A DNA stretch of 64,000 nucleotides from Niastella vici (GTDB lineage: Bacteria > Bacteroidota > Bacteroidia > Chitinophagales > Chitinophagaceae), in assembly GCF_002077945.1 (NCBI RefSeq), contig NZ_LVYD01000042.1, forward strand, positions 1 through 64,000, given 5' to 3'. Below the pieces are notes generated by a model that was not told the DNA's origin, did not search any database, and saw only the letters and a list, made by a program, of their open reading frames with translations. Below, one piece after another: positions 1 to 64,000 of the stretch. Each line of letters begins with the position of its first letter. Position 1 is the stretch's first letter. The position numbers were made by a program, and so were the translations under genes.

Positions 1-58
1 TCTCTCTTTCCTCATCCCCTTCTCCTCTTCTTCGCTGCCTCATTTTCGATTGGGGCTG

Positions 59-91
59 CAAAGTTAGTGTTTCTCGTATATTGCTTCCAAA
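59..91 (-). promoter_or_regulatory. Bacteroidota-type promoter, most downstream of three leftward tandem promoters
   Basis: On the minus strand a TTTG (88-91) is followed after 21 nt by TAACTTTG (59-66), matching the phylum consensus TTG-N19-21-TAnnTTTG. It points off the left edge. The target gene is outside the window; a stable-RNA operon is inferred from the tandem layout. Confidence 0.7.
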
Positions 92-173
92 TTTTTTTCT
101 TCGTTTTTCACAATTTCCTGCTCGCTGTTTTCGTTGCAATATTCTGTGTAAGAGCTTCGTTCAAACCGGGCTG

Positions 174-206
174 CAAAGATAAGCGCTTTTCATTTTCACT
201 TCCAAA
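174..206 (-). promoter_or_regulatory. Bacteroidota-type promoter, middle of three leftward tandem promoters
   Basis: On the minus strand TTTG (203-206), a 21-nt spacer and TATCTTTG (174-181) form a near-perfect consensus. It lies 115 bp upstream of the promoter at 59-91 and shares the TTTGGAAG context at its -33 element. Confidence 0.75.
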
Positions 207-326
207 CTTTTTTTCACTTTTCTCTTCTTCGTTTTTTGCTGTTTTCAGTGCTTATATTATACCGCCGGGAGTAAACTTTTTATGTAAAGAACTTCGTGTG
301 AGTATGCTTTTTTGTAAAGCGGGCCG

Positions 327-357
327 CAAAGATAACCAGCTTTCATCTTCTACCAAA
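327..357 (-). promoter_or_regulatory. Bacteroidota-type promoter, most upstream of three leftward tandem promoters
   Basis: On the minus strand TTTG (354-357), a 19-nt spacer and TATCTTTG (327-334). It lies 153 bp upstream of the middle promoter. The rest of 1-530 is T-rich on the plus strand and holds no credible gene. Confidence 0.7.
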
Positions 358-530
358 TATTTTTCGAAGTTATTTTTATCATTCTGCTAAAACAACCGCC
401 CCACAAGGGTTTCAGGGCAATAATTTTTTCACATTGTTATTTTTCACGAACAAACGTTCAGCAAAAATGTATTTCACTACTTATCACTAACGTCCCACTA
501 TTATGTTTAACCGATTTTAACATTTCGTTG

Positions 531-1274
531 TTACATGAAGTAGTGTTCGGGATACTCCACTTTTTGTAAGAACAGGCCATGCCCCGGCACCGAAAAATCG
601 GCCTTTGTACAGTCCCGGGCTTCGATGATCTCCCTGAACTGTTGTAACGTTATTTTACCCCTTCCAACCTGCAACATAGTGCCCACCAAACCGCGCACCA
701 TACCCCTTAAAAACCGGTTGGCTTTAACCCTGTAAACCGCCCCCTTCTCCCCCCGCTTCCACTCACTGTAAATGATGCGGCAGTTAAAGGTTTTTACCTG
801 CGAATTGCGTTTTGAGAACGAGGTAAAGTCGGTATATTCTTTTAAGACCCCGGCGGCCGTCTGCAACCCCTCCCAATCGATGGTATAGGGATAAAACCAG
901 GCCCTATCGACCAGGAACGGATCTTTAACCTGATAGATAAAGTATTCATATTCACGGGCTATGGCATCAAAACGGCAATGCGCTTCGGCCGGCACCGGTA
1001 TAAATTGCTTAATAGCGATATCATGCGGTAAAATAGCATTGAGGTTATAGATCGCCCTGGGGTTCATAGGCTGGGGCAGGTCGAAATGGTAAAAATTCTG
1101 CGTGGCATGCACCCCCGTATCGGTACGGGAAGAGCCTGTAAGCACCAGTTTTTGCCTGAAATACACTTCCAGCGCTTTCTCCAGTTCGCTCTGCACCGTA
1201 ATGGTATTGAGCTGCACCTGCGAGCCGGCATAGCGCCCGCCATGATAGGCCACCTCCAAAAAATATCGGTTCAT
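531..1274 (-). CDS. truA: tRNA pseudouridine(38-40) synthase TruA
   Basis: Isomerises uridines 38-40 of the tRNA anticodon arm to pseudouridine in the cytoplasm. The 247-residue protein begins MNRYFLEVAYHG and carries the family motif SSRTDTGVHA, whose Asp (residue 52) is the catalytic nucleophile position, and it has the usual TruA length. The open frame extends upstream to 1349, but those 25 residues have no family counterpart, so the ATG at 1272-1274 is chosen. It stands alone on the minus strand, between the tandem promoter region and the repeat region. The assignment is secure from the motif and the full-length fit. Confidence 0.95.
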   Translation of the reverse strand: MNRYFLEVAYHGGRYAGSQVQLNTITVQSELEKALEVYFRQKLVLTGSSRTDTGVHATQNFYHFDLPQPMNPRAIYNLNAILPHDIAIKQFIPVPAEAHCRFDAIAREYEYFIYQVKDPFLVDRAWFYPYTIDWEGLQTAAGVLKEYTDFTSFSKRNSQVKTFNCRIIYSEWKRGEKGAVYRVKANRFLRGMVRGLVGTMLQVGRGKITLQQFREIIEARDCTKADFSVPGHGLFLQKVEYPEHYFM

Positions 1275-1576
1275 CGGGCAAATATCGGGGGAGGAAAAGG
1301 AAGAATGAAAAATGAAGCACAGAGAAATAAGCAGGTCAGCGTGGTGCAAATAGGGAGTTTTAAACGTAAAATATTGAATGTCAAATTAAAAGATTATCTT
1401 AGTTCCTGATAAGCCACTTCCATATAACTATCTGTTTATCCTTTCTTCCTGCCTGGGCTATCAGGTTCGGACCATCTTCGTTCCGGCATCGTTCCATCTT
1501 TACCTATTTGTCGCATTTATAACATCCATTTTCCAAAAGTATTCCGTTAATGTTCCGTTCCTTTAAAGGATCGGCA

Positions 1577-1620
1577 CATATACGAGACATATACGAGATA
1601 TGTACGAGATATATACGGAA
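1577..1620. repeat. Tandem repeat, four units of 11 bp (CATATACGAGA type)
   Basis: Units are CATATACGAGA (1577-1587), the same again (1588-1598), TATGTACGAGA (1599-1609) and TATATACGGAA (1610-1620). The first two are identical and the later ones diverge. The period is close to one DNA helical turn. Confidence 0.85.
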
Positions 1621-1644
1621 TATTAGTGAATCCAAAGCGAAGCT

Positions 1645-1711
1645 GGTGCGTACCAGGTACCACCCCGGTACGACTCAGGTATCACCCTGGTACAACTCAG
1701 GTACGAAGCCG
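1645..1711. repeat. Degenerate tandem repeat, about six units of 11 bp (GGTACNACTCA type)
   Basis: Units are GGTGCGTACCA, GGTACCACCCC, GGTACGACTCA, GGTATCACCCT, GGTACAACTCA and GGTACGAAGCC, starting at 1645 and stepping by exactly 11. A 22-bp higher-order pattern is visible, since alternate units match best. The sequence is unrelated to the 1577-1620 array but has the same period. Confidence 0.85.
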
Positions 1712-1759
1712 GGTAGGTATGGGTATGCCCTGAAGCCAGGAAAATAAGTGAAATTTAAC

Positions 1760-3694
1760 CTACTGCAACCTTACCAGTTTTTTAAATTTGGTTACATAAA
1801 CCTCATCGGTTAACAGTTCATACAATTGCTTGAAATTGGCCGTATCGGCGGCGAAGGGATATGCCAGTTCGAGGAATTTATATTTGGCCTCGTCATTGGC
1901 GAACAATTCTGACAAAGCCTTTATTTGTTTGGCGTACAAACACATGGTTTTGAAATACTTATTGGCAACCGCCAGCTTCTTTTGCAGGTCGTTTTCGATC
2001 AGGATCTTCACCCGCATTTTATCTACATCATTATCAGTAGCCAGTTTAACGCAATCACTATTGACCATTACCAGCTTGTTGCCTGTTTCAGCTTTCTTTT
2101 CGGGTTCAGCCGGTTGGGCAGCGGTTTCAGTAACCGGTTTCATCACGGCCTTTTTTACCGTATCGGCGGCTGGCTTCAATTGGGGTTCGGTTCTAACCCC
2201 GTCTTCTTTATCATTTTTGGCCGGCGCGGGCTCGCTTTCCTTCTTTGTTTCAACCTCCACCTTTGCCGGTTCTGTTTTTACAACCGGTTTATCTTCCGTT
2301 ACCGGCTTCGCTGGTTCCTGTTTAATCTCTTTTTTGGCTTCTTTTTCAGTAGCAGCCGTATTTACCTCCTGTTTGGCCGGGGCAGTCATTTGTATAACTG
2401 TGGTATCGGGCGCTGGCGTGGGTTTAACAGGCTCGGCCTTAGGTTCCTGTTTTGTGCGGAACAATGGCGTTTCTTCCGCAGCGGTGGTACTTTTTTTCAT
2501 TTGCCGCGATTCCAGAATAATGGTGACCGTATCGCCGGTTGTTGATTTTTTCTCAGGCTCCTGGCGCCAGGTCTCTTTCTTTATTTGCTCAGCTACCAGT
2601 TCTTTTGTTGCCGGGGTTTCTTTGGCTGTAGGGATCTCTTCTTTTTTCACTTCTTTCTTCACCGTCTCCGCAGTCTCCTGTTTGGCAGGCTGGGTGGCCG
2701 GCTCTTCTTTGGGCTCATTTTTTACGACATTGGCAGCCGGGGTATTGTTCACAGGTTGCGCAATATTGGGTTGAACCGGCGCCTGGGTTTGAGCCGCCTT
2801 ATCATCGGCAGCCTTTTTTTCTTCATTTATATAAACAGTGACCACTTTGACGGGGGTTTCACTGCTATCTATAAAAACCATTTTGGTTTCGCCGTCTTTT
2901 GTTTGCTGCTGTATTTTGACCACTCCGGCTAATACCGGCTTCTCAGTAAGGCTTTTTTCTTTGGGATCGTATTTTGTTACCAGGCTATCGGTGTTTTTAG
3001 CAACCCCAGCCATCGCATCGGCAGTAGTGGCAGGCTCCTTCTTTATTCGGTTGGTAGTATCGGGATTGGAGCCCTGGGCTACTGTTTCTGTCGTTGTCTT
3101 ACTAACAACCGTATCGGTTAGCTGCACCTTTTTTTCTTCGGTCTTCACTTCCGGTTGTTTTTCTTCCGGTTTGGCATCGGTAGTAGCCACGGCAGGCACG
3201 GCCACGCTTTCTTTTTTAACTATTGAAGTATAAAGAACGGCAGAGTCATTGACCACAGCGGCCATCAGGTCGGCGAAGGCATCGTCTTTTTTGCGTTCGC
3301 CATACAGGAAGGTACTATTGCCCGCTTCTTTCAAAGGCTTAATGGTTTCATCGGTTTGCCAGTCGTACAGGGCCCAGCCGCGGGAACCGTTCTTCACCAG
3401 CTGATAGCCATGGTCTTTATTCCGGAGCGGAATGGAAAAGCGCTGGGGCTGGGTGGTATGTTGGGGGAAACCGATCTCAAAATCACAGGTTTTGTCGGCC
3501 AGGCCGGCAATCACCAGATGCCCGATTGTAGAGGAACTATATACCTTATCGCCCATCTGCACGTAGAAAGGCTGGTTCTCTGATTGCAAATAAACAAATA
3601 AAGACTGCTGCTGCGCCAGAGCTGTTGTACCTGAAACTATACAAAACCCTGTTACAAAAGCAAGCTTTTTTATAACGCGGTAAGGAATGTTCAT
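1760..3694 (-). CDS. Secreted protein with C-terminal DUF4476 domain and long charged linker
   Basis: The 644-residue protein starts with a signal peptide (MNIPYRVIKKLAFVTGFC..., cleavage near ALAQQ). An N-terminal domain of about 110 residues is followed by about 400 residues of low complexity rich in Lys, Glu, Pro, Thr and Ala. A helical domain at about 545-640 matches DUF4476, a family of unknown function common in Bacteroidota. The linker suggests a spacer across the periplasm or at the cell surface. The frame is open up to 3733, but the ATG at 3692-3694 puts the signal peptide at the N-terminus. The function is unknown. Long open frames on the opposite strand come from the repetitive codons of the linker and are not genes. 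Confidence 0.85.
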   Translation of the reverse strand: MNIPYRVIKKLAFVTGFCIVSGTTALAQQQSLFVYLQSENQPFYVQMGDKVYSSSTIGHLVIAGLADKTCDFEIGFPQHTTQPQRFSIPLRNKDHGYQLVKNGSRGWALYDWQTDETIKPLKEAGNSTFLYGERKKDDAFADLMAAVVNDSAVLYTSIVKKESVAVPAVATTDAKPEEKQPEVKTEEKKVQLTDTVVSKTTTETVAQGSNPDTTNRIKKEPATTADAMAGVAKNTDSLVTKYDPKEKSLTEKPVLAGVVKIQQQTKDGETKMVFIDSSETPVKVVTVYINEEKKAADDKAAQTQAPVQPNIAQPVNNTPAANVVKNEPKEEPATQPAKQETAETVKKEVKKEEIPTAKETPATKELVAEQIKKETWRQEPEKKSTTGDTVTIILESRQMKKSTTAAEETPLFRTKQEPKAEPVKPTPAPDTTVIQMTAPAKQEVNTAATEKEAKKEIKQEPAKPVTEDKPVVKTEPAKVEVETKKESEPAPAKNDKEDGVRTEPQLKPAADTVKKAVMKPVTETAAQPAEPEKKAETGNKLVMVNSDCVKLATDNDVDKMRVKILIENDLQKKLAVANKYFKTMCLYAKQIKALSELFANDEAKYKFLELAYPFAADTANFKQLYELLTDEVYVTKFKKLVRLQ

Positions 3695-3803
3695 AAAAGC
3701 AAATCTACTTATTTGACTTTTTATCGCAGCCACTTATACTATTTTTTACATTTATTAAGCACACCCACGCCTATCTTTACCACTTAAATTCTAAATTCTC
3801 AAT

Positions 3804-6308
3804 ATGAAGAAGCTTTCATTAATACTGGCCCTGGGAATACTGCCCGCCGCCCTGTTGGCCCAACAGGAGGAGGCGACCCCGGACACTTCATGGAAAAAAT
3901 TGTACCGGGAAAGTGCCCCGCGGATAAATGACCTGGTACATACCAAACTCGACGTAAAATTCGATTACAGCAAATCGCATATGAACGGCAAGGCCTGGAT
4001 AACCCTGGCCCCCCACTTTTACCCCACCGATTCGCTGACGCTCGATGCCAAAGGCATGGACATTCACAAAGTGGCCATCGTAAAGGGAGCTTCTTCTACC
4101 CCACTTAAATACAATTACGACGGCTGGCAATTGCATATCGACCTTGATAAAACGTATAAAGGCGGCGAACAGTATACAGTGTTAATTGAATATACTGCCA
4201 AACCCGATGAAGTAAAGGTACAGGGCAGCGCGGCCATCACCGATGCCAAAGGCCTGTATTTCATAAATCCCAAAGGAGAAGAAAAGGACAAACCCACCCA
4301 AATATGGACCCAGGGCGAAACCGAAGCTACCTCTGTATGGTGCCCAACCATTGATAAGCCCGATCAAAAGACCACCGACGAGATCATTATGACCGTTCCG
4401 GCCAAATATGTTACCCTCTCGAATGGTAAACTGGTATCGCAAAAGACCAATGCCGACGGTACCCGCACCGACGACTGGAAAATGGACCAGCCACACGCTC
4501 CTTACCTGTTCTTTATGGGTGTAGGTGATTACAGCGTCATAAAAGATACCTACAAAGGCAAGGAAGTAAATTATTATGTGGAAAAAGAATACGCGGCTGT
4601 AGCCAAAAAGATCTTCGGCCACACGCCCGAAATGATAGGTTTTTATTCGAGAATCCTGGGTGTTGAATATCCCTGGGTAAAGTATTCACAGATCGTTGGC
4701 CGCGATTATGTGAGCGGCGCCATGGAGAACACCACCGCCACCCTGCACCAGGAAAGCGCCCAGCAGGATGCACGCGAACTGGTTGACGGCAACGGCTGGG
4801 AAAGCACCATCGCCCACGAATTGTTTCACCAATGGTTTGGCGACCTGGTTACCTGCGAAAGCTGGAGCAACCTCACCCTGAATGAATCCTTTGCCAACTA
4901 CAGCGAAACCCTGTGGGATGAATATAAATATGGTAAAGACGCCGGCGATGCCCAGAATTTCGGCGACATGCAGGGCTATATTCAAAGCCAGAGCGAGAAA
5001 AAAGACCTGGTGCGTTTTTATTATAATGACAAAGAAGCCATGTTCGACGCTGTCAGCTATAACAAAGGCGGCCGCATTTTACATATGCTGCGCAGCTATG
5101 TAGGTGACAGCGCTTTCTTCAAGGCATTGAACCTGTACCTCACTACCAATAAATACAAATCGGCCGAAGCGCACAATTTGCGCCTGGCTTTTGAAGAAGT
5201 GACCGGTAAAGACATGAACTGGTTCTGGAACCAATGGTATTTTGGCGCAGGCCACCCCAAATTGTCGATCGATTATGCTTACGACGATAACGCCAAAAAA
5301 GTTCAGGTAACCGTAAAGCAAACACAAACCGGTGATAAAGCATTCGTTTTACCGATTGCCATTGATATATATAATGGAGCAGAAAAAGTGCGTCATGATG
5401 TATGGATCAAAGACAGGGAAGAAACCTTTTCTTTCCCTTACACCAGCCGGCCCGACCTGGTAAATGTAGACGGCAAGAAGACCCTGCTGGCCGAGAAAAA
5501 AGACAACAAGACCCTGGAAAATTTCATTCATCAGTATAAATATGCCGGCCAGTACCTCGACCGCCGCGAAGCGATTGATTTTGCCAGCAGGAACCAGAAC
5601 GATCCCAAGGCACAGGAGCTCATGTTCCTGGCATTGAAAGATAAATACTTTGGGTTGCGTGGTTATGCGATCGGCAAACTGGACCTGAAAAATGAAACCG
5701 TGAAGAAACAGGCCGAACCCATTTTGGCCGAAATTGCCCAGCGCGATCCCAAAGCAACCGTACGCGCCACTGCCCTCGGTGCGCTTTCACAATACAACGA
5801 GGACAAATACAAATCGCTTTTCACCAAGAGCGTGAACGATTCTTCCTATACAGTAGCCGGCACTGCATTGAACGCATTGTTTGTGCAGGATAGCGCCGCT
5901 GCAGTAGCAGAATCAAAACGCCTGGCGAAATATCCGGCTAAAGGCAAACTGATCGAAAGCCTGACCACCATACTGGTAAAATCGGGTGATGAAAACAGTT
6001 TTGATATTATTGCCAAAGCATTTGGCGACATGCCTATTTCACAGCAGAAGTTCAACCTGCTGCAACCCTTCTGCCAATTCCTGGCTGTTGTAAAAGACAC
6101 GAAGAAATTAAAAGCCGGAGTTGATATGGTAGTTGAATTCAGGGATGCCCTGGCAGCTTATGGTTTAACGCCATATGTAAATGGCCTGCTTAAAGGAGTT
6201 ATTGATAGAAAGAACGCCGCCAGTGCAACTGCTGACAAAACCAGCATGAAAGAACAAATTGATTATATCAATTCGAAGATGGAGAGCGGGGAGAAGAAAA
6301 GTTTTTAA
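3804..6308 (+). CDS. Secreted M1-family zinc aminopeptidase
   Basis: A metallopeptidase that removes N-terminal residues from peptides, probably in the periplasm. The 834-residue protein has a signal peptide ending near LLAQ (residue 20), the substrate-binding motif GAMEN (about 306-310), the zinc motif HELFH (338-342) and the third zinc ligand Glu361 in LNESFANY. The region after about residue 560 is helical, with HEAT-like repeats, in place of the large C-terminal domain of mammalian enzymes. TATCTTTA at 3772-3779 resembles a -7 box. A strong terminator follows at 6359-6387, so the gene appears to be transcribed alone. The family is certain and the substrate unknown. Confidence 0.95.
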   Translation: MKKLSLILALGILPAALLAQQEEATPDTSWKKLYRESAPRINDLVHTKLDVKFDYSKSHMNGKAWITLAPHFYPTDSLTLDAKGMDIHKVAIVKGASSTPLKYNYDGWQLHIDLDKTYKGGEQYTVLIEYTAKPDEVKVQGSAAITDAKGLYFINPKGEEKDKPTQIWTQGETEATSVWCPTIDKPDQKTTDEIIMTVPAKYVTLSNGKLVSQKTNADGTRTDDWKMDQPHAPYLFFMGVGDYSVIKDTYKGKEVNYYVEKEYAAVAKKIFGHTPEMIGFYSRILGVEYPWVKYSQIVGRDYVSGAMENTTATLHQESAQQDARELVDGNGWESTIAHELFHQWFGDLVTCESWSNLTLNESFANYSETLWDEYKYGKDAGDAQNFGDMQGYIQSQSEKKDLVRFYYNDKEAMFDAVSYNKGGRILHMLRSYVGDSAFFKALNLYLTTNKYKSAEAHNLRLAFEEVTGKDMNWFWNQWYFGAGHPKLSIDYAYDDNAKKVQVTVKQTQTGDKAFVLPIAIDIYNGAEKVRHDVWIKDREETFSFPYTSRPDLVNVDGKKTLLAEKKDNKTLENFIHQYKYAGQYLDRREAIDFASRNQNDPKAQELMFLALKDKYFGLRGYAIGKLDLKNETVKKQAEPILAEIAQRDPKATVRATALGALSQYNEDKYKSLFTKSVNDSSYTVAGTALNALFVQDSAAAVAESKRLAKYPAKGKLIESLTTILVKSGDENSFDIIAKAFGDMPISQQKFNLLQPFCQFLAVVKDTKKLKAGVDMVVEFRDALAAYGLTPYVNGLLKGVIDRKNAASATADKTSMKEQIDYINSKMESGEKKSF

Positions 6309-6358
6309 CCCCCGGCCCCTAAAGGGGAGAACTTCGTAGAAAGAAATTTTCTATAACA

Positions 6359-6387
6359 GGCTGTCCTGGTACCAGGGCAGCCTTTTT
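6359..6387 (+). terminator. Rho-independent terminator of the M1 aminopeptidase gene
   Basis: GGCTGTCCTGG pairs with CCAGGGCAGCC across a TA centre (6359-6382), with one mismatch, and is followed by TTTTT on the plus strand. Confidence 0.85.
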
Positions 6388-6448
6388 AGTTTTTAAGTTT
6401 ATAAGTTTTCAGTTCAGGGATCAACTAACGAACTCAAAAACTGACAAA

Positions 6449-7423
6449 CTACCAGGAACCACTGGCGCCGCCGCCATCGCTACTGCCGCCACTGAAGCTG
6501 TCTGAAGATGAGGAAGGTGATGGGGGAGGGTCAAAAGAGGGTGATGAAAAGGACGCTACCGAATTATCGTTCGACGACCAGTTTGAATCGCTGCTATCGG
6601 GATAGGAAGAAACAGTGTTATCATTTGACGACCAACCGGAATTACCGCGTGATGAAAAGAAGCGTCCATTATTATATGAATTATTGAAAAACCCGCGGCG
6701 GTTACTTTGAAAACCAGCACCAGTAAACCAACCACCAAAACGCCGGGCTTGTTTTGCAGCCCATATAAATATTAAAGCAATAATTCCAACCCCAACTGCT
6801 GCCACCGCAGCAATTGCTCCGCCCATTGATGCATCTTCCGTTTCGGAGGAAGCAGGCTCCTCCTGTAACGAATAGGTTCCTGTGGCAGGTAGCTCAGCAG
6901 CAGCCGGCGGTTCATCCAGATTCTGTTCAATAGCTTTTACTGCCTCCATTATTCCCTGGTAAAAATTACCCTTTTTAAAGTTCGGGACCAGCTTGTCTTC
7001 TATGATCTGCTTGCAAACAGGATTGGTCAACACCTGTTCCAACCCCCTTCCTACCTCTATACGTACCCCCCGCTCTTTGCGACTCACCAGCAACAAGACG
7101 CCATTATTTTTTATGCTGTCGCCAATGCCCCATTTATTAAAATATAAATTGGCAGTTTTTTCAATTGTGTATTGCTTTTTGGTTTTGGGATCGGTAAGTG
7201 AATCGACCGAAATAAAAACAATGGCATTGCCGGTCCTGTTATTATATTCGTTCAGTTCCAGCTCCAGGGATGTCTTTTCTTCCAGGGAAAGAAAGCGCCC
7301 AAAATCATTGACCGCATGGTGCGGAACTGGCAATGGCCTTATAAAAGGTGTTGCGGTCTTCTTCTTTTGAGCAAATGAAAAAGTAGTGCAAAGAAGTACT
7401 GAAAGGAATAAGATGTAGCGCAT
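6449..7423 (-). CDS. TPM-domain membrane protein (YgcG-like), fourth of the lemA cluster
   Basis: The 324-residue protein has a signal peptide (MRYILFLSVLLCTTFSFAQ), a TPM domain at about 35-165 (opening VNDFGRFLSLEEK) and a transmembrane helix near 200-222. The Ser/Gly-rich tail ends SSDGGGASGSW, as in many YgcG proteins. TPM domains face the periplasm; a plant relative (TLP18.3) has phosphatase activity and works in photosystem II repair, but the role of bacterial forms is unclear. It lies 31 bp downstream of another TPM gene on the same strand. The tail has a run of serine/asparagine repeats (SSNDN) not seen in its neighbours. Confidence 0.85.
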   Translation of the reverse strand: MRYILFLSVLLCTTFSFAQKKKTATPFIRPLPVPHHAVNDFGRFLSLEEKTSLELELNEYNNRTGNAIVFISVDSLTDPKTKKQYTIEKTANLYFNKWGIGDSIKNNGVLLLVSRKERGVRIEVGRGLEQVLTNPVCKQIIEDKLVPNFKKGNFYQGIMEAVKAIEQNLDEPPAAAELPATGTYSLQEEPASSETEDASMGGAIAAVAAVGVGIIALIFIWAAKQARRFGGWFTGAGFQSNRRGFFNNSYNNGRFFSSRGNSGWSSNDNTVSSYPDSSDSNWSSNDNSVASFSSPSFDPPPSPSSSSDSFSGGSSDGGGASGSW

Positions 7424-7454
7424 AAAGGTTCAAGGTTTATTTTCTATTGCCAGC

Positions 7455-8261
7455 TCAGTCATTAACCGTGCGGCGGTGCGTGGTACCTTCCCGGGTTAAC
7501 CAGGCATCAGCATCTGAAGCAAACCCCTCATCTATGGCATTCGCCAGAACGCCCCTTCTGCGTTTTCTGTAAACGAAATAAAATATGATAGCCCCCAACC
7601 CAAGAAACCCAACTACGGTTTCCCCCGGGGTCATTTCCTTTTCTACAGGTTGGTTATACGAATAGGCAGACTGCGAATTAGCAGGCTGTGAATTAGCAGG
7701 CTGCGGCGCCTGGGCATTGTTCATAGCAGCGATCTCCGCCGCTTTTTTTGCCCGTACTGCATCACCGATGGTATTCTCGATCTCAATTACACCATGTATG
7801 AACATAGGATAGTACTGGTTCGCTTCAAACTCAGGCATCATTTTCTCTTTGAATATACGCTGGCAATCAGACACCGTAAGGTAGGCGCCCATACTATCAG
7901 CAGTTCTGATCCTCATTTCATTGGGATCAACCAGCAGCAATACCCGCACATCTTTCAGCGAATCGTTCGTACTCCATTTGTCTAAATATTGCCGGGCCGC
8001 TTCCTGACTGGTATAGGTTTCACCGGTCTTCGCATTCGTCAACGTAGGCAGGGTGATTATAACAATATCAAAACCTGTCATTTTTCGATAAACCTTTATA
8101 TGTCTTTCGAGCTGATCTTTTTCAGCCTTTGTAAGCCATTTGGCGAAATCATTCACCGCCCGGGCAGGCATGGGCCGGTCTTTGATAAAGCCAGCAGTCA
8201 TCCTTTGTGCAAAAGAATTGATGCTGCAAAGGAATACGGTCAGGATCAATAGGGTGCGCAT
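7455..8261 (-). CDS. TPM-domain membrane protein, third of the lemA cluster
   Basis: The 268-residue protein has a signal peptide (MRTLLILTVFLCSINSFAQ), then a TPM domain at about 25-150 beginning VNDFAKWLTKAEKD. A short Gln/Ala/Ser linker with the repeat PANSQ leads to a transmembrane segment near 215-235 and a basic cytoplasmic end. It lacks the glycine-rich tail of its neighbours. The frame is open to 8309, but the ATG at 8259-8261 gives a proper signal peptide. It is a divergent paralogue of the flanking TPM genes, and its function is unknown. Confidence 0.85.
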   Translation of the reverse strand: MRTLLILTVFLCSINSFAQRMTAGFIKDRPMPARAVNDFAKWLTKAEKDQLERHIKVYRKMTGFDIVIITLPTLTNAKTGETYTSQEAARQYLDKWSTNDSLKDVRVLLLVDPNEMRIRTADSMGAYLTVSDCQRIFKEKMMPEFEANQYYPMFIHGVIEIENTIGDAVRAKKAAEIAAMNNAQAPQPANSQPANSQSAYSYNQPVEKEMTPGETVVGFLGLGAIIFYFVYRKRRRGVLANAIDEGFASDADAWLTREGTTHRRTVND

Positions 8262-8339
8262 ACAATTTTCGATTGGGTTCAGGGTTCCAGGTTTATATAT
8301 CTTGAGCAATTAAGCTCTTTAGTTAGTTTGTTAGTTATT

Positions 8340-8381
8340 GAGTTGGTTAGTTTTTGGTAAACCTGATCAACTAACTAACTC
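8340..8381. repeat. Imperfect inverted repeat of TTAGTTAG-type sequence
   Basis: GAGTTGGTTAGTT (8340-8352) and AACTAACTAACTC (8369-8381) pair at 12 of 13 positions around a 16-nt loop. It lies in the gap between two TPM genes. Similar simple AACTAAC text recurs at about 6395-6450 after the M1 gene. Confidence 0.5.
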
Positions 8382-8398
8382 ATAAACTCAAAAACTTT

Positions 8399-9184
8399 CT
8401 ACCAGCTTCCACTGGCGCCGCCGCCACCGCTGCTGCCACCACCAAAGCCGCCAAAACCGCCACCACCACCGCCACTCCAGCCGCCGCCGCCCCAACCACC
8501 GCCGCCACTGCGGCCCATCATATTGCCCAGTATAAAGGGCCCTAACCAGCCTGAACCACGACGGCTCATAAAGCCACCGCCACCACCACGGTTGCGGCCG
8601 CCAAATATGATGATCATGACGATCACAAAAATGATAAAGCCGAACGGGATGGCGCTGCCGCTGCCTTTCCTTTTGCGATAATCGGCCGGGGCCTTGTATT
8701 CACCGGCAGCTGCTTTTATAATAGAAGCGGCTGCTTTTGACAACCCTTCATAATAATCGCCCGATCTGAAGTTGGGCGCAATATCATTCTGAATAATGTG
8801 ATTGGCTGTAATATCGGGGATCGCCCCTTCTAACCCATACCCTACTTCAATACGGATCTTATGGTCCTCGATGGCGGCCAGTATAAGCACCCCGTTGTTG
8901 GTTTTCTTATTACCAATGCCCCACGAACGGAATAATTTCACCGCATACTCTTCGATGGGATAATCGTCGAGCGTTTTGAGGAGCACAATGGCAACCTGGT
9001 TGCTGGTACTGTCATCGTAGGCAACCAGTTCCTGTTCTAACCGCTGTTCTTCTTCGGGCGATAATACGCCGGCAAAGTCATTGACCAGTTTCGGAGGATT
9101 GGGCCGTTGGGGAATATTTTGTGCCGACGCTAAAAACGACACAAATAGGAATATGGGAACGAGAAGGGCTTTTAATTTACTCAT
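8399..9184 (-). CDS. YgcG-like TPM-domain membrane protein with glycine-rich tail
   Basis: The 261-residue protein has a signal peptide (cleavage after ASA, about residue 21) and a TPM domain at about 30-150 (VNDFAGVLSPEEEQRLE). A transmembrane helix at about 178-196 is followed by a tail dominated by Gly, Trp and Ser ending SGGGGASGSW. This is the canonical YgcG layout, which in many bacteria sits beside lemA, as it does here. The role is envelope-associated but undefined. The gap to the upstream TPM gene holds two strong hairpins (9224-9268), which may separate or modulate the transcripts. Confidence 0.9.
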   Translation of the reverse strand: MSKLKALLVPIFLFVSFLASAQNIPQRPNPPKLVNDFAGVLSPEEEQRLEQELVAYDDSTSNQVAIVLLKTLDDYPIEEYAVKLFRSWGIGNKKTNNGVLILAAIEDHKIRIEVGYGLEGAIPDITANHIIQNDIAPNFRSGDYYEGLSKAAASIIKAAAGEYKAPADYRKRKGSGSAIPFGFIIFVIVMIIIFGGRNRGGGGGFMSRRGSGWLGPFILGNMMGRSGGGGWGGGGWSGGGGGGFGGFGGGSSGGGGASGSW

Positions 9185-9223
9185 TTCAAAAAGTATAATG
9201 CCTATCAGTTGATATCAGTTGCC

Positions 9224-9268
9224 CCCGACGTGTCGGGAGGTCCCCGGTTACCGGTAACTGGTAACCGG
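9224..9268. repeat. Two adjacent perfect hairpins between TPM genes
   Basis: CCCGAC-GT-GTCGGG occupies 9224-9237. CCGGTTACC (9244-9252) and GGTAACCGG (9260-9268) form a second stem with a 7-nt loop that itself repeats GGTAAC. There is no U-run, so this is more likely an RNA processing or stability element than a simple terminator. Confidence 0.6.
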
Positions 9269-9279
9269 CAACAATTTTC

Positions 9280-9741
9280 TTACCTGCCAAACACCATATC
9301 GTCGGGTAATTCATTTTTATCGTTTACACGGTCGTAAGGGAAATGGGTTTTTAACGCCTCTCCCACATCAGTTATCACCGCTTCAAGGGCCTCGGCAGGC
9401 GCCGCATTTTGAAAATGCTTTGTCATTACCGACACTTCCTCGTTCCAGAATGCCTGCCCAACCTTCTCATGAATTCCCTGGTCGGCCATAATGGCAAACT
9501 GGTGATCTTTCATGGCAACGTATACCAATACCCCGTTACGGTCTTTGGTAGCATCCATTTTAAGACCCCAGAATATTTCTGCGGCCCTGTCGAGGGGATT
9601 AACAAACCGGCAGCGGCTTTCGGTATATACCCTTATTTCGCCGCTGGTTTGCTGTTCGGCCTGCCGAATGGCATTCACGATGCGCTCCTGTTCCTCGCGC
9701 GTAAAAAATTCTTTCCTTTTTGAGAAGGGGAAAAATGCCAT
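9280..9741 (-). CDS. Small cytoplasmic TPM-domain protein
   Basis: The 153-residue protein has no signal peptide or membrane helix. After a short basic start (MAFFPFSKRKEFF) nearly the whole protein is one TPM domain, with TSGEIRVYTESRC near residue 32 and a later segment on acceleration of the domain's second half. This soluble subtype commonly follows lemA. Its start lies 10 bp after the lemA stop, so the two are almost certainly one transcript. The function is unknown. Confidence 0.85.
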   Translation of the reverse strand: MAFFPFSKRKEFFTREEQERIVNAIRQAEQQTSGEIRVYTESRCRFVNPLDRAAEIFWGLKMDATKDRNGVLVYVAMKDHQFAIMADQGIHEKVGQAFWNEEVSVMTKHFQNAAPAEALEAVITDVGEALKTHFPYDRVNDKNELPDDMVFGR

Positions 9742-9751
9742 GCAATTATTT

Positions 9752-10342
9752 TTAGAATTCTACTTTAGGAGCTTTTTCAGAACCTGCGTCAGCCGTGAAT
9801 CCTGTTTTTGTATGAAAACCGAACATACCGGCAAAGATGTTATTGGGAAAACGGCGAACAACCGAGTTGTAATCCTGTATGGCCAAGTTAAAGTCGTTAC
9901 GCGAAACCTTGATGCGGTTTTCGGTTCCTTCAATTTGAGCCTGCAGGTCCCTGAAGTTCTGTGTAGCCTGCAATTGCGGGTATTGTTCGGCAACCACCAG
10001 CAATTTATTCAATGCACCACCCAGCTGAGCTTGCGCCTGTTGAAATTCCTGAACCTTTTCAGGAGTAAGGTTATCGGCGTTTATATTTATTGAAGTTGCT
10101 TTTGCCCTTGCTTCAATTACTTTGGTCAGGGTTGTTTGTTCAAAATTGGCAGCGCCTTTTACGGTACTTACGAGGTTGGGTATAAGATCGGCACGGCGCT
10201 GGTAATCGCTCTGCACATTGTTCCACTTATTCTTTACACCTTCATCGAGGTTTACCATTCTGTTATAACCATTACATCCGCAACCACCTAAGATTAAAAT
10301 AAAGACCACCACAACGATTAGAACCAGATTACGAGATTTCAT
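9752..10342 (-). CDS. lemA: LemA family membrane protein
   Basis: The 196-residue protein has an N-terminal membrane helix or lipoprotein-type leader (VVVFILILGGCGCN) and then the conserved LemA helical core: NRMVNLDEGVKNKWNNVQ near residues 28-45, RADLIPNLVSTVKG, and later QLQATQNFRDLQ and ENRIKVSRNDFN. LemA proteins have a four-helix extracytoplasmic domain and no settled function. This is the first gene of a leftward cluster with four TPM genes; the lemA-TPM pairing is conserved across many phyla, which supports joint action in the envelope. Its promoter must lie in 10343-10544, shared with the divergent dehydrogenase gene, but I see no clear consensus box. Confidence 0.93.
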   Translation of the reverse strand: MKSRNLVLIVVVVFILILGGCGCNGYNRMVNLDEGVKNKWNNVQSDYQRRADLIPNLVSTVKGAANFEQTTLTKVIEARAKATSININADNLTPEKVQEFQQAQAQLGGALNKLLVVAEQYPQLQATQNFRDLQAQIEGTENRIKVSRNDFNLAIQDYNSVVRRFPNNIFAGMFGFHTKTGFTADAGSEKAPKVEF

Positions 10343-10544
10343 ATCTATTTAGAATTTAATTCTTATAAATGTACAATTTTTTGATACAATGTGCCTTTAA
10401 TTCATTTGAGTTACAAGCTGTTAACACCCCGGCAGCATTTATTGACCCTCTAACGCCCCCGGTGGCGATCACATTGTCAACATCGCCTTATTTTAGTCGT
10501 AGCGGCATGGTTTTCGTTACATCCTGGTTGTTAAATCTTATTTT

Positions 10545-11642
10545 ATGAAGCAAATGATCATTTACAGCGGTTTATGTATCGCGTTGCTTATCATGTGCTG
10601 CAACAAGAAAAAAGGGAACGACGATACCGCTACTTCAGCCGTACTCAAAGACAGCATTCTTACCAGCAAACTATCGCACCCCTGGGAAATTGTATGGGGC
10701 CCCGATAACTTCATCTGGATGACGGAACGCGGTGGTAAGCTGAGCCGGGTAAACCCGGCCACGGGCGCCGTTACAACCATTTTGACCATTGCCGAAGTGA
10801 GTGCCCAGGGCGAAGGCGGTTTGCTGGGAATGGCATTGCATCCCAACTTCGCCACTACCCCGCAGGTATTTGTTGCCTACGACTATATGAATGGCAGTAC
10901 TTACATCGAAAAGATAGTACGGTATACTTACAATGGTTCTACGCTTACCAGCCCGCAAATAATAATCGACAATATCAAAGCAGCGAGCATCCACAATGGT
11001 TGCCGCCTGTTGATTACGCCCGATCAAAAGTTATTTATCACTACCGGCGATTCCAATGATCAAACGCTGCCGCAAAACAAAAGCGCCCTCAATGGCAAGG
11101 TGTTACGACTGAACCTTGACGGTAGTATTCCTGCCGACAATCCAACACCCGGCAGTGCGGTCTGGAGCTTCGGCCACCGTAACCCGCAGGGACTGGTATT
11201 TGCCAATAACATCCTGTACAGTTCGGAGCACGGCCCCAGTTCAGACGACGAGATCAATATTATTGAAAAAGGCCGCAACTATGGCTGGCCCACAGTTATG
11301 GGATTTTGCAATACCAGCGCCGAACAAAGTTTTTGCAACGCCAATAACGTACGCGAACCGCTTTGGGCCTGGACGCCCACCATTGCACCCAGCGGACTTG
11401 ACTATTACGACAAGGACCAGATACCACAATGGAAACACTCGCTGTTGCTGGCGGTTTTAAAGGACAGCCGCCTGCTTCAATTGAAGCTGAATGCAGCCCG
11501 CACCGGTATCGATAGTGTTTTTGAATTCTACGTCAACAAATATGGCCGCATGCGCGATGTTTGTATTTCGCCCGAAGGGAAAGTATATGTTTGTACCGAT
11601 AACGGGGACGATGACAAGATCGTTGAAGTAAAGAAGAAATAA
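10545..11642 (+). CDS. PQQ-dependent sugar dehydrogenase (GSDH family) lipoprotein
   Basis: Probably oxidises sugars or related alcohols outside the inner membrane with pyrroloquinoline quinone; the actual substrate is not predictable. The 365-residue protein has a lipoprotein leader (MKQMIIYSGLCIALLIMCC), then a six-bladed beta-propeller of the glucose/sorbosone dehydrogenase type. Visible family motifs are HPWEIVWGPD (about 46), EGGLLGMALHP, FGHRNPQGL and SSEHGPSSDDEIN, with GRNYGWP in the last part. The His of HPWE and the Arg of GHRNPQ are in positions used for PQQ contact. No PQQ biosynthesis gene is in the window. It is transcribed divergently from lemA. Confidence 0.88.
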   Translation: MKQMIIYSGLCIALLIMCCNKKKGNDDTATSAVLKDSILTSKLSHPWEIVWGPDNFIWMTERGGKLSRVNPATGAVTTILTIAEVSAQGEGGLLGMALHPNFATTPQVFVAYDYMNGSTYIEKIVRYTYNGSTLTSPQIIIDNIKAASIHNGCRLLITPDQKLFITTGDSNDQTLPQNKSALNGKVLRLNLDGSIPADNPTPGSAVWSFGHRNPQGLVFANNILYSSEHGPSSDDEINIIEKGRNYGWPTVMGFCNTSAEQSFCNANNVREPLWAWTPTIAPSGLDYYDKDQIPQWKHSLLLAVLKDSRLLQLKLNAARTGIDSVFEFYVNKYGRMRDVCISPEGKVYVCTDNGDDDKIVEVKKK

Positions 11643-11669
11643 TTTATACACAGGCAGGCACAAATGATA

Positions 11670-11699
11670 AGCCCCGCTCAAAGGTTGGTGAACGGGGCT
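11670..11699. terminator. Hairpin between convergent genes
   Basis: AGCCCCG (11670-11676) pairs with CGGGGCT (11693-11699). It lies between the stop codons of the sugar dehydrogenase and the facing lipoprotein gene. The T-run is weak and interrupted, so termination in either direction is plausible but not certain. Confidence 0.55.
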
Positions 11700-11721
11700 C
11701 ATTCATTTATTTATAAACCGG

Positions 11722-12354
11722 TTATTGTTTCTTCAATGTAATGATCTGTACGGCGTGGTTTGTGGTCCTTTGTGTAAGACCCATGTTCAGCTCTACCTTA
11801 CTTTGGTCGACTGTCGCCCGCATGGTCATTGTATCGCCATTGAATGCCAGTTTGTAACCGCCGCCGGCCGACTGCGTAGTTCCGTTCGTTCCTACCGTGG
11901 TAAATACGCCGGAATTAACATAAATAGAATCGGCAGCAACCTTTTTATAAGTGGCCGATGTATTGGTTGACGGTATAACGGCTGAAATTGGCGCGTCAAG
12001 AGAATCGTCGAGTACACCGTTGGTATAAAAAAGCGCATGAGCTATTGCATCCATCGAATAACCGATATTGGTGCCGGTCATGGTAGAACCATCGAATTTG
12101 AGGGTACCGGTATTATTATCAGTTATATAATCGCTGGTGGTAACTGATGTGGCGTTATCGACGCCGTCGGTTATTTCAACAATTGAAGTGGTGATACCAT
12201 GCATGTTCAATAATTTCCAGGTTCCTTTTTCAGAACCGGTGCTGCCGGCATTGTTGGTACCGCCTAATGTATCTATGCTTTTTTCTTTTCCGCAGGAAAC
12301 GAGGAATAACAATACAATACTTCCGAGAAGCAGGAACGGGGTTTTATTTTTCAT
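11722..12354 (-). CDS. Lipoprotein of unknown function, paralogue of its neighbour
   Basis: The 210-residue protein has a lipoprotein signal peptide (LLFLVSC lipobox, Cys about 21). The mature part is rich in Thr, Ser, Asn and Gly and opens with a GTWKLLNMHG block, like lipocalin-type or beta-sandwich lipoproteins of Bacteroidota. It aligns along its length with the product of 12487-13137: GTW start, YKK-ADS motif, a GYKLAF/GCKLVF strand and a T-M-M ending. The two are a tandem duplication on the same strand with about 130 bp between. No function can be assigned. The terminator-like hairpin at 11670-11699 is on its downstream side. Confidence 0.75.
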   Translation of the reverse strand: MKNKTPFLLLGSIVLLFLVSCGKEKSIDTLGGTNNAGSTGSEKGTWKLLNMHGITTSIVEITDGVDNATSVTTSDYITDNNTGTLKFDGSTMTGTNIGYSMDAIAHALFYTNGVLDDSLDAPISAVIPSTNTSATYKKVAADSIYVNSGVFTTVGTNGTTQSAGGGYKLAFNGDTMTMRATVDQSKVELNMGLTQRTTNHAVQIITLKKQ

Positions 12355-12486
12355 TGTGCTATTTTAAAGTTTTGATTAGGGCAGAAAACTCACGCGCAAA
12401 AATACTATTTCGGCGTCATTAGTGCAATCCCTTATATGACAAACATGAGTGATTCGACGTTGCAGTTGTGGAAAACCATTAATTCC

Positions 12487-13137
12487 TCAGTTCTTTTGCA
12501 GGGTGGCCACCAATACGGCATGAATGGTGACTTTTGCCGGAATACCCTGGTAATCCTGCGTAGTGACCGTATCGTATACAATGGTCATTTTCATGGTATT
12601 GCCCGAAAACACCAGCTTGCAACCGCTTGGTGCGGAAGGCACCAGACCGCCGGTGAGCACATTCAGGAAGCCGCCATCCTGAAAATACAGCGAATCGGCG
12701 CCTATCTTTTTGTATCCCGAGGTAGCATTTTGAGCCGGAAGGGTCTGGTTCAGAGGTGTTGACAGGGAATCGAACAGTGACCCATTCATATAAACGAGGG
12801 TTTTGGCCGTGGTATTAACAGACATACTGATACCCGTGGCCGTCATATTAACGCTGTCGAATTTCACGGTTCCGGCATTATTCTGCGAAGTAAAATTGCT
12901 GGTGCTAATGCCTTTTATTGCCTGGCCGGCCTGGGAAAGTTCTGCGGTTTGAGACAGCGTGCCCTGAAGCGAGATAAAATTCCAGGTTCCCACTTCCGTA
13001 TTGGCCGTGTTGGGGATGGTATCGGCAGGTGTGGGACCGCCGGGGGGAGTAACATCGTTATTATGAATTTCCTTTTGACAGGAAGCCAGCGTGATCAAAA
13101 CGGCCAGAACGAACAGGAATGGGCAGTACTTTTTCAT
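12487..13137 (-). CDS. Lipoprotein of unknown function, paralogue of the next gene
   Basis: The 216-residue protein has a lipobox ITLASC near residue 20 (leader MKKYCPFLFVLAVLITLASC). A Pro/Asn/Asp linker precedes a beta-rich domain with the same landmarks as the 11722-12354 product (GTWNFISLQG, NNAGTVKFD, GYKKIGADSLYF). The open frame runs up to 13233, but the ATG at 13135-13137 places the lipobox correctly. The predicted site is the outer-membrane lipid surface. Its function is unknown. Confidence 0.75.
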   Translation of the reverse strand: MKKYCPFLFVLAVLITLASCQKEIHNNDVTPPGGPTPADTIPNTANTEVGTWNFISLQGTLSQTAELSQAGQAIKGISTSNFTSQNNAGTVKFDSVNMTATGISMSVNTTAKTLVYMNGSLFDSLSTPLNQTLPAQNATSGYKKIGADSLYFQDGGFLNVLTGGLVPSAPSGCKLVFSGNTMKMTIVYDTVTTQDYQGIPAKVTIHAVLVATLQKN

Positions 13138-13190
13138 AAATCCACAGTTTGTGATGACAAGAGTAATTACCGGGAAAACTATGCCATCCT

Positions 13191-13231
13191 TTAAAAAAGA
13201 AATGCCACGCCCAAAAGGTACGCGGCATTTC
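13191..13231 (-). terminator. Rho-independent terminator downstream of pgk
   Basis: On the minus strand GAAATGCC (13224-13231 side) pairs with GGCATTTC (13199-13206 side) and is followed by TTTTTT. It would stop leftward transcripts from gapA-pgk just before the lipoprotein gene. Confidence 0.8.
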
Positions 13232-13271
13232 ATCTGAAATATTATTATTTATTTTGGCCAGATGGAACTTA

Positions 13272-13322
13272 CCATGGCAAAATTTTCATTGGAATTAAGT
13301 CCTAATGAAAATTTTGCCATGG
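13272..13322. repeat. 51-bp near-perfect palindrome in the pgk 3' untranslated region
   Basis: Two perfect 19-bp arms (13272-13290 and 13304-13322; outer end CCATGGCAAAATTTTC) flank a 13-nt loop. The pairing continues imperfectly for about 12 bp beyond (AGATGGAAC against GGATGAAAC). It sits between the pgk stop codon and the terminator at 13191-13231. Confidence 0.85.
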
Positions 13323-13347
13323 ACGTTTCATCCTAAAATTAGTGAAC

Positions 13348-14547
13348 TTATTTTTTCACCGCGGCAATACCCGGTAATTCTTTTCCTTCAAAGAATTCGA
13401 GCATGGCGCCGCCGCCGGTACTAACGTAACTAACCTGGTCGGTATAACCAAACTGGTTAACTGCCGCCACAGAATCGCCGCCGCCTACCAGGGAGAAAGC
13501 GCCGTCCTGGGTAGCTTCGGCCACTGCGGTAGCAATGGCTTTTGTGCCATGTTGGAATTTATCCATCTCAAACACGCCCATTGGGCCGTTCCAGAGAATG
13601 GTCTTTGACCGTTTGATCACATTCGCAAACTGGGTGCAGGCGTTTGGGCCAATGTCGAGCCCCATCCAGTTATCAGGAATATTATTGCTGGGGGCGTTGG
13701 AAGTAAGGGCGTTGGCATCGAATTTATCGGCGATCACTGAGTCGGAAGGAAAATGCAGGCAAACGCCTTTGGCTTCCGCTTTTTTCAACAGTTCGCGGGC
13801 AGTATCGATGCGGTCGTCTTCGCAAAGGGAATTGCCAATGGCGCCACCCTGTGCTTTTTCAAACGTATAGGCCATACCACCGCCGATGATGATATCGGTT
13901 GCTCTTTCGAGCAGGTTTTCGATGATGAGGATCTTGTCACTTACTTTAGCGCCGCCAATGATGGCAGTGAATGGTTTTTCGGCATTGTTCATTACTTTTT
14001 CGGCGCTGGCCACTTCGCTTTCCATCAGCAAACCGAACATTCTTTTTTCGCGGGGGAAGAATTGTGCGATCACGGCAGTGGAAGCATGCGCGCGGTGCGC
14101 TGTGCCGAATGCGTCGTTCACATATACATCACCGAGTTTGCTTAACTTTTCAGCAAAAGCGGCGTCGCCTTTTTCCTCTTCTTTATAAAAACGCAGGTTT
14201 TCGAGCAACAGTACTTCACCGGGTTTTAATGCAGCAGCTTTGTCAACCGCATCTTTACCAATGCAATCACCGGCAAACTGTACGTTGATGCCACCCAACA
14301 ATTCAGAAATATGGCTTATCAGGTGTTTCAAAGAAGATTTTTCTTCGGGTCCTTCCTTGGGACGGCCGAGGTGGCTCATGAGTATTACGCTACCGCCGTC
14401 GCCCAGGATCTTTTTTATGGTTGGAACCGCCGCTTTTATGCGGGTATCGTCGGTAATGGCGAATGTTTTTTTGTCAAGCGGAACGTTAAAATCAACCCGG
14501 ATCAGTGCTTTCTGACCCTTGAAGTTATATTGGCTGAAAGTAGACAT
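13348..14547 (-). CDS. pgk: Phosphoglycerate kinase
   Basis: Cytoplasmic glycolytic enzyme that transfers phosphate from 1,3-bisphosphoglycerate to ADP. The 399-residue protein has family-standard length and motifs: [12 protein letters not shown] near residue 14, [24 protein letters not shown], and [11 protein letters not shown] in the nucleotide domain. It lies 138 bp downstream of gapA on the same strand, the usual glycolytic pairing. The intergenic RNA contains a 12-bp inverted repeat (14569-14650), which could set different levels for the two products. Confidence 0.98.
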
Positions 14548-14568
14548 GAAGAAGTGTTTTTAAAAAAG

Positions 14569-14650
14569 TTAACCACAAAGTTCATTGATAGCTAAGGGTG
14601 GCTTTAGAGTATCTCCAGGCATTACCCGCTGTCAACAGCTTTGTGGTTAA
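14569..14650 (-). repeat. Perfect 12-bp inverted repeat in the gapA-pgk intergenic RNA
   Basis: TTAACCACAAAG (14569-14580) and CTTTGTGGTTAA (14639-14650) enclose 58 nt. The arms would close a large stem-loop 22 nt upstream of the pgk start. There is no terminal T-run. Possible roles are RNA processing or attenuation. Confidence 0.7.
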
Positions 14651-14685
14651 TCAGGAATAGCTGAAACTAATCCTGCGGTTATTTA

Positions 14686-15726
14686 TTAAGCTTTTGCTTT
14701 TTCTTTTGCAGCGCCTTTATTGATCAGTTTTGCAAAATAGTTCACGGTGCGAACGAGTTGGCTTACATAGCTCATTTCGTTATCGTACCAGCTAACAGTG
14801 CGAACGAGTTGGGTATCGCCTACTGTTTGAACACGTGTTTGCGTACCATCGAATAAAGAACCGTAATGAATGCCAATGATATCGCTGCTTACAATTTCAT
14901 CTTCGGTATAACCAAAGCTTTCATTGCTTGCGCTTTTCATGGCTGCATTTACTTCTTCAACAGTTACTTTTTTGCTTAATACAGCGGTAACTTCAGTTAA
15001 AGAACCGGTAAGGGTTGGAACGCGTTGAGCAGAACCGTCTAATTTACCTTTCAGGTTAGGTAATACCAGGCCGATGGCTTTGGCAGCACCAGTGCTGTTA
15101 GGAACGATGTTTTGTGCAGCAGCGCGGGCGCGACGCAGGTCACCTTTTGGATGGGGTGCATCCTGGGTGTTCTGGTCGTTGGTATATGCGTGAATGGTGG
15201 TCATGAGACCGTTAACGATACCAAATTTTTCATCGAGCACCTGAGCCATAGGGGCCAAACAGTTGGTGGTACAGCTGGCGCAGCTGATCACTGTTTCGGT
15301 ACCATCGAGTATAGCGTGGTTAACATTGAACACGATAGTTTTGAGATCACCGGTTGCGGGTGCAGAGATCACTACTCTTTTAGCACCAGCGGTGAGGTGA
15401 GCTTCAGCTTTTGCTTTATCGGTGAAGAAACCTGTGCACTCCAGCACTACGTCTACATCATGCTCTTTCCAGGGAATTTCAGCAGGGTTCTTTTGGGCGT
15501 AAATTTTTACTTCATCGCCGTTTACTATAATAGAGTTGTCGGTGCTTTTTACTTCAGCGTCGAAACGACCCTGTGCGCTATCATATTTCAGGAGGTGGGC
15601 AAGTACTTTTGGACTTGTGAGGTCATTGATAGCGACTACATCGATGCCATCCATTTTATAAATCTGGCGATATACCAACCGGCCAATACGACCAAAACCG
15701 TTGATCGCCACTTTAACTGTGCTCAT
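14686..15726 (-). CDS. gapA: Glyceraldehyde-3-phosphate dehydrogenase, type I
   Basis: NAD-dependent oxidation and phosphorylation of glyceraldehyde 3-phosphate. The 346-residue protein has the Rossmann start [11 protein letters not shown] (residues 6-16) and the active-site block SCASCTTNC with catalytic Cys152. WYDNEMSY lies in the C-terminal half. It precedes pgk on the same strand. TACCTTAG just upstream of the start resembles a -7 box with one change, but no good -33 element is present at the expected spacing. Confidence 0.98.
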
Positions 15727-15953
15727 GATCTGGATTTTTGTGTTAGTTAAAAATTGCGGGGGCTAAGGTACAATTTTGGTTGTAATTGGGTTGATGAAAT
15801 TTGTGGTTTAGGCTAAACTTATAGCTGACATTTGTTTATGAAACAATACCCTACTTTTTGAGGGGGCTTTTAAAGGAACCTGAAAGCAAATGGAAGCGAG
15901 CGGAAGAAAACGCGCAACAACAAGAAACCCGGCTAACATTCGTTAATGGGGAT

Positions 15954-16469
15954 ATGAGATATTTTTTGATGATGGTTTTGCTCCTGGCAAGTTCCTGCGG
16001 GTTGTATAGCCAGGGAAAGCGATGCACTTTTGCTTTTGAGTCGCTTATTTTGCCCGACAGCATAACCTCGCTGCAACTCCTTGATACCATAAAAAACATT
16101 CCATTAAAAGCATATAACCGGAAAGGCAGGATACCGCGTTTTATTAAAGAGGCATTAAATTGCTGGACGGGTGGCTTTGATATAGCGAATCCGGGTCATG
16201 CTTTCTATATCTCCGATGCGGTGGGATGGTGGCCTTTACCACATAGGCAATTAATGTATCTGGGATTAAGCGATCATTATATGTTAATGGCCTACAAACA
16301 TGGCGGCATTGGGTTTAATTGTCCGGTCATATTTATCAAATTTGACAATAAAAAGATCGTTTCAGTATGGTATTGGATGTGGTTTGATAAAGAAATGAAT
16401 ACAAAAGAGAACATATTACAAAGTTTAAAGAGATTTCCCGAATGGCCGAATCGCCATTACTTTCTTTAG
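15954..16469 (+). CDS. Exported protein of unknown function
   Basis: The 171-residue protein has a signal peptide (MRYFLMMVLLLASSCGLYSQ). An LASSC lipobox is possible, but SQG cleavage is equally likely. The mature domain is rich in aromatic residues: WTGGFDIANPGHAFYISD, VGWWPLPHRQLMYLG, VWYWMWFDKE. I do not recognise the family. The frame is open from 15858, but the upstream part is charged and would bury the signal peptide, so 15954 is chosen. It ends 14 bp before the first tRNA-Glu promoter. Confidence 0.65.
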   Translation: MRYFLMMVLLLASSCGLYSQGKRCTFAFESLILPDSITSLQLLDTIKNIPLKAYNRKGRIPRFIKEALNCWTGGFDIANPGHAFYISDAVGWWPLPHRQLMYLGLSDHYMLMAYKHGGIGFNCPVIFIKFDNKKIVSVWYWMWFDKEMNTKENILQSLKRFPEWPNRHYFL

Positions 16470-16490
16470 GGGCGACTCCCCCTACCTTTG
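16461..16490 (+). promoter_or_regulatory. Upstream promoter of tRNA-Glu
   Basis: TACCTTTG (16483-16490) is a perfect -7 box; TTTC (16461-16464) 18 nt upstream is an imperfect -33. It is the first of two tandem promoters, 90 bp before the second. Confidence 0.55.
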
Positions 16491-16549
16491 CGAGAGTATT
16501 GAGCAGAAGGATCTTTTTTGAAAAATATTTTGAAAGAAAGCGATTTTTT

Positions 16550-16580
16550 TTTGGTGAAATAAAGGCGATCCCTATCTTTG
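16550..16580 (+). promoter_or_regulatory. Proximal promoter of tRNA-Glu
   Basis: TTTG (16550-16553), a 19-nt spacer and TATCTTTG (16573-16580) match the consensus exactly. The mature tRNA begins 16 nt after the -7 box, leaving a very short 5' leader. Confidence 0.85.
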
Positions 16581-16595
16581 CACTCCCAAAAACGA

Positions 16596-16670
16596 GCCGC
16601 GTTCGTCTAAGGGCTAGGACACCACCCTTTCACGGTGGTGATACGGGTTCGAATCCCGTACGCGGTACCA
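16596..16670 (+). tRNA. tRNA-Glu (anticodon UUC)
   Basis: A complete cloverleaf can be drawn. The acceptor is GCCGCGT/ACGCGGT with a G-U first pair. The anticodon stem CCACC/GGTGG holds loop CTTTCAC with anticodon TTC at 16629-16631. The T-arm is GGGTTCGAATCCC, and the discriminator A plus CCA is encoded at the 3' end. A terminator follows at 16696. Its 3' end is echoed twice nearby (16735-16762 and 24600-24614). Confidence 0.95.
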
Positions 16671-16740
16671 GGAAATTCCAAAGAAACATACAAGGTCCCA
16701 GGCTGAAAAGTCTGGGATTTTTGTTTTTGGGGCCTACGGC
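16664..16740 (+). repeat. Direct repeat copy A (tRNA-Glu 3' end plus terminator)
   Basis: The stretch starting GGTACCAGGAAATTCC matches 24609-24676 with three mismatches over the first 58 bp and partial agreement beyond (GGGCCT). Together the two copies bracket the 8-kb respiratory-module block like attachment-site remnants. Confidence 0.7.
16696..16728 (+). terminator. tRNA-Glu terminator, member of a dispersed hairpin family
   Basis: TCCCAG (16696-16701) pairs with CTGGGA (16712-16717) around a loop GCTGAAAAGT, followed by TTTTTGTTTTT. The same core recurs at 24641, 31277 and 33611. Confidence 0.85.
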
Positions 16741-16762
16741 AGGTTTTCGAACCCGTGCGCGG
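16735..16762 (+). repeat. Degenerate copy of the tRNA-Glu T-arm and acceptor
   Basis: TACGGCAGGTTTTCGAACCC and the following GTGCGCGG resemble the tRNA's TACGGGTTCGAATCCC and GTACGCGG, with small insertions and one deletion. It lies 65 bp past the intact tRNA and cannot fold as a complete tRNA. Confidence 0.55.
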
Positions 16763-16775
16763 AAAGAGATGTTGG

Positions 16776-16831
16776 GGATCAGGTTGAAATTTTGGGGGAT
16801 TTAGGATCAGGTTGAAATTTTGGGGGATTTA
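16776..16831. repeat. Exact tandem duplication of a 28-bp unit
   Basis: The unit beginning GGATCAGGTTGAAATTTTGG occurs at 16776-16803 and again at 16804-16831 with no difference, immediately upstream of the transposase fragment. Perfect identity points to a recent event. Confidence 0.85.
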
Positions 16832-16874
16832 TTAGAAAGTAGTTGTTTTGCAGGCAATAAAACGGGTTTGAACA

Positions 16875-17159
16875 TTGGAAAAGGACAGGGAAAAAGAATT
16901 ATTAGGTTTTTTTTTACCATCAGGGACACTTGAATATTTTGATATAACTCATTTTGTAAAGGATAAGGAAGGCCTGGTATTGTTTTTAGAAGAAAAGAAT
17001 CTTCCACCTGCTGAGTACGCAGGCCAAACGCTTCACTCCAAAGGATTTTATCCGGAAGTCCGTGTACAAGACTTTCCGATTCGTGAAAACAAAGTAGAAT
17101 TAAGTATAAAGCGCCGCCGAGAAGGCCACTTCCCTGGAATCCCTGTGCCCTTTAAATAG
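16875..17159 (+). pseudogene. ISAon1-family transposase N-terminal region, truncated remnant
   Basis: The 94 residues match the small N-terminal protein of ISAon1-type insertion sequences: ELLGFFLPSGTLEYFDIT, a central LEEKNLPPAEYAGQ, SKGFYPEVRVQDFPIRENK and the basic KRRR block. After KRRR the expected continuation is replaced by a short unrelated end. The catalytic transposase frame that normally follows is absent; the next sequence is the tail of a leftward operon. It is therefore a decayed mobile-element fragment, lying just inside the tRNA-Glu end of the proposed island. Confidence 0.7.
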
Positions 17160-17203
17160 AAAATCAAAATAGAAAGATTTCCGCCGGTGGATCAGAGAGG
17201 TAG

Positions 17204-18088
17204 TTATTCCGCTGCCTGTGTACCCAGCTTTTTGAGTTTCCATATCTGAACTATTAAATAAAGCAGCACAATCCACACAACAAAGAATATTGAAAAGCTC
17301 GTTATTTCCAGCCAAACAGGGGCTAAGCCTCTTCTTGCAAACAGGGTTCTTCTATTAAAGTCAGATGCATATATGCCGGGCACACCCCAGGGCACTGTCA
17401 GTTCGGCCGTTATATTTCCATATGCATCATTGTCTTCCACTTTGGCAATTAAGGTTATGTTTCCCCTGGCATCGCCGGGTAAACTGTCTCTTTGAAAATC
17501 CGCGGCCACAGTACCCAAAGAATCGGTAGTATAAGCAGGTGTTTCGTTAACGTTAAGGTCTGCATTCAATCTTTTAATTGCGACTTTAATATCCGCGCCT
17601 TTAACAGGCACCCATACACTGTCGCGCAATTCCTGCAGGGTGGCAATGATCTTCTTTCCTGCGATGGTATCAATTTTTATTTTGGACTTTGTAATATCCA
17701 GATCGCTGCTGGTTGACTTATATAATCCAGTAGCTGCTGAAACAACGAAAAACGATTGCTTTGAAGACCGGTTCCAGGCATCTTTTGCAGCAGGGGGTAT
17801 AAATAATACGGCCTCGCCGTTGCGATCTGAAACGGCTTTGCCCAGTAGGTTAGCCGGCGCATCGGCAGAAATATAAAAACTGACCGGTATACCCGCAACC
17901 GGTTTAAATTTCCCATCGATCTTTGCCTTTGTATTGACTTTTAAATACTGAACCTGGTTATTATTGTTAAAATACCCGGGATTTAGAATTAAGTCGTGCG
18001 TTGCATTCTGGGCAAACAGCAACGGATCGACCAATAAAACCACCAGTACTGGTAATATGATATTTTTAAGCATTCTCATGCTGTTCAA
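17204..18088 (-). CDS. Membrane-anchored periplasmic protein, last gene of the respiratory module
   Basis: The 294-residue protein has a signal peptide (cleaved near LLFAQ), a periplasmic part of about 220 residues with predicted beta-sandwich, Ig-like character (PVAGIPVSFYISAD, SDRNGEAVLFIPP), and a C-terminal transmembrane helix at about 262-283 with a short basic cytoplasmic end. I do not recognise a named family. Its start overlaps the NrfD-like gene by 23 bp, so translation is probably coupled. A partner or structural subunit of the membrane complex is inferred from position only. Confidence 0.75.
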   Translation of the reverse strand: MNSMRMLKNIILPVLVVLLVDPLLFAQNATHDLILNPGYFNNNNQVQYLKVNTKAKIDGKFKPVAGIPVSFYISADAPANLLGKAVSDRNGEAVLFIPPAAKDAWNRSSKQSFFVVSAATGLYKSTSSDLDITKSKIKIDTIAGKKIIATLQELRDSVWVPVKGADIKVAIKRLNADLNVNETPAYTTDSLGTVAADFQRDSLPGDARGNITLIAKVEDNDAYGNITAELTVPWGVPGIYASDFNRRTLFARRGLAPVWLEITSFSIFFVVWIVLLYLIVQIWKLKKLGTQAAE

Positions 18089-19373
18089 TTTCTGTAATTG
18101 TTTCCTGAATGGGTATGATAGGGAATAACCTGGCGAAGACCGTTATAATCAACATCATGCCAGCCAAAGAGCCCATGGCAATAGCCCATTCTTCCCAACT
18201 TGGAAAATAATGACGATAAGATGGCGGAACATCACGCATTGGCAGGAAGGGATGCAGCAAGGTAGGTGTTACGATCACATATCTTTTGATCCACGATCCG
18301 ATCACAACCAAACATCCTGCAATAAAGGCCGGCAAGGGCTTTCTTCCTTTTTTGAAAACCAGTATTAAAACAGGCAAAAACATAGAGGTGATAATGGCGA
18401 ACCAAAACAGGGGCGCAAAGTCACCGGCAAACAACCCCATTAAGTGTTCCTGGTCGGGCTTTTTCATTTTAAATGCCGGAACCAGAAATTCGTTGATATT
18501 AAAATATAAGTATACCAAAGCGAGCATCACGACTATTTTTCCCATCTTATCAAAATGCAGCTCTGTTATATATTTTTCCAGTTTATACGATTTGCGGAAG
18601 GCGTACATAGCCATGAGTACGCCGCCTGCGCCTACCAGGAATGCGCCTGATACAAAATAGGCGCCAAAGTTGGTGCTGTCCCAACCCGGACGATACGTTG
18701 TAGCAAACAGCCAGGAAGTGACGGTGTGAATGGAAAATGCTACCGGGATAATGGTTATGACAAGAATATTTATGGCGCATTCATTGATCTTAATTTGCGC
18801 CGGTGTATTTCTCCAGAATGAACCAAGGAATTTATACAATTTATTCGGGCGTTTACCCAGCTTTTTTTCGTTTTTCAGCAGCAGCATGCAATCGGGTAAC
18901 AGCGGAAAGTACAGGAGCAGGATGCTTATAAAGAAATAGGTGGTAATTACAATAACGTCCCAGATAATGGGCGACTGTAATCGTCCGTGAAAAAAGAGGT
19001 TGTAAAATCTGTCGGGCCGCCCCATATCCACCACAATAATAATGGCAGCAAACGTGATGGCGGAAACAGCAATGATTTCGGCAATCCTGGTCAGGGGCGT
19101 ACTCCAATGTACATCGGTCAATCGTAGTATGGCGGTGATTAATGAACCCACCAGGCTGATAGCAACAAAGAACACAAAATTGGAAATATAAATACCCCAC
19201 GACACATAATCTCTCATAGAAGTTACCACAAGCCCTTTTGACAACTGGCGGGTATATGCGATGAGGCCAACAACGCAAAGGCTTAATAAAACCCCGATCC
19301 ATAGTTTACCTGTAGCGTTGAATTTGCGTGGCAACAGGTCTTTTATTATTTCATTTTTTGCCAGATTTTCCAC
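18066..19373 (-). CDS. NrfD/PsrC-family quinone-interacting membrane subunit
   Basis: The 435-residue protein has about ten transmembrane helices and belongs to the NrfD (polysulfide reductase membrane subunit) family, which exchanges electrons between quinones and an iron-sulfur partner. Landmarks are YVSWGIYISNFVFFVAIS in the second helix region, VVDMGRPDRFYNLFFHGR and WDVIVITTYFF. The iron-sulfur gene lies 16 bp upstream, a standard pairing. In alternative complex III, Psr, Nrf and Ttr systems such pairs work with a further catalytic or heme subunit; here only c-type heme proteins and a heme-binding-type protein are present. Confidence 0.9.
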   Translation of the reverse strand: MENLAKNEIIKDLLPRKFNATGKLWIGVLLSLCVVGLIAYTRQLSKGLVVTSMRDYVSWGIYISNFVFFVAISLVGSLITAILRLTDVHWSTPLTRIAEIIAVSAITFAAIIIVVDMGRPDRFYNLFFHGRLQSPIIWDVIVITTYFFISILLLYFPLLPDCMLLLKNEKKLGKRPNKLYKFLGSFWRNTPAQIKINECAINILVITIIPVAFSIHTVTSWLFATTYRPGWDSTNFGAYFVSGAFLVGAGGVLMAMYAFRKSYKLEKYITELHFDKMGKIVVMLALVYLYFNINEFLVPAFKMKKPDQEHLMGLFAGDFAPLFWFAIITSMFLPVLILVFKKGRKPLPAFIAGCLVVIGSWIKRYVIVTPTLLHPFLPMRDVPPSYRHYFPSWEEWAIAMGSLAGMMLIITVFARLFPIIPIQETITEIEQHENA

Positions 19374-19389
19374 AGCGTTTCATTTTAAA

Positions 19390-20319
19390 TTAACTTTTTT
19401 CCCCTTCCTCCTTTTCATCATCTTTTTTAAATGGAAAATTTCTGTTTACGGGGGGCAGATAATACACACTGGGTTTGGTGCCCAGGTCTTCCATTAACCT
19501 GTAACCGGCCTTATCCCTAACCAGTTCGCTAAACCGAAATGTTTCAGATCCGTTCGTCACCGAGTCTTCTATCATATCACCAAAAAAGAACACCCCGTTA
19601 GGGCAGGCGGAAACGCAATGCGGTAACTCTCCCTGTCTTGTCATATCGGCGCAAAAATCACATTTCCCCACCGTTCCTTTTTTTTGCGGCACACTGGTTT
19701 CGCATGAATAAGGCTGATCGGCTATTTCTTTGGGCAACTCCGGTTCACTCCAGTTAAATACCCTGGTTGAATAGGGGCAGGCTGCCATACAAAAGCGGCA
19801 ACCTATACAACGGTCGCTGTCGATTAATACAATGCCATCCTGGCGTTTAAATGTAGCATCTACAGGACATACTTTAACACAGGGGGGCTCATCGCAATGC
19901 ATGCAGGTGGTAGGTTCCCAGTAAGGCGCCGTATGCTCGGCATCCTGCATAGGGTATACCTTGATCCAGTTTTGCCCCGGATGTACATGGTGCACATGAT
20001 CACAGGCTTCCTGGCATTTCTTCAGGCTTTTGCACCGGGAGAGGTCAATGACCATAACAAATTTTTTACCCTTGATCCCTATCCTTGCCTCGTCGTTTGA
20101 AACCGGTGGCATATGTGGAACCGGTTTTAAGAAAGCCTTATCCACTTCAATCACTTCGCCATTTACAGAAAGAAGTTTTACTTTTTCACCCGAAGGTTTT
20201 ACCATTTCCCCGGCACTGCTTTCAAAAGGATTGTTTTCTTCGGAACATCCTGCAAGAGCAGCGCCTGCCATCAGGGCGCCTGCAATAAATTCTCTCCGTG
20301 AGGTATCTGTTGGTTTCAT
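19390..20319 (-). CDS. Tat-exported 4Fe-4S dicluster ferredoxin subunit, probable lipoprotein
   Basis: The 309-residue protein starts with a twin-arginine signal (SRREFIAGALMAGAALAGC), whose end is also a lipobox. Four cysteine groups follow: CKSLKKCQEAC, CMHCDEPPCVKVC, CIGCRFCMAAC and CDFCADMTRQGELPHCVSAC, the PsrB/DmsB/NrfC layout for four cubane clusters. It should pass electrons to or from the NrfD-like protein encoded next. The open frame extends to 20406, but the ATG at 20317-20319 gives the Tat signal at the N-terminus. No molybdopterin catalytic subunit lies nearby. Confidence 0.92.
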   Translation of the reverse strand: MKPTDTSRREFIAGALMAGAALAGCSEENNPFESSAGEMVKPSGEKVKLLSVNGEVIEVDKAFLKPVPHMPPVSNDEARIGIKGKKFVMVIDLSRCKSLKKCQEACDHVHHVHPGQNWIKVYPMQDAEHTAPYWEPTTCMHCDEPPCVKVCPVDATFKRQDGIVLIDSDRCIGCRFCMAACPYSTRVFNWSEPELPKEIADQPYSCETSVPQKKGTVGKCDFCADMTRQGELPHCVSACPNGVFFFGDMIEDSVTNGSETFRFSELVRDKAGYRLMEDLGTKPSVYYLPPVNRNFPFKKDDEKEEGEKS

Positions 20320-20332
20320 GTGTTTTAAATGT

Positions 20333-20602
20333 TTACGGCTTTTTAATCCAGTCACGTAATTCCTTATCGGAAATCTTTTGTTGCAGTATATTGATCTTCG
20401 AAACATCTACCTCCACTAACTGCCCATCCTGCGATAACACCTGCATTGTGCCATTTTTACTGCCGGGTGAACAATCGATGACCGATCTTTTTTTGGAGAA
20501 CATACGCATCTTCCACAGGGGAAAAACAGATAATATACCGATCCAGGCCAATAATTTGCGCCTTCCTGCAGGGGTGTGGGAAACTGATTCAACTTTTTCC
20601 AT
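20333..20602 (-). CDS. Small membrane protein of the respiratory module
   Basis: The 89-residue protein has a basic start, one hydrophobic segment (LLAWIGILSVFPLW, about 17-30) and a soluble tail. The tail segment VLSQDGQLVEVDVSKI resembles the stretch after the Tat signal of the next protein (LLSVNGEVIEVDKAFL). That similarity suggests a split or duplicated N-terminal part of the iron-sulfur subunit, perhaps with the GRRKLLAW block as a relic Tat-like signal. The gene ends 13 bp before the iron-sulfur start. The function is unknown. Confidence 0.65.
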   Translation of the reverse strand: MEKVESVSHTPAGRRKLLAWIGILSVFPLWKMRMFSKKRSVIDCSPGSKNGTMQVLSQDGQLVEVDVSKINILQQKISDKELRDWIKKP

Positions 20603-20650
20603 ACATGAAGCTTGAGGATTATAAAGGTGTTCCTGTACGGGACAAACTAA

Positions 20651-21049
20651 TTATTTCTTCAGGGTACGCATATAATTCACCACATTCCAGATATCTTCTG
20701 CATCAGGGATTTTCTTTTTAAAACTGGGCATATCTTCTCTTCCTTCAGCAATTTTATAAAACAAAGAGCCGTCTGATTGAGATTGGGCAGTGGCTGTTGA
20801 AAGGTCCTGCGGTTGCGTTTTTAACTGGGCAGCTTTTGTTCCATCGCCTAATCCCTTTTTACCATGACAGGAAACACAATGTTGTATCCACAAACTCTTA
20901 CCGGCATTTACTGATTCACTGGATGGCTTAACCGGATTTGCTGTTTTTGCTGCCTTATCCGGAACAGGCCATGGTTTTACCTGTTTAACTGCAAAGCCAC
21001 CGGATAAAATAAAAACACCTGAAATAATACCCATTGATAGAATGTTCAT
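20651..21049 (-). CDS. Monoheme c-type cytochrome
   Basis: The 132-residue exported protein has an N-terminal hydrophobic signal/anchor (to about residue 20). A class I cytochrome c fold binds heme at CVSCHG (about residues 58-63), with a probable axial Met in GREDMPSFKKKI and the C-terminal helix DIWNVVNYMRTL. It is the likely periplasmic electron carrier between the membrane complex and downstream acceptors. Confidence 0.92.
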   Translation of the reverse strand: MNILSMGIISGVFILSGGFAVKQVKPWPVPDKAAKTANPVKPSSESVNAGKSLWIQHCVSCHGKKGLGDGTKAAQLKTQPQDLSTATAQSQSDGSLFYKIAEGREDMPSFKKKIPDAEDIWNVVNYMRTLKK

Positions 21050-21061
21050 AGCTGTTTATAT

Positions 21062-21988
21062 TTAAAAATTCCAAAGTCGTGAAATATTGAACCCTATAAC
21101 AAACTGCCCTTTTGTATAATCATTCTGGTTTAATAGATTATTGTCCTGCGGAAGGGTATATCCATAATTACCGGCAAATACCTGGAAGGTATGGCCGCTG
21201 GTTTGCATTTGTAACCCCAGGCTGATGTTAGGATGGGGATTATTCATCGCATGCTGCGTTATAGGTTGATCGTAATTGGCAACGATGGAGGTTTTAGGAG
21301 TTATTTTATATCTTCCGCTAAAGCAAACAGCCAAATGATCGTTTTTCATTTTTAGCTGAATGGTATTTGATTTATCATAGTATCCCTCAATATTATTAAA
21401 ATGCGTAATACTGAATCCAACCTGCGCAGACAAGGCTTCAGTGATCTTTCTGGCCACCAGCACCTGGTTGAAAAAGGTAAAACGGTCAGAAAATGTTACA
21501 ATGGGTAATGAGGCATTTTTTTTCCGCGTATCCATAGCCAAATTGCCAAAGTAAGTAACCGATACAGGCATGGCATTGTCTTTTGTTTGCTTCAACAGGG
21601 CGTATTTCAAACTGCCATCAACCTGCATATTAAAGTTGTTTACCCCAAACCCCACCTGCAGATCTTTAACAGGTACGTAGCTGAACCCCAGTCGCATATT
21701 AGCACCGGCAAACAGCCCAAACAAATCGGTAAAGCCATTATTGACAGTGCCAAACCGGTGACTGATGTCAAATTCGAAAGTTCCTTTAACCGGCACCATT
21801 ACCGTTTGATTGTCGATTAAATAATTTCCTTCAAACGTATTTTTTGCATATGACTTTTTCTTCACTACCGGTTCGGCCGCCGTTGAATCCTGAGCACTTA
21901 AATTATTGCCGGAATACACCGCTGAAAAAAGCAACAGGATTATTAGTTTCCTGTAAAGAGTGGCATACCGATGTAATACTGTAAGCAT
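21062..21988 (-). CDS. DUF5777-family outer-membrane beta-barrel protein
   Basis: The 308-residue protein has a signal peptide (cleaved near LSAQD) and alternating beta strands throughout, ending in an aromatic residue (SRLWNF), as expected for an outer-membrane barrel. The segment VKGTFEFDISHRFG is typical of DUF5777. The family often accompanies cytochromes in Bacteroidota; its task is unknown, possibly metabolite passage or holding surface heme proteins. The ATG at 21986-21988 lies 10 bp after the preceding stop and is preferred over 22045. Confidence 0.85.
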   Translation of the reverse strand: MLTVLHRYATLYRKLIILLLFSAVYSGNNLSAQDSTAAEPVVKKKSYAKNTFEGNYLIDNQTVMVPVKGTFEFDISHRFGTVNNGFTDLFGLFAGANMRLGFSYVPVKDLQVGFGVNNFNMQVDGSLKYALLKQTKDNAMPVSVTYFGNLAMDTRKKNASLPIVTFSDRFTFFNQVLVARKITEALSAQVGFSITHFNNIEGYYDKSNTIQLKMKNDHLAVCFSGRYKITPKTSIVANYDQPITQHAMNNPHPNISLGLQMQTSGHTFQVFAGNYGYTLPQDNNLLNQNDYTKGQFVIGFNISRLWNF

Positions 21989-21998
21989 TGTACTGTTT

Positions 21999-22397
21999 TT
22001 AGTTGTTTTTGGCGCCCTGGTTAATCCATGCATAAACTTTCGCATTGATATCCTGGTTTGGACCGTTACCCAATGGCATTACCGGGCTTTTTTTGCCGGT
22101 TAGCCATAACATGATCACGCTATTGTCCGGATCATTGGCCTTTATATAACTTCCCCGGGCTAACGATTGGAAAGCATTGACTGTTGAAAGATCAGGCGTT
22201 TTTCCGCCCGGCACATGACAACCACTTAATGCGCAGTTTTTTTCGAAGAGGGGGATGATATCATTGGTGAAACTCATTGTGGTGGTAATGGCACTACCGG
22301 GATTAACTACTACTGTAGTAGATTTGTAACAACCTGAAATAGCAATCATCAGTATGGCGATGAACCCCGATATGATTGCTACCGTTCTCAATTGCAT
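21999..22397 (-). CDS. Small lipoprotein with cytochrome-c-like CX4CH motif
   Basis: The 132-residue protein has a lipobox (IAISGC, Cys about 23). FTNDIIPLFEKNCALSGCH gives C-ALSG-CH, a spacing wider than the usual CXXCH. A possible Met ligand lies in KKSPVMPLGNG. The family resembles the short planctomycete-type cytochrome C domains found on Bacteroidota surface proteins. Whether heme attaches to CX4CH here is not certain. The frame is open to 22493, but the ATG at 22395-22397 matches the signal peptide. Confidence 0.8.
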   Translation of the reverse strand: MQLRTVAIISGFIAILMIAISGCYKSTTVVVNPGSAITTTMSFTNDIIPLFEKNCALSGCHVPGGKTPDLSTVNAFQSLARGSYIKANDPDNSVIMLWLTGKKSPVMPLGNGPNQDINAKVYAWINQGAKNN

Positions 22398-22429
22398 ATG
22401 TGTTCGTTTTAAATGAATCAGAACGTTAC

Positions 22430-23743
22430 TTATCGCTGAAATTTCAACAGCAGGTTCGGTTGAATACCATGCTGGTTGTTTGACTGATTCCATATAGCCA
22501 GGCCAAACTGCTGATCCTGCAGGCCCGATAAGTCAACATCCTGTTTCAATGTGTCGTCTGTTCTTAATTTACGCTTGAATTCAATAACCCAACCGGTACC
22601 GGTGTACACGGCAGAACAGGTAATGTCGGCCCGGCCGCCAACCAAAGGAGAAGCTATGTAGCCAGGGAAACATTTTGCTCCATCTCCTCCGAAAACCGCA
22701 TCGCCCGCTCTCTGATAATCGGTACCCACATTCGGGTTAATAGAACCGCCATTGTAACTTAAAACGCCGGTTGAACTTACGCCTGTAATTTTCACGGCTT
22801 TGCCCCCCGGTAATGTATCGGTTGCCAGAATATAATAATAACTGGAAGCGTCGGGAATAATCCACAGGGGAACATTAACAGATACGCCTGTTCCATCTAA
22901 CTTTAATGATTGCCTGTTATTAGAAGCTCCCTGTAAAGCCGCAGTAGTATAACTTGGTGAGTATGGCCATTTTGAATTGGCGCCCGAAACAACAATACCA
23001 TCCACGTGGCGACCATTTCCCGATCCCCCAACGAGGTTGGTAACTCCCGGGCCGCCGGCCCAATCCTGATAGTTGTCGTCCATTTGATTGAATAATACAT
23101 CCCTGCTTAAATGAGCCCACCACATATCAATTTTTTCACTGGCCCCATTGGTATAGTGGTTACCGCTTCCTGCATTTGATTGCGAAACAGGAGGATTCAC
23201 AGAAAAATCTGTATAGGGCGTAAATACATGGCAACTGGCATAACAGGTTTGGGAAATAAATTTGGGCGTTGAGAAATCAATATTCCATAACATAGCAAAT
23301 TTATCCTCGCCATGCCCCTGCCTTGTTAATTTTCCATTTACATCATATGTTCTGCTGGTAGGCTCCTGCGCCCAAAGTTTGGTATCGGTATTAAAATACC
23401 AGGGCGCTACGTTTACACTTTTTGTACTGTCGGCATACTCCAGCAAAAAATAAATGTATTGATCATCATACATTGAACGAAGGGTTGCAGGATATGTTTC
23501 CCCGTTATAACCGGTAAAAAGATTATTACCCGGGTCGGGTACCGTAGGAGTAACAGATATACTGGTGGCCTTACTCCATTCACCATCAATATTTCCATCA
23601 ATTACAGGGGGCGTTGTTGTTTTGTAGGAGACAAGGGTATTGGAATCAGCGGAGGAACTAAGAACCACCTGATCCTTCCTTGTACAATATAACAGCAGTG
23701 TTGTTGATGTAGCCAACAAGAAGATTATAAAGTATTTTTTCAT
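22430..23743 (-). CDS. Lipoprotein related to the heme-binding subunit of ethylbenzene dehydrogenase
   Basis: The 437-residue protein has a lipobox (LLLYC) near residue 20. Its body has the beta-sandwich pattern of the ethylbenzene-dehydrogenase-related heme domain: DGNIDGEWSKATSISV, MYDDQYIYFLLEYAD, TGWVIEFKRKLRT, QQFGLAIWNQSNNQHG. It also contains CYASCH, i.e. CX3CH, a non-standard heme-attachment spacing. In molybdenum enzymes this domain carries heme b and receives electrons from a catalytic subunit that is missing here. It is the first gene of the leftward module; its promoter should lie in 23744-24041, where I see no clear box. Confidence 0.85.
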   Translation of the reverse strand: MKKYFIIFLLATSTTLLLYCTRKDQVVLSSSADSNTLVSYKTTTPPVIDGNIDGEWSKATSISVTPTVPDPGNNLFTGYNGETYPATLRSMYDDQYIYFLLEYADSTKSVNVAPWYFNTDTKLWAQEPTSRTYDVNGKLTRQGHGEDKFAMLWNIDFSTPKFISQTCYASCHVFTPYTDFSVNPPVSQSNAGSGNHYTNGASEKIDMWWAHLSRDVLFNQMDDNYQDWAGGPGVTNLVGGSGNGRHVDGIVVSGANSKWPYSPSYTTAALQGASNNRQSLKLDGTGVSVNVPLWIIPDASSYYYILATDTLPGGKAVKITGVSSTGVLSYNGGSINPNVGTDYQRAGDAVFGGDGAKCFPGYIASPLVGGRADITCSAVYTGTGWVIEFKRKLRTDDTLKQDVDLSGLQDQQFGLAIWNQSNNQHGIQPNLLLKFQR

Positions 23744-24041
23744 ACGCCTGTTTTTATCCAAAGAGCAATATATCGCCTGCAAATATTGGTTGTATATTTT
23801 TTCCCACAAAAAATTATACTCATGATTTTCCATGATATTTGTCATATCTATTGAAGCATAAATTGACTAAATAGATTCTCCGTACAAATGATTTAAGGGT
23901 CCAAGATCGCGTCTATTCATTTGATAAATAGTCATATACAAGTTGACAACCTATATCAACGTTGTACCGTTAGAGTTATCGTTCATGCATTACCAGTTAA
24001 TCTGTAATTTATACACACCGGAAAGCAGGCATAGCCGCCCT
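23744..24041. other. 298-bp gene-free stretch upstream of the respiratory module
   Basis: AT-rich, with short dyads such as ATGATATTTGTCAT but no perfect FNR/CRP site and no clear TAnnTTTG box facing left. It presumably holds the module promoter. No gene is seen. Confidence 0.5.
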
Positions 24042-24475
24042 TTATTTAATGTAATCTGGCCAACAGCACCAGATACATTTGAAGAGACAAAAAGTAGCGG
24101 CGATCAGCACAGCGTCGTGGATCTCTTTGTCTGTAGCGCCTTGCTTTCTGGCTGCTTCGATGTCATCTGGCGTCACACTCCTGCCGCTCTGCTGTACCCT
24201 GGCTGCAATATTCATCAATGTTTTGAGTTTGGAGCTAATGTTGACAGTAGCAGGATCCTTTATCACACCCTTTACCACATCTCCATGGCCATCCAATACC
24301 TGGCGATAGCACCATGCATGTTGGCGTAATACTTATATTCGTTGAGGCTGAACGTATAAGTGGCGATAAGCTCGCGTTTGCCCGGAGTAAGGGTTGAAGT
24401 TGTAGGATCGTGCAGTAGTGTTTGAACCAGATCGTTCAGTGGTTTAGCAGTATCGGCACTTCCCTGCGCCGCCGA
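24042..24475 (-). pseudogene. Decayed carboxymuconolactone decarboxylase-like (AhpD-fold) gene
   Basis: Two frames together read as an AhpD-type alkylhydroperoxidase. The first (right side) gives KPLNDLVQTLLHDP and LTPGKRELIATYTFSLNE; the second gives DVVKGVIKDP, SSKLKTLMNIAARVQQSG and GATDKEIHDAVLIAATFC. A frameshift lies near 24300. An in-frame stop just before the first block removes the start, and the C-terminal end is scrambled. Both Cys of the expected catalytic CXXC are Tyr (YKYY before ANMHG), each explained by one G-to-A change. It is therefore a non-functional relic near the right end of the proposed island. Confidence 0.75.
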
Positions 24476-24608
24476 TCAGAAGCGTAAAAGGACTTGTAGA
24501 TTATTGGAGATTTTCGCCGATTCAGTTGAAAGTGGCTAATACATAAGATTTTATAAATAGCAAATCCCCTCCGAATTCGGCAAAGTGCCTGAACCAACTC
24601 CCTAACCC

Positions 24609-24676
24609 GGTACAAGGAAATTCCAAAGAAACAAACAAGGTCCCAGGCGGAAAAGTCTGGGATTTTTTTTGGGCCT
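24609..24676 (+). repeat. Direct repeat copy B (tRNA-Glu 3' end remnant plus terminator)
   Basis: GGTACAAGGAAATTCC and the following sequence match 16664 onward with three mismatches in 58 bp. Bases just before it (TCCCTAACCCGGTAC) still resemble the tRNA 3' end (TCCCGTACGCGGTAC). The hairpin TCCCAG (24641-24646)/CTGGGA (24657-24662) is followed by eight T, so it may still terminate transcription. Confidence 0.7.
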
Positions 24677-24681
24677 GCGTG

Positions 24682-24710
24682 TTGATTCCTGCCATTAAAA
24701 AGTATCTTCG
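24682..24710 (+). promoter_or_regulatory. Probable promoter of the acyltransferase-desaturase operon
   Basis: TTG (24682-24684), an 18-nt spacer and TATCTTCG (24703-24710, one change from consensus). The ATG follows 6 nt later, so the mRNA would be nearly leaderless. Confidence 0.5.
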
Positions 24711-24716
24711 CCCTTC

Positions 24717-25610
24717 ATGAAAGGCCTGATCTATTACATCACATTACCGTTCATTTATTTACTTTCCCTTCTACCCTTCCCCATCTTATACCGGGTAAGT
24801 GATGGGTTCTATTTTATCCTCTATTATGTTACCGGCTATCGCAAAAAAGTAGCCATGCAAAACCTTCGCAATTCTTTCCCCGAAAAACCGGAAGCAGAAA
24901 TAAAAAGATTGTGCAGGGACTACTATCACTACCTCTGCGACCTCTTCCTCGAGAGTTTTAAAACGCTTACGATCGGGCGTTCAACGATGTTAAAACGCTG
25001 CACCTTAAGCCCGGCCGCAAAAGACATCTTCGACCGCTATCACCGGGAAGGGAAAAGCATTATGCTCGTTATGGGGCATTACGGCAATTGGGAATGGGCA
25101 GGTAATACATTCAGCCTCACTTGTAAACAGAAATTATTTGTGGTATATCATCCGTTTGGCAATAAGTATTTCAACGGATTAATGTATCGCATGCGTACGC
25201 GCTTTGGTACCGGGCTTATTGCGATGAAAGATACCTACAAAGACATGGTGAAGCATAAAGCAATGATCAGTGTTACTGCATTCATCGCCGACCAAACGCC
25301 ATCGCCGGAAAATGCATTCTGGACAACCTTTCTGAACCAGGATACACCTGTATTCCAGGGAACGGAAAAAATTGCAAAAAAAATGGGTTACCCCATTGTA
25401 TATATAACAATAAAGCGACTGAAAAGAGGTTATTACAACATCCTGGCGGAAATATTGTCGGAAGACTCTAAAAATACCGCCGACGGAAAAATTTCTGAAT
25501 TACACACCGCCAGACTGGAAAAAGATATACGAGAACAACCTGAAATATGGCTTTGGACACATAGACGATGGAAGCACAAACGCCCGGCACAAAATAAATC
25601 AACTGTATAA
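24717..25610 (+). CDS. LpxL/HtrB-like lysophospholipid or lipid A acyltransferase
   Basis: The 297-residue inner-membrane-associated acyltransferase would add a fatty acyl chain to lipid A or a related lipid. It has an N-terminal hydrophobic stretch (residues 1-22 and 30-40), the catalytic HX4E-type motif HYGNWE at 121-126, and FIADQTP further on, both typical of the LpxL family. The fatty-acid desaturase gene starts 18 bp after its stop, so the two form an operon for envelope lipid modification. The acceptor lipid cannot be told from sequence. Confidence 0.9.
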   Translation: MKGLIYYITLPFIYLLSLLPFPILYRVSDGFYFILYYVTGYRKKVAMQNLRNSFPEKPEAEIKRLCRDYYHYLCDLFLESFKTLTIGRSTMLKRCTLSPAAKDIFDRYHREGKSIMLVMGHYGNWEWAGNTFSLTCKQKLFVVYHPFGNKYFNGLMYRMRTRFGTGLIAMKDTYKDMVKHKAMISVTAFIADQTPSPENAFWTTFLNQDTPVFQGTEKIAKKMGYPIVYITIKRLKRGYYNILAEILSEDSKNTADGKISELHTARLEKDIREQPEIWLWTHRRWKHKRPAQNKSTV

Positions 25611-25628
25611 AACCCTTTAGTTTAAGTC

Positions 25629-26603
25629 ATGCAAAAAAATCCGGGCCGGGAGTTGATCCTTGCTACAAAACCGTTTGCCAAAGAAATAGTCTGGAAAAGC
25701 TGGTATTATAGCCTGTCCACGCTTGCTATCCTGATAGCGCTTTTTTCGGGCATTTATTTTTTAAATAATTTCTTCTTAAAATTTGCCTGCAGTATTGCAG
25801 CCGGACTCACCATGGTTCGGATGTTCGTGATCTACCACGATCACCAGCACCATACCATTCTGCACCGGTCGTTACCCGCAGCTATTCTTTTCAAATTATA
25901 CGGCATTTTTATACTCGCGCCTGCCAGTATATGGAAGCGTTCACACGATTATCATCACAATCATAACTGCAAATTGTTCAGCGCCAGCATCGGGTCATAC
26001 CCGGTTATGACCAAACAACGATTTCTGCAATCTTCCAAAGCTGAGCAGCGTGGCTACCTGGCCATCCGGCATCCACTGACCATTTTTTTCGGCTATATCA
26101 CCATGTTCATTTTCGGAATGTGTGTGCGCTCCTTTATCAGTGCGCCCAAACGTCATTGGGATTCACTGGTCGCACTTATCGTTCATATCAGCATTAGCGT
26201 ATTGATCTTTGTTTACCTGGGCTGGCTCACCTGGCTGCTGGCTGCCGTGGTGCCATTTTTGCTGGCCTTTATGATAGGATCGTATTTATTTTATGCGCAG
26301 CATAACTTTCCGGGTGTAACCTTCCGCGAAAAAGAGGATTGGTGTTATGAAGAAGCGGCAATGTCATCGTCGAGCTACATGGTCATGAATCCCTTTTGGA
26401 AATGGGTCACAGCGAATATCGGCTATCATCATATTCATCATATCAATTCGCGCATTCCGTTTTACCGCCTTCCTGAAGTAATGACCAGTCTTCCGCAATT
26501 ACAGGAGGCAAAAACAACCACATTGAATCCTTCAGATATCATGGCATGTTTCCGGTTGAAAGTATGGGACCCGAATACTAATTCCATGGTCGGGCTTAAG
26601 TAG
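25629..26603 (+). CDS. Membrane fatty acid desaturase family protein
   Basis: The 324-residue integral-membrane di-iron oxygenase has three histidine boxes: HDHQH (70-74), HDYHH (106-110) and HHIHH (about 266-270). Four or more transmembrane helices lie between them. The family includes acyl-lipid desaturases and carotenoid hydroxylases; partnership with the acyltransferase gene favours an acyl-lipid substrate. A strong bidirectional terminator follows at 26633-26667. Confidence 0.88.
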   Translation: MQKNPGRELILATKPFAKEIVWKSWYYSLSTLAILIALFSGIYFLNNFFLKFACSIAAGLTMVRMFVIYHDHQHHTILHRSLPAAILFKLYGIFILAPASIWKRSHDYHHNHNCKLFSASIGSYPVMTKQRFLQSSKAEQRGYLAIRHPLTIFFGYITMFIFGMCVRSFISAPKRHWDSLVALIVHISISVLIFVYLGWLTWLLAAVVPFLLAFMIGSYLFYAQHNFPGVTFREKEDWCYEEAAMSSSSYMVMNPFWKWVTANIGYHHIHHINSRIPFYRLPEVMTSLPQLQEAKTTTLNPSDIMACFRLKVWDPNTNSMVGLK

Positions 26604-26632
26604 TTGTATTACCTGCAATATCATATAAAGCA

Positions 26633-26667
26633 AAAAGCGCCGCGAACCTATTCACCGCGGCGCTTTT
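26633..26667. terminator. Bidirectional rho-independent terminator
   Basis: AAAAGCGCCGCG (26633-26644) pairs perfectly with CGCGGCGCTTTT (26656-26667); A-run and T-run flank both sides. It separates the convergent desaturase and DUF1080 genes. Confidence 0.9.
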
Positions 26668-26686
26668 GCATTATTCTGTTTTAAAC

Positions 26687-27655
26687 TTATTCGGCGGGTG
26701 TAAGCACTATATTTCTATAAGCTACAGGACCATGATCGCCCTGCAAATAAATAGGGCCTGGTTCCCCCTCCCTGCTATCCAATGCCCCACCTGTTATTCC
26801 CGGGATCTCCTGGTTACAAATAATGGTTTTGCCATTGGCCACCACGGTAACCATCCGGCCCACCAGGGTAATGTCGAAACTTTGCCAGGTATCGGGCCCC
26901 AGGGCAGCCATTTCACTGGGCACCAGGAAACCATAAATACCACCAAATAAATGACTATTGGGATGCGCGTCAGCGGCATTGTCGATCACCTGTGTTTCAT
27001 ACCGGCCTCTCAAATACACGCCGCTGTTACTGTTCTTCTTAAGCTTGAATTCAATATGCAATTTAAAATCACCGAACTTCTCTGTCGTAATGAGGTTGGA
27101 ACCTGACTCAGGACTGGTTAACTCCCCGTTTTGAACGATCCATTGTTTCTTTTTGCCATCCATTTCCCAGCCCGAAAGATCTTTGCCATTAAATAATTTA
27201 ACAGGCTTTTTCCATTGCACTTTCTTTTTTTCGTTGAGCAATGGCGCTCTTACTCCGGTAAAAGTAAAATCATTTCCCCCACTGCTATGGATCACACCTT
27301 TTATTCCTTCCGCGGTGGGCTCTCCTTCCAGCACCATATCTTTTTCCTCTTTTTCCCATTGTGGCGGAATGGCAAACGAAAATTTGTTATCGGTGAGATT
27401 AATTTTAGAAATTGGCCTTGCGCTTCCACCAGCGCCTACAAAGCGCCCAACCAGGGTTTTGAATCCCGAGATCTCTATTTCCAGCCAGGAGGCTCTTTCC
27501 TTTCCGTTTTCCATTACCGTGAGGTCCCATCTGCCTGTAAGATCGCCACCGGTAACGTTTTTCGCATTTATTGCAGCTACCTGCGAATGGCCGGGTTGTG
27601 GTGCGAAGGCCAGCATTCCCATGCAAACAACTGCTATCTTTTTCTTTATGTTCAT
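26687..27655 (-). CDS. Secreted DUF1080 (3-keto-disaccharide hydrolase-like) protein
   Basis: The 322-residue protein has a signal peptide (MNIKKKIAVVCMGMLAFAPQ) and an N-terminal beta-rich part. A C-terminal DUF1080 domain at about 145-320 starts KLFNGKDLSGWEMDG and includes the landmarks GVYLRGRYETQVID and GPIYLQGDHGPVAYRNI. Members of this concanavalin-like family hydrolyse 3-keto-glycosides in the periplasm. A Gfo/Idh/MocA oxidoreductase is encoded 36 bp upstream on the same strand, and such enzymes make or consume keto-sugars, so the two probably act on one sugar pathway. Confidence 0.88.
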   Translation of the reverse strand: MNIKKKIAVVCMGMLAFAPQPGHSQVAAINAKNVTGGDLTGRWDLTVMENGKERASWLEIEISGFKTLVGRFVGAGGSARPISKINLTDNKFSFAIPPQWEKEEKDMVLEGEPTAEGIKGVIHSSGGNDFTFTGVRAPLLNEKKKVQWKKPVKLFNGKDLSGWEMDGKKKQWIVQNGELTSPESGSNLITTEKFGDFKLHIEFKLKKNSNSGVYLRGRYETQVIDNAADAHPNSHLFGGIYGFLVPSEMAALGPDTWQSFDITLVGRMVTVVANGKTIICNQEIPGITGGALDSREGEPGPIYLQGDHGPVAYRNIVLTPAE

Positions 27656-27690
27656 ATGCTTATAGTTTCAAATTAAAAATATGGCTACAA

Positions 27691-29064
27691 TCATCCTATC
27701 ACTTTCATGTTAACAGGGTCCCATTGTATGGGTTTATGACTGAAGTAGCTGTCGTTACAGATCAATGCCGGGGCAGCGGCCCGGTAACCGAATACAGCAT
27801 CTTCCACAACTGTACTGTTGTTGCGAATGGCGTTGAAAAAATTGTTGAAATGATCGTAATGCGCTCCTTTATATCCTTCTTCGGCCTGGTATACGAAAGT
27901 TTCGGGGGGTAACATTTTCTTTCTGTTGTCGAGGCCCTTACCTGCTTTGGCCATTTGAGCCAGCATAAAAGGATCATTAGATTCAAAGCTTTTATTCCTT
28001 CTTACCGTAATGCGGTCCCATTCAACATCCATGGCACCCTCACTCCCGATCAACCGCAGGTAAGTGGTACCGCTGGTACCATCCACAAAATTACAACGCA
28101 GCGAAAGGTTGAAGCCCGGCAACCCGGCATTTTCCGCATAATCAAAAGTACCCAGCAGTACATCTGGCACTTCCCGGCCATCATTCCAGAATCTCAATCC
28201 ACCGGTTGCATAAACATGATCGGGCCCTACCGAGCCGGTAATGAAATGCAGACTGGAGAACAGGTGCACAAACAGATCACCTGCCATGCCGGTACCATAA
28301 TCGCGATAATTCCTCCAGCGGAAGAAACGCATTTTATCGAAAGGCCGTTTTGTGGTATTGCTTACATAAGTGTCCCAGTCTACGGTCTTCTCCGATGCAT
28401 CATCGGGTATAGGATATTGCCATACCTCAACAGGGGCCCGGCGGGCCCAGAATCCTTCCGCATAATTCAATTTGCCAATGGCGCCCTCTTTCAGCAATTC
28501 ACGGGCTTTTTCGTTTCCCAGTGATGCCAGGCCCTGGCTGCCTACCTGAAATACTTTCCCGTATTTCTTCTGCGCAGCGATCACCGCCGGCCCTTCTTCT
28601 ACACTATGTACCATGGGCTTTTCGCAATATACATGCTTGCCTGCCGCCATAGCGTCTACCGAGATCTGCTTATGCCAGTGATCGGGGGTGCCAATGATCA
28701 CAGCGTCTATATCAGGTCTGCTTAGAATGTCCTTATAATGTTTGGTAGTAAACAACTCATTGCCCCATTTCTTTTTAGCCTCATTCAACCGGCCGTCGTA
28801 CAAATCACAAACGGCCACTACTTTTACTCCTGGCACCTTCAGGGCTGTGGTAGTATCAGACGTACCCATACCGCCTGCGCCAATCAATGCGATGTTAATA
28901 TTGTCATTGGCTGTATACCGTTTTTTTTCCTGATCATTTTCCCGCCTGATCTGTTCAATATAAGCTGCAGATGCCTGTTGTGCTAGAGCGCTGCCCGTCA
29001 AAACACCCCCTGTGGCCAGGGATAAGTTCTTAAGAAAGCCACGACGATTATATCCTTTTTTCAT
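27691..29064 (-). CDS. Exported Gfo/Idh/MocA-family oxidoreductase
   Basis: The 457-residue NAD(P)-linked sugar oxidoreductase has a Tat-like signal (NRRGFLKNLSLATGG), a Rossmann motif ALIGAGGMG at about 56-64, the acidic cofactor residue in VAVCDLYDG and the family motif EKPM. It is probably translocated folded with its cofactor. The start at 29062-29064 fits the signal peptide; the open frame reaches 29145. It is co-transcribed with the DUF1080 gene. The substrate is unknown. Confidence 0.9.
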   Translation of the reverse strand: MKKGYNRRGFLKNLSLATGGVLTGSALAQQASAAYIEQIRRENDQEKKRYTANDNINIALIGAGGMGTSDTTTALKVPGVKVVAVCDLYDGRLNEAKKKWGNELFTTKHYKDILSRPDIDAVIIGTPDHWHKQISVDAMAAGKHVYCEKPMVHSVEEGPAVIAAQKKYGKVFQVGSQGLASLGNEKARELLKEGAIGKLNYAEGFWARRAPVEVWQYPIPDDASEKTVDWDTYVSNTTKRPFDKMRFFRWRNYRDYGTGMAGDLFVHLFSSLHFITGSVGPDHVYATGGLRFWNDGREVPDVLLGTFDYAENAGLPGFNLSLRCNFVDGTSGTTYLRLIGSEGAMDVEWDRITVRRNKSFESNDPFMLAQMAKAGKGLDNRKKMLPPETFVYQAEEGYKGAHYDHFNNFFNAIRNNSTVVEDAVFGYRAAAPALICNDSYFSHKPIQWDPVNMKVIG

Positions 29065-29213
29065 GTAGCGAATATTTAAAATTGAAAGATTACCTATTAT
29101 AAGCGGGGTGAAGCCGGGTAGGATTTCCCACGCAATCGTTTGCATTCCTGAAATGTGCTTTTATATAGGGTACGGATTCAAAATACTGAATAATAGCGTT
29201 CAATAAACATTCA

Positions 29214-31235
29214 TTGTTCATAACTTTCTGCCCACCCCCAAATTTTCCAACTTTTACTACCCGAATTGCGAAAAAATTTCACCTGTTTACACCAGTGAAC
29301 AAATCAGTTAAGACAGGACTTATTATAATATGTATGCTTTTTGTGCAATGGCAGGCCCATGCACAACCGGCAGACATACCCCGCCTAAAGCATACCATGC
29401 TGCGAATGCAGCAGAAAAAGGATTTCTGCAAAGACTCCGCCTATATTGACATATTAGACAGCCTGGCGTTTGCATTTTACCGCATCAGTGCCGACAGTTT
29501 ATTTTTTTATAGCCAAAAAGCATTGGACTTCGCTCAACAGGCAGGGTATGGCAAGGGTGTATCGGTGAGCATAAGAATTCAGGGGAACGGGTATGCCCTA
29601 ACAGGTAATTATGTGAAAATGTTAGCCAGTTACCAGCAGGCCCTTACCATTGCCGAAAAGATCAACGATCCCATATGCATAGCCAAGGCAACAGTCAATA
29701 TTGCTATGCGATATTCAGATATAGGTAAAGGGGATGAATCGATGAAGTTGTTCATGAAAGCCGCTGATATCTTTGAAAAGATGAAAGACAGCCTTAACTG
29801 GCAAAAAGCAATAACCGGCATCGGAGTAACATGGTCACAGAAAAAGCAATATGACAAGGCATTGCGATATCATCAAAAGGCATTAGACATTGCTACAGCC
29901 ATGAAAGATGACTATTCTGTAGTGGTAAGCAATGATAATATCGGGGCGGTTTTATTTGAGCAGGCAAAGTATAAAGAAGCGCTGGACCGCTTTCTTCATA
30001 CAAGGGAATATTTTAGCCACACCGATGATAAGATACGTAAAACCCGGGCTGATGTTGCAATAGCCCTCACCTATTTCCAACTTAAGAATTATCCGGCCAC
30101 AATAGAGTATGCAAATCAAAGTCTGCAATCGGCCACTGAAATAAAAGCTAAAAGGCTGATCGGGCAATCAGATAAAATCCTGGCAGATGTTTACGATGCA
30201 AAGAACGATGCCCGCAATGCGCTTAAATATTTCAAACTGTATAAAGATATTTCTGATAGCCTTTTTAATGAAACCATGTTGAAAAAGACAGGTGAGTTGG
30301 AAGCCAGGTTCGAATATGAGAAAAGAGAAACCCAACTGAAAAAGGACCAGGAAAAGAAAAATGCATTGCACAAGCACATCGTCAGGAATAAAGAATTGCA
30401 AATTTCTATTGCAACCCTTGTGATCCTATTCTTAAGCATCCTCATCTTTTTGTTATTCCGCAGCAGGGCAGCCAAACATAAAACCAATCAACTACTGGAA
30501 GCAAAGAATGAGGAAATAGAACGGCAGGCCGTACAGCTGCATTTAAAGACCCAGGAAAAAGATAAACTGTTCTCTATCATTTCCCACGATCTGAAAGTGC
30601 CCTTATATTCTTTAAAGAATATGCTGGAGATATTGAAGGAACATTCTTTACCGGAAGCGGATCTGCAATCAATAATAAATGAGTTCAGGCGTGATATTGA
30701 TTATTCTGCTGAACTCACCAGCAACCTGCTTTCATGGGCAAGCAGCCAGCTCGATGGCAGAATAATTATCCCGGTTATGCTGCCCGTACATGAGCTGGTG
30801 AGTGGCACTATGGAGCCTTTGATCAAAACGGCAGCTGACAAAAAGGTTGAATTGATAAATAAAGTACCACAGCCTTTAACGGTATGGGCCGATCAGAATA
30901 TGGTTCAGGTACTTATTCGTAACCTCATCAGTAATGCCATCAAATTCTGTAATCCCGGTGATGTGATCACTATTGAAGGCAGAGCGAAAGATGGTATCGT
31001 TGAGATATGTGTAGCAGACACCGGCATAGGAATAGGAAAAGAAGTGTTGACAAAAATTAACCGGAAAGAAAGTGTCACTACATTCGGCACCGCTAACGAA
31101 AAAGGAGTTGGCCTTGGCATGCTGCTATGCCATGAATTTGCCGAAGCGAACAGAGGTATCTTCAGGGTTGAAAGTGAACCGGGAAAGGGAAGCCGTTTCT
31201 ACTTCACGCTACCTTCCATTCCTGATCTGCAGTAG
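29214..31235 (+). CDS. TPR-containing membrane sensor histidine kinase
   Basis: Up to 673 residues. After a signal peptide (KTGLIIICMLFVQWQAHAQ) come about five or six TPR units in the periplasm (e.g. YDKALRYHQKALDIATAM), one transmembrane helix at about 395-418 and a short coiled coil. A HisKA domain has the phosphorylated His at about 458 (ISHDLKVPLYS), and the HATPase_c has NLISNAIKF, DTGIGIG and GVGLGM. No response regulator is adjacent. The start is uncertain: the ATG at 29214 adds 27 residues before the signal peptide, and a GTG at 29295 would begin directly at it. Confidence 0.88.
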   Translation: MFITFCPPPNFPTFTTRIAKKFHLFTPVNKSVKTGLIIICMLFVQWQAHAQPADIPRLKHTMLRMQQKKDFCKDSAYIDILDSLAFAFYRISADSLFFYSQKALDFAQQAGYGKGVSVSIRIQGNGYALTGNYVKMLASYQQALTIAEKINDPICIAKATVNIAMRYSDIGKGDESMKLFMKAADIFEKMKDSLNWQKAITGIGVTWSQKKQYDKALRYHQKALDIATAMKDDYSVVVSNDNIGAVLFEQAKYKEALDRFLHTREYFSHTDDKIRKTRADVAIALTYFQLKNYPATIEYANQSLQSATEIKAKRLIGQSDKILADVYDAKNDARNALKYFKLYKDISDSLFNETMLKKTGELEARFEYEKRETQLKKDQEKKNALHKHIVRNKELQISIATLVILFLSILIFLLFRSRAAKHKTNQLLEAKNEEIERQAVQLHLKTQEKDKLFSIISHDLKVPLYSLKNMLEILKEHSLPEADLQSIINEFRRDIDYSAELTSNLLSWASSQLDGRIIIPVMLPVHELVSGTMEPLIKTAADKKVELINKVPQPLTVWADQNMVQVLIRNLISNAIKFCNPGDVITIEGRAKDGIVEICVADTGIGIGKEVLTKINRKESVTTFGTANEKGVGLGMLLCHEFAEANRGIFRVESEPGKGSRFYFTLPSIPDLQ

Positions 31236-31270
31236 CTGGCATTAATGACTTTAAGAAAATCATCCAAATC

Positions 31271-31303
31271 CACAAATCCCAGGCTGAAGGTCTGGGATTT
31301 GTG
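31271..31303. terminator. Hairpin of the dispersed CCCAGGCTGAA family between convergent genes
   Basis: CACAAATCCCAG (31271-31282) and CTGGGATTTGTG (31292-31303) form a perfect 12-bp stem around GCTGAAGGT. It separates the histidine kinase from the facing dehalogenase gene. There is no long T-run, but it shares its core with the tRNA-Glu terminator. Confidence 0.7.
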
Positions 31304-31368
31304 TTTGGGCGCCAGGGATGAAATCTTCGTTTTTCTGGATGAGCCCCCTCCTACTCGATTTTATGCAC

Positions 31369-32286
31369 TCATTGACGTAACTTTTTTACAAATGCTGCGA
31401 TTGCTTCTCCAATTTCCATAGGGCTGTCTTCCTGTAAAAAATGTTTCCCCTTTACTGTTATCTCTGTTTGATTTGGCCATGTACTGCAAAATTTCCGAAC
31501 ACTGTCATTTTCCAATGCTCCGGGGTTACCATGGATCCAAAGCTTGGGAACAGGACTTTGTTTCAGCCAATTTCCATATTCAGCTACTACGTTCGCCACT
31601 TCCTGTGGCTCTCCATCCAAAGGAAATTGACGAGGAAATGATAATGTTGGACGACGGTCTTCTCCCTCGTTAAGATAAGGTCGCCGGTACTCCAGTTTTT
31701 CCGCATCGCTTAGCTCCCGGAAAATTCCTCCCGTCAATACTTTTTCAACAAATACATTATTTTTTAAAATCAACTCTTCCCCAGCGGGAGAGCGCAAAGC
31801 CCGGAATAAATCACGTACATTAGGTTCAAATTCATCCCACTTAAAAGGAATTGTTATCGCCTCCATGTGAACGATACCCTGAACGCGGGAACGGTTTTGA
31901 TTTGCCCAATCAAAGCCCAATACAGAGCCCCAGTCATGAAGCACAAGCACCACATTATTGTTCAGTTTCAACTCTTCCAAAAGTGCAAAGAGAAAACTGC
32001 GTTGCTCCAAATAAGAATATCGTTCAGGTCCGGAGCTGGTGAGTTTTTGCGAGTCGCCCATGCCAATTAAATCACAGGCAATAAGCCGCCCAAGACCACG
32101 GCAATAAGGCATTATATTCCGCCAGAGATAGGATGAAGTTGGATTGCCATGTCGAAATATGATAGGGTCGCCTTCTCCTTCACCTTCATCAATATAAGCC
32201 ATGCGGCGGCCTTTAATTTCAATAAATTTTTTTTCGGCAAAAGAATTTGCGCTGAAAGCAGCCTGCATGTTTACTTTACTTTCCAT
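31369..32286 (-). CDS. Haloalkane dehalogenase-like alpha/beta hydrolase
   Basis: The 305-residue protein aligns with haloalkane dehalogenases of the DhaA/LinB subgroup, which cleave carbon-halogen bonds. [12 protein letters not shown] carries the halide-binding Asn48; HDWGS has nucleophile Asp118 and halide-binding Trp119. The acid is Glu142 in VHMEAI, and the catalytic His lies in [10 protein letters not shown]. All catalytic positions are present. The ATG at 32284-32286 is preferred to 32343. A Crp-type regulator lies 89 bp upstream on the same strand. Natural substrates of these enzymes are mostly unknown. Confidence 0.88.
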
Positions 32287-32375
32287 GATGCTTTGTTTTA
32301 GTGATTGAATAATGCCGCAACCTGGTACGGCATAGCAAAGCAACGATCATAGCATGCGCTGAAAAATAAGGTACA

Positions 32376-32963
32376 TTAAGATTTTTTGCGAAACATATTT
32401 GCTTTCATCTGGCTAAAAAATTCAGGCGTTACGCCAATATAAGATGCGACGTATTTTTGCGGGATCCGGCTTTCAAGATTGGGGTAGGTTTTTGTAAATA
32501 GATCATATCTTCCTTCAGCGGGCTGCGAAAGGTTGGTATTTATTCTGTTTTGATGAAAAACGAAAGCGTTTTGAAATAATATCCTGAAAAACCGTTCGAA
32601 TTTTGGCGCCCGCTGGTATAAGGTGTCCAAATTGTCTTTGCTGATCTGTAATAGGGTTGTGGCTTCCAATGCAACCAGATTATTAACACCTGGTTGCCCT
32701 GCTAAAAAACTGAACAAATCGCCGCTGCACCACCAATCTTCAGGCGCAAACATCAAAATATGCTCCTTGCCGCCTGAATCAATGGTATAGGTGCGCAGGC
32801 AACCGCTCACCACAAAAAACTGATGCCTCGCCACATCCCCTTCTTTCAGTAAAAATTCTTTTCGTTTAATGGTTTTTAAAACCACCAGGGATAAAAAAAT
32901 TTCTATTTCTTCTCTGCTCGGTTCAATGTGACGCCGTAAATTTTGTATGATAACTTCATTCAT
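32376..32963 (-). CDS. Crp/Fnr-family transcriptional regulator
   Basis: The 195-residue protein has a cyclic-nucleotide-binding-type beta-roll at about 15-120 (LKEGDVARHQFFVVSGCLRTY). The C-terminal winged-helix region is cut short after QKYVASYIGVTPEFFSQM, as in many small Bacteroidota regulators of this family. There is no cysteine set for an Fnr iron-sulfur cluster, and the nucleotide-contact residues are not well kept, so the ligand is unknown. The start at 32961-32963 is favoured over 32996. A 7-7-7 dyad at 33054-33074 upstream may be its operator. Confidence 0.85.
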   Translation of the reverse strand: MNEVIIQNLRRHIEPSREEIEIFLSLVVLKTIKRKEFLLKEGDVARHQFFVVSGCLRTYTIDSGGKEHILMFAPEDWWCSGDLFSFLAGQPGVNNLVALEATTLLQISKDNLDTLYQRAPKFERFFRILFQNAFVFHQNRINTNLSQPAEGRYDLFTKTYPNLESRIPQKYVASYIGVTPEFFSQMKANMFRKKS

Positions 32964-33053
32964 TAGCCATAAATTTCCGAAAAACGTGAAAAACACCTGC
33001 GATTATTATCGAAAATTTTTGTAACCTCGATGTGCGCCTTTACACATAATATT

Positions 33054-33074
33054 TGTAGTTTTTTAGCAACTACA
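33054..33074. promoter_or_regulatory. Perfect dyad, candidate operator
   Basis: TGTAGTT (33054-33060), a 7-nt spacer and AACTACA (33068-33074). It lies between the divergent Crp-family regulator and the small gene at 33194. The size fits a Crp-like dimer site, although the sequence is unlike the TGTGA class. Confidence 0.45.
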
Positions 33075-33193
33075 GGATCTTCAACCATCGCCAAACCTGT
33101 TCCATAGTCATTATTCCCGTATAACAATAGAGTCTGAAACTGGTGGGGAAATACCCATTCGGCAAATTAATATTCACTTAAATACTACATTTT

Positions 33194-33490
33194 ATGAGAA
33201 TTGTAATGTTAATGAAATGGGAGGGCATTACGCCAACTCAGTACGACGAACTCAGGAACGATGTTCACTGGGAAGGGAATATGCCCCAGGGAGCAGTTTT
33301 TCATGTTGCTGCATTCGGCAATAATGCCATTCATGTAACCGACATTTGGGAATCGGCCGATGAGATGAATAATTTTATTCAAAACCGCCTGATGCCCGCA
33401 GTTGTAAAAAAGGGGATCACAAACAAACCAGAAGTGGAGACGTTTCCGGTTCATGCCATATTTATTCCTGCTTTGCAACGCACAAGCTAA
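33194..33490 (+). CDS. Small dimeric alpha-beta barrel-type protein
   Basis: The 98-residue soluble protein starts MRIVMLMKWEGITPTQYD and contains FHVAAFGNNAIHVTDIWES and the helix EMNNFIQNRLMPAV. This is the pattern of ferredoxin-like ABM/EthD small proteins, often predicted monooxygenase-like or ligand-binding. It is divergent from the Crp-family regulator with the 33054-33074 dyad between them, suggesting control by it. The function is not known. Confidence 0.7.
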   Translation: MRIVMLMKWEGITPTQYDELRNDVHWEGNMPQGAVFHVAAFGNNAIHVTDIWESADEMNNFIQNRLMPAVVKKGITNKPEVETFPVHAIFIPALQRTS

Positions 33491-33605
33491 AAGGTAAGTA
33501 CAGCTGCATTCGGAAAGTTTCTTCACTGATTGAGTTACCTGTTTTAAACTTAGCACCCGGTAGCAATTTGAACTGACCTCCATCTCCCGTATAAAGACAA
33601 AAAAT

Positions 33606-33640
33606 AAAGATCCCAGGCTGAAAGGTCTGGGATCTTTTTT
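33606..33640 (+). terminator. Terminator of the dispersed CCCAGGCTGAA family
   Basis: AAAGATCCCAG (33606-33616) pairs with CTGGGATCTTT (33627-33637) around GCTGAAAGGT, then T-run. It ends transcription after the small gene at 33194. Confidence 0.85.
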
Positions 33641-33807
33641 GGGGAGGGAGACAACCAAAATATTTAAAGATTATCAGATATTTTATTTTTTTACTATTTT
33701 AGAAATCTGATCGCTACCAGATTGAACGGATACCTCAGTAAGAAATAACATTAAAAATTCTATAAGCCAATCTATATGCGGTTATATTAATAACTCTCAA
33801 CTTTAGT

Positions 33808-34434
33808 TTGTATATGAAAACTTTCCTGGCAGAAATCATTCCGCAAATTCAACGCTTCTCGGCTAGGCTCGACAATTTAACATTATTAATGAATCAACAT
33901 TGGGTATTAATAGACAATATTGAGCACAAAAAGACAGTATATATTTTTAGAACGAATAACCAACTCCTTATTGCAAACGACGGTCAGGTTGAAAATGCTA
34001 AATGGGAATACTTAGGAAATAACTCTCTGTTAATTGGTAATATAAATGGAACTTATCTTTTCAAACATGGATTCTTTGATAAAAACCTGCTGGCGCTTAA
34101 AATAGATAGCAGAGATGAATACGCCATTTTTATAAATGAAAATAAATACAATGGCGATTTAAATTCTTTTGAGAAAGTCTTAGATTTTATTCGAACAAGT
34201 TATTTAAAGGAAAAGCTATCAAGCCTTCATACCACAACAATAAGTCAGACAAAAATATACAGTTCAAATAAGGGAGAGCTTGAAATTGAGCAAATAGGAG
34301 TCAATGAATTTCCAAGCCCTGGCGATAAGGTTTTCATGAACAACCGACCCGCTATCAACGGCAAATACAAATTAGGGTTCATGTGGTATATAAAAGTAGT
34401 AAATGGCGAGATCGAAGACATAAGTCATATATAA
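33808..34434 (+). CDS. Hypothetical protein in AT-rich accessory stretch
   Basis: The 208-residue protein has no signal peptide or membrane helix. The first two thirds alternate strands with aromatic residues (KKTVYIFRTNNQLLIANDG, WEYLGNNSLLIGNINGTYLF). The C-terminal 70 residues, from about 140, look like a second small domain. I do not recognise the family. Base composition is clearly more AT-rich than flanking genes, suggesting acquisition. An in-frame ATG at codon 3 is an alternative start. Confidence 0.6.
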   Translation: MYMKTFLAEIIPQIQRFSARLDNLTLLMNQHWVLIDNIEHKKTVYIFRTNNQLLIANDGQVENAKWEYLGNNSLLIGNINGTYLFKHGFFDKNLLALKIDSRDEYAIFINENKYNGDLNSFEKVLDFIRTSYLKEKLSSLHTTTISQTKIYSSNKGELEIEQIGVNEFPSPGDKVFMNNRPAINGKYKLGFMWYIKVVNGEIEDISHI

Positions 34435-34640
34435 TTCTGAAGCGAAATAAGTTAATAAATAGCCAGGGCATTACACTTCATTTAGAAAAGGAATCTATAA
34501 GATATTTTTTTAGAAGAACAAAGATTATGGAGAAGTTCTTATTATGGATTTTTTGACGAGTTGCCCTCTTCCTTATGGGAGAAAAGCGATAAGTCAAAAT
34601 CTCCTGCATAGACTCAACTTTTCCAATTAATACAGTTGGT

Positions 34641-34790
34641 TGTACTGACCCTGCTTCCTATGTTTCAGTGAATGCCATTTTCACCAGTCCCAAACCTTTG
34701 TTTACCGGCAACCTGTATGGCCCCTTTTTGAATGAACAATTAATAGCTAATGCCATTAAAGGGAACAGGGATAACATTTTATTTCCCTAA
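34641..34790 (+). pseudogene. Probable aldo/keto reductase gene fragment
   Basis: A 49-codon frame without a start ends LYGPFLNEQLIANAIKGNRD, close to the conserved aldo/keto reductase stretch DTAEVYGP-TNEELVGKAL-RD. Nothing resembling the rest of the 300-residue enzyme follows; the end runs into the 3' end of a leftward gene. It is a short relic in an otherwise gene-free stretch of about 340 bp (34435-34778). Because the matching segment is short, the family call is tentative. Confidence 0.4.
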
Positions 34791-35255
34791 CCGATAACCC
34801 ATATAATTGAAATAATGATAAAACATTGCCTTCACTGGCTGGCTCATTTCTCTTTTACCATTTGCCCAGGCACTTATATTTGTTTTATCTACGCCAGTAT
34901 CGTTCACAATATCTGTAACTCGTAATCCAAGAATATCCATTTGTTTTTTGATCCATGAGCTATCAATTTTTGAAACCGGGTTAGGCTCATATGGGTTGAC
35001 TTGCGGATGGATTTTCATTCCCGGGAAAAAAGGTTCAAACAATTCCCTGGTGCGAGTAACCAGAGTAGCTTTATCGGTGTAATTCTCAGACAAATGTTTC
35101 CCTTGAGAAACCCGAATTACCAAAGAATCATCTTTAACTTCCAAAACTTTAAATTCAATATTGCTCATCCTCTTGTGAAGAGCAGCACCATATTCCAATT
35201 TTTTCAGATCATTATCCGAAACGGAGAGCAGGTGAATGTTTTTTATTGTTGCCAT
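34779..35255 (-). CDS. Hypothetical protein with C-terminal helix-turn-helix
   Basis: The 158-residue protein has an N-terminal half of mixed alpha/beta character (SNIEFKVLEVKDDSLVIRVSQG). The C-terminal part, from about residue 100, reads as an XRE-like DNA-binding unit: IKKQMDILGLRVTDIVNDTG, then VDKTNISAWANGKREMS. It is possibly a regulator of its small neighbourhood or part of a decayed mobile element. A strong hairpin lies right in front of its ATG (35271-35290). The family is not recognised. Confidence 0.65.
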   Translation of the reverse strand: MATIKNIHLLSVSDNDLKKLEYGAALHKRMSNIEFKVLEVKDDSLVIRVSQGKHLSENYTDKATLVTRTRELFEPFFPGMKIHPQVNPYEPNPVSKIDSSWIKKQMDILGLRVTDIVNDTGVDKTNISAWANGKREMSQPVKAMFYHYFNYMGYRLGK

Positions 35256-35270
35256 AACCAGTATTTTTAA

Positions 35271-35293
35271 AAGGGGCCTTTCGGCCCCCTTTC
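35271..35293 (-). terminator. Hairpin with GAAA tetraloop and T-run between two accessory genes
   Basis: On the minus strand GGGGCC pairs with GGCCCC around GAAA, followed by TTTTAAAAAT. It ends only about 16 nt before the ATG of the 34779-35255 gene and directly follows the 35295-35648 gene, so it could terminate or attenuate. Confidence 0.75.
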
Positions 35294-35294
35294 A

Positions 35295-35648
35295 TTAGAG
35301 AAACTTGACATAGTTCTTTTCAATGTAATAAATCGCAATTTGTTCATTTTGATGACCAGCAATCGTTGCTTCTTCTTCATTATCGAAGATGAGGACCGCA
35401 TCCCACCAAAACTTCCCATCCTCGCGCCAGCCTCCTACGATTCCGGTTTTTGCATTTGCAATTGCAAGCACATGTTTTAAACCATCATCACCGTGACTAT
35501 TCTGTGTCTCTTTTAGAGCTACAGACCAGCCAGAAGTAACTGGGCGAAGATCGTCGAGATAAACTGTAAACCCATGTGGATTTCGCCTGGCGATTTCTTT
35601 AATCTTGTTGATTAAGTCATCAACCTGGCTTTCACCAAGTATTTGCAT
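35295..35648 (-). CDS. Small hypothetical protein
   Basis: The 117-residue soluble acidic protein starts MQILGESQVDDLINKIKE. It has RRNPHGFTVYLDDLRPVTSGW, then strands around LAIANAKTGIVGGWREDGKFWWD and a final segment EATIAGHQNEQIAIYYIE. Similar small proteins with a GF-TV, GW and IYD/IYY pattern occur in phage and plasmid-like regions, but I cannot name a family. It stands first in a leftward pair with the helix-turn-helix gene, separated by a hairpin. Confidence 0.6.
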   Translation of the reverse strand: MQILGESQVDDLINKIKEIARRNPHGFTVYLDDLRPVTSGWSVALKETQNSHGDDGLKHVLAIANAKTGIVGGWREDGKFWWDAVLIFDNEEEATIAGHQNEQIAIYYIEKNYVKFL

Positions 35649-35925
35649 ACTAGTATGACCGCTTATTTTCTATGGTGGTCAGCCATTTTTGGGTTTGAAT
35701 TCAAAGAACTATTGTCTATATAAAGATACCGAAAAGTTTGTAATAAACAAACATTCACATGCCTAATAACAAAGGCATCCAGCTCATTTCTAATTGAAAT
35801 ATAATTAGTTATGAACCTTTCCCACTCGCGGCACAAAGGTTTAATCCCGGCACTATTGAAAAGGGCCGATCTTGTCAGACCGACCCAAAGCTAAGGATGA
35901 TAAATCCCTTCGTAACGTTGGTGCC

Positions 35926-36948
35926 TCACCACACATTCCTCGGGCAGGTATCGCCATAGCGGTTACCAATTAAAAAGCCAATGATGACTTCATGCGTGCC
36001 CCTGCTGGCAGTATTTAACGCTGTTTTTGTAAAGTCGTACGAATACCCTATGTTAAAAGTATTGCCTACATTCAAGCCAACCATGCCCGCATACCCATCC
36101 TGCAAACGGTAGCTTGCACCCAGCCACAACAGATCGAGATATTGCAATTTAATATTTGCATCAAACTGCGGTGTAGTTGGCGTGCCCGACACGTATTTTA
36201 CCATAACAGAAGGCAATGCATTGATATCATCGTTCAACAAAAAGCGATAACCCGCTGTGGCAAAAAAATGCGGTATTGCTTTGCCCGGAACGGGCGCCGT
36301 ATTATCGCCATAGGTCATAGCCGTGGGAATGATCTGCTGTGCAGAGACCCCAACGAAAAAATCACTTGAATACAACCAAAGCCCTGCATTGAGATCGGGT
36401 TTCAACTTGTTTATATTGCCACTGGTTTGCGCAGGGTCTACAGTAACGCCATCGCCAAAGTCGGTTTTGGAAAGGTCCCGGTGCAAGTGATTGATACCGG
36501 CGCCAAAACCTGCAGCCAGGTTAATGGTTGGCGTTATTCCTATATGATAGGCATAGGTAACATTTGCCGTAAAGTTGTTGAAATTACCGGTATGATCGTT
36601 TAACAGGATCAGCCCTATGCCACTGTGTGGCTTCGAAGGCGTATAGTTCTCCCAATAGGCTTCGCCGCGTGGATTTTGACCGGGCAATTGAAATGAAGTA
36701 GGAGTAGTTTTTGTATCTTCCTTGCCAATGGGTCCCTGTATGGTTAAATAAGCTGTTCTCGGCGCACCATTCAACCCCACCCACTGATCCCTGGCGCTTG
36801 CTTTTACATCAAAGTAATTTTCGATACCGGTAAGCGCCGGATTTAAAATGTAATTGTTTAAAATATATTGGGTATAGTGTGGCTTTTGCTGTGCCTGCAC
36901 AGCAATTACACTACCTATAAGCATCAAACACGTGTACAATTTTTTCAT
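35926..36948 (-). CDS. PorP/SprF-family type IX secretion outer-membrane protein
   Basis: The 340-residue protein has a signal peptide (MKKLYTCLMLIGSVIAVQAQ) and the opening QKPHYTQYILNNYILNPALTG, diagnostic of PorP/SprF proteins. A beta-barrel follows. These proteins hold type-B substrates of type IX secretion at the surface. The gene lies 4 bp after a gene for a giant protein with a type-B sorting domain, the standard substrate/SprF pairing. Confidence 0.95.
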   Translation of the reverse strand: MKKLYTCLMLIGSVIAVQAQQKPHYTQYILNNYILNPALTGIENYFDVKASARDQWVGLNGAPRTAYLTIQGPIGKEDTKTTPTSFQLPGQNPRGEAYWENYTPSKPHSGIGLILLNDHTGNFNNFTANVTYAYHIGITPTINLAAGFGAGINHLHRDLSKTDFGDGVTVDPAQTSGNINKLKPDLNAGLWLYSSDFFVGVSAQQIIPTAMTYGDNTAPVPGKAIPHFFATAGYRFLLNDDINALPSVMVKYVSGTPTTPQFDANIKLQYLDLLWLGASYRLQDGYAGMVGLNVGNTFNIGYSYDFTKTALNTASRGTHEVIIGFLIGNRYGDTCPRNVW

Positions 36949-36952
36949 ATAG

Positions 36953-39900
36953 CTATCGAATAATATCTACATAACCCGATAGCTGGCTTCTGCCATTCCT
37001 CGGATTGATGATATAATAATACGTGCCTACGGGCAACGGATTTCCATTGAACGTTCCATCCCATGATTGCGAATAACCGGCCGACCGGTAAACCAGTTGT
37101 CCATACCGGTTAAACACTTCTACCGTAGCGCCCGGATAGGTATTAAGATATTTAATTTCCCAACGATCGTGTATGCCATCACCGTTTGGTGAAAATGCAT
37201 TGGGTATATGCAGCGCTTTTAATACTTTGATGGCAATGTCATCTGAGGCCTTGCATCCCTCCACTGAAGTGGCAGTGAGTTTATAGGTGATATCATCAGT
37301 TGGCGATGCCTGTGGCTGCAGAATGGTGGAGTTACTTAATGCCGTGGCCGGCGTCCATACATAACTCAGGGTATTGCCCGAAGCCGTTGCGGGTAAAGTA
37401 AGAAAATTCCCTTCCAGCAAATAACTGTCGGCCCCTGCATTTACTATTGGCAAAGGATATACCAGCACAGCCTGCTTTATTGAATTAACGCAGTTGTTTG
37501 CAGCGGTAAAAACGTATTGTATGGAATCAATTCCGGCCGTGGCAATGGCAGCACTGAAGATGCCCGACTGACTAACACCTTTTCCACTATATATTCCATT
37601 TCCCGAAAGTCCATTCAGTACTGAAGCCTGGGTTATTTGAAAAGGCGCTACATCGGCACAAACAGGATCAATAGGGTTAAACTGCAATTCAGGTATTGCT
37701 TTTACTGTAAACGTTTTGGCCGAAGTACTTAAACAGGTTTGTCCTGAATAGGCAACCACTTGTACCAGGTAGTCTTTTTTATCAGGAGAATACAAGACAG
37801 GATATTGAGCGCTGTATTTTTTTCCGGCAGCAGGATCATCATCTATTGTTTTGTTGGTAGGGTCATTGCCATAATCCCAATAAATTTCGAGGCGTATAAT
37901 GTTCCCAAAATCAACCGTTGAATTATTGGTGAACGTCCCCATTTTGTTACTACATACCGAATTGCCATCATCGAAAGTGAATACTGATTGCGGTGTGGTA
38001 CCATTTATGGTGAACACCTGTTTAACCGAATCGGCACAGCCATTATTGGAAGTAACCAGTAAGGATACATTGTAATTACCGGTAGCCGTGTATTTATGCT
38101 GCGGATTTTTTACTGTGGCCCTATTATTCGCTGCCGCGGCATTGGGGTCGCCAAAATTCCATTTGTACTGAAAGGAAGCCTGGGTGCCATCGGCAATGGT
38201 ACTGGTATCGGTGAATGTTGAATAAGGATCAGATAAACAGTTCTCCGGCAAAACGAATCCGGCTTTTGGTTGTGCAGTAATAGCTATTGTCCTGGGTGTT
38301 GCTTTATTGCTACATCCCTTATCACTTTCGGCAGTTAAATTAATGGTATAGCTGCCAGTTGCCGGATATACATAATTGAAAGTGGCGCTGGAGGTCTTTG
38401 TAAGTGTTTGGCCATCGCCCATACTCCAGGTCCAGGTTGCAATACTACCGTTGCTGATTGTAGAGGCATCCTGCAAAAGAATATTCTGTCCGGCACAATA
38501 TGGACCGGTGGTTTGGAAAGCCGTTACCGGCAGTGGATTTATGGTAACCACTCTTTGAACAGTATCGGTAAGGCAGCCTACCTGTGTTATAGCCGATAAA
38601 GAAACGGTATAAGATGCGGCTGTATTATACAGGTAAAAAGGGTCTTTTGCATTGGAAACATCGCCATTACCAAAGGTCCACGACCATTTGATAACAGGGT
38701 TGTCTCCTGTTACAGATTGATCGGTAAAGAAAGTGGTATCGCCCAAACAGGTACCGGCAAAAGCAAAACCAGCAGTTGGTTTTGGATATACCCGCAGGTC
38801 GAAATCTATTTCCTGCTCGCCGGTGCAACCATCGGCGGTAGGGTTGTTCGCTATGATCTTGATGGGGTACACACCGGGCGTTGGTCCCATATAGGTATTA
38901 GGCAACCTGTACAGGTATAGTTGTTTTCCGTTTTTTGTAAACGACGAATCGGGCACCGGGGCATTGATCAATTCATCAGTATATAAACCGCCAAACTGCC
39001 ACTGTACTTTTGTGGGCATATACGGAAAGGTCATGGAGAAATTAAAGGGCGCATCGGTACAGGTAGCGGGGTAATCAACAATGGAGTACTGGTTTTTTAT
39101 AGAAATAAACTGGTAAAGGTCTTTAAGGTTCATGCCGCCCGAAAAACCATACGATTCTACATTTCCAAGTCCATAGGCAATGATATTGAAACCAGTGTCG
39201 CAGGTAATATTATGCGTACCAGCCGTAGTTCTTATTTGCGCGTAGGTGTAATTATTATCCTGCGGTACAGGATTAAAACTGTTATAGGATATCCCATCTA
39301 TTTTGAAACTGCTGATGGCCGCTGCATCATTTTTAAGCACCACATTCAGAAAATGCGTATTGATATTAATGCCCGCCGGTTGCATGGAATTTAAAGTAAC
39401 CGCGGCAATGGTTTGTTCAACGGGGTTTAAATAGATCATTTCAGGATCACCATTTGAGGTATTGCCATCACAACCCTGGGTTGTAAAATACTGGGCTACC
39501 AGAATGGGTTTGTCTGACTCAATAACATTGGTTGTGCTACTTAAAAACTCATAATAAAAATTGTTTACAAAAGCCGTTGCCGGAATGGCCGTACCATTCA
39601 GTGTTACGTTTGCCGCAGGATCTGATTTTATGATGCGATAAATATTATTGCTGTTGGTAAGACTGGGAACCGTAATGTACTTCTTTCCCCACGTAGCGGT
39701 GGGATACATTTCCTGGTACAGGTTATCGGCCGTACCGGTGCCGGGGCAACCAATGGTGACTTTACCACTGCCGCAAAAAACCGCAATCCGTTTACACCCC
39801 GAACCATTATTAAGCGAACGGATCCGGGAGCCGGTAAGGTCAACCCCGCTGGTTCCTGAAATAGTGCCCAGCACATTATAGATCTGGCCTTGTTGTAAAG

Positions 39901-40468
39901 TAACAAGAAAGGGCGCATTGGCTGCTTTTCCTCCTTTTGTATTGGCAGCCGGTGTTATTTCTACAGTGGTGGTGCCGGTATCGGCGGCTATTACAAAAAA
40001 ATAGGAATAGGAATCGGGATCGTTAGATCGTTGGGTGTAATTCACTGAATAATAATCCCGGCCCAGCGTACTGGTGGGCAAACAAACAGTGGCGCCCGAA
40101 ATAGCGCTTACATAAATAAAGCTATAAACGACTACCGGCTTATCTGCGGTAACATGTATACCATGGTTATACAATCCGTCATCGAGTAAAGCGGCTGTTC
40201 TTGGAATATCAATGGTGGTAATTTGATTAGGCGAAACGGTAAAGCTTTGCGAGAAGCCGATGCTTGCAATAGTAACCTGACCTGTGGTGGCCACATCGGA
40301 AGTAATGTACAACTGCATTTTTTCGGCCGGGGTTCCGGTAAACATGCGAACATGGTTGCCATAGCCAATCCAAAAATCCTTTCCCTTATTAGAGAAATCC
40401 TGGGCAATCAATGTTGAAGTAAGGCATAAAGCAATCAGGACCAAAGCCGTTCTGGGCAGGGTGTGCAT
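36953..40468 (-). CDS. Giant surface protein with PKD repeats and type IX (type B) sorting domain
   Basis: The 1171-residue protein has a signal peptide (to about LIAQD, residue 23). An N-terminal IgGFc-binding-like region at about 30-440 starts GKDFWIGYGNHVRMF. Several PKD/SprB-like repeats follow at about 565-840 (e.g. WSWTFGNGDVSN, WTWSMGDGQTL, YKWNFGD). The C-terminal gliding-motility sorting domain contains IPNAFSPNGDGIHD and PVGTYYYII. It is therefore a secreted, surface-attached protein possibly binding glycans or host/neighbour proteins. The adjacent SprF-like barrel is its probable anchor. Confidence 0.93.
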   Translation of the reverse strand: MHTLPRTALVLIALCLTSTLIAQDFSNKGKDFWIGYGNHVRMFTGTPAEKMQLYITSDVATTGQVTIASIGFSQSFTVSPNQITTIDIPRTAALLDDGLYNHGIHVTADKPVVVYSFIYVSAISGATVCLPTSTLGRDYYSVNYTQRSNDPDSYSYFFVIAADTGTTTVEITPAANTKGGKAANAPFLVTLQQGQIYNVLGTISGTSGVDLTGSRIRSLNNGSGCKRIAVFCGSGKVTIGCPGTGTADNLYQEMYPTATWGKKYITVPSLTNSNNIYRIIKSDPAANVTLNGTAIPATAFVNNFYYEFLSSTTNVIESDKPILVAQYFTTQGCDGNTSNGDPEMIYLNPVEQTIAAVTLNSMQPAGININTHFLNVVLKNDAAAISSFKIDGISYNSFNPVPQDNNYTYAQIRTTAGTHNITCDTGFNIIAYGLGNVESYGFSGGMNLKDLYQFISIKNQYSIVDYPATCTDAPFNFSMTFPYMPTKVQWQFGGLYTDELINAPVPDSSFTKNGKQLYLYRLPNTYMGPTPGVYPIKIIANNPTADGCTGEQEIDFDLRVYPKPTAGFAFAGTCLGDTTFFTDQSVTGDNPVIKWSWTFGNGDVSNAKDPFYLYNTAASYTVSLSAITQVGCLTDTVQRVVTINPLPVTAFQTTGPYCAGQNILLQDASTISNGSIATWTWSMGDGQTLTKTSSATFNYVYPATGSYTINLTAESDKGCSNKATPRTIAITAQPKAGFVLPENCLSDPYSTFTDTSTIADGTQASFQYKWNFGDPNAAAANNRATVKNPQHKYTATGNYNVSLLVTSNNGCADSVKQVFTINGTTPQSVFTFDDGNSVCSNKMGTFTNNSTVDFGNIIRLEIYWDYGNDPTNKTIDDDPAAGKKYSAQYPVLYSPDKKDYLVQVVAYSGQTCLSTSAKTFTVKAIPELQFNPIDPVCADVAPFQITQASVLNGLSGNGIYSGKGVSQSGIFSAAIATAGIDSIQYVFTAANNCVNSIKQAVLVYPLPIVNAGADSYLLEGNFLTLPATASGNTLSYVWTPATALSNSTILQPQASPTDDITYKLTATSVEGCKASDDIAIKVLKALHIPNAFSPNGDGIHDRWEIKYLNTYPGATVEVFNRYGQLVYRSAGYSQSWDGTFNGNPLPVGTYYYIINPRNGRSQLSGYVDIIR

Positions 40469-40570
40469 GGGGTCTGGATGTTAGTTTTGAACTTTCTGCA
40501 CCTGAAGATACTTTTTATAATTTAATATTTGTTTCAAAAACAATTGATTAACAAATAAACGGCTGATATA

Positions 40571-40601
40571 AAAATGCCCGCCGTTAATGCTACAGCGGGC
40601 A
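40571..40601 (-). terminator. Terminator of the cytochrome c gene
   Basis: On the minus strand TGCCCGC (40595-40601) pairs with GCGGGCA (40575-40581), followed by TTTTTAT. Confidence 0.85.
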
Positions 40602-40659
40602 AGGTGAAAACAATAGACACAACATGATCCGCAATTCATCAAAAAGCGGCATCAAGTAC

Positions 40660-41247
40660 TTACTCCTTATTGAATACCGGTTGCGGAACAACATTCTTCA
40701 CCGGTTTGGTAGATTTCAGATAGGCAAAAACTGCCTTCAGGTCATCGTCACTTGCTTTAGCAATGCCGGGCCAGGGCATAGGTGGTAATAAGGGACGGCT
40801 ATTGTCTAACCCTTTGTACTTTCCTTCGCGTATGGCTTTAAAAAACTGTTTTTCAGTCCACCCGCCTATACCGGTTGAATCGGAGGTAATATTGGCTGAA
40901 AATGAAATTCCCCAGGGACCTACAGCAGAAGTAAGCATGCCATTAAATAATACCCAGTTTTTTGCCGTACCAGTATCAAATTTGGCTATTGGCATGTCGG
41001 CAGGTTGCCCCGATAATAATCTGTCCGGATCGGGATAAGGGCCTTGTGGTCCCATTTTTTTGGGGGAATGACAATCATGGCAACCCATAATTTCAACGAG
41101 ATATTTTCCTCGCTTTACCAGGCTGTCGTGTGAAATATTTTCACTGTTAATCAAAACAGCCGCATCCTCTTTTGCCGGCTGGTTGCAAAATACCAGCAAT
41201 ACGGCTATAAGGACCGTTACCGCCATTAATAACGTAATCTTTTTCAT
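40660..41247 (-). CDS. c-type cytochrome, probable lipoprotein
   Basis: The 195-residue protein has a hydrophobic leader with a possible lipobox (LLVFC). A single heme site CHDCH lies near residue 56 in KYLVEIMGCHDCHSP, and a candidate axial Met in LPPMPWPGI. The domain resembles the cytochrome c subunits of alcohol and aldehyde dehydrogenases (NITSDSTGIGGWTEKQF is typical). No dehydrogenase is adjacent. It is followed by a clear terminator. Confidence 0.9.
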   Translation of the reverse strand: MKKITLLMAVTVLIAVLLVFCNQPAKEDAAVLINSENISHDSLVKRGKYLVEIMGCHDCHSPKKMGPQGPYPDPDRLLSGQPADMPIAKFDTGTAKNWVLFNGMLTSAVGPWGISFSANITSDSTGIGGWTEKQFFKAIREGKYKGLDNSRPLLPPMPWPGIAKASDDDLKAVFAYLKSTKPVKNVVPQPVFNKE

Positions 41248-41345
41248 TACTATAACATTAAGGGTTAAAAAGAATTTGAGCGTCGCCGATAAAAACCTGC
41301 AAAGCCTTACGGGGCGCTGCAGGTTGTTTTCAATTACCCTGATAC

Positions 41346-42113
41346 CTATGACTGAGTTCTGTAAACAAAATCTTCCAGAATGAAATGGGTTGCGCCTTCC
41401 GCTTTTACAATGCGCATTTTGGTGGGATAATAACCACTTGTTTTAAATTTAGCTGGCACCCCAAAAGTTCTTTCAAATGAAGCGTTTGCATCAATGAAGG
41501 CTTTCGTTATCATCGGCTCATAAAAAGCTACTTTGCCGTTATACGAACCATATATAAATGTTTGAGTAAACGGCTGCCCATGCAATTCTGGTGTAGTAAC
41601 ATCTACCCAGTGAGTGCCCATTTCGGGTACACCGCCCGGAATAGGAACATAATTTGCCGGCATGTAACCAGGCGCCGGATAATTCAGGAAACCTGTACTA
41701 TCGGTTTGATACAGCGGAATTGCCAGCCTTTCTTCTTCGGAGATCATATAAAAATGAAAATCGAAATGCGGCTTGTCATAAACACCTGCGGGCTCGTGGC
41801 CATGTGGGTTCCATTCGACCAATGCATGGGTGAACGGTGTGATGGATGCTTTTGGATGAAATTGTAACGACAATTCGTTTTCATGATGATCTTCCCCTTC
41901 TGTACCCGTATCGAGGCTATTCATTGCCGCATCGTCGATGCTGATAGCAAGGCGCTCGGGTTTATTATCACCATCCAGTTCTATCCACGTCCATGCAGAG
42001 CCATGCTGAAATTTCGATACAGGCCCTTTAAATATACCACCTTTATGACCTTCTTTTTTACAGGATGCAAATACCATGGTTGCTGCTGCCAGCAACAAAA
42101 AAACACGTTTCAT
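41346..42113 (-). CDS. DUF5602 / TTHB210-like lipoprotein
   Basis: The 255-residue protein has a lipobox (MVFASC, Cys about 17). Two halves are visible: a domain with LQFHPKASITPFTHALVEWNP and HGHEPAGVYDKPHFDFHFYM, which matches the DUF5602 signature rich in His, and a C-terminal part with FGVPAKFKTSGYYP. The His cluster (HGHEP, HFDFHF) suggests metal binding, but the function is unknown. The ATG at 42111-42113 places the lipobox correctly. Confidence 0.8.
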   Translation of the reverse strand: MKRVFLLLAAATMVFASCKKEGHKGGIFKGPVSKFQHGSAWTWIELDGDNKPERLAISIDDAAMNSLDTGTEGEDHHENELSLQFHPKASITPFTHALVEWNPHGHEPAGVYDKPHFDFHFYMISEEERLAIPLYQTDSTGFLNYPAPGYMPANYVPIPGGVPEMGTHWVDVTTPELHGQPFTQTFIYGSYNGKVAFYEPMITKAFIDANASFERTFGVPAKFKTSGYYPTKMRIVKAEGATHFILEDFVYRTQS

Positions 42114-42337
42114 TTGTTTTAAAAATTTATAGATTAAATAAAGATTACGCCTGCGTGCGACAAGGACAGGTATCAACCTATGATTCGCCAAAGAATCATT
42201 CTTACTTATTATTGAGCTGCAAAATTATATTGTTAACAATCCGGGGTGTAGCTCTTATTATATGAGTTGTTATATCCGTTGCATGAATTGGTTTGATCAA
42301 TGTACAGAAAGATCTGCCTGGCATCTCCTGACAAGTT

Positions 42338-42502
42338 TCAATGACCAGTTCCACCTCCCCGCCGCATCACAACTCCTGCCTGGTCTTCCGTGGTATCATT
42401 GTCGTTCTGACTATTCATGACTTTTAGGCGGCTGTTGCTGAAAAAAAGGTATGCAATCAGCAGTGCCATTAAAACTGCGCCTGAAATCCGAAGCATTTTC
42501 AT
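42338..42502 (-). CDS. Possible 54-residue exported or membrane peptide
   Basis: A short frame starts MKMLRISGAVLMALLIAYLF, a credible signal or membrane segment. It continues with NSQNDNDTTEDQAGVV and ends in a basic glycine-rich tail, RRGGGTGH. It sits alone in a 600-bp gap, upstream of the DUF5602 gene on the same strand. No homologue is known to me. A competing plus-strand frame covers part of the same bases, so the call rests on the signal-like start alone. Confidence 0.35.
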   Translation of the reverse strand: MKMLRISGAVLMALLIAYLFFSNSRLKVMNSQNDNDTTEDQAGVVMRRGGGTGH

Positions 42503-42709
42503 ACTAATAATTTTGTGTAAACTATTTTTTGTCGTTATTTATATAGCTAAATTAGCACCTGCAAAAGCTGTTTACAGGATCAGTTCAATGAACGAAGCAG
42601 AGAATGGAATGAATGATGGTTTTAACGGAATGAACAGCTTTGCTTCTGGCAGTAAGCAAAGAAACTTCGAATGTCAACCTGATTTATCTCAAAAGAATGA
42701 TACCAGACT

Positions 42710-43462
42710 ATGAGCCCCACATCTGATTCCAAGTTATACGTACTGGCTGTTGAAGATGACCCGCTTCATGCTGAAGCGCTGCAGTTGATGTTGCCTGAAA
42801 TGGGATATCATTTTTCGCTGGTAGATAATGCCATCGACGCCCTGAAACTCTATAAGCAGCAACCACCTGACCTGCTCCTTATGGATATTGAGATTGCCGG
42901 CCCGCTGAATGGTATTGAGTTCGTTGAGATCGCCTCGGCTATCCGGAAAACGCCAGTGATCTATGTAACTGCTTTTTCCGATTCAGAAACTTTCCAAAAA
43001 GCAAAGGCCACTCTGCCTTCGGCATACCTGCTGAAGCCTTATAACGAAAGAAATCTGCAGCTTGCCATGGAACTGGCCCTCTTTGAAAAGCAATCCCAAA
43101 GCGATGCTCCGGAAAATGCCGTCACCCACAAAGTAGACGCTTCCTGTAATGCTTTTTTTGTAAAGTATAATAACAGGCTGCTTAAAGTGCCCATCAGTGA
43201 TCTGTTGTTTATTGAAGTGGAAGAAAAATATTGTTACGTGCACACTAAAGAACGGCGTTACACAGTGAATATCCGGTTAAAAAACCTGTTAGACCAGCTA
43301 CCGGCCAACACCTTCCTGCAAACACACCGTTCGTTTGCGGTACGCCTCGATGCAGTGGAAGAAGTAAACCTCGACGACAGCCTGTTGAAAATAAATGGTA
43401 AAGAGATCCCGATTGGTAAAACCTATAAAGATGTTTTGTTTTCAAAACTGAAAATGCTTTGA
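42710..43462 (+). CDS. LytTR-family response regulator
   Basis: The 250-residue protein has a receiver domain at about 9-125 with acidic pocket EDD (15-17), phosphoacceptor Asp59 (LLLMDIEI), Thr in VTAF and Lys in LLKPY. A LytTR DNA-binding domain at about 148-248 contains LLFIEVEEKYCYVHT and FLQTHRSFAV. It is the first gene of a tight four-gene operon ending with a GAF histidine kinase that is its likely partner. LytTR regulators usually pair with a different kinase class. Confidence 0.95.
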   Translation: MSPTSDSKLYVLAVEDDPLHAEALQLMLPEMGYHFSLVDNAIDALKLYKQQPPDLLLMDIEIAGPLNGIEFVEIASAIRKTPVIYVTAFSDSETFQKAKATLPSAYLLKPYNERNLQLAMELALFEKQSQSDAPENAVTHKVDASCNAFFVKYNNRLLKVPISDLLFIEVEEKYCYVHTKERRYTVNIRLKNLLDQLPANTFLQTHRSFAVRLDAVEEVNLDDSLLKINGKEIPIGKTYKDVLFSKLKML

Positions 43463-43469
43463 TCGATCT

Positions 43470-43952
43470 ATGAACACACCTTCTTATATTTCTATTTTAT
43501 CACAGCCGCTGGCATTCTGGATTGCCAATTGTAATGCGAACAATGTACCTGAAGTTGTGCGCTGTTATGGTGTTGCTCCCATAGATTCTCCGGAGCAACT
43601 TACCATTTTTATTCCTGAAATCTGGAGCGCTCAGTTCGTAGCCAATTTGGGCGCAGGAAAAAAAGTAACCCTTTCAGGAACCAGTGTGCCTACCTATGAA
43701 AGTTACCAGTACAAAGGAGAATTTTTGTCAATTCGCGCCTGCACCGAAGATGAAATGGTTTACCAGCATCAGTACATGGATAAGTTTAGTGATGAAGTTG
43801 AAAAAATCGGTTTGCCAAAATTAATGTGTTACAACGCTTTTTTTCATCAACCTTCGCTGGCGGTTACTTTCAGACTAATGGAGGTTTTTGACCAGGCGCC
43901 TCACAAGGGTACCGGTATACAGCTAAATAAAAGGGAGGCCACGAATGAGTAA
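43470..43952 (+). CDS. Pyridoxamine-phosphate-oxidase-like split-barrel protein
   Basis: The 160-residue soluble protein opens ISILSQPLAFWIANCNANNVPEVVRCYG, the first strands of an FMN-binding split barrel. A strand LTIFIPEIWSAQFVANLGAGKKV follows, and the C-terminal half is helical. Family members bind FMN, F420, heme or other cofactors, and many act as sensors; residues for true PNP oxidase activity are not evident. It lies 7 bp after the response regulator and overlaps the next gene by 8 bp. Confidence 0.75.
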   Translation: MNTPSYISILSQPLAFWIANCNANNVPEVVRCYGVAPIDSPEQLTIFIPEIWSAQFVANLGAGKKVTLSGTSVPTYESYQYKGEFLSIRACTEDEMVYQHQYMDKFSDEVEKIGLPKLMCYNAFFHQPSLAVTFRLMEVFDQAPHKGTGIQLNKREATNE

Positions 43953-44349
43953 GTTTATCACTGAAGAAATGATGCCGGCTTTTGAGGGAGTTATACCTGC
44001 AGTTATTGCTTCCTGTTCAGCAGATGGGATCCCTAACGTGACCTATATTTCGCAGGTGTACTATGTAGATGAGCAGCACGTGGCTATCTCACGCCAGTTT
44101 TTCAACAAAACCATTTGCAATATTACCGAAAATCCGATGGCACAGGTGATCCTTACCTGCCCCGTAACCTACGCCATCTACAAAATGCTGTTACGGTTCA
44201 GGGAATCGCAAAGTTTGGGACCGGTGTTCGAAGAAATGACGCTGCAGCTGGAAGTCATTGCCGGTGTGCAGGGCAAATCGGGCGTATTCCATTTACTGGC
44301 AGCAGATATTTACGAGATCCTTGAAATTAACCAGATTAATCCCGTTTAA
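43945..44349 (+). CDS. Second pyridoxamine-phosphate-oxidase-like split-barrel protein
   Basis: The 134-residue protein has a clear PNPOx-like core: VIASCSADGIPNVTYISQVYYVDEQHVAISRQFFNKT is the typical run of strands contacting flavin phosphate, followed by NPMAQVIL. Its stop overlaps the start of the histidine kinase gene (TAATG), so the proteins are probably made in fixed ratio. A cofactor-binding input module for the kinase is an inference from this arrangement. Confidence 0.82.
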   Translation: MSKFITEEMMPAFEGVIPAVIASCSADGIPNVTYISQVYYVDEQHVAISRQFFNKTICNITENPMAQVILTCPVTYAIYKMLLRFRESQSLGPVFEEMTLQLEVIAGVQGKSGVFHLLAADIYEILEINQINPV

Positions 44350-45647
44350 TGTCTCAACCGAATGAAATACAATCCTTGCATATGCAGCTCAACGAGGCCA
44401 AAAAGAAGATTGAGCTCATTCGGGCCGTTACATTAGACCTGAACAAAATGGTAAGCCTGCAGGAAAAGCTTTACAATATTTTAAAGATCCTGCACGACCA
44501 GTTCTTCATTAACTACAGCATGATTTTGCTGCCCGGCCCTGAAAGCAAATACCTGACAGTGCAAGCCCACTACGGTTACGAAACAGACTATAAGGGTATT
44601 TCTATTCCAATGGGCTCAGGCATTGCCGGGTTGGCAGCCCTCAAAAAAATACCTATCAATATTACCGGCATCCGCCGGAAACGGCTGTATTTGAACATCG
44701 CTTCCCAAGGCGCGCAGGCGGCTTTGCCTCAGTCACCCGGACTTGACGATCCTGAAAGTCAGATTGCCATTCCGTTGGTATCGAACAATGAACTGGTGGC
44801 CGTGCTCCTGGCCGAAAGCTATAATATTAGTGTCTTCAACAAGGAAGACGAGGCATTTCTGATCACGCTTTCGCAATCCATTGCCGTCTCCATTCAAAAC
44901 TCGATCTTATTCGACACCATGGAGAACGTGATTGCCAAACGCACTGAAGAACTGGAGCGCAGTAACAAAACCAAGGACCGGCTGTTCTCCCTTATCAGTC
45001 ACGACCTGCGTGGCCCCATTACTTCCTTTCACAATATTGCCAGGCTGGTAAGCCATTATAACCGCCAAAACGAAAAAGAGAAGATTGAACAACTTTCGCA
45101 CCGCATTGACCAATCGGTTGACAAACTCAATGTCCTGCTCGACAACCTGCTTAACTGGGCGTTGGCTCAAACAAAAGAACTTCAATGCCGGCCGGAACGG
45201 CTTAATATCATTACGCTTTTAACTGAAGTAATGGAAATGTTTGGTGATCATCTTGCACTGAAAAATATCAGTCTTTGTACCATGCAAGGCAGTTGCCTGC
45301 ATATAGAAGGCGATTACCACATGCTTTCTGCAGTTTTCCGCAACCTGTTAAGCAATGCCATTAAATATACCCCCCGCAACGGGCAGATCTTAGTAAACAT
45401 CCATAGTGATAATGCGCATGCGCTTGTTGAGATCCATGATACAGGCATTGGTATTCCGGCCGAAAAGCTTGGCGCCATCTTCATGCCCGACGAAAAAAAG
45501 AGCACCCGTGGCACCGATAACGAAAAAGGCACTGGATTGGGGCTACTGGTTGTTCATGAGTTTGTTCAATTGAACCAGGGTTTTATTCGAATTGAAAGCG
45601 AACCCCAACAAGGGACGAAGGTAACAGTGGGCTTACCGTTGAAGTAG
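44349..45647 (+). CDS. Soluble GAF-domain sensor histidine kinase
   Basis: The 432-residue protein has no membrane segment. A short N-terminal coiled coil (residues 5-30) is followed by a GAF domain at about 30-190 and a second coiled coil. HisKA has its His at about 218 (LISHDLRGPITS), and HATPase_c has NLLSNAIKY, DTGIGIP and GTGLGLLV. It is the last gene of the operon beginning with the LytTR regulator, so signalling is entirely cytoplasmic. Its ATP-binding domain closely resembles that of the kinase at 29214-31235. Confidence 0.93.
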   Translation: MSQPNEIQSLHMQLNEAKKKIELIRAVTLDLNKMVSLQEKLYNILKILHDQFFINYSMILLPGPESKYLTVQAHYGYETDYKGISIPMGSGIAGLAALKKIPINITGIRRKRLYLNIASQGAQAALPQSPGLDDPESQIAIPLVSNNELVAVLLAESYNISVFNKEDEAFLITLSQSIAVSIQNSILFDTMENVIAKRTEELERSNKTKDRLFSLISHDLRGPITSFHNIARLVSHYNRQNEKEKIEQLSHRIDQSVDKLNVLLDNLLNWALAQTKELQCRPERLNIITLLTEVMEMFGDHLALKNISLCTMQGSCLHIEGDYHMLSAVFRNLLSNAIKYTPRNGQILVNIHSDNAHALVEIHDTGIGIPAEKLGAIFMPDEKKSTRGTDNEKGTGLGLLVVHEFVQLNQGFIRIESEPQQGTKVTVGLPLK

Positions 45648-45814
45648 CATTTCTTTCCAATCTAGGATTTTCATTCCTCATTAATACTAGTTGATTCCCA
45701 TCTCTTCGACGTTCATTGCATTAGCCCTGAAAAAATCTTTTTACAGAGGTAGTTTCGTAATGCTTATTCAAATCATACAACACAGTCAATTTCTAATTCT
45801 TAAAAATCTGAATT

Positions 45815-46861
45815 ATGCTTACGGAAACAATCTCGGGCAATACAGTACTTACACCCACCCGCATCATGCAAACAGGATTTGCATTCTGGTCGTCGAAAGT
45901 TTTGCTATCGGCCGTTAATTTTAAGTTGTTTACACTTCTTGCGCATGGAAGTAAAACCGCAGAAGAGATCAGAACGGCCCTGGACCTTCAGCAAAGAGGA
46001 CTTCCCGATTTTCTGGATGCGCTGGTAGCCCTGAATTTTTTATACCGGCATGGCAATGGCTCCGAAGCAAAGTATTGCAACACCCTGGAGTCGGATACCT
46101 ACCTTGATAAAAACAAGGCAACTTATGTAGGCGGAATATTGGAAATGGCCAACAACCGGCTCTTTCCGGTTTGGAGCCATTTGGAAGAAGCTTTGCAAAC
46201 CGGACGGCCGCAAAACGAAGGTAAAAACGGGGCAAAGCCTATATTTGAAACAATGTACAGCGATGAAAAACGGCTGGAGGAATTTATTGCAGCCATGGGT
46301 GGTATACAAATTGGAAATTTTATCGAATTTGCACGACAGTTTAATTTTTCGGGGCATTACACACATTGCGATGTGGGTGGCGCCGGTGCAAATCTCTCCA
46401 TTCAAATTGCCCTTCATAACCCTGCTATACAATCGATCAGTTGGGATTTACCCAAGGTAGAGGCTATTGCAGCCCGTAATATTCAACTGAACAAATTAGG
46501 AGACCGGGTAGTGGCAAGATCAGGCGATTTCTTTACCGATGAATTTCCCAGGGCCGATGTGATCACCATGGGTAACATTCTGCATGACTGGGACCTGGAA
46601 CAGAAAAAACTACTCATCCAAAAAGCTTATAATGCCCTGCCAGCTGGTGGTGCATTGGTGGTAATTGAAAATGTCATTGATGACGAGCGCAGGGAAAACG
46701 CCTTTGGTTTGCTGATGTCACTGAACATGCTGGTTGAAACGTATGGTGGTTTTGATTATACAGCCGCTGACTTTACCAGCTGGGCAAAAGAAACCGGCTT
46801 TACACAGGTAGATATCATGCATCTCACTGGCCCTGCCAGCGCCCTGATCGCCTATAAATAA
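45815..46861 (+). CDS. SAM-dependent O-methyltransferase (plant-type/HIOMT-like)
   Basis: The 348-residue protein has a dimerisation winged-helix domain at about 15-100 and a class I SAM fold. The glycine motif is DVGGAGANLSIQIA (about 189), the acidic SWDLPKV follows, and the catalytic His is in NILHDWDLEQK, with VVIENVID after it. Such enzymes methylate hydroxyls of small aromatic or polyketide-like molecules. No biosynthetic partner lies next to it. An upstream in-frame extension is not supported. Confidence 0.88.
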   Translation: MLTETISGNTVLTPTRIMQTGFAFWSSKVLLSAVNFKLFTLLAHGSKTAEEIRTALDLQQRGLPDFLDALVALNFLYRHGNGSEAKYCNTLESDTYLDKNKATYVGGILEMANNRLFPVWSHLEEALQTGRPQNEGKNGAKPIFETMYSDEKRLEEFIAAMGGIQIGNFIEFARQFNFSGHYTHCDVGGAGANLSIQIALHNPAIQSISWDLPKVEAIAARNIQLNKLGDRVVARSGDFFTDEFPRADVITMGNILHDWDLEQKKLLIQKAYNALPAGGALVVIENVIDDERRENAFGLLMSLNMLVETYGGFDYTAADFTSWAKETGFTQVDIMHLTGPASALIAYK

Positions 46862-46869
46862 AGAAGAGC

Positions 46870-46898
46870 GAGAGTGGTTTGAACCGGTTCCCACTCTC
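46870..46898. terminator. Hairpin between convergent methyltransferase and surface protein genes
   Basis: GAGAGTGG (46870-46877) pairs with CCACTCTC (46891-46898). The outer AAGAAG and CTTCTTTT can extend the stem and supply a T-run in either direction. Confidence 0.75.
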
Positions 46899-46908
46899 CC
46901 ACTTCTTT

Positions 46909-48408
46909 TCAATTTGCATCTTTTGCAGTACCGCCACCTAAAGGCAAACCCCGATAACTACGTGGTGTTGCTTCACATTCCTTCACAGGAAGTGATACGC
47001 TGCTCTCTTTACGGCCGGGGCCCACCGGAAAACGTGTATTGGAATAATTACTTATTACATTACCCGAGGCGTCTGTTATATTGGCCCTGTTGGCCACCAA
47101 CTGGTAGGTGAATGGTGTATTGGAAGTACCGCCGTGTAATTCAATTACATCAAAACCGCCGGTTGTTTTATTGGTCACATACACACCATTACATTCACCT
47201 TCCAATTGTATAAATACTTTCAGAGGTTTATCAGGGGTCACGGTAATATTTCGCGCCAATACAGGATCAATACTAATATGGGCCCTGCCATTGACCAGTT
47301 GTCCCGTACCCATATCCTGAAACAATACTTCGGGCGATTCAGTGCAATACATTACCCTGTTGCGCCCCTGGTCATCCTGTACCATGGTAGATTTAACCCC
47401 GTTTGACAGAATAGCATAATCGGTTCCGTTATACCTTCCGCCGATATAGGCAAAAGAGTTTGCGCCGGGCAGATAATCAAGATAGCCGGCCCATTTATTG
47501 TTGGCAACAGCTGTTGAAGCAGTACTGGCAAATGCTTCCAGCCCAAAATTTTCTCCCTGTGCCACTACGCCGGCGCCCGACCCGGTATTATTGAAGGTTG
47601 TCATATTATTGCCCAGGCCCACTACTCCAATTCCATTGGCATTGGTATTGGTGCCACGTATACCGCTATTGGTTGTACTATTGGTTGAACCCGTTACTCC
47701 ATTTCCTGAAGTGGAAAGACCAGATACTCCCGTACCGGTTGAAGCGCTATAACCCATTACACCCGTGCCTGTTGAAGAATTACTACCCATTACCCCAGCG
47801 CCGGTAGAAGTGTTTTCGCCAGATACGCCATATCCTGTACCCGAATTTTGCCCGTACACGCCTGAATATGCACCGCTGCTAAACCCATTAATTGGATAAT
47901 GTATTGTAGAAGATAGAGCACCGGTAACGCCGGCGCCTATGCCCTCCAGCCCATCATCTGAAAATTTAACGGTGGTACCATTAATGATCACCTGTCCGGC
48001 ACTTTTCACGCGCATTCTTTCCGTATTATTCGTTTTAAGAGTTACATCCACTGCATCTGTGGTGCCTAAAAAATTGGTACCGGCTGTGGTGCTGGCATTG
48101 CCGGTTGTTTGCCAGGTATTATTAGCGGTGGTCAATAGTAGCCAATTGGGCGTAGCCGGTGTTCCGTTGTTATAATAAAAGCCCGCAGGGGCAGTGGTTT
48201 GGTATACCAACAAACCGGTAGCCGGTGATGCAATAGCCAGCCGCTGTACATCTGTCATAGAGGGAATTAACAAACCTGCGGAAGTGCTTTTTATATGCAG
48301 CATGGCGCTGCCGTCGGGTGGTGAACCATCATTATTAATACCTACACTTTGTGCCTGCGCAAAGGCTGCCGGCACAATACACAAACAGATAAATATTATT
48401 TTTTTCAT
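46909..48408 (-). CDS. Secreted repeat protein of unknown function
   Basis: The 499-residue protein has a signal peptide ([20 protein letters not shown]). An N-terminal region is common to Bacteroidota surface proteins ([20 protein letters not shown]). Residues 183-266 hold about eight units of 11 residues with the pattern GVxGxNSSTGT, a likely beta-helix or fibre. The C-terminal part from about 340 contains an [15 protein letters not shown] block. The layout recalls phage tail-fibre or collar proteins, with a repeat shaft between globular ends. The start at 48406-48408 is set by the signal peptide. Confidence 0.8.
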
Positions 48409-48710
48409 ATTGAACGGCTGGTAATTAGTAAACTGCAATAGCAAGGTGAAATGTCATTGCAACTTACATATATGACCCGCCGGGCGCGGCAATATATACG
48501 TGAACAACGGGATTTTGTATGTGAACGCAGGCTGGCCCACAGCCTGAAATAAGCAGAAAACCGGCCATATTTCGATTGCAGGCCTGGCGCTACAATTCCG
48601 TAACCACATGAATAAGAAAATGGAAATGTTAACAGCTTTTTCTCCTTCCATTATGTACATTGCGTTCCTCACAATCCATTACCAATCAAATAATTTAAAC
48701 CTGTCACACA
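48409..48710. other. 302-bp gene-free stretch between divergent genes
   Basis: It must hold the promoters of the leftward repeat protein and the rightward S41 peptidase. I see no clear consensus box, and no gene. Confidence 0.5.
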
Positions 48711-50324
48711 ATGAAAAAAACTGCTATAGCCTGGGCATTGGTCACTCTTCTTACAATCGCCTCTATTCCCTCTTTATACGCGCAGAATTCGGATAAAGCG
48801 GCGGCCCTGGCAGCCAATTTCGCAAGCGGGGCAAATGAGATCTCAGATTATAACACGGCCTGCTATTTTGCTTTGTCGGGAAATAAAAAGCTGGCCCTGA
48901 TATACCTCACCAAAGCAGTGAAAGACGGATTTAGCCAACCCAAAACCATGTTGGAAGACACCGACCTTTCTACCCTTCATAATGAGCCGGAATGGTCAAT
49001 GCTGGTAAAGCTGGTGCGGGAAAATGAGTTAAAAGAAGCCACTGAAAACAATTTATTTTTTAATCAACCTGGCTTTTGGGAATCGAAGTCTTTCAAGACC
49101 CCCTATCGAGAAAATATCTCTGAAGATGAAAAAGTCGCCGGACTGTCAAAGTTTTGGTCAGAAGCCAAATACAACTTTGTCAATTTCGACCTGGTTCCTG
49201 AAATAAATATTGACTCATTGTATTTTGAGTATCTGCCTAAAGTAAAAAACACCCAATCTACCCTGGAATATTATACGGTGTTAACAGAAATGTGTGCGAA
49301 GCTAAAAGACGGGCATACCAATATTCTTGCACCCGATGAATTGCGGAATGACGTATACGCAAGGCCGCTTGTTCGCACCAGGTTAATTGAAGATAAAGTT
49401 TTAATTATTGAAGCAGACAGTGCTTTGCAAAAAAAGGGTATTAAAACAGGAATGGAGATTGTAACGGTGAATGGGCTGCCGGTTAAGGAATATGCCGCCA
49501 AATTTATTACGCCGTATCAAAGTGCTTCAACTTTACAGGAAAGGAATACCAGAAGATATGATTTTGCATTGCTTGCCGGGTCCATCAAACAACCTGTTTA
49601 TTTAAAACTCGCAGACGAAAAAGGAAAGGTTTCTGAACATACCATTTCGCGGGTAACCCCGGAAGAACGGTCTTCAAAAATGAGTTATCCTGCTGCCGAG
49701 TATAAACTGCTACCGGGTAATATTAGTTATTTGGCAATTAATTCCTTTGCTACAGATACAGGATCAAAAGTATTTGCCAGCAAATACAATGAAATGGCCC
49801 AATCGAAAGCCATCATCCTTGATGTGAGAAATAATGGCGGCGGCAGCACGGATCTGAAAATCTTAAGATACTTCCTTGATACTACCACCCTGGTTGATAA
49901 GATGTATACAAGAAAATATATTTCAACATTCAGGGCCTGGCAATTACCACAGAGCACCATGAGAAATGATAATATCATCACTCCTTACAAATTGCACCTG
50001 AATGCTAAACCGCTTATTATATTGATAAGCCCCAGAACATTTTCTGCAGCAGAAGATTTTGTCGCTGCTTTTAAAGCGGCAAAGGTGGGAACCATAATTG
50101 GTGAGGCTTCAGGTGGCAGTACCGGTCAGCCATTAGTCATTACCCTTCCCGGACACCTAACTGCCCGTATTTGCACCAAGCGCGATCAGTTGCCCAACGG
50201 GGACGAATTTGTAGGCAAAGGCATTCAGCCCGATATAACCGTATCACCTACAATAAGTGATATTCGCAAAGGGGTCGATACGCAGTTGGAAGCCGCATTA
50301 AAAGAGTTAAATAAATTAAAGTAA
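48711..50324 (+). CDS. Exported S41-family (tail-specific/C-terminal processing) peptidase
   Basis: The 537-residue protein has a signal peptide (cleaved near SLYAQN) and a TPR-like helical part at about 35-105 (YNTACYFALSGNKKLALIYL). The S41 region then contains KDGHTNI, a PDZ-like segment near 230-255, and the core IILDVRNNGGGST and SPRTFSAAEDF with nucleophile Ser. GEASGGSTGQP completes the site. The next gene starts 8 bp after the stop, so both peptidases are co-expressed. Confidence 0.9.
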   Translation: MKKTAIAWALVTLLTIASIPSLYAQNSDKAAALAANFASGANEISDYNTACYFALSGNKKLALIYLTKAVKDGFSQPKTMLEDTDLSTLHNEPEWSMLVKLVRENELKEATENNLFFNQPGFWESKSFKTPYRENISEDEKVAGLSKFWSEAKYNFVNFDLVPEINIDSLYFEYLPKVKNTQSTLEYYTVLTEMCAKLKDGHTNILAPDELRNDVYARPLVRTRLIEDKVLIIEADSALQKKGIKTGMEIVTVNGLPVKEYAAKFITPYQSASTLQERNTRRYDFALLAGSIKQPVYLKLADEKGKVSEHTISRVTPEERSSKMSYPAAEYKLLPGNISYLAINSFATDTGSKVFASKYNEMAQSKAIILDVRNNGGGSTDLKILRYFLDTTTLVDKMYTRKYISTFRAWQLPQSTMRNDNIITPYKLHLNAKPLIILISPRTFSAAEDFVAAFKAAKVGTIIGEASGGSTGQPLVITLPGHLTARICTKRDQLPNGDEFVGKGIQPDITVSPTISDIRKGVDTQLEAALKELNKLK

Positions 50325-50332
50325 ATTGGTCC

Positions 50333-52141
50333 ATGAATAAATTATTTCCGGCATTTCTGATAGTAGGCGCACTGGCAGCATGCAAAAACAAGGTAACGCC
50401 TGCCACCCCTGCAGCCAGTAATAAGGAACTGGCCGCCCTTTTTGAAAAATATTATAATGGCCGTATGGCGTTATTGCCTGTTGAGGCTACTATCAACGGC
50501 GACACCCGGTATAACGACCAGCTACCGGCTGAATTTACCGATAGCTACCGGGGAAAACTAAGCGCCTTTTTTACAGAAAACCTCCAGGCTGTTCAGCAAT
50601 TCAATCGCGAACAACTCAATGAAACCGACCGCACCAGTTATGATATCTTCAAACGAGAAATGGAAATGAGTATTGAAGGCCTGCAATATCAATATTTTTC
50701 CACCACCGACTATACCATCGATGGGCATGTGCCCTTTAACCAGTTTTATGGCTTACCACTTTCTTTCGGACAAATGGGAAGTGGTGCGGGTGCTCAACCT
50801 TTTAACACGGTACGCGATTACGACAACTGGCTAAAAAGGGCCGCGGCCTTTCCGGCCTGGGCCGACAGCGCCATCGTTTATTTCAAAAAAGGAATTGCCG
50901 CCGGCAATGTATTACCAGCCAAACTGGTCGTAAAAATGATCACCCAAATGCAAAACATGGTTGCCAGTGATGTAACCAAAAGTTTATATTATGGTCCCGT
51001 AAAAAACATGCCCGACAGTTTTCCTGATTCAGATAAAAAAAGACTGGCCGCTGCTTTTACCCCACTCATTCAAAGCACCCTGTCGCCTGCTTTTCAAAAG
51101 CTGGCCGACTTCCTGAAAAAAGAATACCTGCCTACAGCCAGAACAAGCACTGGCATTAAAGAGGTTCCCAATGGGCCCGAACTGTACAATTTCCTGGTTA
51201 GGTATTGGACCACAACCGCTAAAAAACCTGACGAAATTTATAACACAGGTTTGGAGGAAGTAAAACGTATTCGCGGTCTTATGGATAGCGTGAAAAATTC
51301 GGTAGGATTTAAAGGCGACCTGAAAGCTTTTTTTGAATACATGCGTACCAACAAACGTTTTATGCCTTATAAAAAACCCGAAGAAGTACTGAACGCCTTC
51401 AGAAACATACAGGCCCGCATAGAACCTCACCTGAAAGACATGTTCGGTCATACGCCGAAAATGAAATTCGAGATCAGGCAAACAGAAGCCTTCAGAGCAG
51501 CCAGCGCCAGCGCCGAATATAAACAGGGTACTGCCGACGGAAAGCGTCCCGGCATTTTTTATGTACCTATTCTGGATGCCACCACCTTCAACACCACCAG
51601 TGGCATGGAAAGTTTATTCTTACATGAAGCCATTCCCGGCCACCATTACCAGGTTAGTTTAACATTGGAAAATACTTCCCTGCCTACGTTCAGGCGTTAT
51701 TTATGGTATGGCGCTTACGGTGAAGGATGGGCGTTGTATTGTGAAAGCCTGGGTAAAGAACTGGGCCTGTACACAGACCCCTATCAGTATGCTGGCGCCC
51801 TTGGTGATGAAATGCATCGCGCCATCCGGTTAGTGGTTGATGTGGCCATGCATGCAAAAAACATGACCCGCGAAGAAGCCATTGCCTATATGATGGCGAA
51901 CGAGGCCATATCAGAAGAAGGCGCCACTGCAGAAATTGAACGGTACATGGCTCTTCCGGCGCAGGCTTTAAGCTATAAGATCGGTGCCCTGAAGATCCGT
52001 GAACTGCGGAACAAATACAGTCAGGAACTGCCAACCAAATTCAGCCTGTCGGCCTTTCATGATGAATTTCTTCATTTTGGTTGTATGCCACTTGACCTGG
52101 TAGAACAGAACATGGATGAGTGGGCAGCTGCACGTAAATAA
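50333..52141 (+). CDS. DUF885-family lipoprotein, predicted zinc peptidase
   Basis: The 602-residue protein has a lipobox (VGALAAC, Cys about 17) and a largely helical body. The metal motif HEAIPGHH lies at about 431-438, with further ligands expected in the EGWALYCE block. DUF885 proteins are related to M32/M3-type helical metallopeptidases. It forms an operon with the S41 peptidase and ends in a strong terminator, so the pair may degrade peptides in the envelope. Confidence 0.9.
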   Translation: MNKLFPAFLIVGALAACKNKVTPATPAASNKELAALFEKYYNGRMALLPVEATINGDTRYNDQLPAEFTDSYRGKLSAFFTENLQAVQQFNREQLNETDRTSYDIFKREMEMSIEGLQYQYFSTTDYTIDGHVPFNQFYGLPLSFGQMGSGAGAQPFNTVRDYDNWLKRAAAFPAWADSAIVYFKKGIAAGNVLPAKLVVKMITQMQNMVASDVTKSLYYGPVKNMPDSFPDSDKKRLAAAFTPLIQSTLSPAFQKLADFLKKEYLPTARTSTGIKEVPNGPELYNFLVRYWTTTAKKPDEIYNTGLEEVKRIRGLMDSVKNSVGFKGDLKAFFEYMRTNKRFMPYKKPEEVLNAFRNIQARIEPHLKDMFGHTPKMKFEIRQTEAFRAASASAEYKQGTADGKRPGIFYVPILDATTFNTTSGMESLFLHEAIPGHHYQVSLTLENTSLPTFRRYLWYGAYGEGWALYCESLGKELGLYTDPYQYAGALGDEMHRAIRLVVDVAMHAKNMTREEAIAYMMANEAISEEGATAEIERYMALPAQALSYKIGALKIRELRNKYSQELPTKFSLSAFHDEFLHFGCMPLDLVEQNMDEWAAARK

Positions 52142-52160
52142 ACGGGAATCGAAATAATTC

Positions 52161-52196
52161 AAACCCCTCCTAATGCACGGGAGGGGTTTTTGTTTT
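52161..52196 (+). terminator. Rho-independent terminator of the peptidase operon
   Basis: AAACCCCTCC (52161-52170) pairs perfectly with GGAGGGGTTT (52180-52189), followed by TTTGTTTT. Confidence 0.92.
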
Positions 52197-52287
52197 AGCA
52201 ATATCCGCCAGCAGCGTACTGGCTCCGCTCACCACATTTTTTTGTTGCTTTTTGAAAGGATGGGTAAATTGTAGAAAAGCCTGTCAC

Positions 52288-53598
52288 ATGCCTCAGTATA
52301 CGAAACCTGTCCAACGCAACCGGGGATCACGACTACTTCGCCGGAATTTTAATCACTTATTGACTTATTCTGCCATACCTATTTTCCTGTTCCTGATGCT
52401 TCCCGGGTTAACCGCACCCGTTGCCGCACAGGAAACAGGCGTTCATTTCGAACACAATCTTAGCTGGGCCGAAGTGCAGGCCAAAGCAAAAGCAGCCAAC
52501 AAATACATTTTCATGGATTGTTTTACCACCTGGTGCGGTCCCTGCAAGTATATGCGTACTACTATTTTTCCGCAGCAGGAAATGGGAAACTTTATCAATG
52601 ACAAATTCATAAGCGTTGAAGTACAGCTGGATACCACGGGCAAAGACGATGACCATGTGAAAAGCTGGTATGCCGATGCCCATGCTATCATGACCCAATA
52701 TGCGATCAAAGCCTTCCCTACCTATCTTATTTTCGCGCCCGACGGACGGGTGCTGCACCGGATCGTTGGCGGCAATTCGGTTAAAGGATTCATTGGGGAA
52801 TTGCAGGAATCTTTTGACACCACCAAACAGTATTATACAAAATTGAAGCAGTTTGAAAACGGTCGGCGCGACAGTGCTTTTCTACGCCAGTTTGCCATAC
52901 AGGTCAGCGATGCCTATGATCTGCCCTTAGGCAAAAAAGTAGCTAAGGCATACCTGGCCGGTCAAACAAACCTTTTTACCCCGGCAGCGCTTGACCTCAT
53001 AAACCTGTACACCACGCGTTCATCCGACCAATATTTTGATTTCCTTGCAAAAAACGCTACTAAAATAGACGGGGTGATAGGAGCCGGAAAGACTGAGAAA
53101 AAGATCAGGACCATTTTCCTGAACGAAGGCGCAAGGATTCGCTGGGACGATAAAAATGCTACAGCCTGGAAGAATTATCAAAAAAAGATCGCAGCCACCT
53201 TACCGGCCGAAGCAAACGAAATAACATTACGCATTAATGTTAACTTTTATCGTGGCAAAAGGGATTGGCCCAATTTTGAAAAGGCCATCGGTTCCTATTT
53301 GAAGCAGTACAGCAAGCAAATGACCGACGATGAGTTGAATAGTATTGCCTGGAATATTTTCGAAACCTGCCCCGACATGAACTGCGTTTCAAAGATCCTC
53401 GACTGGAGCAGCCCGCTGAAAAATTCAAAGGAGCCGGCCTTTCTGGATACCTATGCCAACCTCCTGTATAAATTAGGTAAAAAAGAGGAAGCAATTGCCA
53501 TGGAACAGAAAGCCGTTGATCTCAGCCCGGAAAATGACCGGGCTGCCAACCAGGCAACGCTCGACAAAATGAAGAAGGGTGAAAAGACGTGGAATTAG
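52288..53598 (+). CDS. Exported thioredoxin-fold protein with helical C-terminal domain
   Basis: The 436-residue protein has an N-terminal hydrophobic export signal near residues 25-48. A thioredoxin domain at about 55-180 has the redox motif WCGPCK at 82-87 and the cis-Pro in KAFPTYLIF. A C-terminal helical domain of about 240 residues ends in a TPR-like unit (KLGKKEEAIAMEQKAVDLSP). This layout is common in Bacteroidota and suggests a periplasmic disulfide reductase/oxidase of unknown partner. The ATG at 52288 is preferred over 52252. Confidence 0.87.
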   Translation: MPQYTKPVQRNRGSRLLRRNFNHLLTYSAIPIFLFLMLPGLTAPVAAQETGVHFEHNLSWAEVQAKAKAANKYIFMDCFTTWCGPCKYMRTTIFPQQEMGNFINDKFISVEVQLDTTGKDDDHVKSWYADAHAIMTQYAIKAFPTYLIFAPDGRVLHRIVGGNSVKGFIGELQESFDTTKQYYTKLKQFENGRRDSAFLRQFAIQVSDAYDLPLGKKVAKAYLAGQTNLFTPAALDLINLYTTRSSDQYFDFLAKNATKIDGVIGAGKTEKKIRTIFLNEGARIRWDDKNATAWKNYQKKIAATLPAEANEITLRINVNFYRGKRDWPNFEKAIGSYLKQYSKQMTDDELNSIAWNIFETCPDMNCVSKILDWSSPLKNSKEPAFLDTYANLLYKLGKKEEAIAMEQKAVDLSPENDRAANQATLDKMKKGEKTWN

Positions 53599-53604
53599 TT
53601 ACGC

Positions 53605-54018
53605 TTATAAGCCAACTAACGGCACCAGGCATCGCACATCTTTTTCATTCTGATATATTTCCAGGCAATAACCTTTCGGATCTAAATCAGGATGTTGTAA
53701 AAGCTTTTGAAAAGTGCGGCCAATTATCGATTCATCTTTTTTCCAATCTGACAACCACTCACTGGCGTAAGTTCCCTTTCTTACAATGAAGAGCTTACAA
53801 CCGAGTTGCGCTCCTTCACCCGGAAAAGATTCTTCGACACCGGCCTTATAAACAATTTGACGGTTTTCATTTGGGTAACTGATCCCATATTGAACTCTTT
53901 TGCTGGCATCTGAAAGTAATGAATGTAGTTTTTGAAAAGCCTCTCCTACTCCTTCAGGAAATGATACGGCCTCAACATACAGGACCTTCAGGTCTTTCTC
54001 AATGATATAATTTTCCAT
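53605..54018 (-). CDS. GyrI-like small-molecule-binding domain protein
   Basis: The 137-residue cytoplasmic protein resembles the free-standing effector-binding domain of AraC/MerR regulators (GyrI/SOUL fold): LYVEAVSFPEGVGEAFQKL, ISYPNENRQIVYKAGVEE, GYCLEIYQNE and a final VPLVGL strand. Upstream, TAGCTTTG (54039-54046, minus) is a perfect -7 box without a -33 element. An operator-like 18-mer lies 43 nt further upstream, matching the one before the divergent VOC gene. It is therefore probably a target of the adjacent AraC-type regulator. Confidence 0.75.
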   Translation of the reverse strand: MENYIIEKDLKVLYVEAVSFPEGVGEAFQKLHSLLSDASKRVQYGISYPNENRQIVYKAGVEESFPGEGAQLGCKLFIVRKGTYASEWLSDWKKDESIIGRTFQKLLQHPDLDPKGYCLEIYQNEKDVRCLVPLVGL

Positions 54019-54038
54019 ATTTACCGCTTTAAGAATTT

Positions 54039-54046
54039 CAAAGCTA
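54039..54046 (-). promoter_or_regulatory. -7 promoter box of the GyrI-like gene
   Basis: Minus-strand TAGCTTTG with no recognisable -33 TTG, typical of an activator-dependent promoter. Confidence 0.6.
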
Positions 54047-54089
54047 CAATCAGTTAATTTTTTTTGAAGGGTGCTATCCTGACAAACTA

Positions 54090-54107
54090 AGGGGGTAATT
54101 GCGACAT
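54090..54107 (-). promoter_or_regulatory. Candidate AraC-type operator upstream of the GyrI-like gene
   Basis: Minus-strand ATGTCGCAATTACCCCCT, identical at 17 of 18 positions to 55127-55144 and in the same orientation relative to its target gene. It lies 43 nt upstream of the -7 box. Confidence 0.65.
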
Positions 54108-54138
54108 AATCCTAAGAATTGCCTGGAGTGTTTCGGGA

Positions 54139-55104
54139 TCACCGTTTATACTTATTTTTATAATCGAAAGGGGTCATCCCTGTTATTTTCTTAAAAACCT
54201 CCCTGAAGGCCTGAACATCGGAATATCCTACATTATACATTACTTCGTTTATTGACTTGCGGCCAATCTCTAATTGCTTTTTTGCAGCCTCAATTTTTAC
54301 TTTTTGAATATACTCGGCTACCGTATTCCTGGTGGCATTTTTAAAGCGCCGTTCAAATGTTCGTTTTGTAAGATGGAATTTTTCTGCAATTTCATCTACA
54401 GACAACTTATTCGAAAAGTTTTTTTCAATGAATTCCTGCGATTTTAAAATGATCTTATCCTCATGATCTTTCAGCCCCTGAAATACGATAAATACAGATT
54501 GATTCGACTTATCAATGTCAATTACGAAGAATTTAGCCAGCTTAATTACCAACGCCCGGGAAGTGTATTTTTCCATCAGGTGCAATAACAAATTCCAGTA
54601 TGCATTATTTCCTCCACTGGAATACAAACCTTCCTGGTCAGTTACTATTCTTTCATCTACAAGATTTACAGAAGGATAAAAATACCTGAATTCGTTCGCA
54701 TATTCCCAGTGCGTTGTACATTCTTTCCCTTCTAAAATTCCGCTAAAGGCCAATAAAAATGCGCCTGTACACAAACTGGCTACTTCAGAACCGTTTTTGT
54801 AAGCCCCGGCAATCCATATTGAGCAGTCTTTATTTAAATAGGTAGCACTGGTTGCATGTCCGGTCAAAGAAGGGATGATTATTAAATCAGGATAGCCTGC
54901 TTTATCAAATGTTGTATCGGTTTTTATGACATACCTGCCGCCGTTTAATTTTACTTCATTGGTGAACCCTATCACATTGACCCTGAACATAGCTGGTTCT
55001 CCATTTTTTATCAAATAGTCATTGGCCTTTTCAAAAAAGTAAACCGAATCTGTAATAGATCCGGGGTTAGCATTTTTAAAAGCCAGGACAGCAATTGTTT
55101 TCAT
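54139..55104 (-). CDS. GlxA-family AraC-type transcriptional regulator
   Basis: The 321-residue protein has an N-terminal DJ-1/PfpI-like domain at about 1-170 (nucleophile-elbow region ASLCTGAFLLA). The C-terminal AraC double helix-turn-helix at about 220-318 contains LSVDEIAEKFHLTKRTFERRF and INEVMYNVGYSDVQAFREVF. It sits between a leftward GyrI-like gene and a rightward VOC-DoxX operon. Matching 18-bp sites lie upstream of both, one only 23 bp from its own start. It likely activates both units and may regulate itself. Confidence 0.92.
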   Translation of the reverse strand: MKTIAVLAFKNANPGSITDSVYFFEKANDYLIKNGEPAMFRVNVIGFTNEVKLNGGRYVIKTDTTFDKAGYPDLIIIPSLTGHATSATYLNKDCSIWIAGAYKNGSEVASLCTGAFLLAFSGILEGKECTTHWEYANEFRYFYPSVNLVDERIVTDQEGLYSSGGNNAYWNLLLHLMEKYTSRALVIKLAKFFVIDIDKSNQSVFIVFQGLKDHEDKIILKSQEFIEKNFSNKLSVDEIAEKFHLTKRTFERRFKNATRNTVAEYIQKVKIEAAKKQLEIGRKSINEVMYNVGYSDVQAFREVFKKITGMTPFDYKNKYKR

Positions 55105-55126
55105 TTAACAAATGTAGCGAATCCAA

Positions 55127-55144
55127 ATGTCGCATTTACCCCCT
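55127..55144 (+). promoter_or_regulatory. Candidate AraC-type operator upstream of the VOC-DoxX operon
   Basis: ATGTCGCATTTACCCCCT, matching 54090-54107 at 17 of 18 positions. It lies 44 nt upstream of the -7 box at 55189. A second ATGTCG at 55150-55155 may be a half-site. Confidence 0.65.
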
Positions 55145-55188
55145 CAACAATGTCGTTTTCACACAGCATAAATGTAATTTCTTACTGA

Positions 55189-55196
55189 TAATTTTG
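55189..55196 (+). promoter_or_regulatory. -7 promoter box of the VOC-DoxX operon
   Basis: TAATTTTG, a perfect TAnnTTTG, 4 nt before the ATG at 55201. The transcript would be essentially leaderless. No -33 TTG is visible, consistent with activation. Confidence 0.65.
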
Positions 55197-55200
55197 TGTC

Positions 55201-55632
55201 ATGCTTAGTACAAATCCATACTTCAACTTCATGGGCACTACAGAAGAGGCCATGAACTTTTACAAATCCGTTTTTGGTGGAGAGTTCACCATACTTCAAC
55301 GGTATAAAGACATTCCTGGTGGCGAGAAAATGCCAATTGAAGAACAGGATAAATTAATTCATATCTCATTAACAACCCCCAAAGGCCATGTTTTTATGGC
55401 AACGGATGTGCTGGAATCAATGGATCAAAAAATAACAGCAGGCAATAATTGTCGTATAGCTATTCATACAGAAAGCGAAAACGAAACTAAAAAACTGTTT
55501 ACGGGTTTGTCTGCTGGTGGTAAAGTTGAAATGCCATTGAACAAAACCTTTTGGGGAGCTTTCTGTGGTATGTGTACCGATAAATATGGAATTCAATGGT
55601 TGCTGAATTATACCTATCCGCTAAACAAATAA
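55201..55632 (+). CDS. VOC-superfamily (PhnB/glyoxalase-like) protein
   Basis: The 143-residue soluble protein of the PhnB-like VOC group opens NPYFNFMGTTEEAMNFYKSVFGGEF. It contains the strand VFMATDVLE and ends FWGAFCGMCTDKYGIQWLLNY. Members bind metals or small ligands, but this subgroup has no fixed activity. It is the first gene of an operon with a DoxX gene 12 bp downstream, divergent from the AraC-type regulator. Confidence 0.9.
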   Translation: MLSTNPYFNFMGTTEEAMNFYKSVFGGEFTILQRYKDIPGGEKMPIEEQDKLIHISLTTPKGHVFMATDVLESMDQKITAGNNCRIAIHTESENETKKLFTGLSAGGKVEMPLNKTFWGAFCGMCTDKYGIQWLLNYTYPLNK

Positions 55633-55644
55633 ATATCAAACAAA

Positions 55645-56031
55645 ATGAATACTACTCACAACATTGGCTTTTGGATTGGCCAGGTATTAAAGGTATTAAT
55701 GCTGCTTTTCCTTGCATTTGATTCAATCACAAAGATCATAAAACATCCTCAGTCAATGGAAGCATCAATCAAATTGGGAATAGCTTCCAACCTCGTTCCG
55801 GCACTGGGCATTATGCTGCTAATTTTCACCATCCTGTATGCCATTCCATTAACAAGCATGGTTGGATTAATTCTTATCACTGTCTATTTGGGCGGAGCTA
55901 CGGCCATAATGATCCAGGCCAACATGCAGGGCCATCCCTACTTCTTCCCGGTCTTTTTCGGAATTGTTTTATGGATTGCTCAATTATTGATCACTCCGGA
56001 TATCAAAAAGCTGATCTTTTCAATTAAGTAA
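55645..56031 (+). CDS. DoxX-family membrane protein
   Basis: The 128-residue protein has four predicted transmembrane helices: about 10-28, 48-70 (SNLVPALGIMLLIFTILYAI), 75-93 and 100-118. This matches small DoxX-like proteins of uncertain, possibly redox-linked, function. It is co-transcribed with the VOC gene under the same putative operator, so a joint role in response to the regulator's signal is inferred. Confidence 0.85.
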   Translation: MNTTHNIGFWIGQVLKVLMLLFLAFDSITKIIKHPQSMEASIKLGIASNLVPALGIMLLIFTILYAIPLTSMVGLILITVYLGGATAIMIQANMQGHPYFFPVFFGIVLWIAQLLITPDIKKLIFSIK

Positions 56032-56057
56032 TGGCCGGGTTTTTATTCCACCGAAAT

Positions 56058-57254
56058 TCAATACAACCACTTTGCCAGGTCCATATTGTGTTTGAAATAA
56101 TCGGGCTTTGGCGCCTGCTTCGCATTGTAAACAAATAAGGGAATGGTTGCCTCATGTAACGAGCCATGCGTTCTGTAACTGGCCGGCAGGTCTTCCCGCT
56201 CTGCGTCGAGGTTTCCAAAAACAGTATTTTTATCGCCCAGCACAACCAGGTCGCCAATGCGGCCTGGCATTGTATGAAAACGTTCTGCCGCTTCTGCCCG
56301 GGTCAGCACTTCTTCTACCCCTGCCAATTGTTTACCTATACGCCGCACCTTTTCTTCATCGCCAGGTTGGTTTAAATAAACATAGGACGTTCCGCCAAAG
56401 CCCCGGTGATGCTTCAGGTATTTATCTCTTTCGGCAGAAATAGCAATTTTAATGGGAGCACCTCTTTTCTCCAATGCTTTTTCCAGGTCCCAGCATTGGG
56501 TTTTATGGTTCATGCCATGATCGGCAGTGAGCAGGATGGCCGCATCGGGAGCTGCCTCCTGCAGCTGTTGAAATAAGGAATCAAGTGTTTGTAAATGTGT
56601 TTTTGACCGTTCGTCTTCAGGCGGCCAGCTATGCATGGGATAATCGGTAGTGTGCATGTACACGCATTGAAACCGGCTTTCATGTTTTAGCAACCAGATA
56701 CCGGCTTTCAGTAACCAGTAATTGATCTCAGGACTGTAAATATCGGGGGCGGGGCCTAACCGGTCGATCCATTCCCGGGAAGGACTTTCTGCAGTTAATT
56801 TCAGATCGGCGCCATTGGAGAGTAACGTAATTGTTTTTTTCTTGCTCGATAGCAAAGCGGAAGAAACTCCCTGTTTGGCCGCCCTGTTAAAAATGGTAGG
56901 CGCTAATACCAGCTCTGTTGTTTCCATATATTCTTCCTGCCCTGTTTGCAGATTGAGGAAGGAATTTCCCGTAATACCATGTTGTGCCGGCCAGGCGCCA
57001 CAACAAATACCTGTATTGTTGGTATTTGTTACAGAAGGGAATACCGATTGCACTGTTTTATACAAACCTTTTTGTTTCCAGCTTTGCAGGGTAGGCATGG
57101 CGCTGCTGGAAATATAATCTAACCCAAGGCCATCAACCATAAGAATGATTACTCTTTGTTGCGTGTACGCAGCAGAAAAACCCTGTAAGGCGGGCATAAA
57201 AGCCAGGGAAGCTTTACTTATATTTTTGAGGAAATGCCTGCGGTTATGTTTCAT
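56058..57254 (-). CDS. Phosphonoacetate-hydrolase-like alkaline phosphatase superfamily enzyme
   Basis: The 398-residue exported protein has a Tat-type signal (NRRHFLKNISKASLAF). The two-zinc alkaline phosphatase fold shows Asp in VIILMVDGLG, nucleophile Thr in FPSVTNTNNTGICCG, HTTDYPMHSW, LTADHGMNH and RTHGSLHEATIPLFVY. The SVTNTNN context and AQHGITGN block resemble phosphonoacetate hydrolase (PhnA), which splits a C-P bond. Nucleotide pyrophosphatase/phosphodiesterase activity is the alternative. No other phosphonate gene is nearby. Confidence 0.82.
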   Translation of the reverse strand: MKHNRRHFLKNISKASLAFMPALQGFSAAYTQQRVIILMVDGLGLDYISSSAMPTLQSWKQKGLYKTVQSVFPSVTNTNNTGICCGAWPAQHGITGNSFLNLQTGQEEYMETTELVLAPTIFNRAAKQGVSSALLSSKKKTITLLSNGADLKLTAESPSREWIDRLGPAPDIYSPEINYWLLKAGIWLLKHESRFQCVYMHTTDYPMHSWPPEDERSKTHLQTLDSLFQQLQEAAPDAAILLTADHGMNHKTQCWDLEKALEKRGAPIKIAISAERDKYLKHHRGFGGTSYVYLNQPGDEEKVRRIGKQLAGVEEVLTRAEAAERFHTMPGRIGDLVVLGDKNTVFGNLDAEREDLPASYRTHGSLHEATIPLFVYNAKQAPKPDYFKHNMDLAKWLY

Positions 57255-57349
57255 TACCTTTATTATGTTTCAAAAATATTGACTGCCACCCTGTTTCGCC
57301 TGAAAACATTATTATTATTTAATTAACTGTACCGTTAAAATGAGATGAT

Positions 57350-57826
57350 ATGAAAAAAGTAATAAGTATCCTCCTCACCGGGATCGCCCTTTCCTGTACC
57401 AGCACCAGGAAGCCCGCCTGGCAGCTTGTGGTGCCTACCTATAAACCCGAATCAAAAGAACTGTACGCCACCATTATACATTTGGATAGCGTTTGGCAGG
57501 ATGCTTATAACAATTGCAAACTGGATGTACAGGGTCTGCTGACCGCTGACAGTCTCGAATTTTATCACGACCGCAACGGGTTAATGACCTCCAAAACAGC
57601 ACTCCTGGAAGCGATAAAGAACAATATCTGCGGAAAAGTGTACCGCGAATTATTAGAAGGCAGCATAGAAGTGTATCCAATAAACAACTACGGCGCTGTT
57701 GAAATGGGGTATCACCGCTTTCATACCCGGAACGACTCAACCATGTCGAACTATGCCCGGTTTATTCATATCTGGCATTTGGAAAACGGACAATGGAAAA
57801 TGACAAGAATAATCAGTTTGCACTGA
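57350..57826 (+). CDS. NTF2-like (DUF4440/SnoaL-type) lipoprotein
   Basis: The 158-residue protein has a lipobox (GIALSC, Cys about 16). The domain has an NTF2-like fold: LDSVWQDAYNNCKLDVQGLL, LEFYHDRNGLMTSKTALLEAI, ARFIHIWHLENGQWKMTRI. This pattern is shared with DUF4440 proteins, which bind or act on small molecules. It stands alone between a leftward hydrolase and the GrpE-like/Hsp70 operon. The function is unknown. Confidence 0.82.
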   Translation: MKKVISILLTGIALSCTSTRKPAWQLVVPTYKPESKELYATIIHLDSVWQDAYNNCKLDVQGLLTADSLEFYHDRNGLMTSKTALLEAIKNNICGKVYRELLEGSIEVYPINNYGAVEMGYHRFHTRNDSTMSNYARFIHIWHLENGQWKMTRIISLH

Positions 57827-57850
57827 TCCTGAAATGGCAGCAGAAAAGTT

Positions 57851-57880
57851 TTGAGTTTTGGCACCAGCCTTCTATATTGT
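57851..57880 (+). promoter_or_regulatory. Probable promoter of the GrpE-like/Hsp70 operon
   Basis: TTG (57851-57853), a 19-nt spacer and TATATTGT (57873-57880, weak match to TAnnTTTG). It lies 16 nt before the ATG. No CIRCE-type heat-shock repeat is seen. Confidence 0.4.
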
Positions 57881-57896
57881 AAACAAATACCCTATC

Positions 57897-58214
57897 ATGC
57901 CCCAGCACCTCTGGATAAAAATGGCCAATCTTGTCTTCGAGCTCGAAAAAAAGCTTTCCACTTCACAGCCCTCTACGGGCATTGTTCGAAATATAGACCG
58001 CATGAAGACCGTGCTGGAAGAGGCCGGGCTCCTGTTGCTCAATCCCCTGGGCGAACCGTATAATGAGGCGCGTACCGACCTGGAAGCAAGTATTACCGGG
58101 GAAGCAACCGGCAAACTCCATGTGCTGGACGTTATTAAACCCATCGTATACACCCAACAGGAAGGAAGCCGTTCCTTATTGCAAAAGGGCGTGGTGATCG
58201 TAGGTAATAAATAA
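57897..58214 (+). CDS. Minimal GrpE-like nucleotide exchange factor (predicted)
   Basis: The 105-residue soluble protein is half the length of normal GrpE. A helix at residues 1-45 (LVFELEKKLS, VRNIDRMKTVLEEAGLLLL) leads into a domain resembling the GrpE beta-wing: NPLGEPYNEARTDLEASI, then VIKPIVYTQQEGSRSLLQKG and a final VVIVG. The long N-terminal dimer helices of GrpE are missing. It lies 14 bp before an Hsp70 gene. An in-frame TTG at 57858 adds 13 residues, but the ATG is preferred. The GrpE relation rests on pattern and context, not a search. Confidence 0.6.
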   Translation: MPQHLWIKMANLVFELEKKLSTSQPSTGIVRNIDRMKTVLEEAGLLLLNPLGEPYNEARTDLEASITGEATGKLHVLDVIKPIVYTQQEGSRSLLQKGVVIVGNK

Positions 58215-58228
58215 AATAATTGCTATAT

Positions 58229-60751
58229 ATGTCGTCGACTATCAATTTTGCCATCGATCTGGGCACTACCAACTCCCTGATCGCAAAGGCGAATAACGGA
58301 AGTGTGGATATTTTCAAGAACCCCTCAGGAATGAAGGTGACCCTGCCGAGCGTGGTAGCCTTCCGCAAAGACCGCATTCTCATTGGTGACAAAGCACGGG
58401 AATATGTTGAAAAGGACCCCGCCAATGTATTTGCTGCTTTTAAAAGAAAGATGGGTACGGGAGAAAGCTTTTTTATTCCCAACAACGGTTCCTTTAAAAC
58501 GCCCATCGAATTAAGCACGATCGTTCTGCAGGAATTGAAAAACTTCATTTTTACCGGCGAAACCCCGGCCAGCGTGGTCATTACCATCCCTGCGAGTTTT
58601 GATACCGTACAAAGCAACGCCACAAAAGAGGCGGGCTATGCCGCGGGGTTTCGCGAGGTACTGTTGTTACAGGAACCCATAGCCGCCAGCCTCGCGTTCG
58701 CCAACAAGGAAGGCAAAGCCGGCATGGAAGGGCAATGGCTGGTATATGACCTGGGTGGCGGTACCTTTGATGTAGCCCTGGTCGTTATTGACGACGACGA
58801 AATGAAGGTCATTGACCATGAAGGTGATAATTTCTTTGGCGGCGTTGATTTCGACAACGGCATCATCACGCAATTGTTCATCCCTTACCTCGAAGGCCGG
58901 TTCAACATCAGTGACCTTTCTTCCAAAATGCTCAGCGCAAATGGCAGGTATAACAAGTTGTACTATCAGCTCATCTATAAAGCCGAAGAAGCGAAGATCG
59001 GTTTAAGCAGTCATACCAGTGTAGATATTGAATTCGATTTTACCGATGAGGCCGGCGAAACCCATGAGGTATATTTTTCAATCACCCGCGACCAGTTCGA
59101 GGGCATCATCAGGGAGCGCATTGCCGCCTCTATTTCGTTCATCCGGAATTTGCTGAGCCGGAATAACCTGCAGCCTTCAGCTATTTCTGAAGTGGTGCTG
59201 GTAGGCGGCAGCACCTATATACCCCTGGTAAGAACCCTGCTGACACAGGAACTGGGCATTAAGGTAAATACCTCCATTGACCCCACTACGGCTGTTGTGG
59301 AAGGTGCAGCCTGGTATGCAGGCGGAAGGCCAGGCAAGGCAGAACCGGCGCCGGCAGCCCAACAATCGGCAAGCACCCCTTCAGGAAGCAATGTACCGAA
59401 CGCTACGGCTATTGAAGTAAAAACCGCTTACCAGGCAAATAGCCGGGACCTGGAAGAATATTTAGCCGCCACCATCAAAAATGCGCCTGCCGGCAGCAAC
59501 TACCGTATTACGCGTTCAGATGGCGGGTTCGACAGCGGTCTTAAACCCGCAGCAGAAAAGATCAGCGAAATGTTGTTGCTGCTGCCAAACAGCCTGAACA
59601 TCTTCAGCCTGAAACTATTCGACAAACAAGGATTCCCGTTACAGGTATCCATTCCCGAGATCATGATCGTACAGGGGAAATTCTCTATTTACGGGCAGCC
59701 CCTGCCCCACGATATCTGTCTCGAAGTGGATGATACCGACAATAATACCACCCATCTTGAACTGATCTTCGAGCGGAATGCCATTCTTCCCATCAAGAAA
59801 TCGATCACAAAAACCCTGAGCAGGACCATCGTTAAAGGAAGCGATGACCAGTTGCTCATAAACGTGCTCGAGGGTAGCCGCTATGCATCGCCGTCATCGA
59901 ACCTGCCAATAGGCATTGTAAGTATCACCGGCAGGCAGCTCAAAACCGATCTGGTAAAAGGTTCCGACATAGACCTCACTTTCGAGATCAGCGAAAGCCG
60001 TGATATAACTGTGACTGCCTATATCAGCATGATCGACGAAGAATTCAAACAGGCCTTCAGTCCTTCTTCCCGCTCGGTGAACATTACCCGTCTTCAACAG
60101 GAGACCGACTACCTGCACCGGGTAGGCAAACGGCAACTCGAGAAGCTGTTGAAGCAGGAGAAGTATGAAGAAGGCGCGGCCTTGCAACAAGCCCTGAAAG
60201 AACTGGAAGTTATCCAGGAAAAACTGCGGAACCTGTCAACTGATGATGTAACAGATACCAAATACCAGCTCGACGATCAAAAGCGGCGGCTGGCGCAGGT
60301 AATTGATTCCACAGAAAAAGACGACCAGTTGCTGGAGCTGAAAGAGGAATACTATGACAAAAGGGAGTCCCTGAGGTACCTGATCGAAAAAACGGGCGAC
60401 AAGAATATGCTGCAACGTTATGAGCACATGAAGGCCGAAGAAAACACCTGGATCAACAGCTGCAGCACGCAATACCTGCGGTTAAAGATCAGCGAAATGG
60501 ACCGGCTTTCCTGGGACATCAGGAAAAAAGACATTTCCTATGTTACCAGCATATACATGTATTATTCCATGAAACCCGACGATGCCTATAGCAACCTCAG
60601 CGAAATAAGGTTACTGAAGAAGCGCGGCGATGAAGCGCTGACCAGAAGGAACCCCGATGAAATATTAAGCATTGTATACCGCATGTACGACCTGCTCATC
60701 GATAAAAACCAGGGCGATGAAACCATGAAAGGTACGGGGCTCAGCCGCTGA
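58229..60751 (+). CDS. Atypical Hsp70-family chaperone with inserted domain and extended C-terminus
   Basis: The 840-residue protein has a full DnaK-type ATPase domain at 1-365: FAIDLGTTNSLIA, VITIPASFD, LVYDLGGGTFDVA, VVLVGGSTYIPLVR. The conserved DnaK linker (VLLLDVTPL type) is absent. Instead there is an Ala/Ser/Pro linker at about 368-390 and an extra domain of about 100 residues (AYQANSRDLEEYLAA onward). A substrate-domain-like beta-sandwich lies at about 500-625. About 200 C-terminal residues are helical/coiled-coil without the usual DnaK tail. A TTG at 58220 is a weaker start. Confidence 0.88.
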   Translation: MSSTINFAIDLGTTNSLIAKANNGSVDIFKNPSGMKVTLPSVVAFRKDRILIGDKAREYVEKDPANVFAAFKRKMGTGESFFIPNNGSFKTPIELSTIVLQELKNFIFTGETPASVVITIPASFDTVQSNATKEAGYAAGFREVLLLQEPIAASLAFANKEGKAGMEGQWLVYDLGGGTFDVALVVIDDDEMKVIDHEGDNFFGGVDFDNGIITQLFIPYLEGRFNISDLSSKMLSANGRYNKLYYQLIYKAEEAKIGLSSHTSVDIEFDFTDEAGETHEVYFSITRDQFEGIIRERIAASISFIRNLLSRNNLQPSAISEVVLVGGSTYIPLVRTLLTQELGIKVNTSIDPTTAVVEGAAWYAGGRPGKAEPAPAAQQSASTPSGSNVPNATAIEVKTAYQANSRDLEEYLAATIKNAPAGSNYRITRSDGGFDSGLKPAAEKISEMLLLLPNSLNIFSLKLFDKQGFPLQVSIPEIMIVQGKFSIYGQPLPHDICLEVDDTDNNTTHLELIFERNAILPIKKSITKTLSRTIVKGSDDQLLINVLEGSRYASPSSNLPIGIVSITGRQLKTDLVKGSDIDLTFEISESRDITVTAYISMIDEEFKQAFSPSSRSVNITRLQQETDYLHRVGKRQLEKLLKQEKYEEGAALQQALKELEVIQEKLRNLSTDDVTDTKYQLDDQKRRLAQVIDSTEKDDQLLELKEEYYDKRESLRYLIEKTGDKNMLQRYEHMKAEENTWINSCSTQYLRLKISEMDRLSWDIRKKDISYVTSIYMYYSMKPDDAYSNLSEIRLLKKRGDEALTRRNPDEILSIVYRMYDLLIDKNQGDETMKGTGLSR

Positions 60752-60752
60752 T

Positions 60753-61874
60753 CTATTTATGTTTTGGATGACGTTTTATTTTATAAATGAACGTAGGTGT
60801 ATCCGCGACAGCTTTTTTTATCGGAGTGGTGGAACCCGGTTCTACCTCAGTGGTACCCTCCTGGCTATGCATCAGCGAATCGAATAAATGCTGGTCGATC
60901 TTGTATATTGGTGAGTTTTGACTTTTATAGTAATAGCTGGAACTCGATGATGAGTCTGATCGGCAGGTAGCTATTCTGGCTATTGCTATAATGATGATCA
61001 AAACAATTTTCCAGGGCGCAGTTGATGATGAGGAGGAGGAACTATTGCTTACGCCCCTGCCCGGCTCAGGCATACCAAGGGATTCCATTTCCTGCAGTTT
61101 TTTGGAGAGCTGGTCTTTCACATTCGGCGAAACGGCCAGCAATATGGCATTTTCCATCCAGTTTCTGGCGTACGACCGGTTGCGGACATTCGCATTAAAA
61201 ACATCAATGCAGGCATTCATCATGCAATAGGCATATTTATCCCTGATGGGGGCAAACCTGCCCTGCGGCAGCAGCTGTATCATTCTGATGTAATTGAACT
61301 CCATCAGGGCTTTAAGCTGTGCGGGGGTTACACTGCCGGCAGCTTTCCGCTTTTTATCCTGTGCAATAAAACGCTCGAGGGTGGCAATATTGTCCATAAT
61401 AATACGGATGACCGTATTCCAGGCCTTTTCCGTATCGCCGGGAGTCATCAGCAGACTGTTGCTCATTAAAGAGGTCATTCCATCTTCATCTGGTTGCTGA
61501 AAACAACCCTTCGTGAAAGCAGCGAAGGAATGACAGAAATACGGACTTACCCATTGAATAAATTGTTCCTCTTTATACAGCGGATTGTTCCCGAATTTCT
61601 CTTTCTTTCCCATCCCTGAATGTTCCAGAAAACCCAGTAATACGGGGTCGTCCCCTATTGCACTGTGATAGGTAAGGGCGTCTTCCTTCAACAGATCATC
61701 AAAATATTTGATAATATCATTCTTTGTAAAAGGCTTTCCCTGCAAGTCGATGGTAGTTTCGCCACTGAGCTCCAGTTCTGCAAACAGTTTTTTTCTTCCT
61801 AACTGAATGGCTTTTTTATCGAGGGGGCCGGATATAGTTTCGCCAGTGAAGGTGCTTGGTGACAAATATTGCAT
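60753..61874 (-). CDS. Unknown protein with C-terminal membrane helix, convergent to Hsp70
   Basis: The 373-residue protein has an all-helical N-terminal domain of about 265 residues (GPLDKKAIQLGRKKLFAELEL, FCHSFAAFTKGCFQQP, WMENAILLAVSPNVKDQLSKKLQE). A poly-Ser linker leads to a transmembrane segment (WKIVLIIIIAIARIA, about 290-304), a second Ser/Tyr run and a basic tail. I do not recognise a family. Its stop is 1 bp from the Hsp70 stop, so the 3' ends meet tail to tail without a terminator, and antisense interference is possible. Confidence 0.72.
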   Translation of the reverse strand: MQYLSPSTFTGETISGPLDKKAIQLGRKKLFAELELSGETTIDLQGKPFTKNDIIKYFDDLLKEDALTYHSAIGDDPVLLGFLEHSGMGKKEKFGNNPLYKEEQFIQWVSPYFCHSFAAFTKGCFQQPDEDGMTSLMSNSLLMTPGDTEKAWNTVIRIIMDNIATLERFIAQDKKRKAAGSVTPAQLKALMEFNYIRMIQLLPQGRFAPIRDKYAYCMMNACIDVFNANVRNRSYARNWMENAILLAVSPNVKDQLSKKLQEMESLGMPEPGRGVSNSSSSSSSTAPWKIVLIIIIAIARIATCRSDSSSSSSYYYKSQNSPIYKIDQHLFDSLMHSQEGTTEVEPGSTTPIKKAVADTPTFIYKIKRHPKHK

Positions 61875-61984
61875 CAGGGTCGATTATAGGTTGAGACGGC
61901 GAAAAATAAGGAATATTCCCTACAGATACAAATGGCGGCCTGTTTCGGCGGAAATCTGTAAATTATGGCATTAAAACGCTAATC

Positions 61985-63889
61985 ATGAAACCAATCCTTT
62001 TAACTTTTTCTGTCCTCCTCTCCTGCATTTTTATCAGCTATTCGCAAACAGCCGTAAAGCAATATACCATTGAACAATTTTATAAAACGGTGGCTTTCGG
62101 CGGTGGTGATTTTAATAACCAGGAAAACAAGATCCTGGTCCACGACAACAGTACCGGCATCTTCAACGTGTACGAGATCGATTTGGCAACCAAAGAAAAA
62201 AAGTCATTGACCCAATCTGAAAAAGAATCCTATTACGAGATCGGTTATGTGCCGGGCACTAACGACTTCCTGTATTCGGCCGATAAAGGCGGCAACGAAA
62301 ATTCGCATATCTACCTGCAAAAAGCAGCTGGTTCTGTAACCGACCTTACACCTGGCGAAAAGGAGAAAGCCGGATTTTTTGGCTGGAACCGCCCAAGAAC
62401 TGCATTTTATTATACCAGCAATTTGCGCGACCCCAAATTTTTCGATGTATATAAGATGAATACCAGCGACTGGAAACCAACCCTGATCTATCAAAATGAA
62501 AAAGGTTTGGATGTTGCCAGTATTTCACCCGACGAGAACTGGCTGGTGCTAACAAAAACCATAACCACCGACAAGGGTGAAATGTATTTGCTGAATCGCA
62601 AAACCAATGAAATAAAAAAATTGTCTGCCGAGGTAGAAGCCACTTATTCCCCGCAAAGCTTTGAACTGGATAACAGCGCTTTTTATTACATCACAACCGA
62701 AGGCAGCGAATTTGCCTATGTGGTAAAGTATGATCTGGCCACAGGCAAACAACAAAAAATCTTCGCCGACAAATGGGATGTAATGTATATGTACACCAGT
62801 AATAATGGAAAGTACCGGGTAATTGGCGTTAATGAAGATGGCAGGAACAAAATATTGCTATTCGATCATAAGACCGGCAAACCCCTGTCGTTCCCAAAGC
62901 TCACCGAAGGGTACGTACAGGGCGTGAGCATTTCACCCACCGAAAAAAATATGGTCGTGTACGTTATGAGCGACCGATCGCCTGTGAACCTGTATTCATA
63001 CAACTTCGCTTCACAAAAACTGGAGAAACTCACCAATTCTTTAAACCCCGAGATCGATGCAAACGACCTGGTGGATGCACAGGTGGTGCGTTTTAAATCT
63101 TTCGACGGGCTGCAGATCCCGGCGATCTTCTATAAACCCAAAAATGCTTCCGCCGGCAGTAAAGTACCAGCCCTGGTATGGGTGCATGGCGGCCCGGGCG
63201 GACAAAGCACGGCAGGTTATTCACAAAGCATTCAATATTTTGTGAACCATGGCTATGCTATACTGGCGGTAAACAACAGGGGCAGCAGTGGTTATGGCAA
63301 AAGCTATTACAAAATGGACAACAGAAATCATGGCGATAAGGACCTGAAAGATTGTGTATGGGGAAAGAAATGGCTGGCGCAACAATCCTTTATCGAGCCT
63401 ACTAAAATTGGCATCTACGGCGGCAGTTATGGCGGCTTTATGTCGCTCTCGGGCATCATACAATATCCCAATGAATTTAAAGTGGGCGTTGACCTTTTTG
63501 GCGTTACCAACTGGTTGAGAACGTTGAAAAGCATTCCGGCTTATTGGGAAAGTTTTCGCCAGGCCCTGTACGAAGAACTGGGCGACCCCGCCACCGATTC
63601 GGTACGCCTGCGTTCCATTTCCCCGCTTTTCAATACCGACAAGATCAAAACCCCGCTGCTCGTACTGCAAGGCTCAAACGATCCCCGGGTATTGCAGGCC
63701 GAAAGTGATGAAATTGTTGCTGGCGCCAAAAAGAATGGCACTCCTGTAGAGTATGTGCTGTTCCCCGACGAAGGACATGGGTTCAGAAAAAAGGAAAACC
63801 AAATGAAGGCAGCGAGAGTAACCCTTGAGTTTCTCGACAAATACCTCAGCGGCCCCGGTTATGCAGCGGATGGAAAGAAAAGTTTCTAG
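61985..63889 (+). CDS. Exported S9-family prolyl oligopeptidase-like peptidase
   Basis: The 634-residue protein has a signal peptide (MKPILLTFSVLLSCIFISYSQ) and a beta-propeller at about 25-380 with DPP-type blades (YSADKGGNENSHIY, ISPDENWLVLT). A C-terminal alpha/beta hydrolase has WVHGGPGG, nucleophile Ser in GGSYGGFM, Asp in QGSNDPRV and His in DEGHGF. It probably cleaves short peptides in the envelope. A good terminator follows. Confidence 0.94.
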   Translation: MKPILLTFSVLLSCIFISYSQTAVKQYTIEQFYKTVAFGGGDFNNQENKILVHDNSTGIFNVYEIDLATKEKKSLTQSEKESYYEIGYVPGTNDFLYSADKGGNENSHIYLQKAAGSVTDLTPGEKEKAGFFGWNRPRTAFYYTSNLRDPKFFDVYKMNTSDWKPTLIYQNEKGLDVASISPDENWLVLTKTITTDKGEMYLLNRKTNEIKKLSAEVEATYSPQSFELDNSAFYYITTEGSEFAYVVKYDLATGKQQKIFADKWDVMYMYTSNNGKYRVIGVNEDGRNKILLFDHKTGKPLSFPKLTEGYVQGVSISPTEKNMVVYVMSDRSPVNLYSYNFASQKLEKLTNSLNPEIDANDLVDAQVVRFKSFDGLQIPAIFYKPKNASAGSKVPALVWVHGGPGGQSTAGYSQSIQYFVNHGYAILAVNNRGSSGYGKSYYKMDNRNHGDKDLKDCVWGKKWLAQQSFIEPTKIGIYGGSYGGFMSLSGIIQYPNEFKVGVDLFGVTNWLRTLKSIPAYWESFRQALYEELGDPATDSVRLRSISPLFNTDKIKTPLLVLQGSNDPRVLQAESDEIVAGAKKNGTPVEYVLFPDEGHGFRKKENQMKAARVTLEFLDKYLSGPGYAADGKKSF

Positions 63890-63913
63890 CACGTAAGTAT
63901 AAAAAAAGTTAGC

Positions 63914-63948
63914 GGGTGTATTCTATGTAGAATACGCCCTCTTTTTAT
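63914..63948 (+). terminator. Rho-independent terminator of the S9 peptidase gene
   Basis: GGGTGTATTCTA (63914-63925) pairs with TAGAATACGCCC (63928-63939), one G-T mismatch, followed by TCTTTTTATT. Confidence 0.85.
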
Positions 63949-64000
63949 TCGGGCAGGCATCCATTAACAAGCGATTATGAATTTATACTATATATTGTGC

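Follow-up and report, generated by a model that had tools for sequence, protein, structure and literature searches.

A divergent Hsp70 encoded with a mini-GrpE and a conserved third partner in Niastella vici

The locus and its two chaperone-like proteins

The stretch of DNA analysed here (the window, 64,000 nucleotides of a Niastella vici contig) carries three adjoining genes, for a mini-GrpE, a divergent Hsp70 and a third protein that we call C1. By the coordinates of their open reading frames the first two lie 14 bases apart on the plus strand, the small protein preceding the 840-residue Hsp70 just as the original prediction had it, and the mini-GrpE start at 57897 agrees with the start of close homologues. 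The C1 gene lies to the right of the Hsp70 gene and is convergent with it, one base separating the two. The features referred to below are these:

57897..58214, plus strand: mini-GrpE, 105 aa (105-codon open reading frame)
58229..60751, plus strand: divergent Hsp70, 840 aa (840-codon open reading frame)
58241..59323, plus strand: Hsp70 NBD, about residues 5-365, in which the counterparts of the catalytic DnaK residues K70, E171, D194 and T199 are kept
58613..58681, plus strand: part of the lost J-contact face, with S129, L145, Q148 and I151 at DnaK R151, R167, N170 and T173
58805, plus strand: K193 for DnaK E217
59159, plus strand: R311 for DnaK D326
59315, plus strand: Y363 for DnaK Q378
59414..59698, plus strand: extra domain rich in beta structure, about residues 396-490, which separates NBD from SBDbeta and stands where DnaK has its linker
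59702..60073, plus strand: SBDbeta-like sandwich, about residues 492-615 (AF2 model, VIA alignment)
60083..60694, plus strand: extended helical lid region, about residues 619-822 (AF2 model)
60753..61874, minus strand: third partner C1, 373 aa, convergent with the Hsp70 gene
60963..61019, minus strand: predicted C1 membrane helix, residues 286-304, ending IATC (hydropathy)
61605..61874, minus strand: C1 N-terminal domain, J-like by eye, without HPD

The small protein had been described as GrpE-like and as only a beta-wing with a short helix. Its AF2 model (pLDDT 93) has the GrpE fold, and the seven best VIA matches of the model are all GrpE, with alignments to residues 81-187 of GrpE chain 9a81_A and residues 87-195 of 1dkg_B; the structure comparison, which had been named as a possible refutation, found the fold. 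The beta-wing stands, the model shows both short helices rather than one, and the long N-terminal dimerising coiled coil of GrpE is not present in the model or in the 105 residues available. At the level of sequence the relationship is faint: the window protein alone has no Pfam match, the PF01025 cut-off not being reached, that family is weakly matched by 4 of 27 mini-GrpE homologues (best E 0.016), and single-sequence and PDB sequence searches returned nothing relevant to GrpE. A mini-GrpE profile gave P 0.033 against one GrpE sequence and P 0.0021 in a first profile-profile run. We infer that the protein is the nucleotide exchange factor of the adjoining Hsp70.

The Hsp70 has an NBD with its catalytic residues, followed in the AF2 model by SBDbeta and then a helical lid, and so has the build of the Hsp70 superfamily; the best Pfam HSP70 stretch covers residues 8-365 (E 2.8e-67), and the VIA alignment runs through SBDbeta to residue 618, the lid coming from the AF2 model only. 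The ATPase domain is intact, as had been claimed, and two further points of the original description hold as well, namely that the conserved hydrophobic linker of DnaK (VLLLD) is absent and that an extra domain, which is well conserved, is inserted where the linker would be. The DnaK equivalog TIGR02350 (NCBIfam) scores 226.3 bits and its cut-off of 822.55 is not reached. Identity over the NBD is 32.7% to E. coli DnaK, 34.4% to the organism's own DnaK, 34.8% to HscA and 32.5% to HscC, so that pairwise identity, which is not a tree, gives the protein no clear affinity with HscA or HscC over DnaK. Among 173 family sequences, which are related, include near-duplicates between sources and therefore do not count independent events, the SBDbeta groove is altered, with K or R for F426 in 162 and for G468 in 171, and because these groove positions are changed, ordinary peptide binding is in doubt. 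The pair R56-E264, which we take to be the second bridging pair in DnaK, is also lost, with E at 56 in 164 of the 173 and Y at 264 in 141.

Co-occurrence, gene order and distribution

Whether the two genes occur together in other genomes was a point left to be checked in the original prediction, and they do. Mini-GrpE adjoins Hsp70 in all 35 Hsp70-centred loci and C1, by profile, in 32; L125, L126 and L127 have divergent neighbours with an N-terminus that is C1-like by eye. A set of 24 mini-GrpE-centred loci, which overlaps the first and is not additive to it, consists of titled genome records from Chitinophagaceae and other Chitinophagales, Saprospiraceae, Neolewinella, Flavobacterium, a Cytophagales assembly and others; here Hsp70 adjoins in 24 of 24 and C1 in 21. 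C1 is not seen in L021 and L024, which end inside the Hsp70 gene, and is absent from L018, the one locus of the 24 that shows flanks yet lacks C1. The neighbours in L018 (12791-20026) are by eye a MoxR/vWA-type set and a protein starting IRHHG, and a 'C1' assigned there in the first clustering was a spurious FGE fragment, left out of the counts.

The order of the genes varies among the 35 loci: mini-GrpE, Hsp70 and C1 stand in line in 15 and C1, mini-GrpE and Hsp70 in line in 10, C1 is convergent in 7, and 3 have no C1 match. Since the three genes are rearranged and yet stay together, we regard them as one system. Within the flanks fetched there is no fourth widely conserved gene, no other family occurring in more than 8 of the 60 pooled loci. 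As to the neighbouring J-protein or client for which a search had been suggested earlier, a conserved third gene was found, and a J-protein lies beside the system in 3 of the 35 loci. These J-proteins, of about 300 aa and all from one genus, are divergently oriented (L123:13321-14514, L164:3185-4084 and L168:8209-9093), and that of L123 is followed by a small protein that is CbpM-like by eye. The pair is confirmed as an observation and its reading as a dedicated exchange factor with a divergent Hsp70 is supported; C1 and the lost J-contact site described below had escaped the first reading.

At a threshold of E <= 1e-100, with weaker matches left outside both counts, the Hsp70 is found in 6 of 296 sampled genomes of the phylum and in 32 of 294 sampled genomes of the organism's own family. 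Mini-GrpE is present in 33 of the 294, including all 32 with the Hsp70, and the extra genome (G434) is a 76% complete assembly. The distribution is patchy, and because two genomes of the same genus (G494 and G538) have neither gene, the system is accessory. Other contigs of the genome carry a single canonical DnaK, a single canonical GrpE and four J-protein genes, of which three are intact and one is interrupted, so that the pair in the window is a second set, as had been suggested, one that would presumably work as a chaperone machine of its own. A mobile origin was considered and dropped, no mini-GrpE relative having been found on the viral contigs and plasmids searched.

The J-contact face and the third partner

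We take R151, N170, T173 and D326 of DnaK to be J-contact positions. In the Mayer review (PMC8215388), R167 and Q378 are the partners of the D of the HPD motif, and E206, D211, E217 and D477 those of basic J-domain residues. Not one of R167, N170, T173 and Q378 is kept in any of the 173 family sequences, and all four are kept in 30 of 30 canonical Bacteroidota DnaKs (40 genomes had a match, and loci were obtained from 30 of them). E217 is charge-reversed to K or R in 154 of the 173, D326 is R in 154 (canonical DnaKs have D in 23 and N in 7 of 30) and R151 is S in 168. E. coli HscA and HscC retain R151, R167, N170, T173, E217, D326 and Q378. The remaining positions say less: D211 is also missing from the organism's own DnaK, HscA and HscC and is not informative, E206 is R in HscA and so weakly telling as a J-contact, D477 gives way in 143 of 173 to E, which leaves the charge as it was, and 172 still have P419. 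Judged from these alignments, the J-contact site of the family is gone. The main caveat is that R151, R167, N170 and D326 also serve interdomain contacts in DnaK, to the linker and SBDbeta, and for that reason the changed NBD positions may reflect the changed linker rather than the loss of J-proteins.

C1 matches no Pfam or NCBIfam family over cut-off. It is built of an N-terminal domain of about 90 aa, a further N-terminal region, one predicted membrane helix and a short tail, and the organism has one copy. Among 122 C1 sequences, some of them duplicates, 113 have a membrane helix by a hydropathy threshold; in most it lies around residue 270-310, in one group of longer proteins at later positions, and the tail that follows ranges from 1 to over 500 residues. 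The N-terminus is assumed to lie inside the cell because the partners are cytosolic. Many of the helices close with a [KR][LI]ATC-like motif whose Cys directly follows the helix, in several at the very C-terminus. Tandem C1 paralogues lie beside a single Hsp70 in two loci, five in L020 (6774-13565) and four in L029 (12826-17606), and one of the L020 copies has an FGE-sulfatase domain in its tail (E 6.1e-60).

By eye, the first 90 residues of C1 run in alignment like a J-domain without HPD, with an NP.ELLG-like start in some members, a KK..L helix, and an acidic residue and L at the place of HPD. That look led us to expect a J-protein, and the profile tests did not support it. The HPD motif is absent and PF00226 is not matched; none of 25 C1 N-terminal stretches scanned matches Pfam DnaJ (the L124 row being off target and several rows starting upstream of the domain), and a PDB sequence search of C1 found no J-domain. 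Comparisons of C1 with J-domain profiles in hhalign gave P 0.021, 0.082 to 0.45 by profile and mode, 0.1 and 0.26, and 0.23. The profile used for shuffling held 121 of the 122 C1 sequences (P0296 was missed) and four divergent ones, and 16 of 150 column shuffles scored as well as C1 against J-domains; its alignment register is the expected one. When 713 ORFs were ranked with an HMM of diverse J-domains, one C1 came directly behind the three true J-proteins, in the expected register but at E 2.2, and with a narrower J profile the first C1 ranked tenth, outside the register. Since the tests do not bear out the likeness, we keep to the statement that C1 constantly accompanies an Hsp70 whose J site has been lost, and claim no J-domain homology.

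Known systems and possible modes of action

Like DnaK-DnaJ-GrpE, the system has an Hsp70 NBD with catalytic residues, SBDbeta, a lid and a GrpE-fold partner; unlike it, its GrpE lacks the coiled coil, a domain stands in place of the linker, the J-contact residues are lost and C1 is a membrane protein without a Pfam family. A possible J-like domain without HPD at a membrane recalls Pam16, an HPD-less J-like protein which acts together with an HPD-bearing partner and an ordinary mtHsp70, though the resemblance of C1 is by eye only. HscA with HscB and HscC with DjlB/DjlC in E. coli are likewise specialised Hsp70s with dedicated partners, but they keep the J-contact residues, whereas the present system has a GrpE-fold partner and no HPD J-protein. 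PMC8215388 suggests transmembrane clients for HscC and states that neither HscA nor HscC is considered to interact with GrpE. Pairs of a specialised Hsp70 and a GrpE have been published before. As far as the cited part of PMC11019930 goes, the GrpE homologue MXAN_6672 of Myxococcus xanthus is encoded directly upstream of a second Hsp70, MxDnaK2, the same arrangement as here, and the comparison extends to arrangement alone. The GAP1-N2 GTPase systems of Kaur et al. 2020, as described in the excerpt drawn on from PMC7159879, are built around a GTPase, have been described mainly from actinobacteria and firmicutes, and have an accessory HSP70, a GrpE and a DnaJ- or TPR-fused partner in one neighbourhood; the present system shares HSP70 and GrpE with them but has no fourth gene that recurs in more than 8 of the 60 pooled loci. 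Its linker, J site and partner set it apart from DnaK, HscA and HscC, and no description of the three-gene Hsp70 system was found in the literature searched.

By sequence or model, the Hsp70 of the locus has its ATPase residues intact, the gene directly upstream encodes a protein of GrpE fold, and the conserved neighbour has one predicted membrane helix. On balance we lean towards a dedicated, membrane-tethered Hsp70 machine of three components with its own exchange factor, in which C1 recruits or drives the Hsp70 instead of HPD J-proteins. The mini-GrpE beta-wing would open the nucleotide cleft of Hsp70, and C1, whose N-terminal portion of some 285 residues (in the window protein) would face the cytosol, would anchor the Hsp70 at the inner membrane and do the job of a J-protein, recruiting it to a client and triggering hydrolysis through an interface that would no longer use HPD and the R167 pocket. 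The inserted domain that replaces the linker would probably be part of the rewired coupling, and the variable C1 tails probably have to do with the client or signal. Against this stand the failure of the profiles to support C1 as a J-equivalent, the canonical J-proteins of the genome, which could still act, the possible linker effect on the changed NBD positions, and the groove changes. That the machine does without an HPD-J-domain trigger altogether, its J-face erased, with the membrane-anchored partner (possibly an HPD-less J-domain descendant) having co-evolved another drive and mini-GrpE resetting the cycle, we hold possible rather than probable. According to PMC8215388, none of the Hsp70 systems tested kept its J stimulation once HPD was changed. 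A natural family that has intact catalytic residues and a GrpE-fold partner of its own but none of R167, N170, T173 and Q378 would show another way of triggering Hsp70, and would serve to probe whether the cycle can do without its linker, R167 pocket or GrpE coiled coil.

It is rather unlikely, in our estimate, that C1 is instead a dedicated client or receptor, with Hsp70 and mini-GrpE as its assembly factor or switch and the trigger supplied by the client or by the inserted domain in cis. In the broad alignments compared, C1 shows the lowest conservation of the three proteins (14% mean column identity with 29 rows; mini-GrpE has 34% with 24 rows), it occurs as tandem paralogues beside one Hsp70, its tails vary even to the FGE-sulfatase domain, it does not match J-domain profiles, and the Hsp70 has its well conserved insert at the linker place, all of which would suit this reading; but a co-chaperone would also look like a strictly kept partner in changing gene orders, and the N-terminal domain is more alike across C1s (44% over the same 29 rows) than the whole protein. 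The intact HPD J-proteins of the genome, and the J-proteins beside the system in one genus, including the one with the CbpM-like neighbour, are what one would expect of a stress chaperone that still uses ordinary J-proteins and whose NBD changes only compensate the changed linker. HscA and HscC, however, are similarly distant over the NBD and yet kept all seven J-contact residues named above, and the J-contact E217 is mostly charge-reversed, so that we consider this improbable.

Least probable to us is that the locus belongs to wider conflict or signalling systems using Hsp70, akin to the GTPase-centred ones. The patchy distribution would fit, as would a sister Hsp70 in another family of the phylum (locus L218:4914-12526). 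This protein equals the window Hsp70 in length, carries, by eye, an insert at the corresponding position and has likewise lost the J-face, with N, E, Q, V and F at R151, R167, N170, T173 and Q378. Encoded around it are a 492-aa protein, DUF6804 proteins, a coiled-coil-like protein, a kinase-AAA fusion and a TerB-like protein that stays under its Pfam cut-off, together with genes that are type I restriction-like by eye. Yet there is no convincing PADLOC match (best E 0.0082), and an identity as a defence system was set aside; neither is there a fourth widely conserved gene or a mini-GrpE relative on viral contigs or plasmids. L218 has no mini-GrpE by profile, and its 492-aa protein, which has no J-domain match, begins NPYR-like and has a hydrophobic C-terminal stretch ending Cys-Glu. 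This one locus hints at a wider group of Hsp70s without a J site and with membrane-anchored partners. Also in keeping with a conflict or signalling link, clustering of the 60 pooled loci places small membrane proteins of the DUF6804 type in 8 of them and TerB-like proteins in 4, with Pfam checked in the Flavobacterium locus L025 (L025:12782-14170), which also has a CpXC zinc protein.
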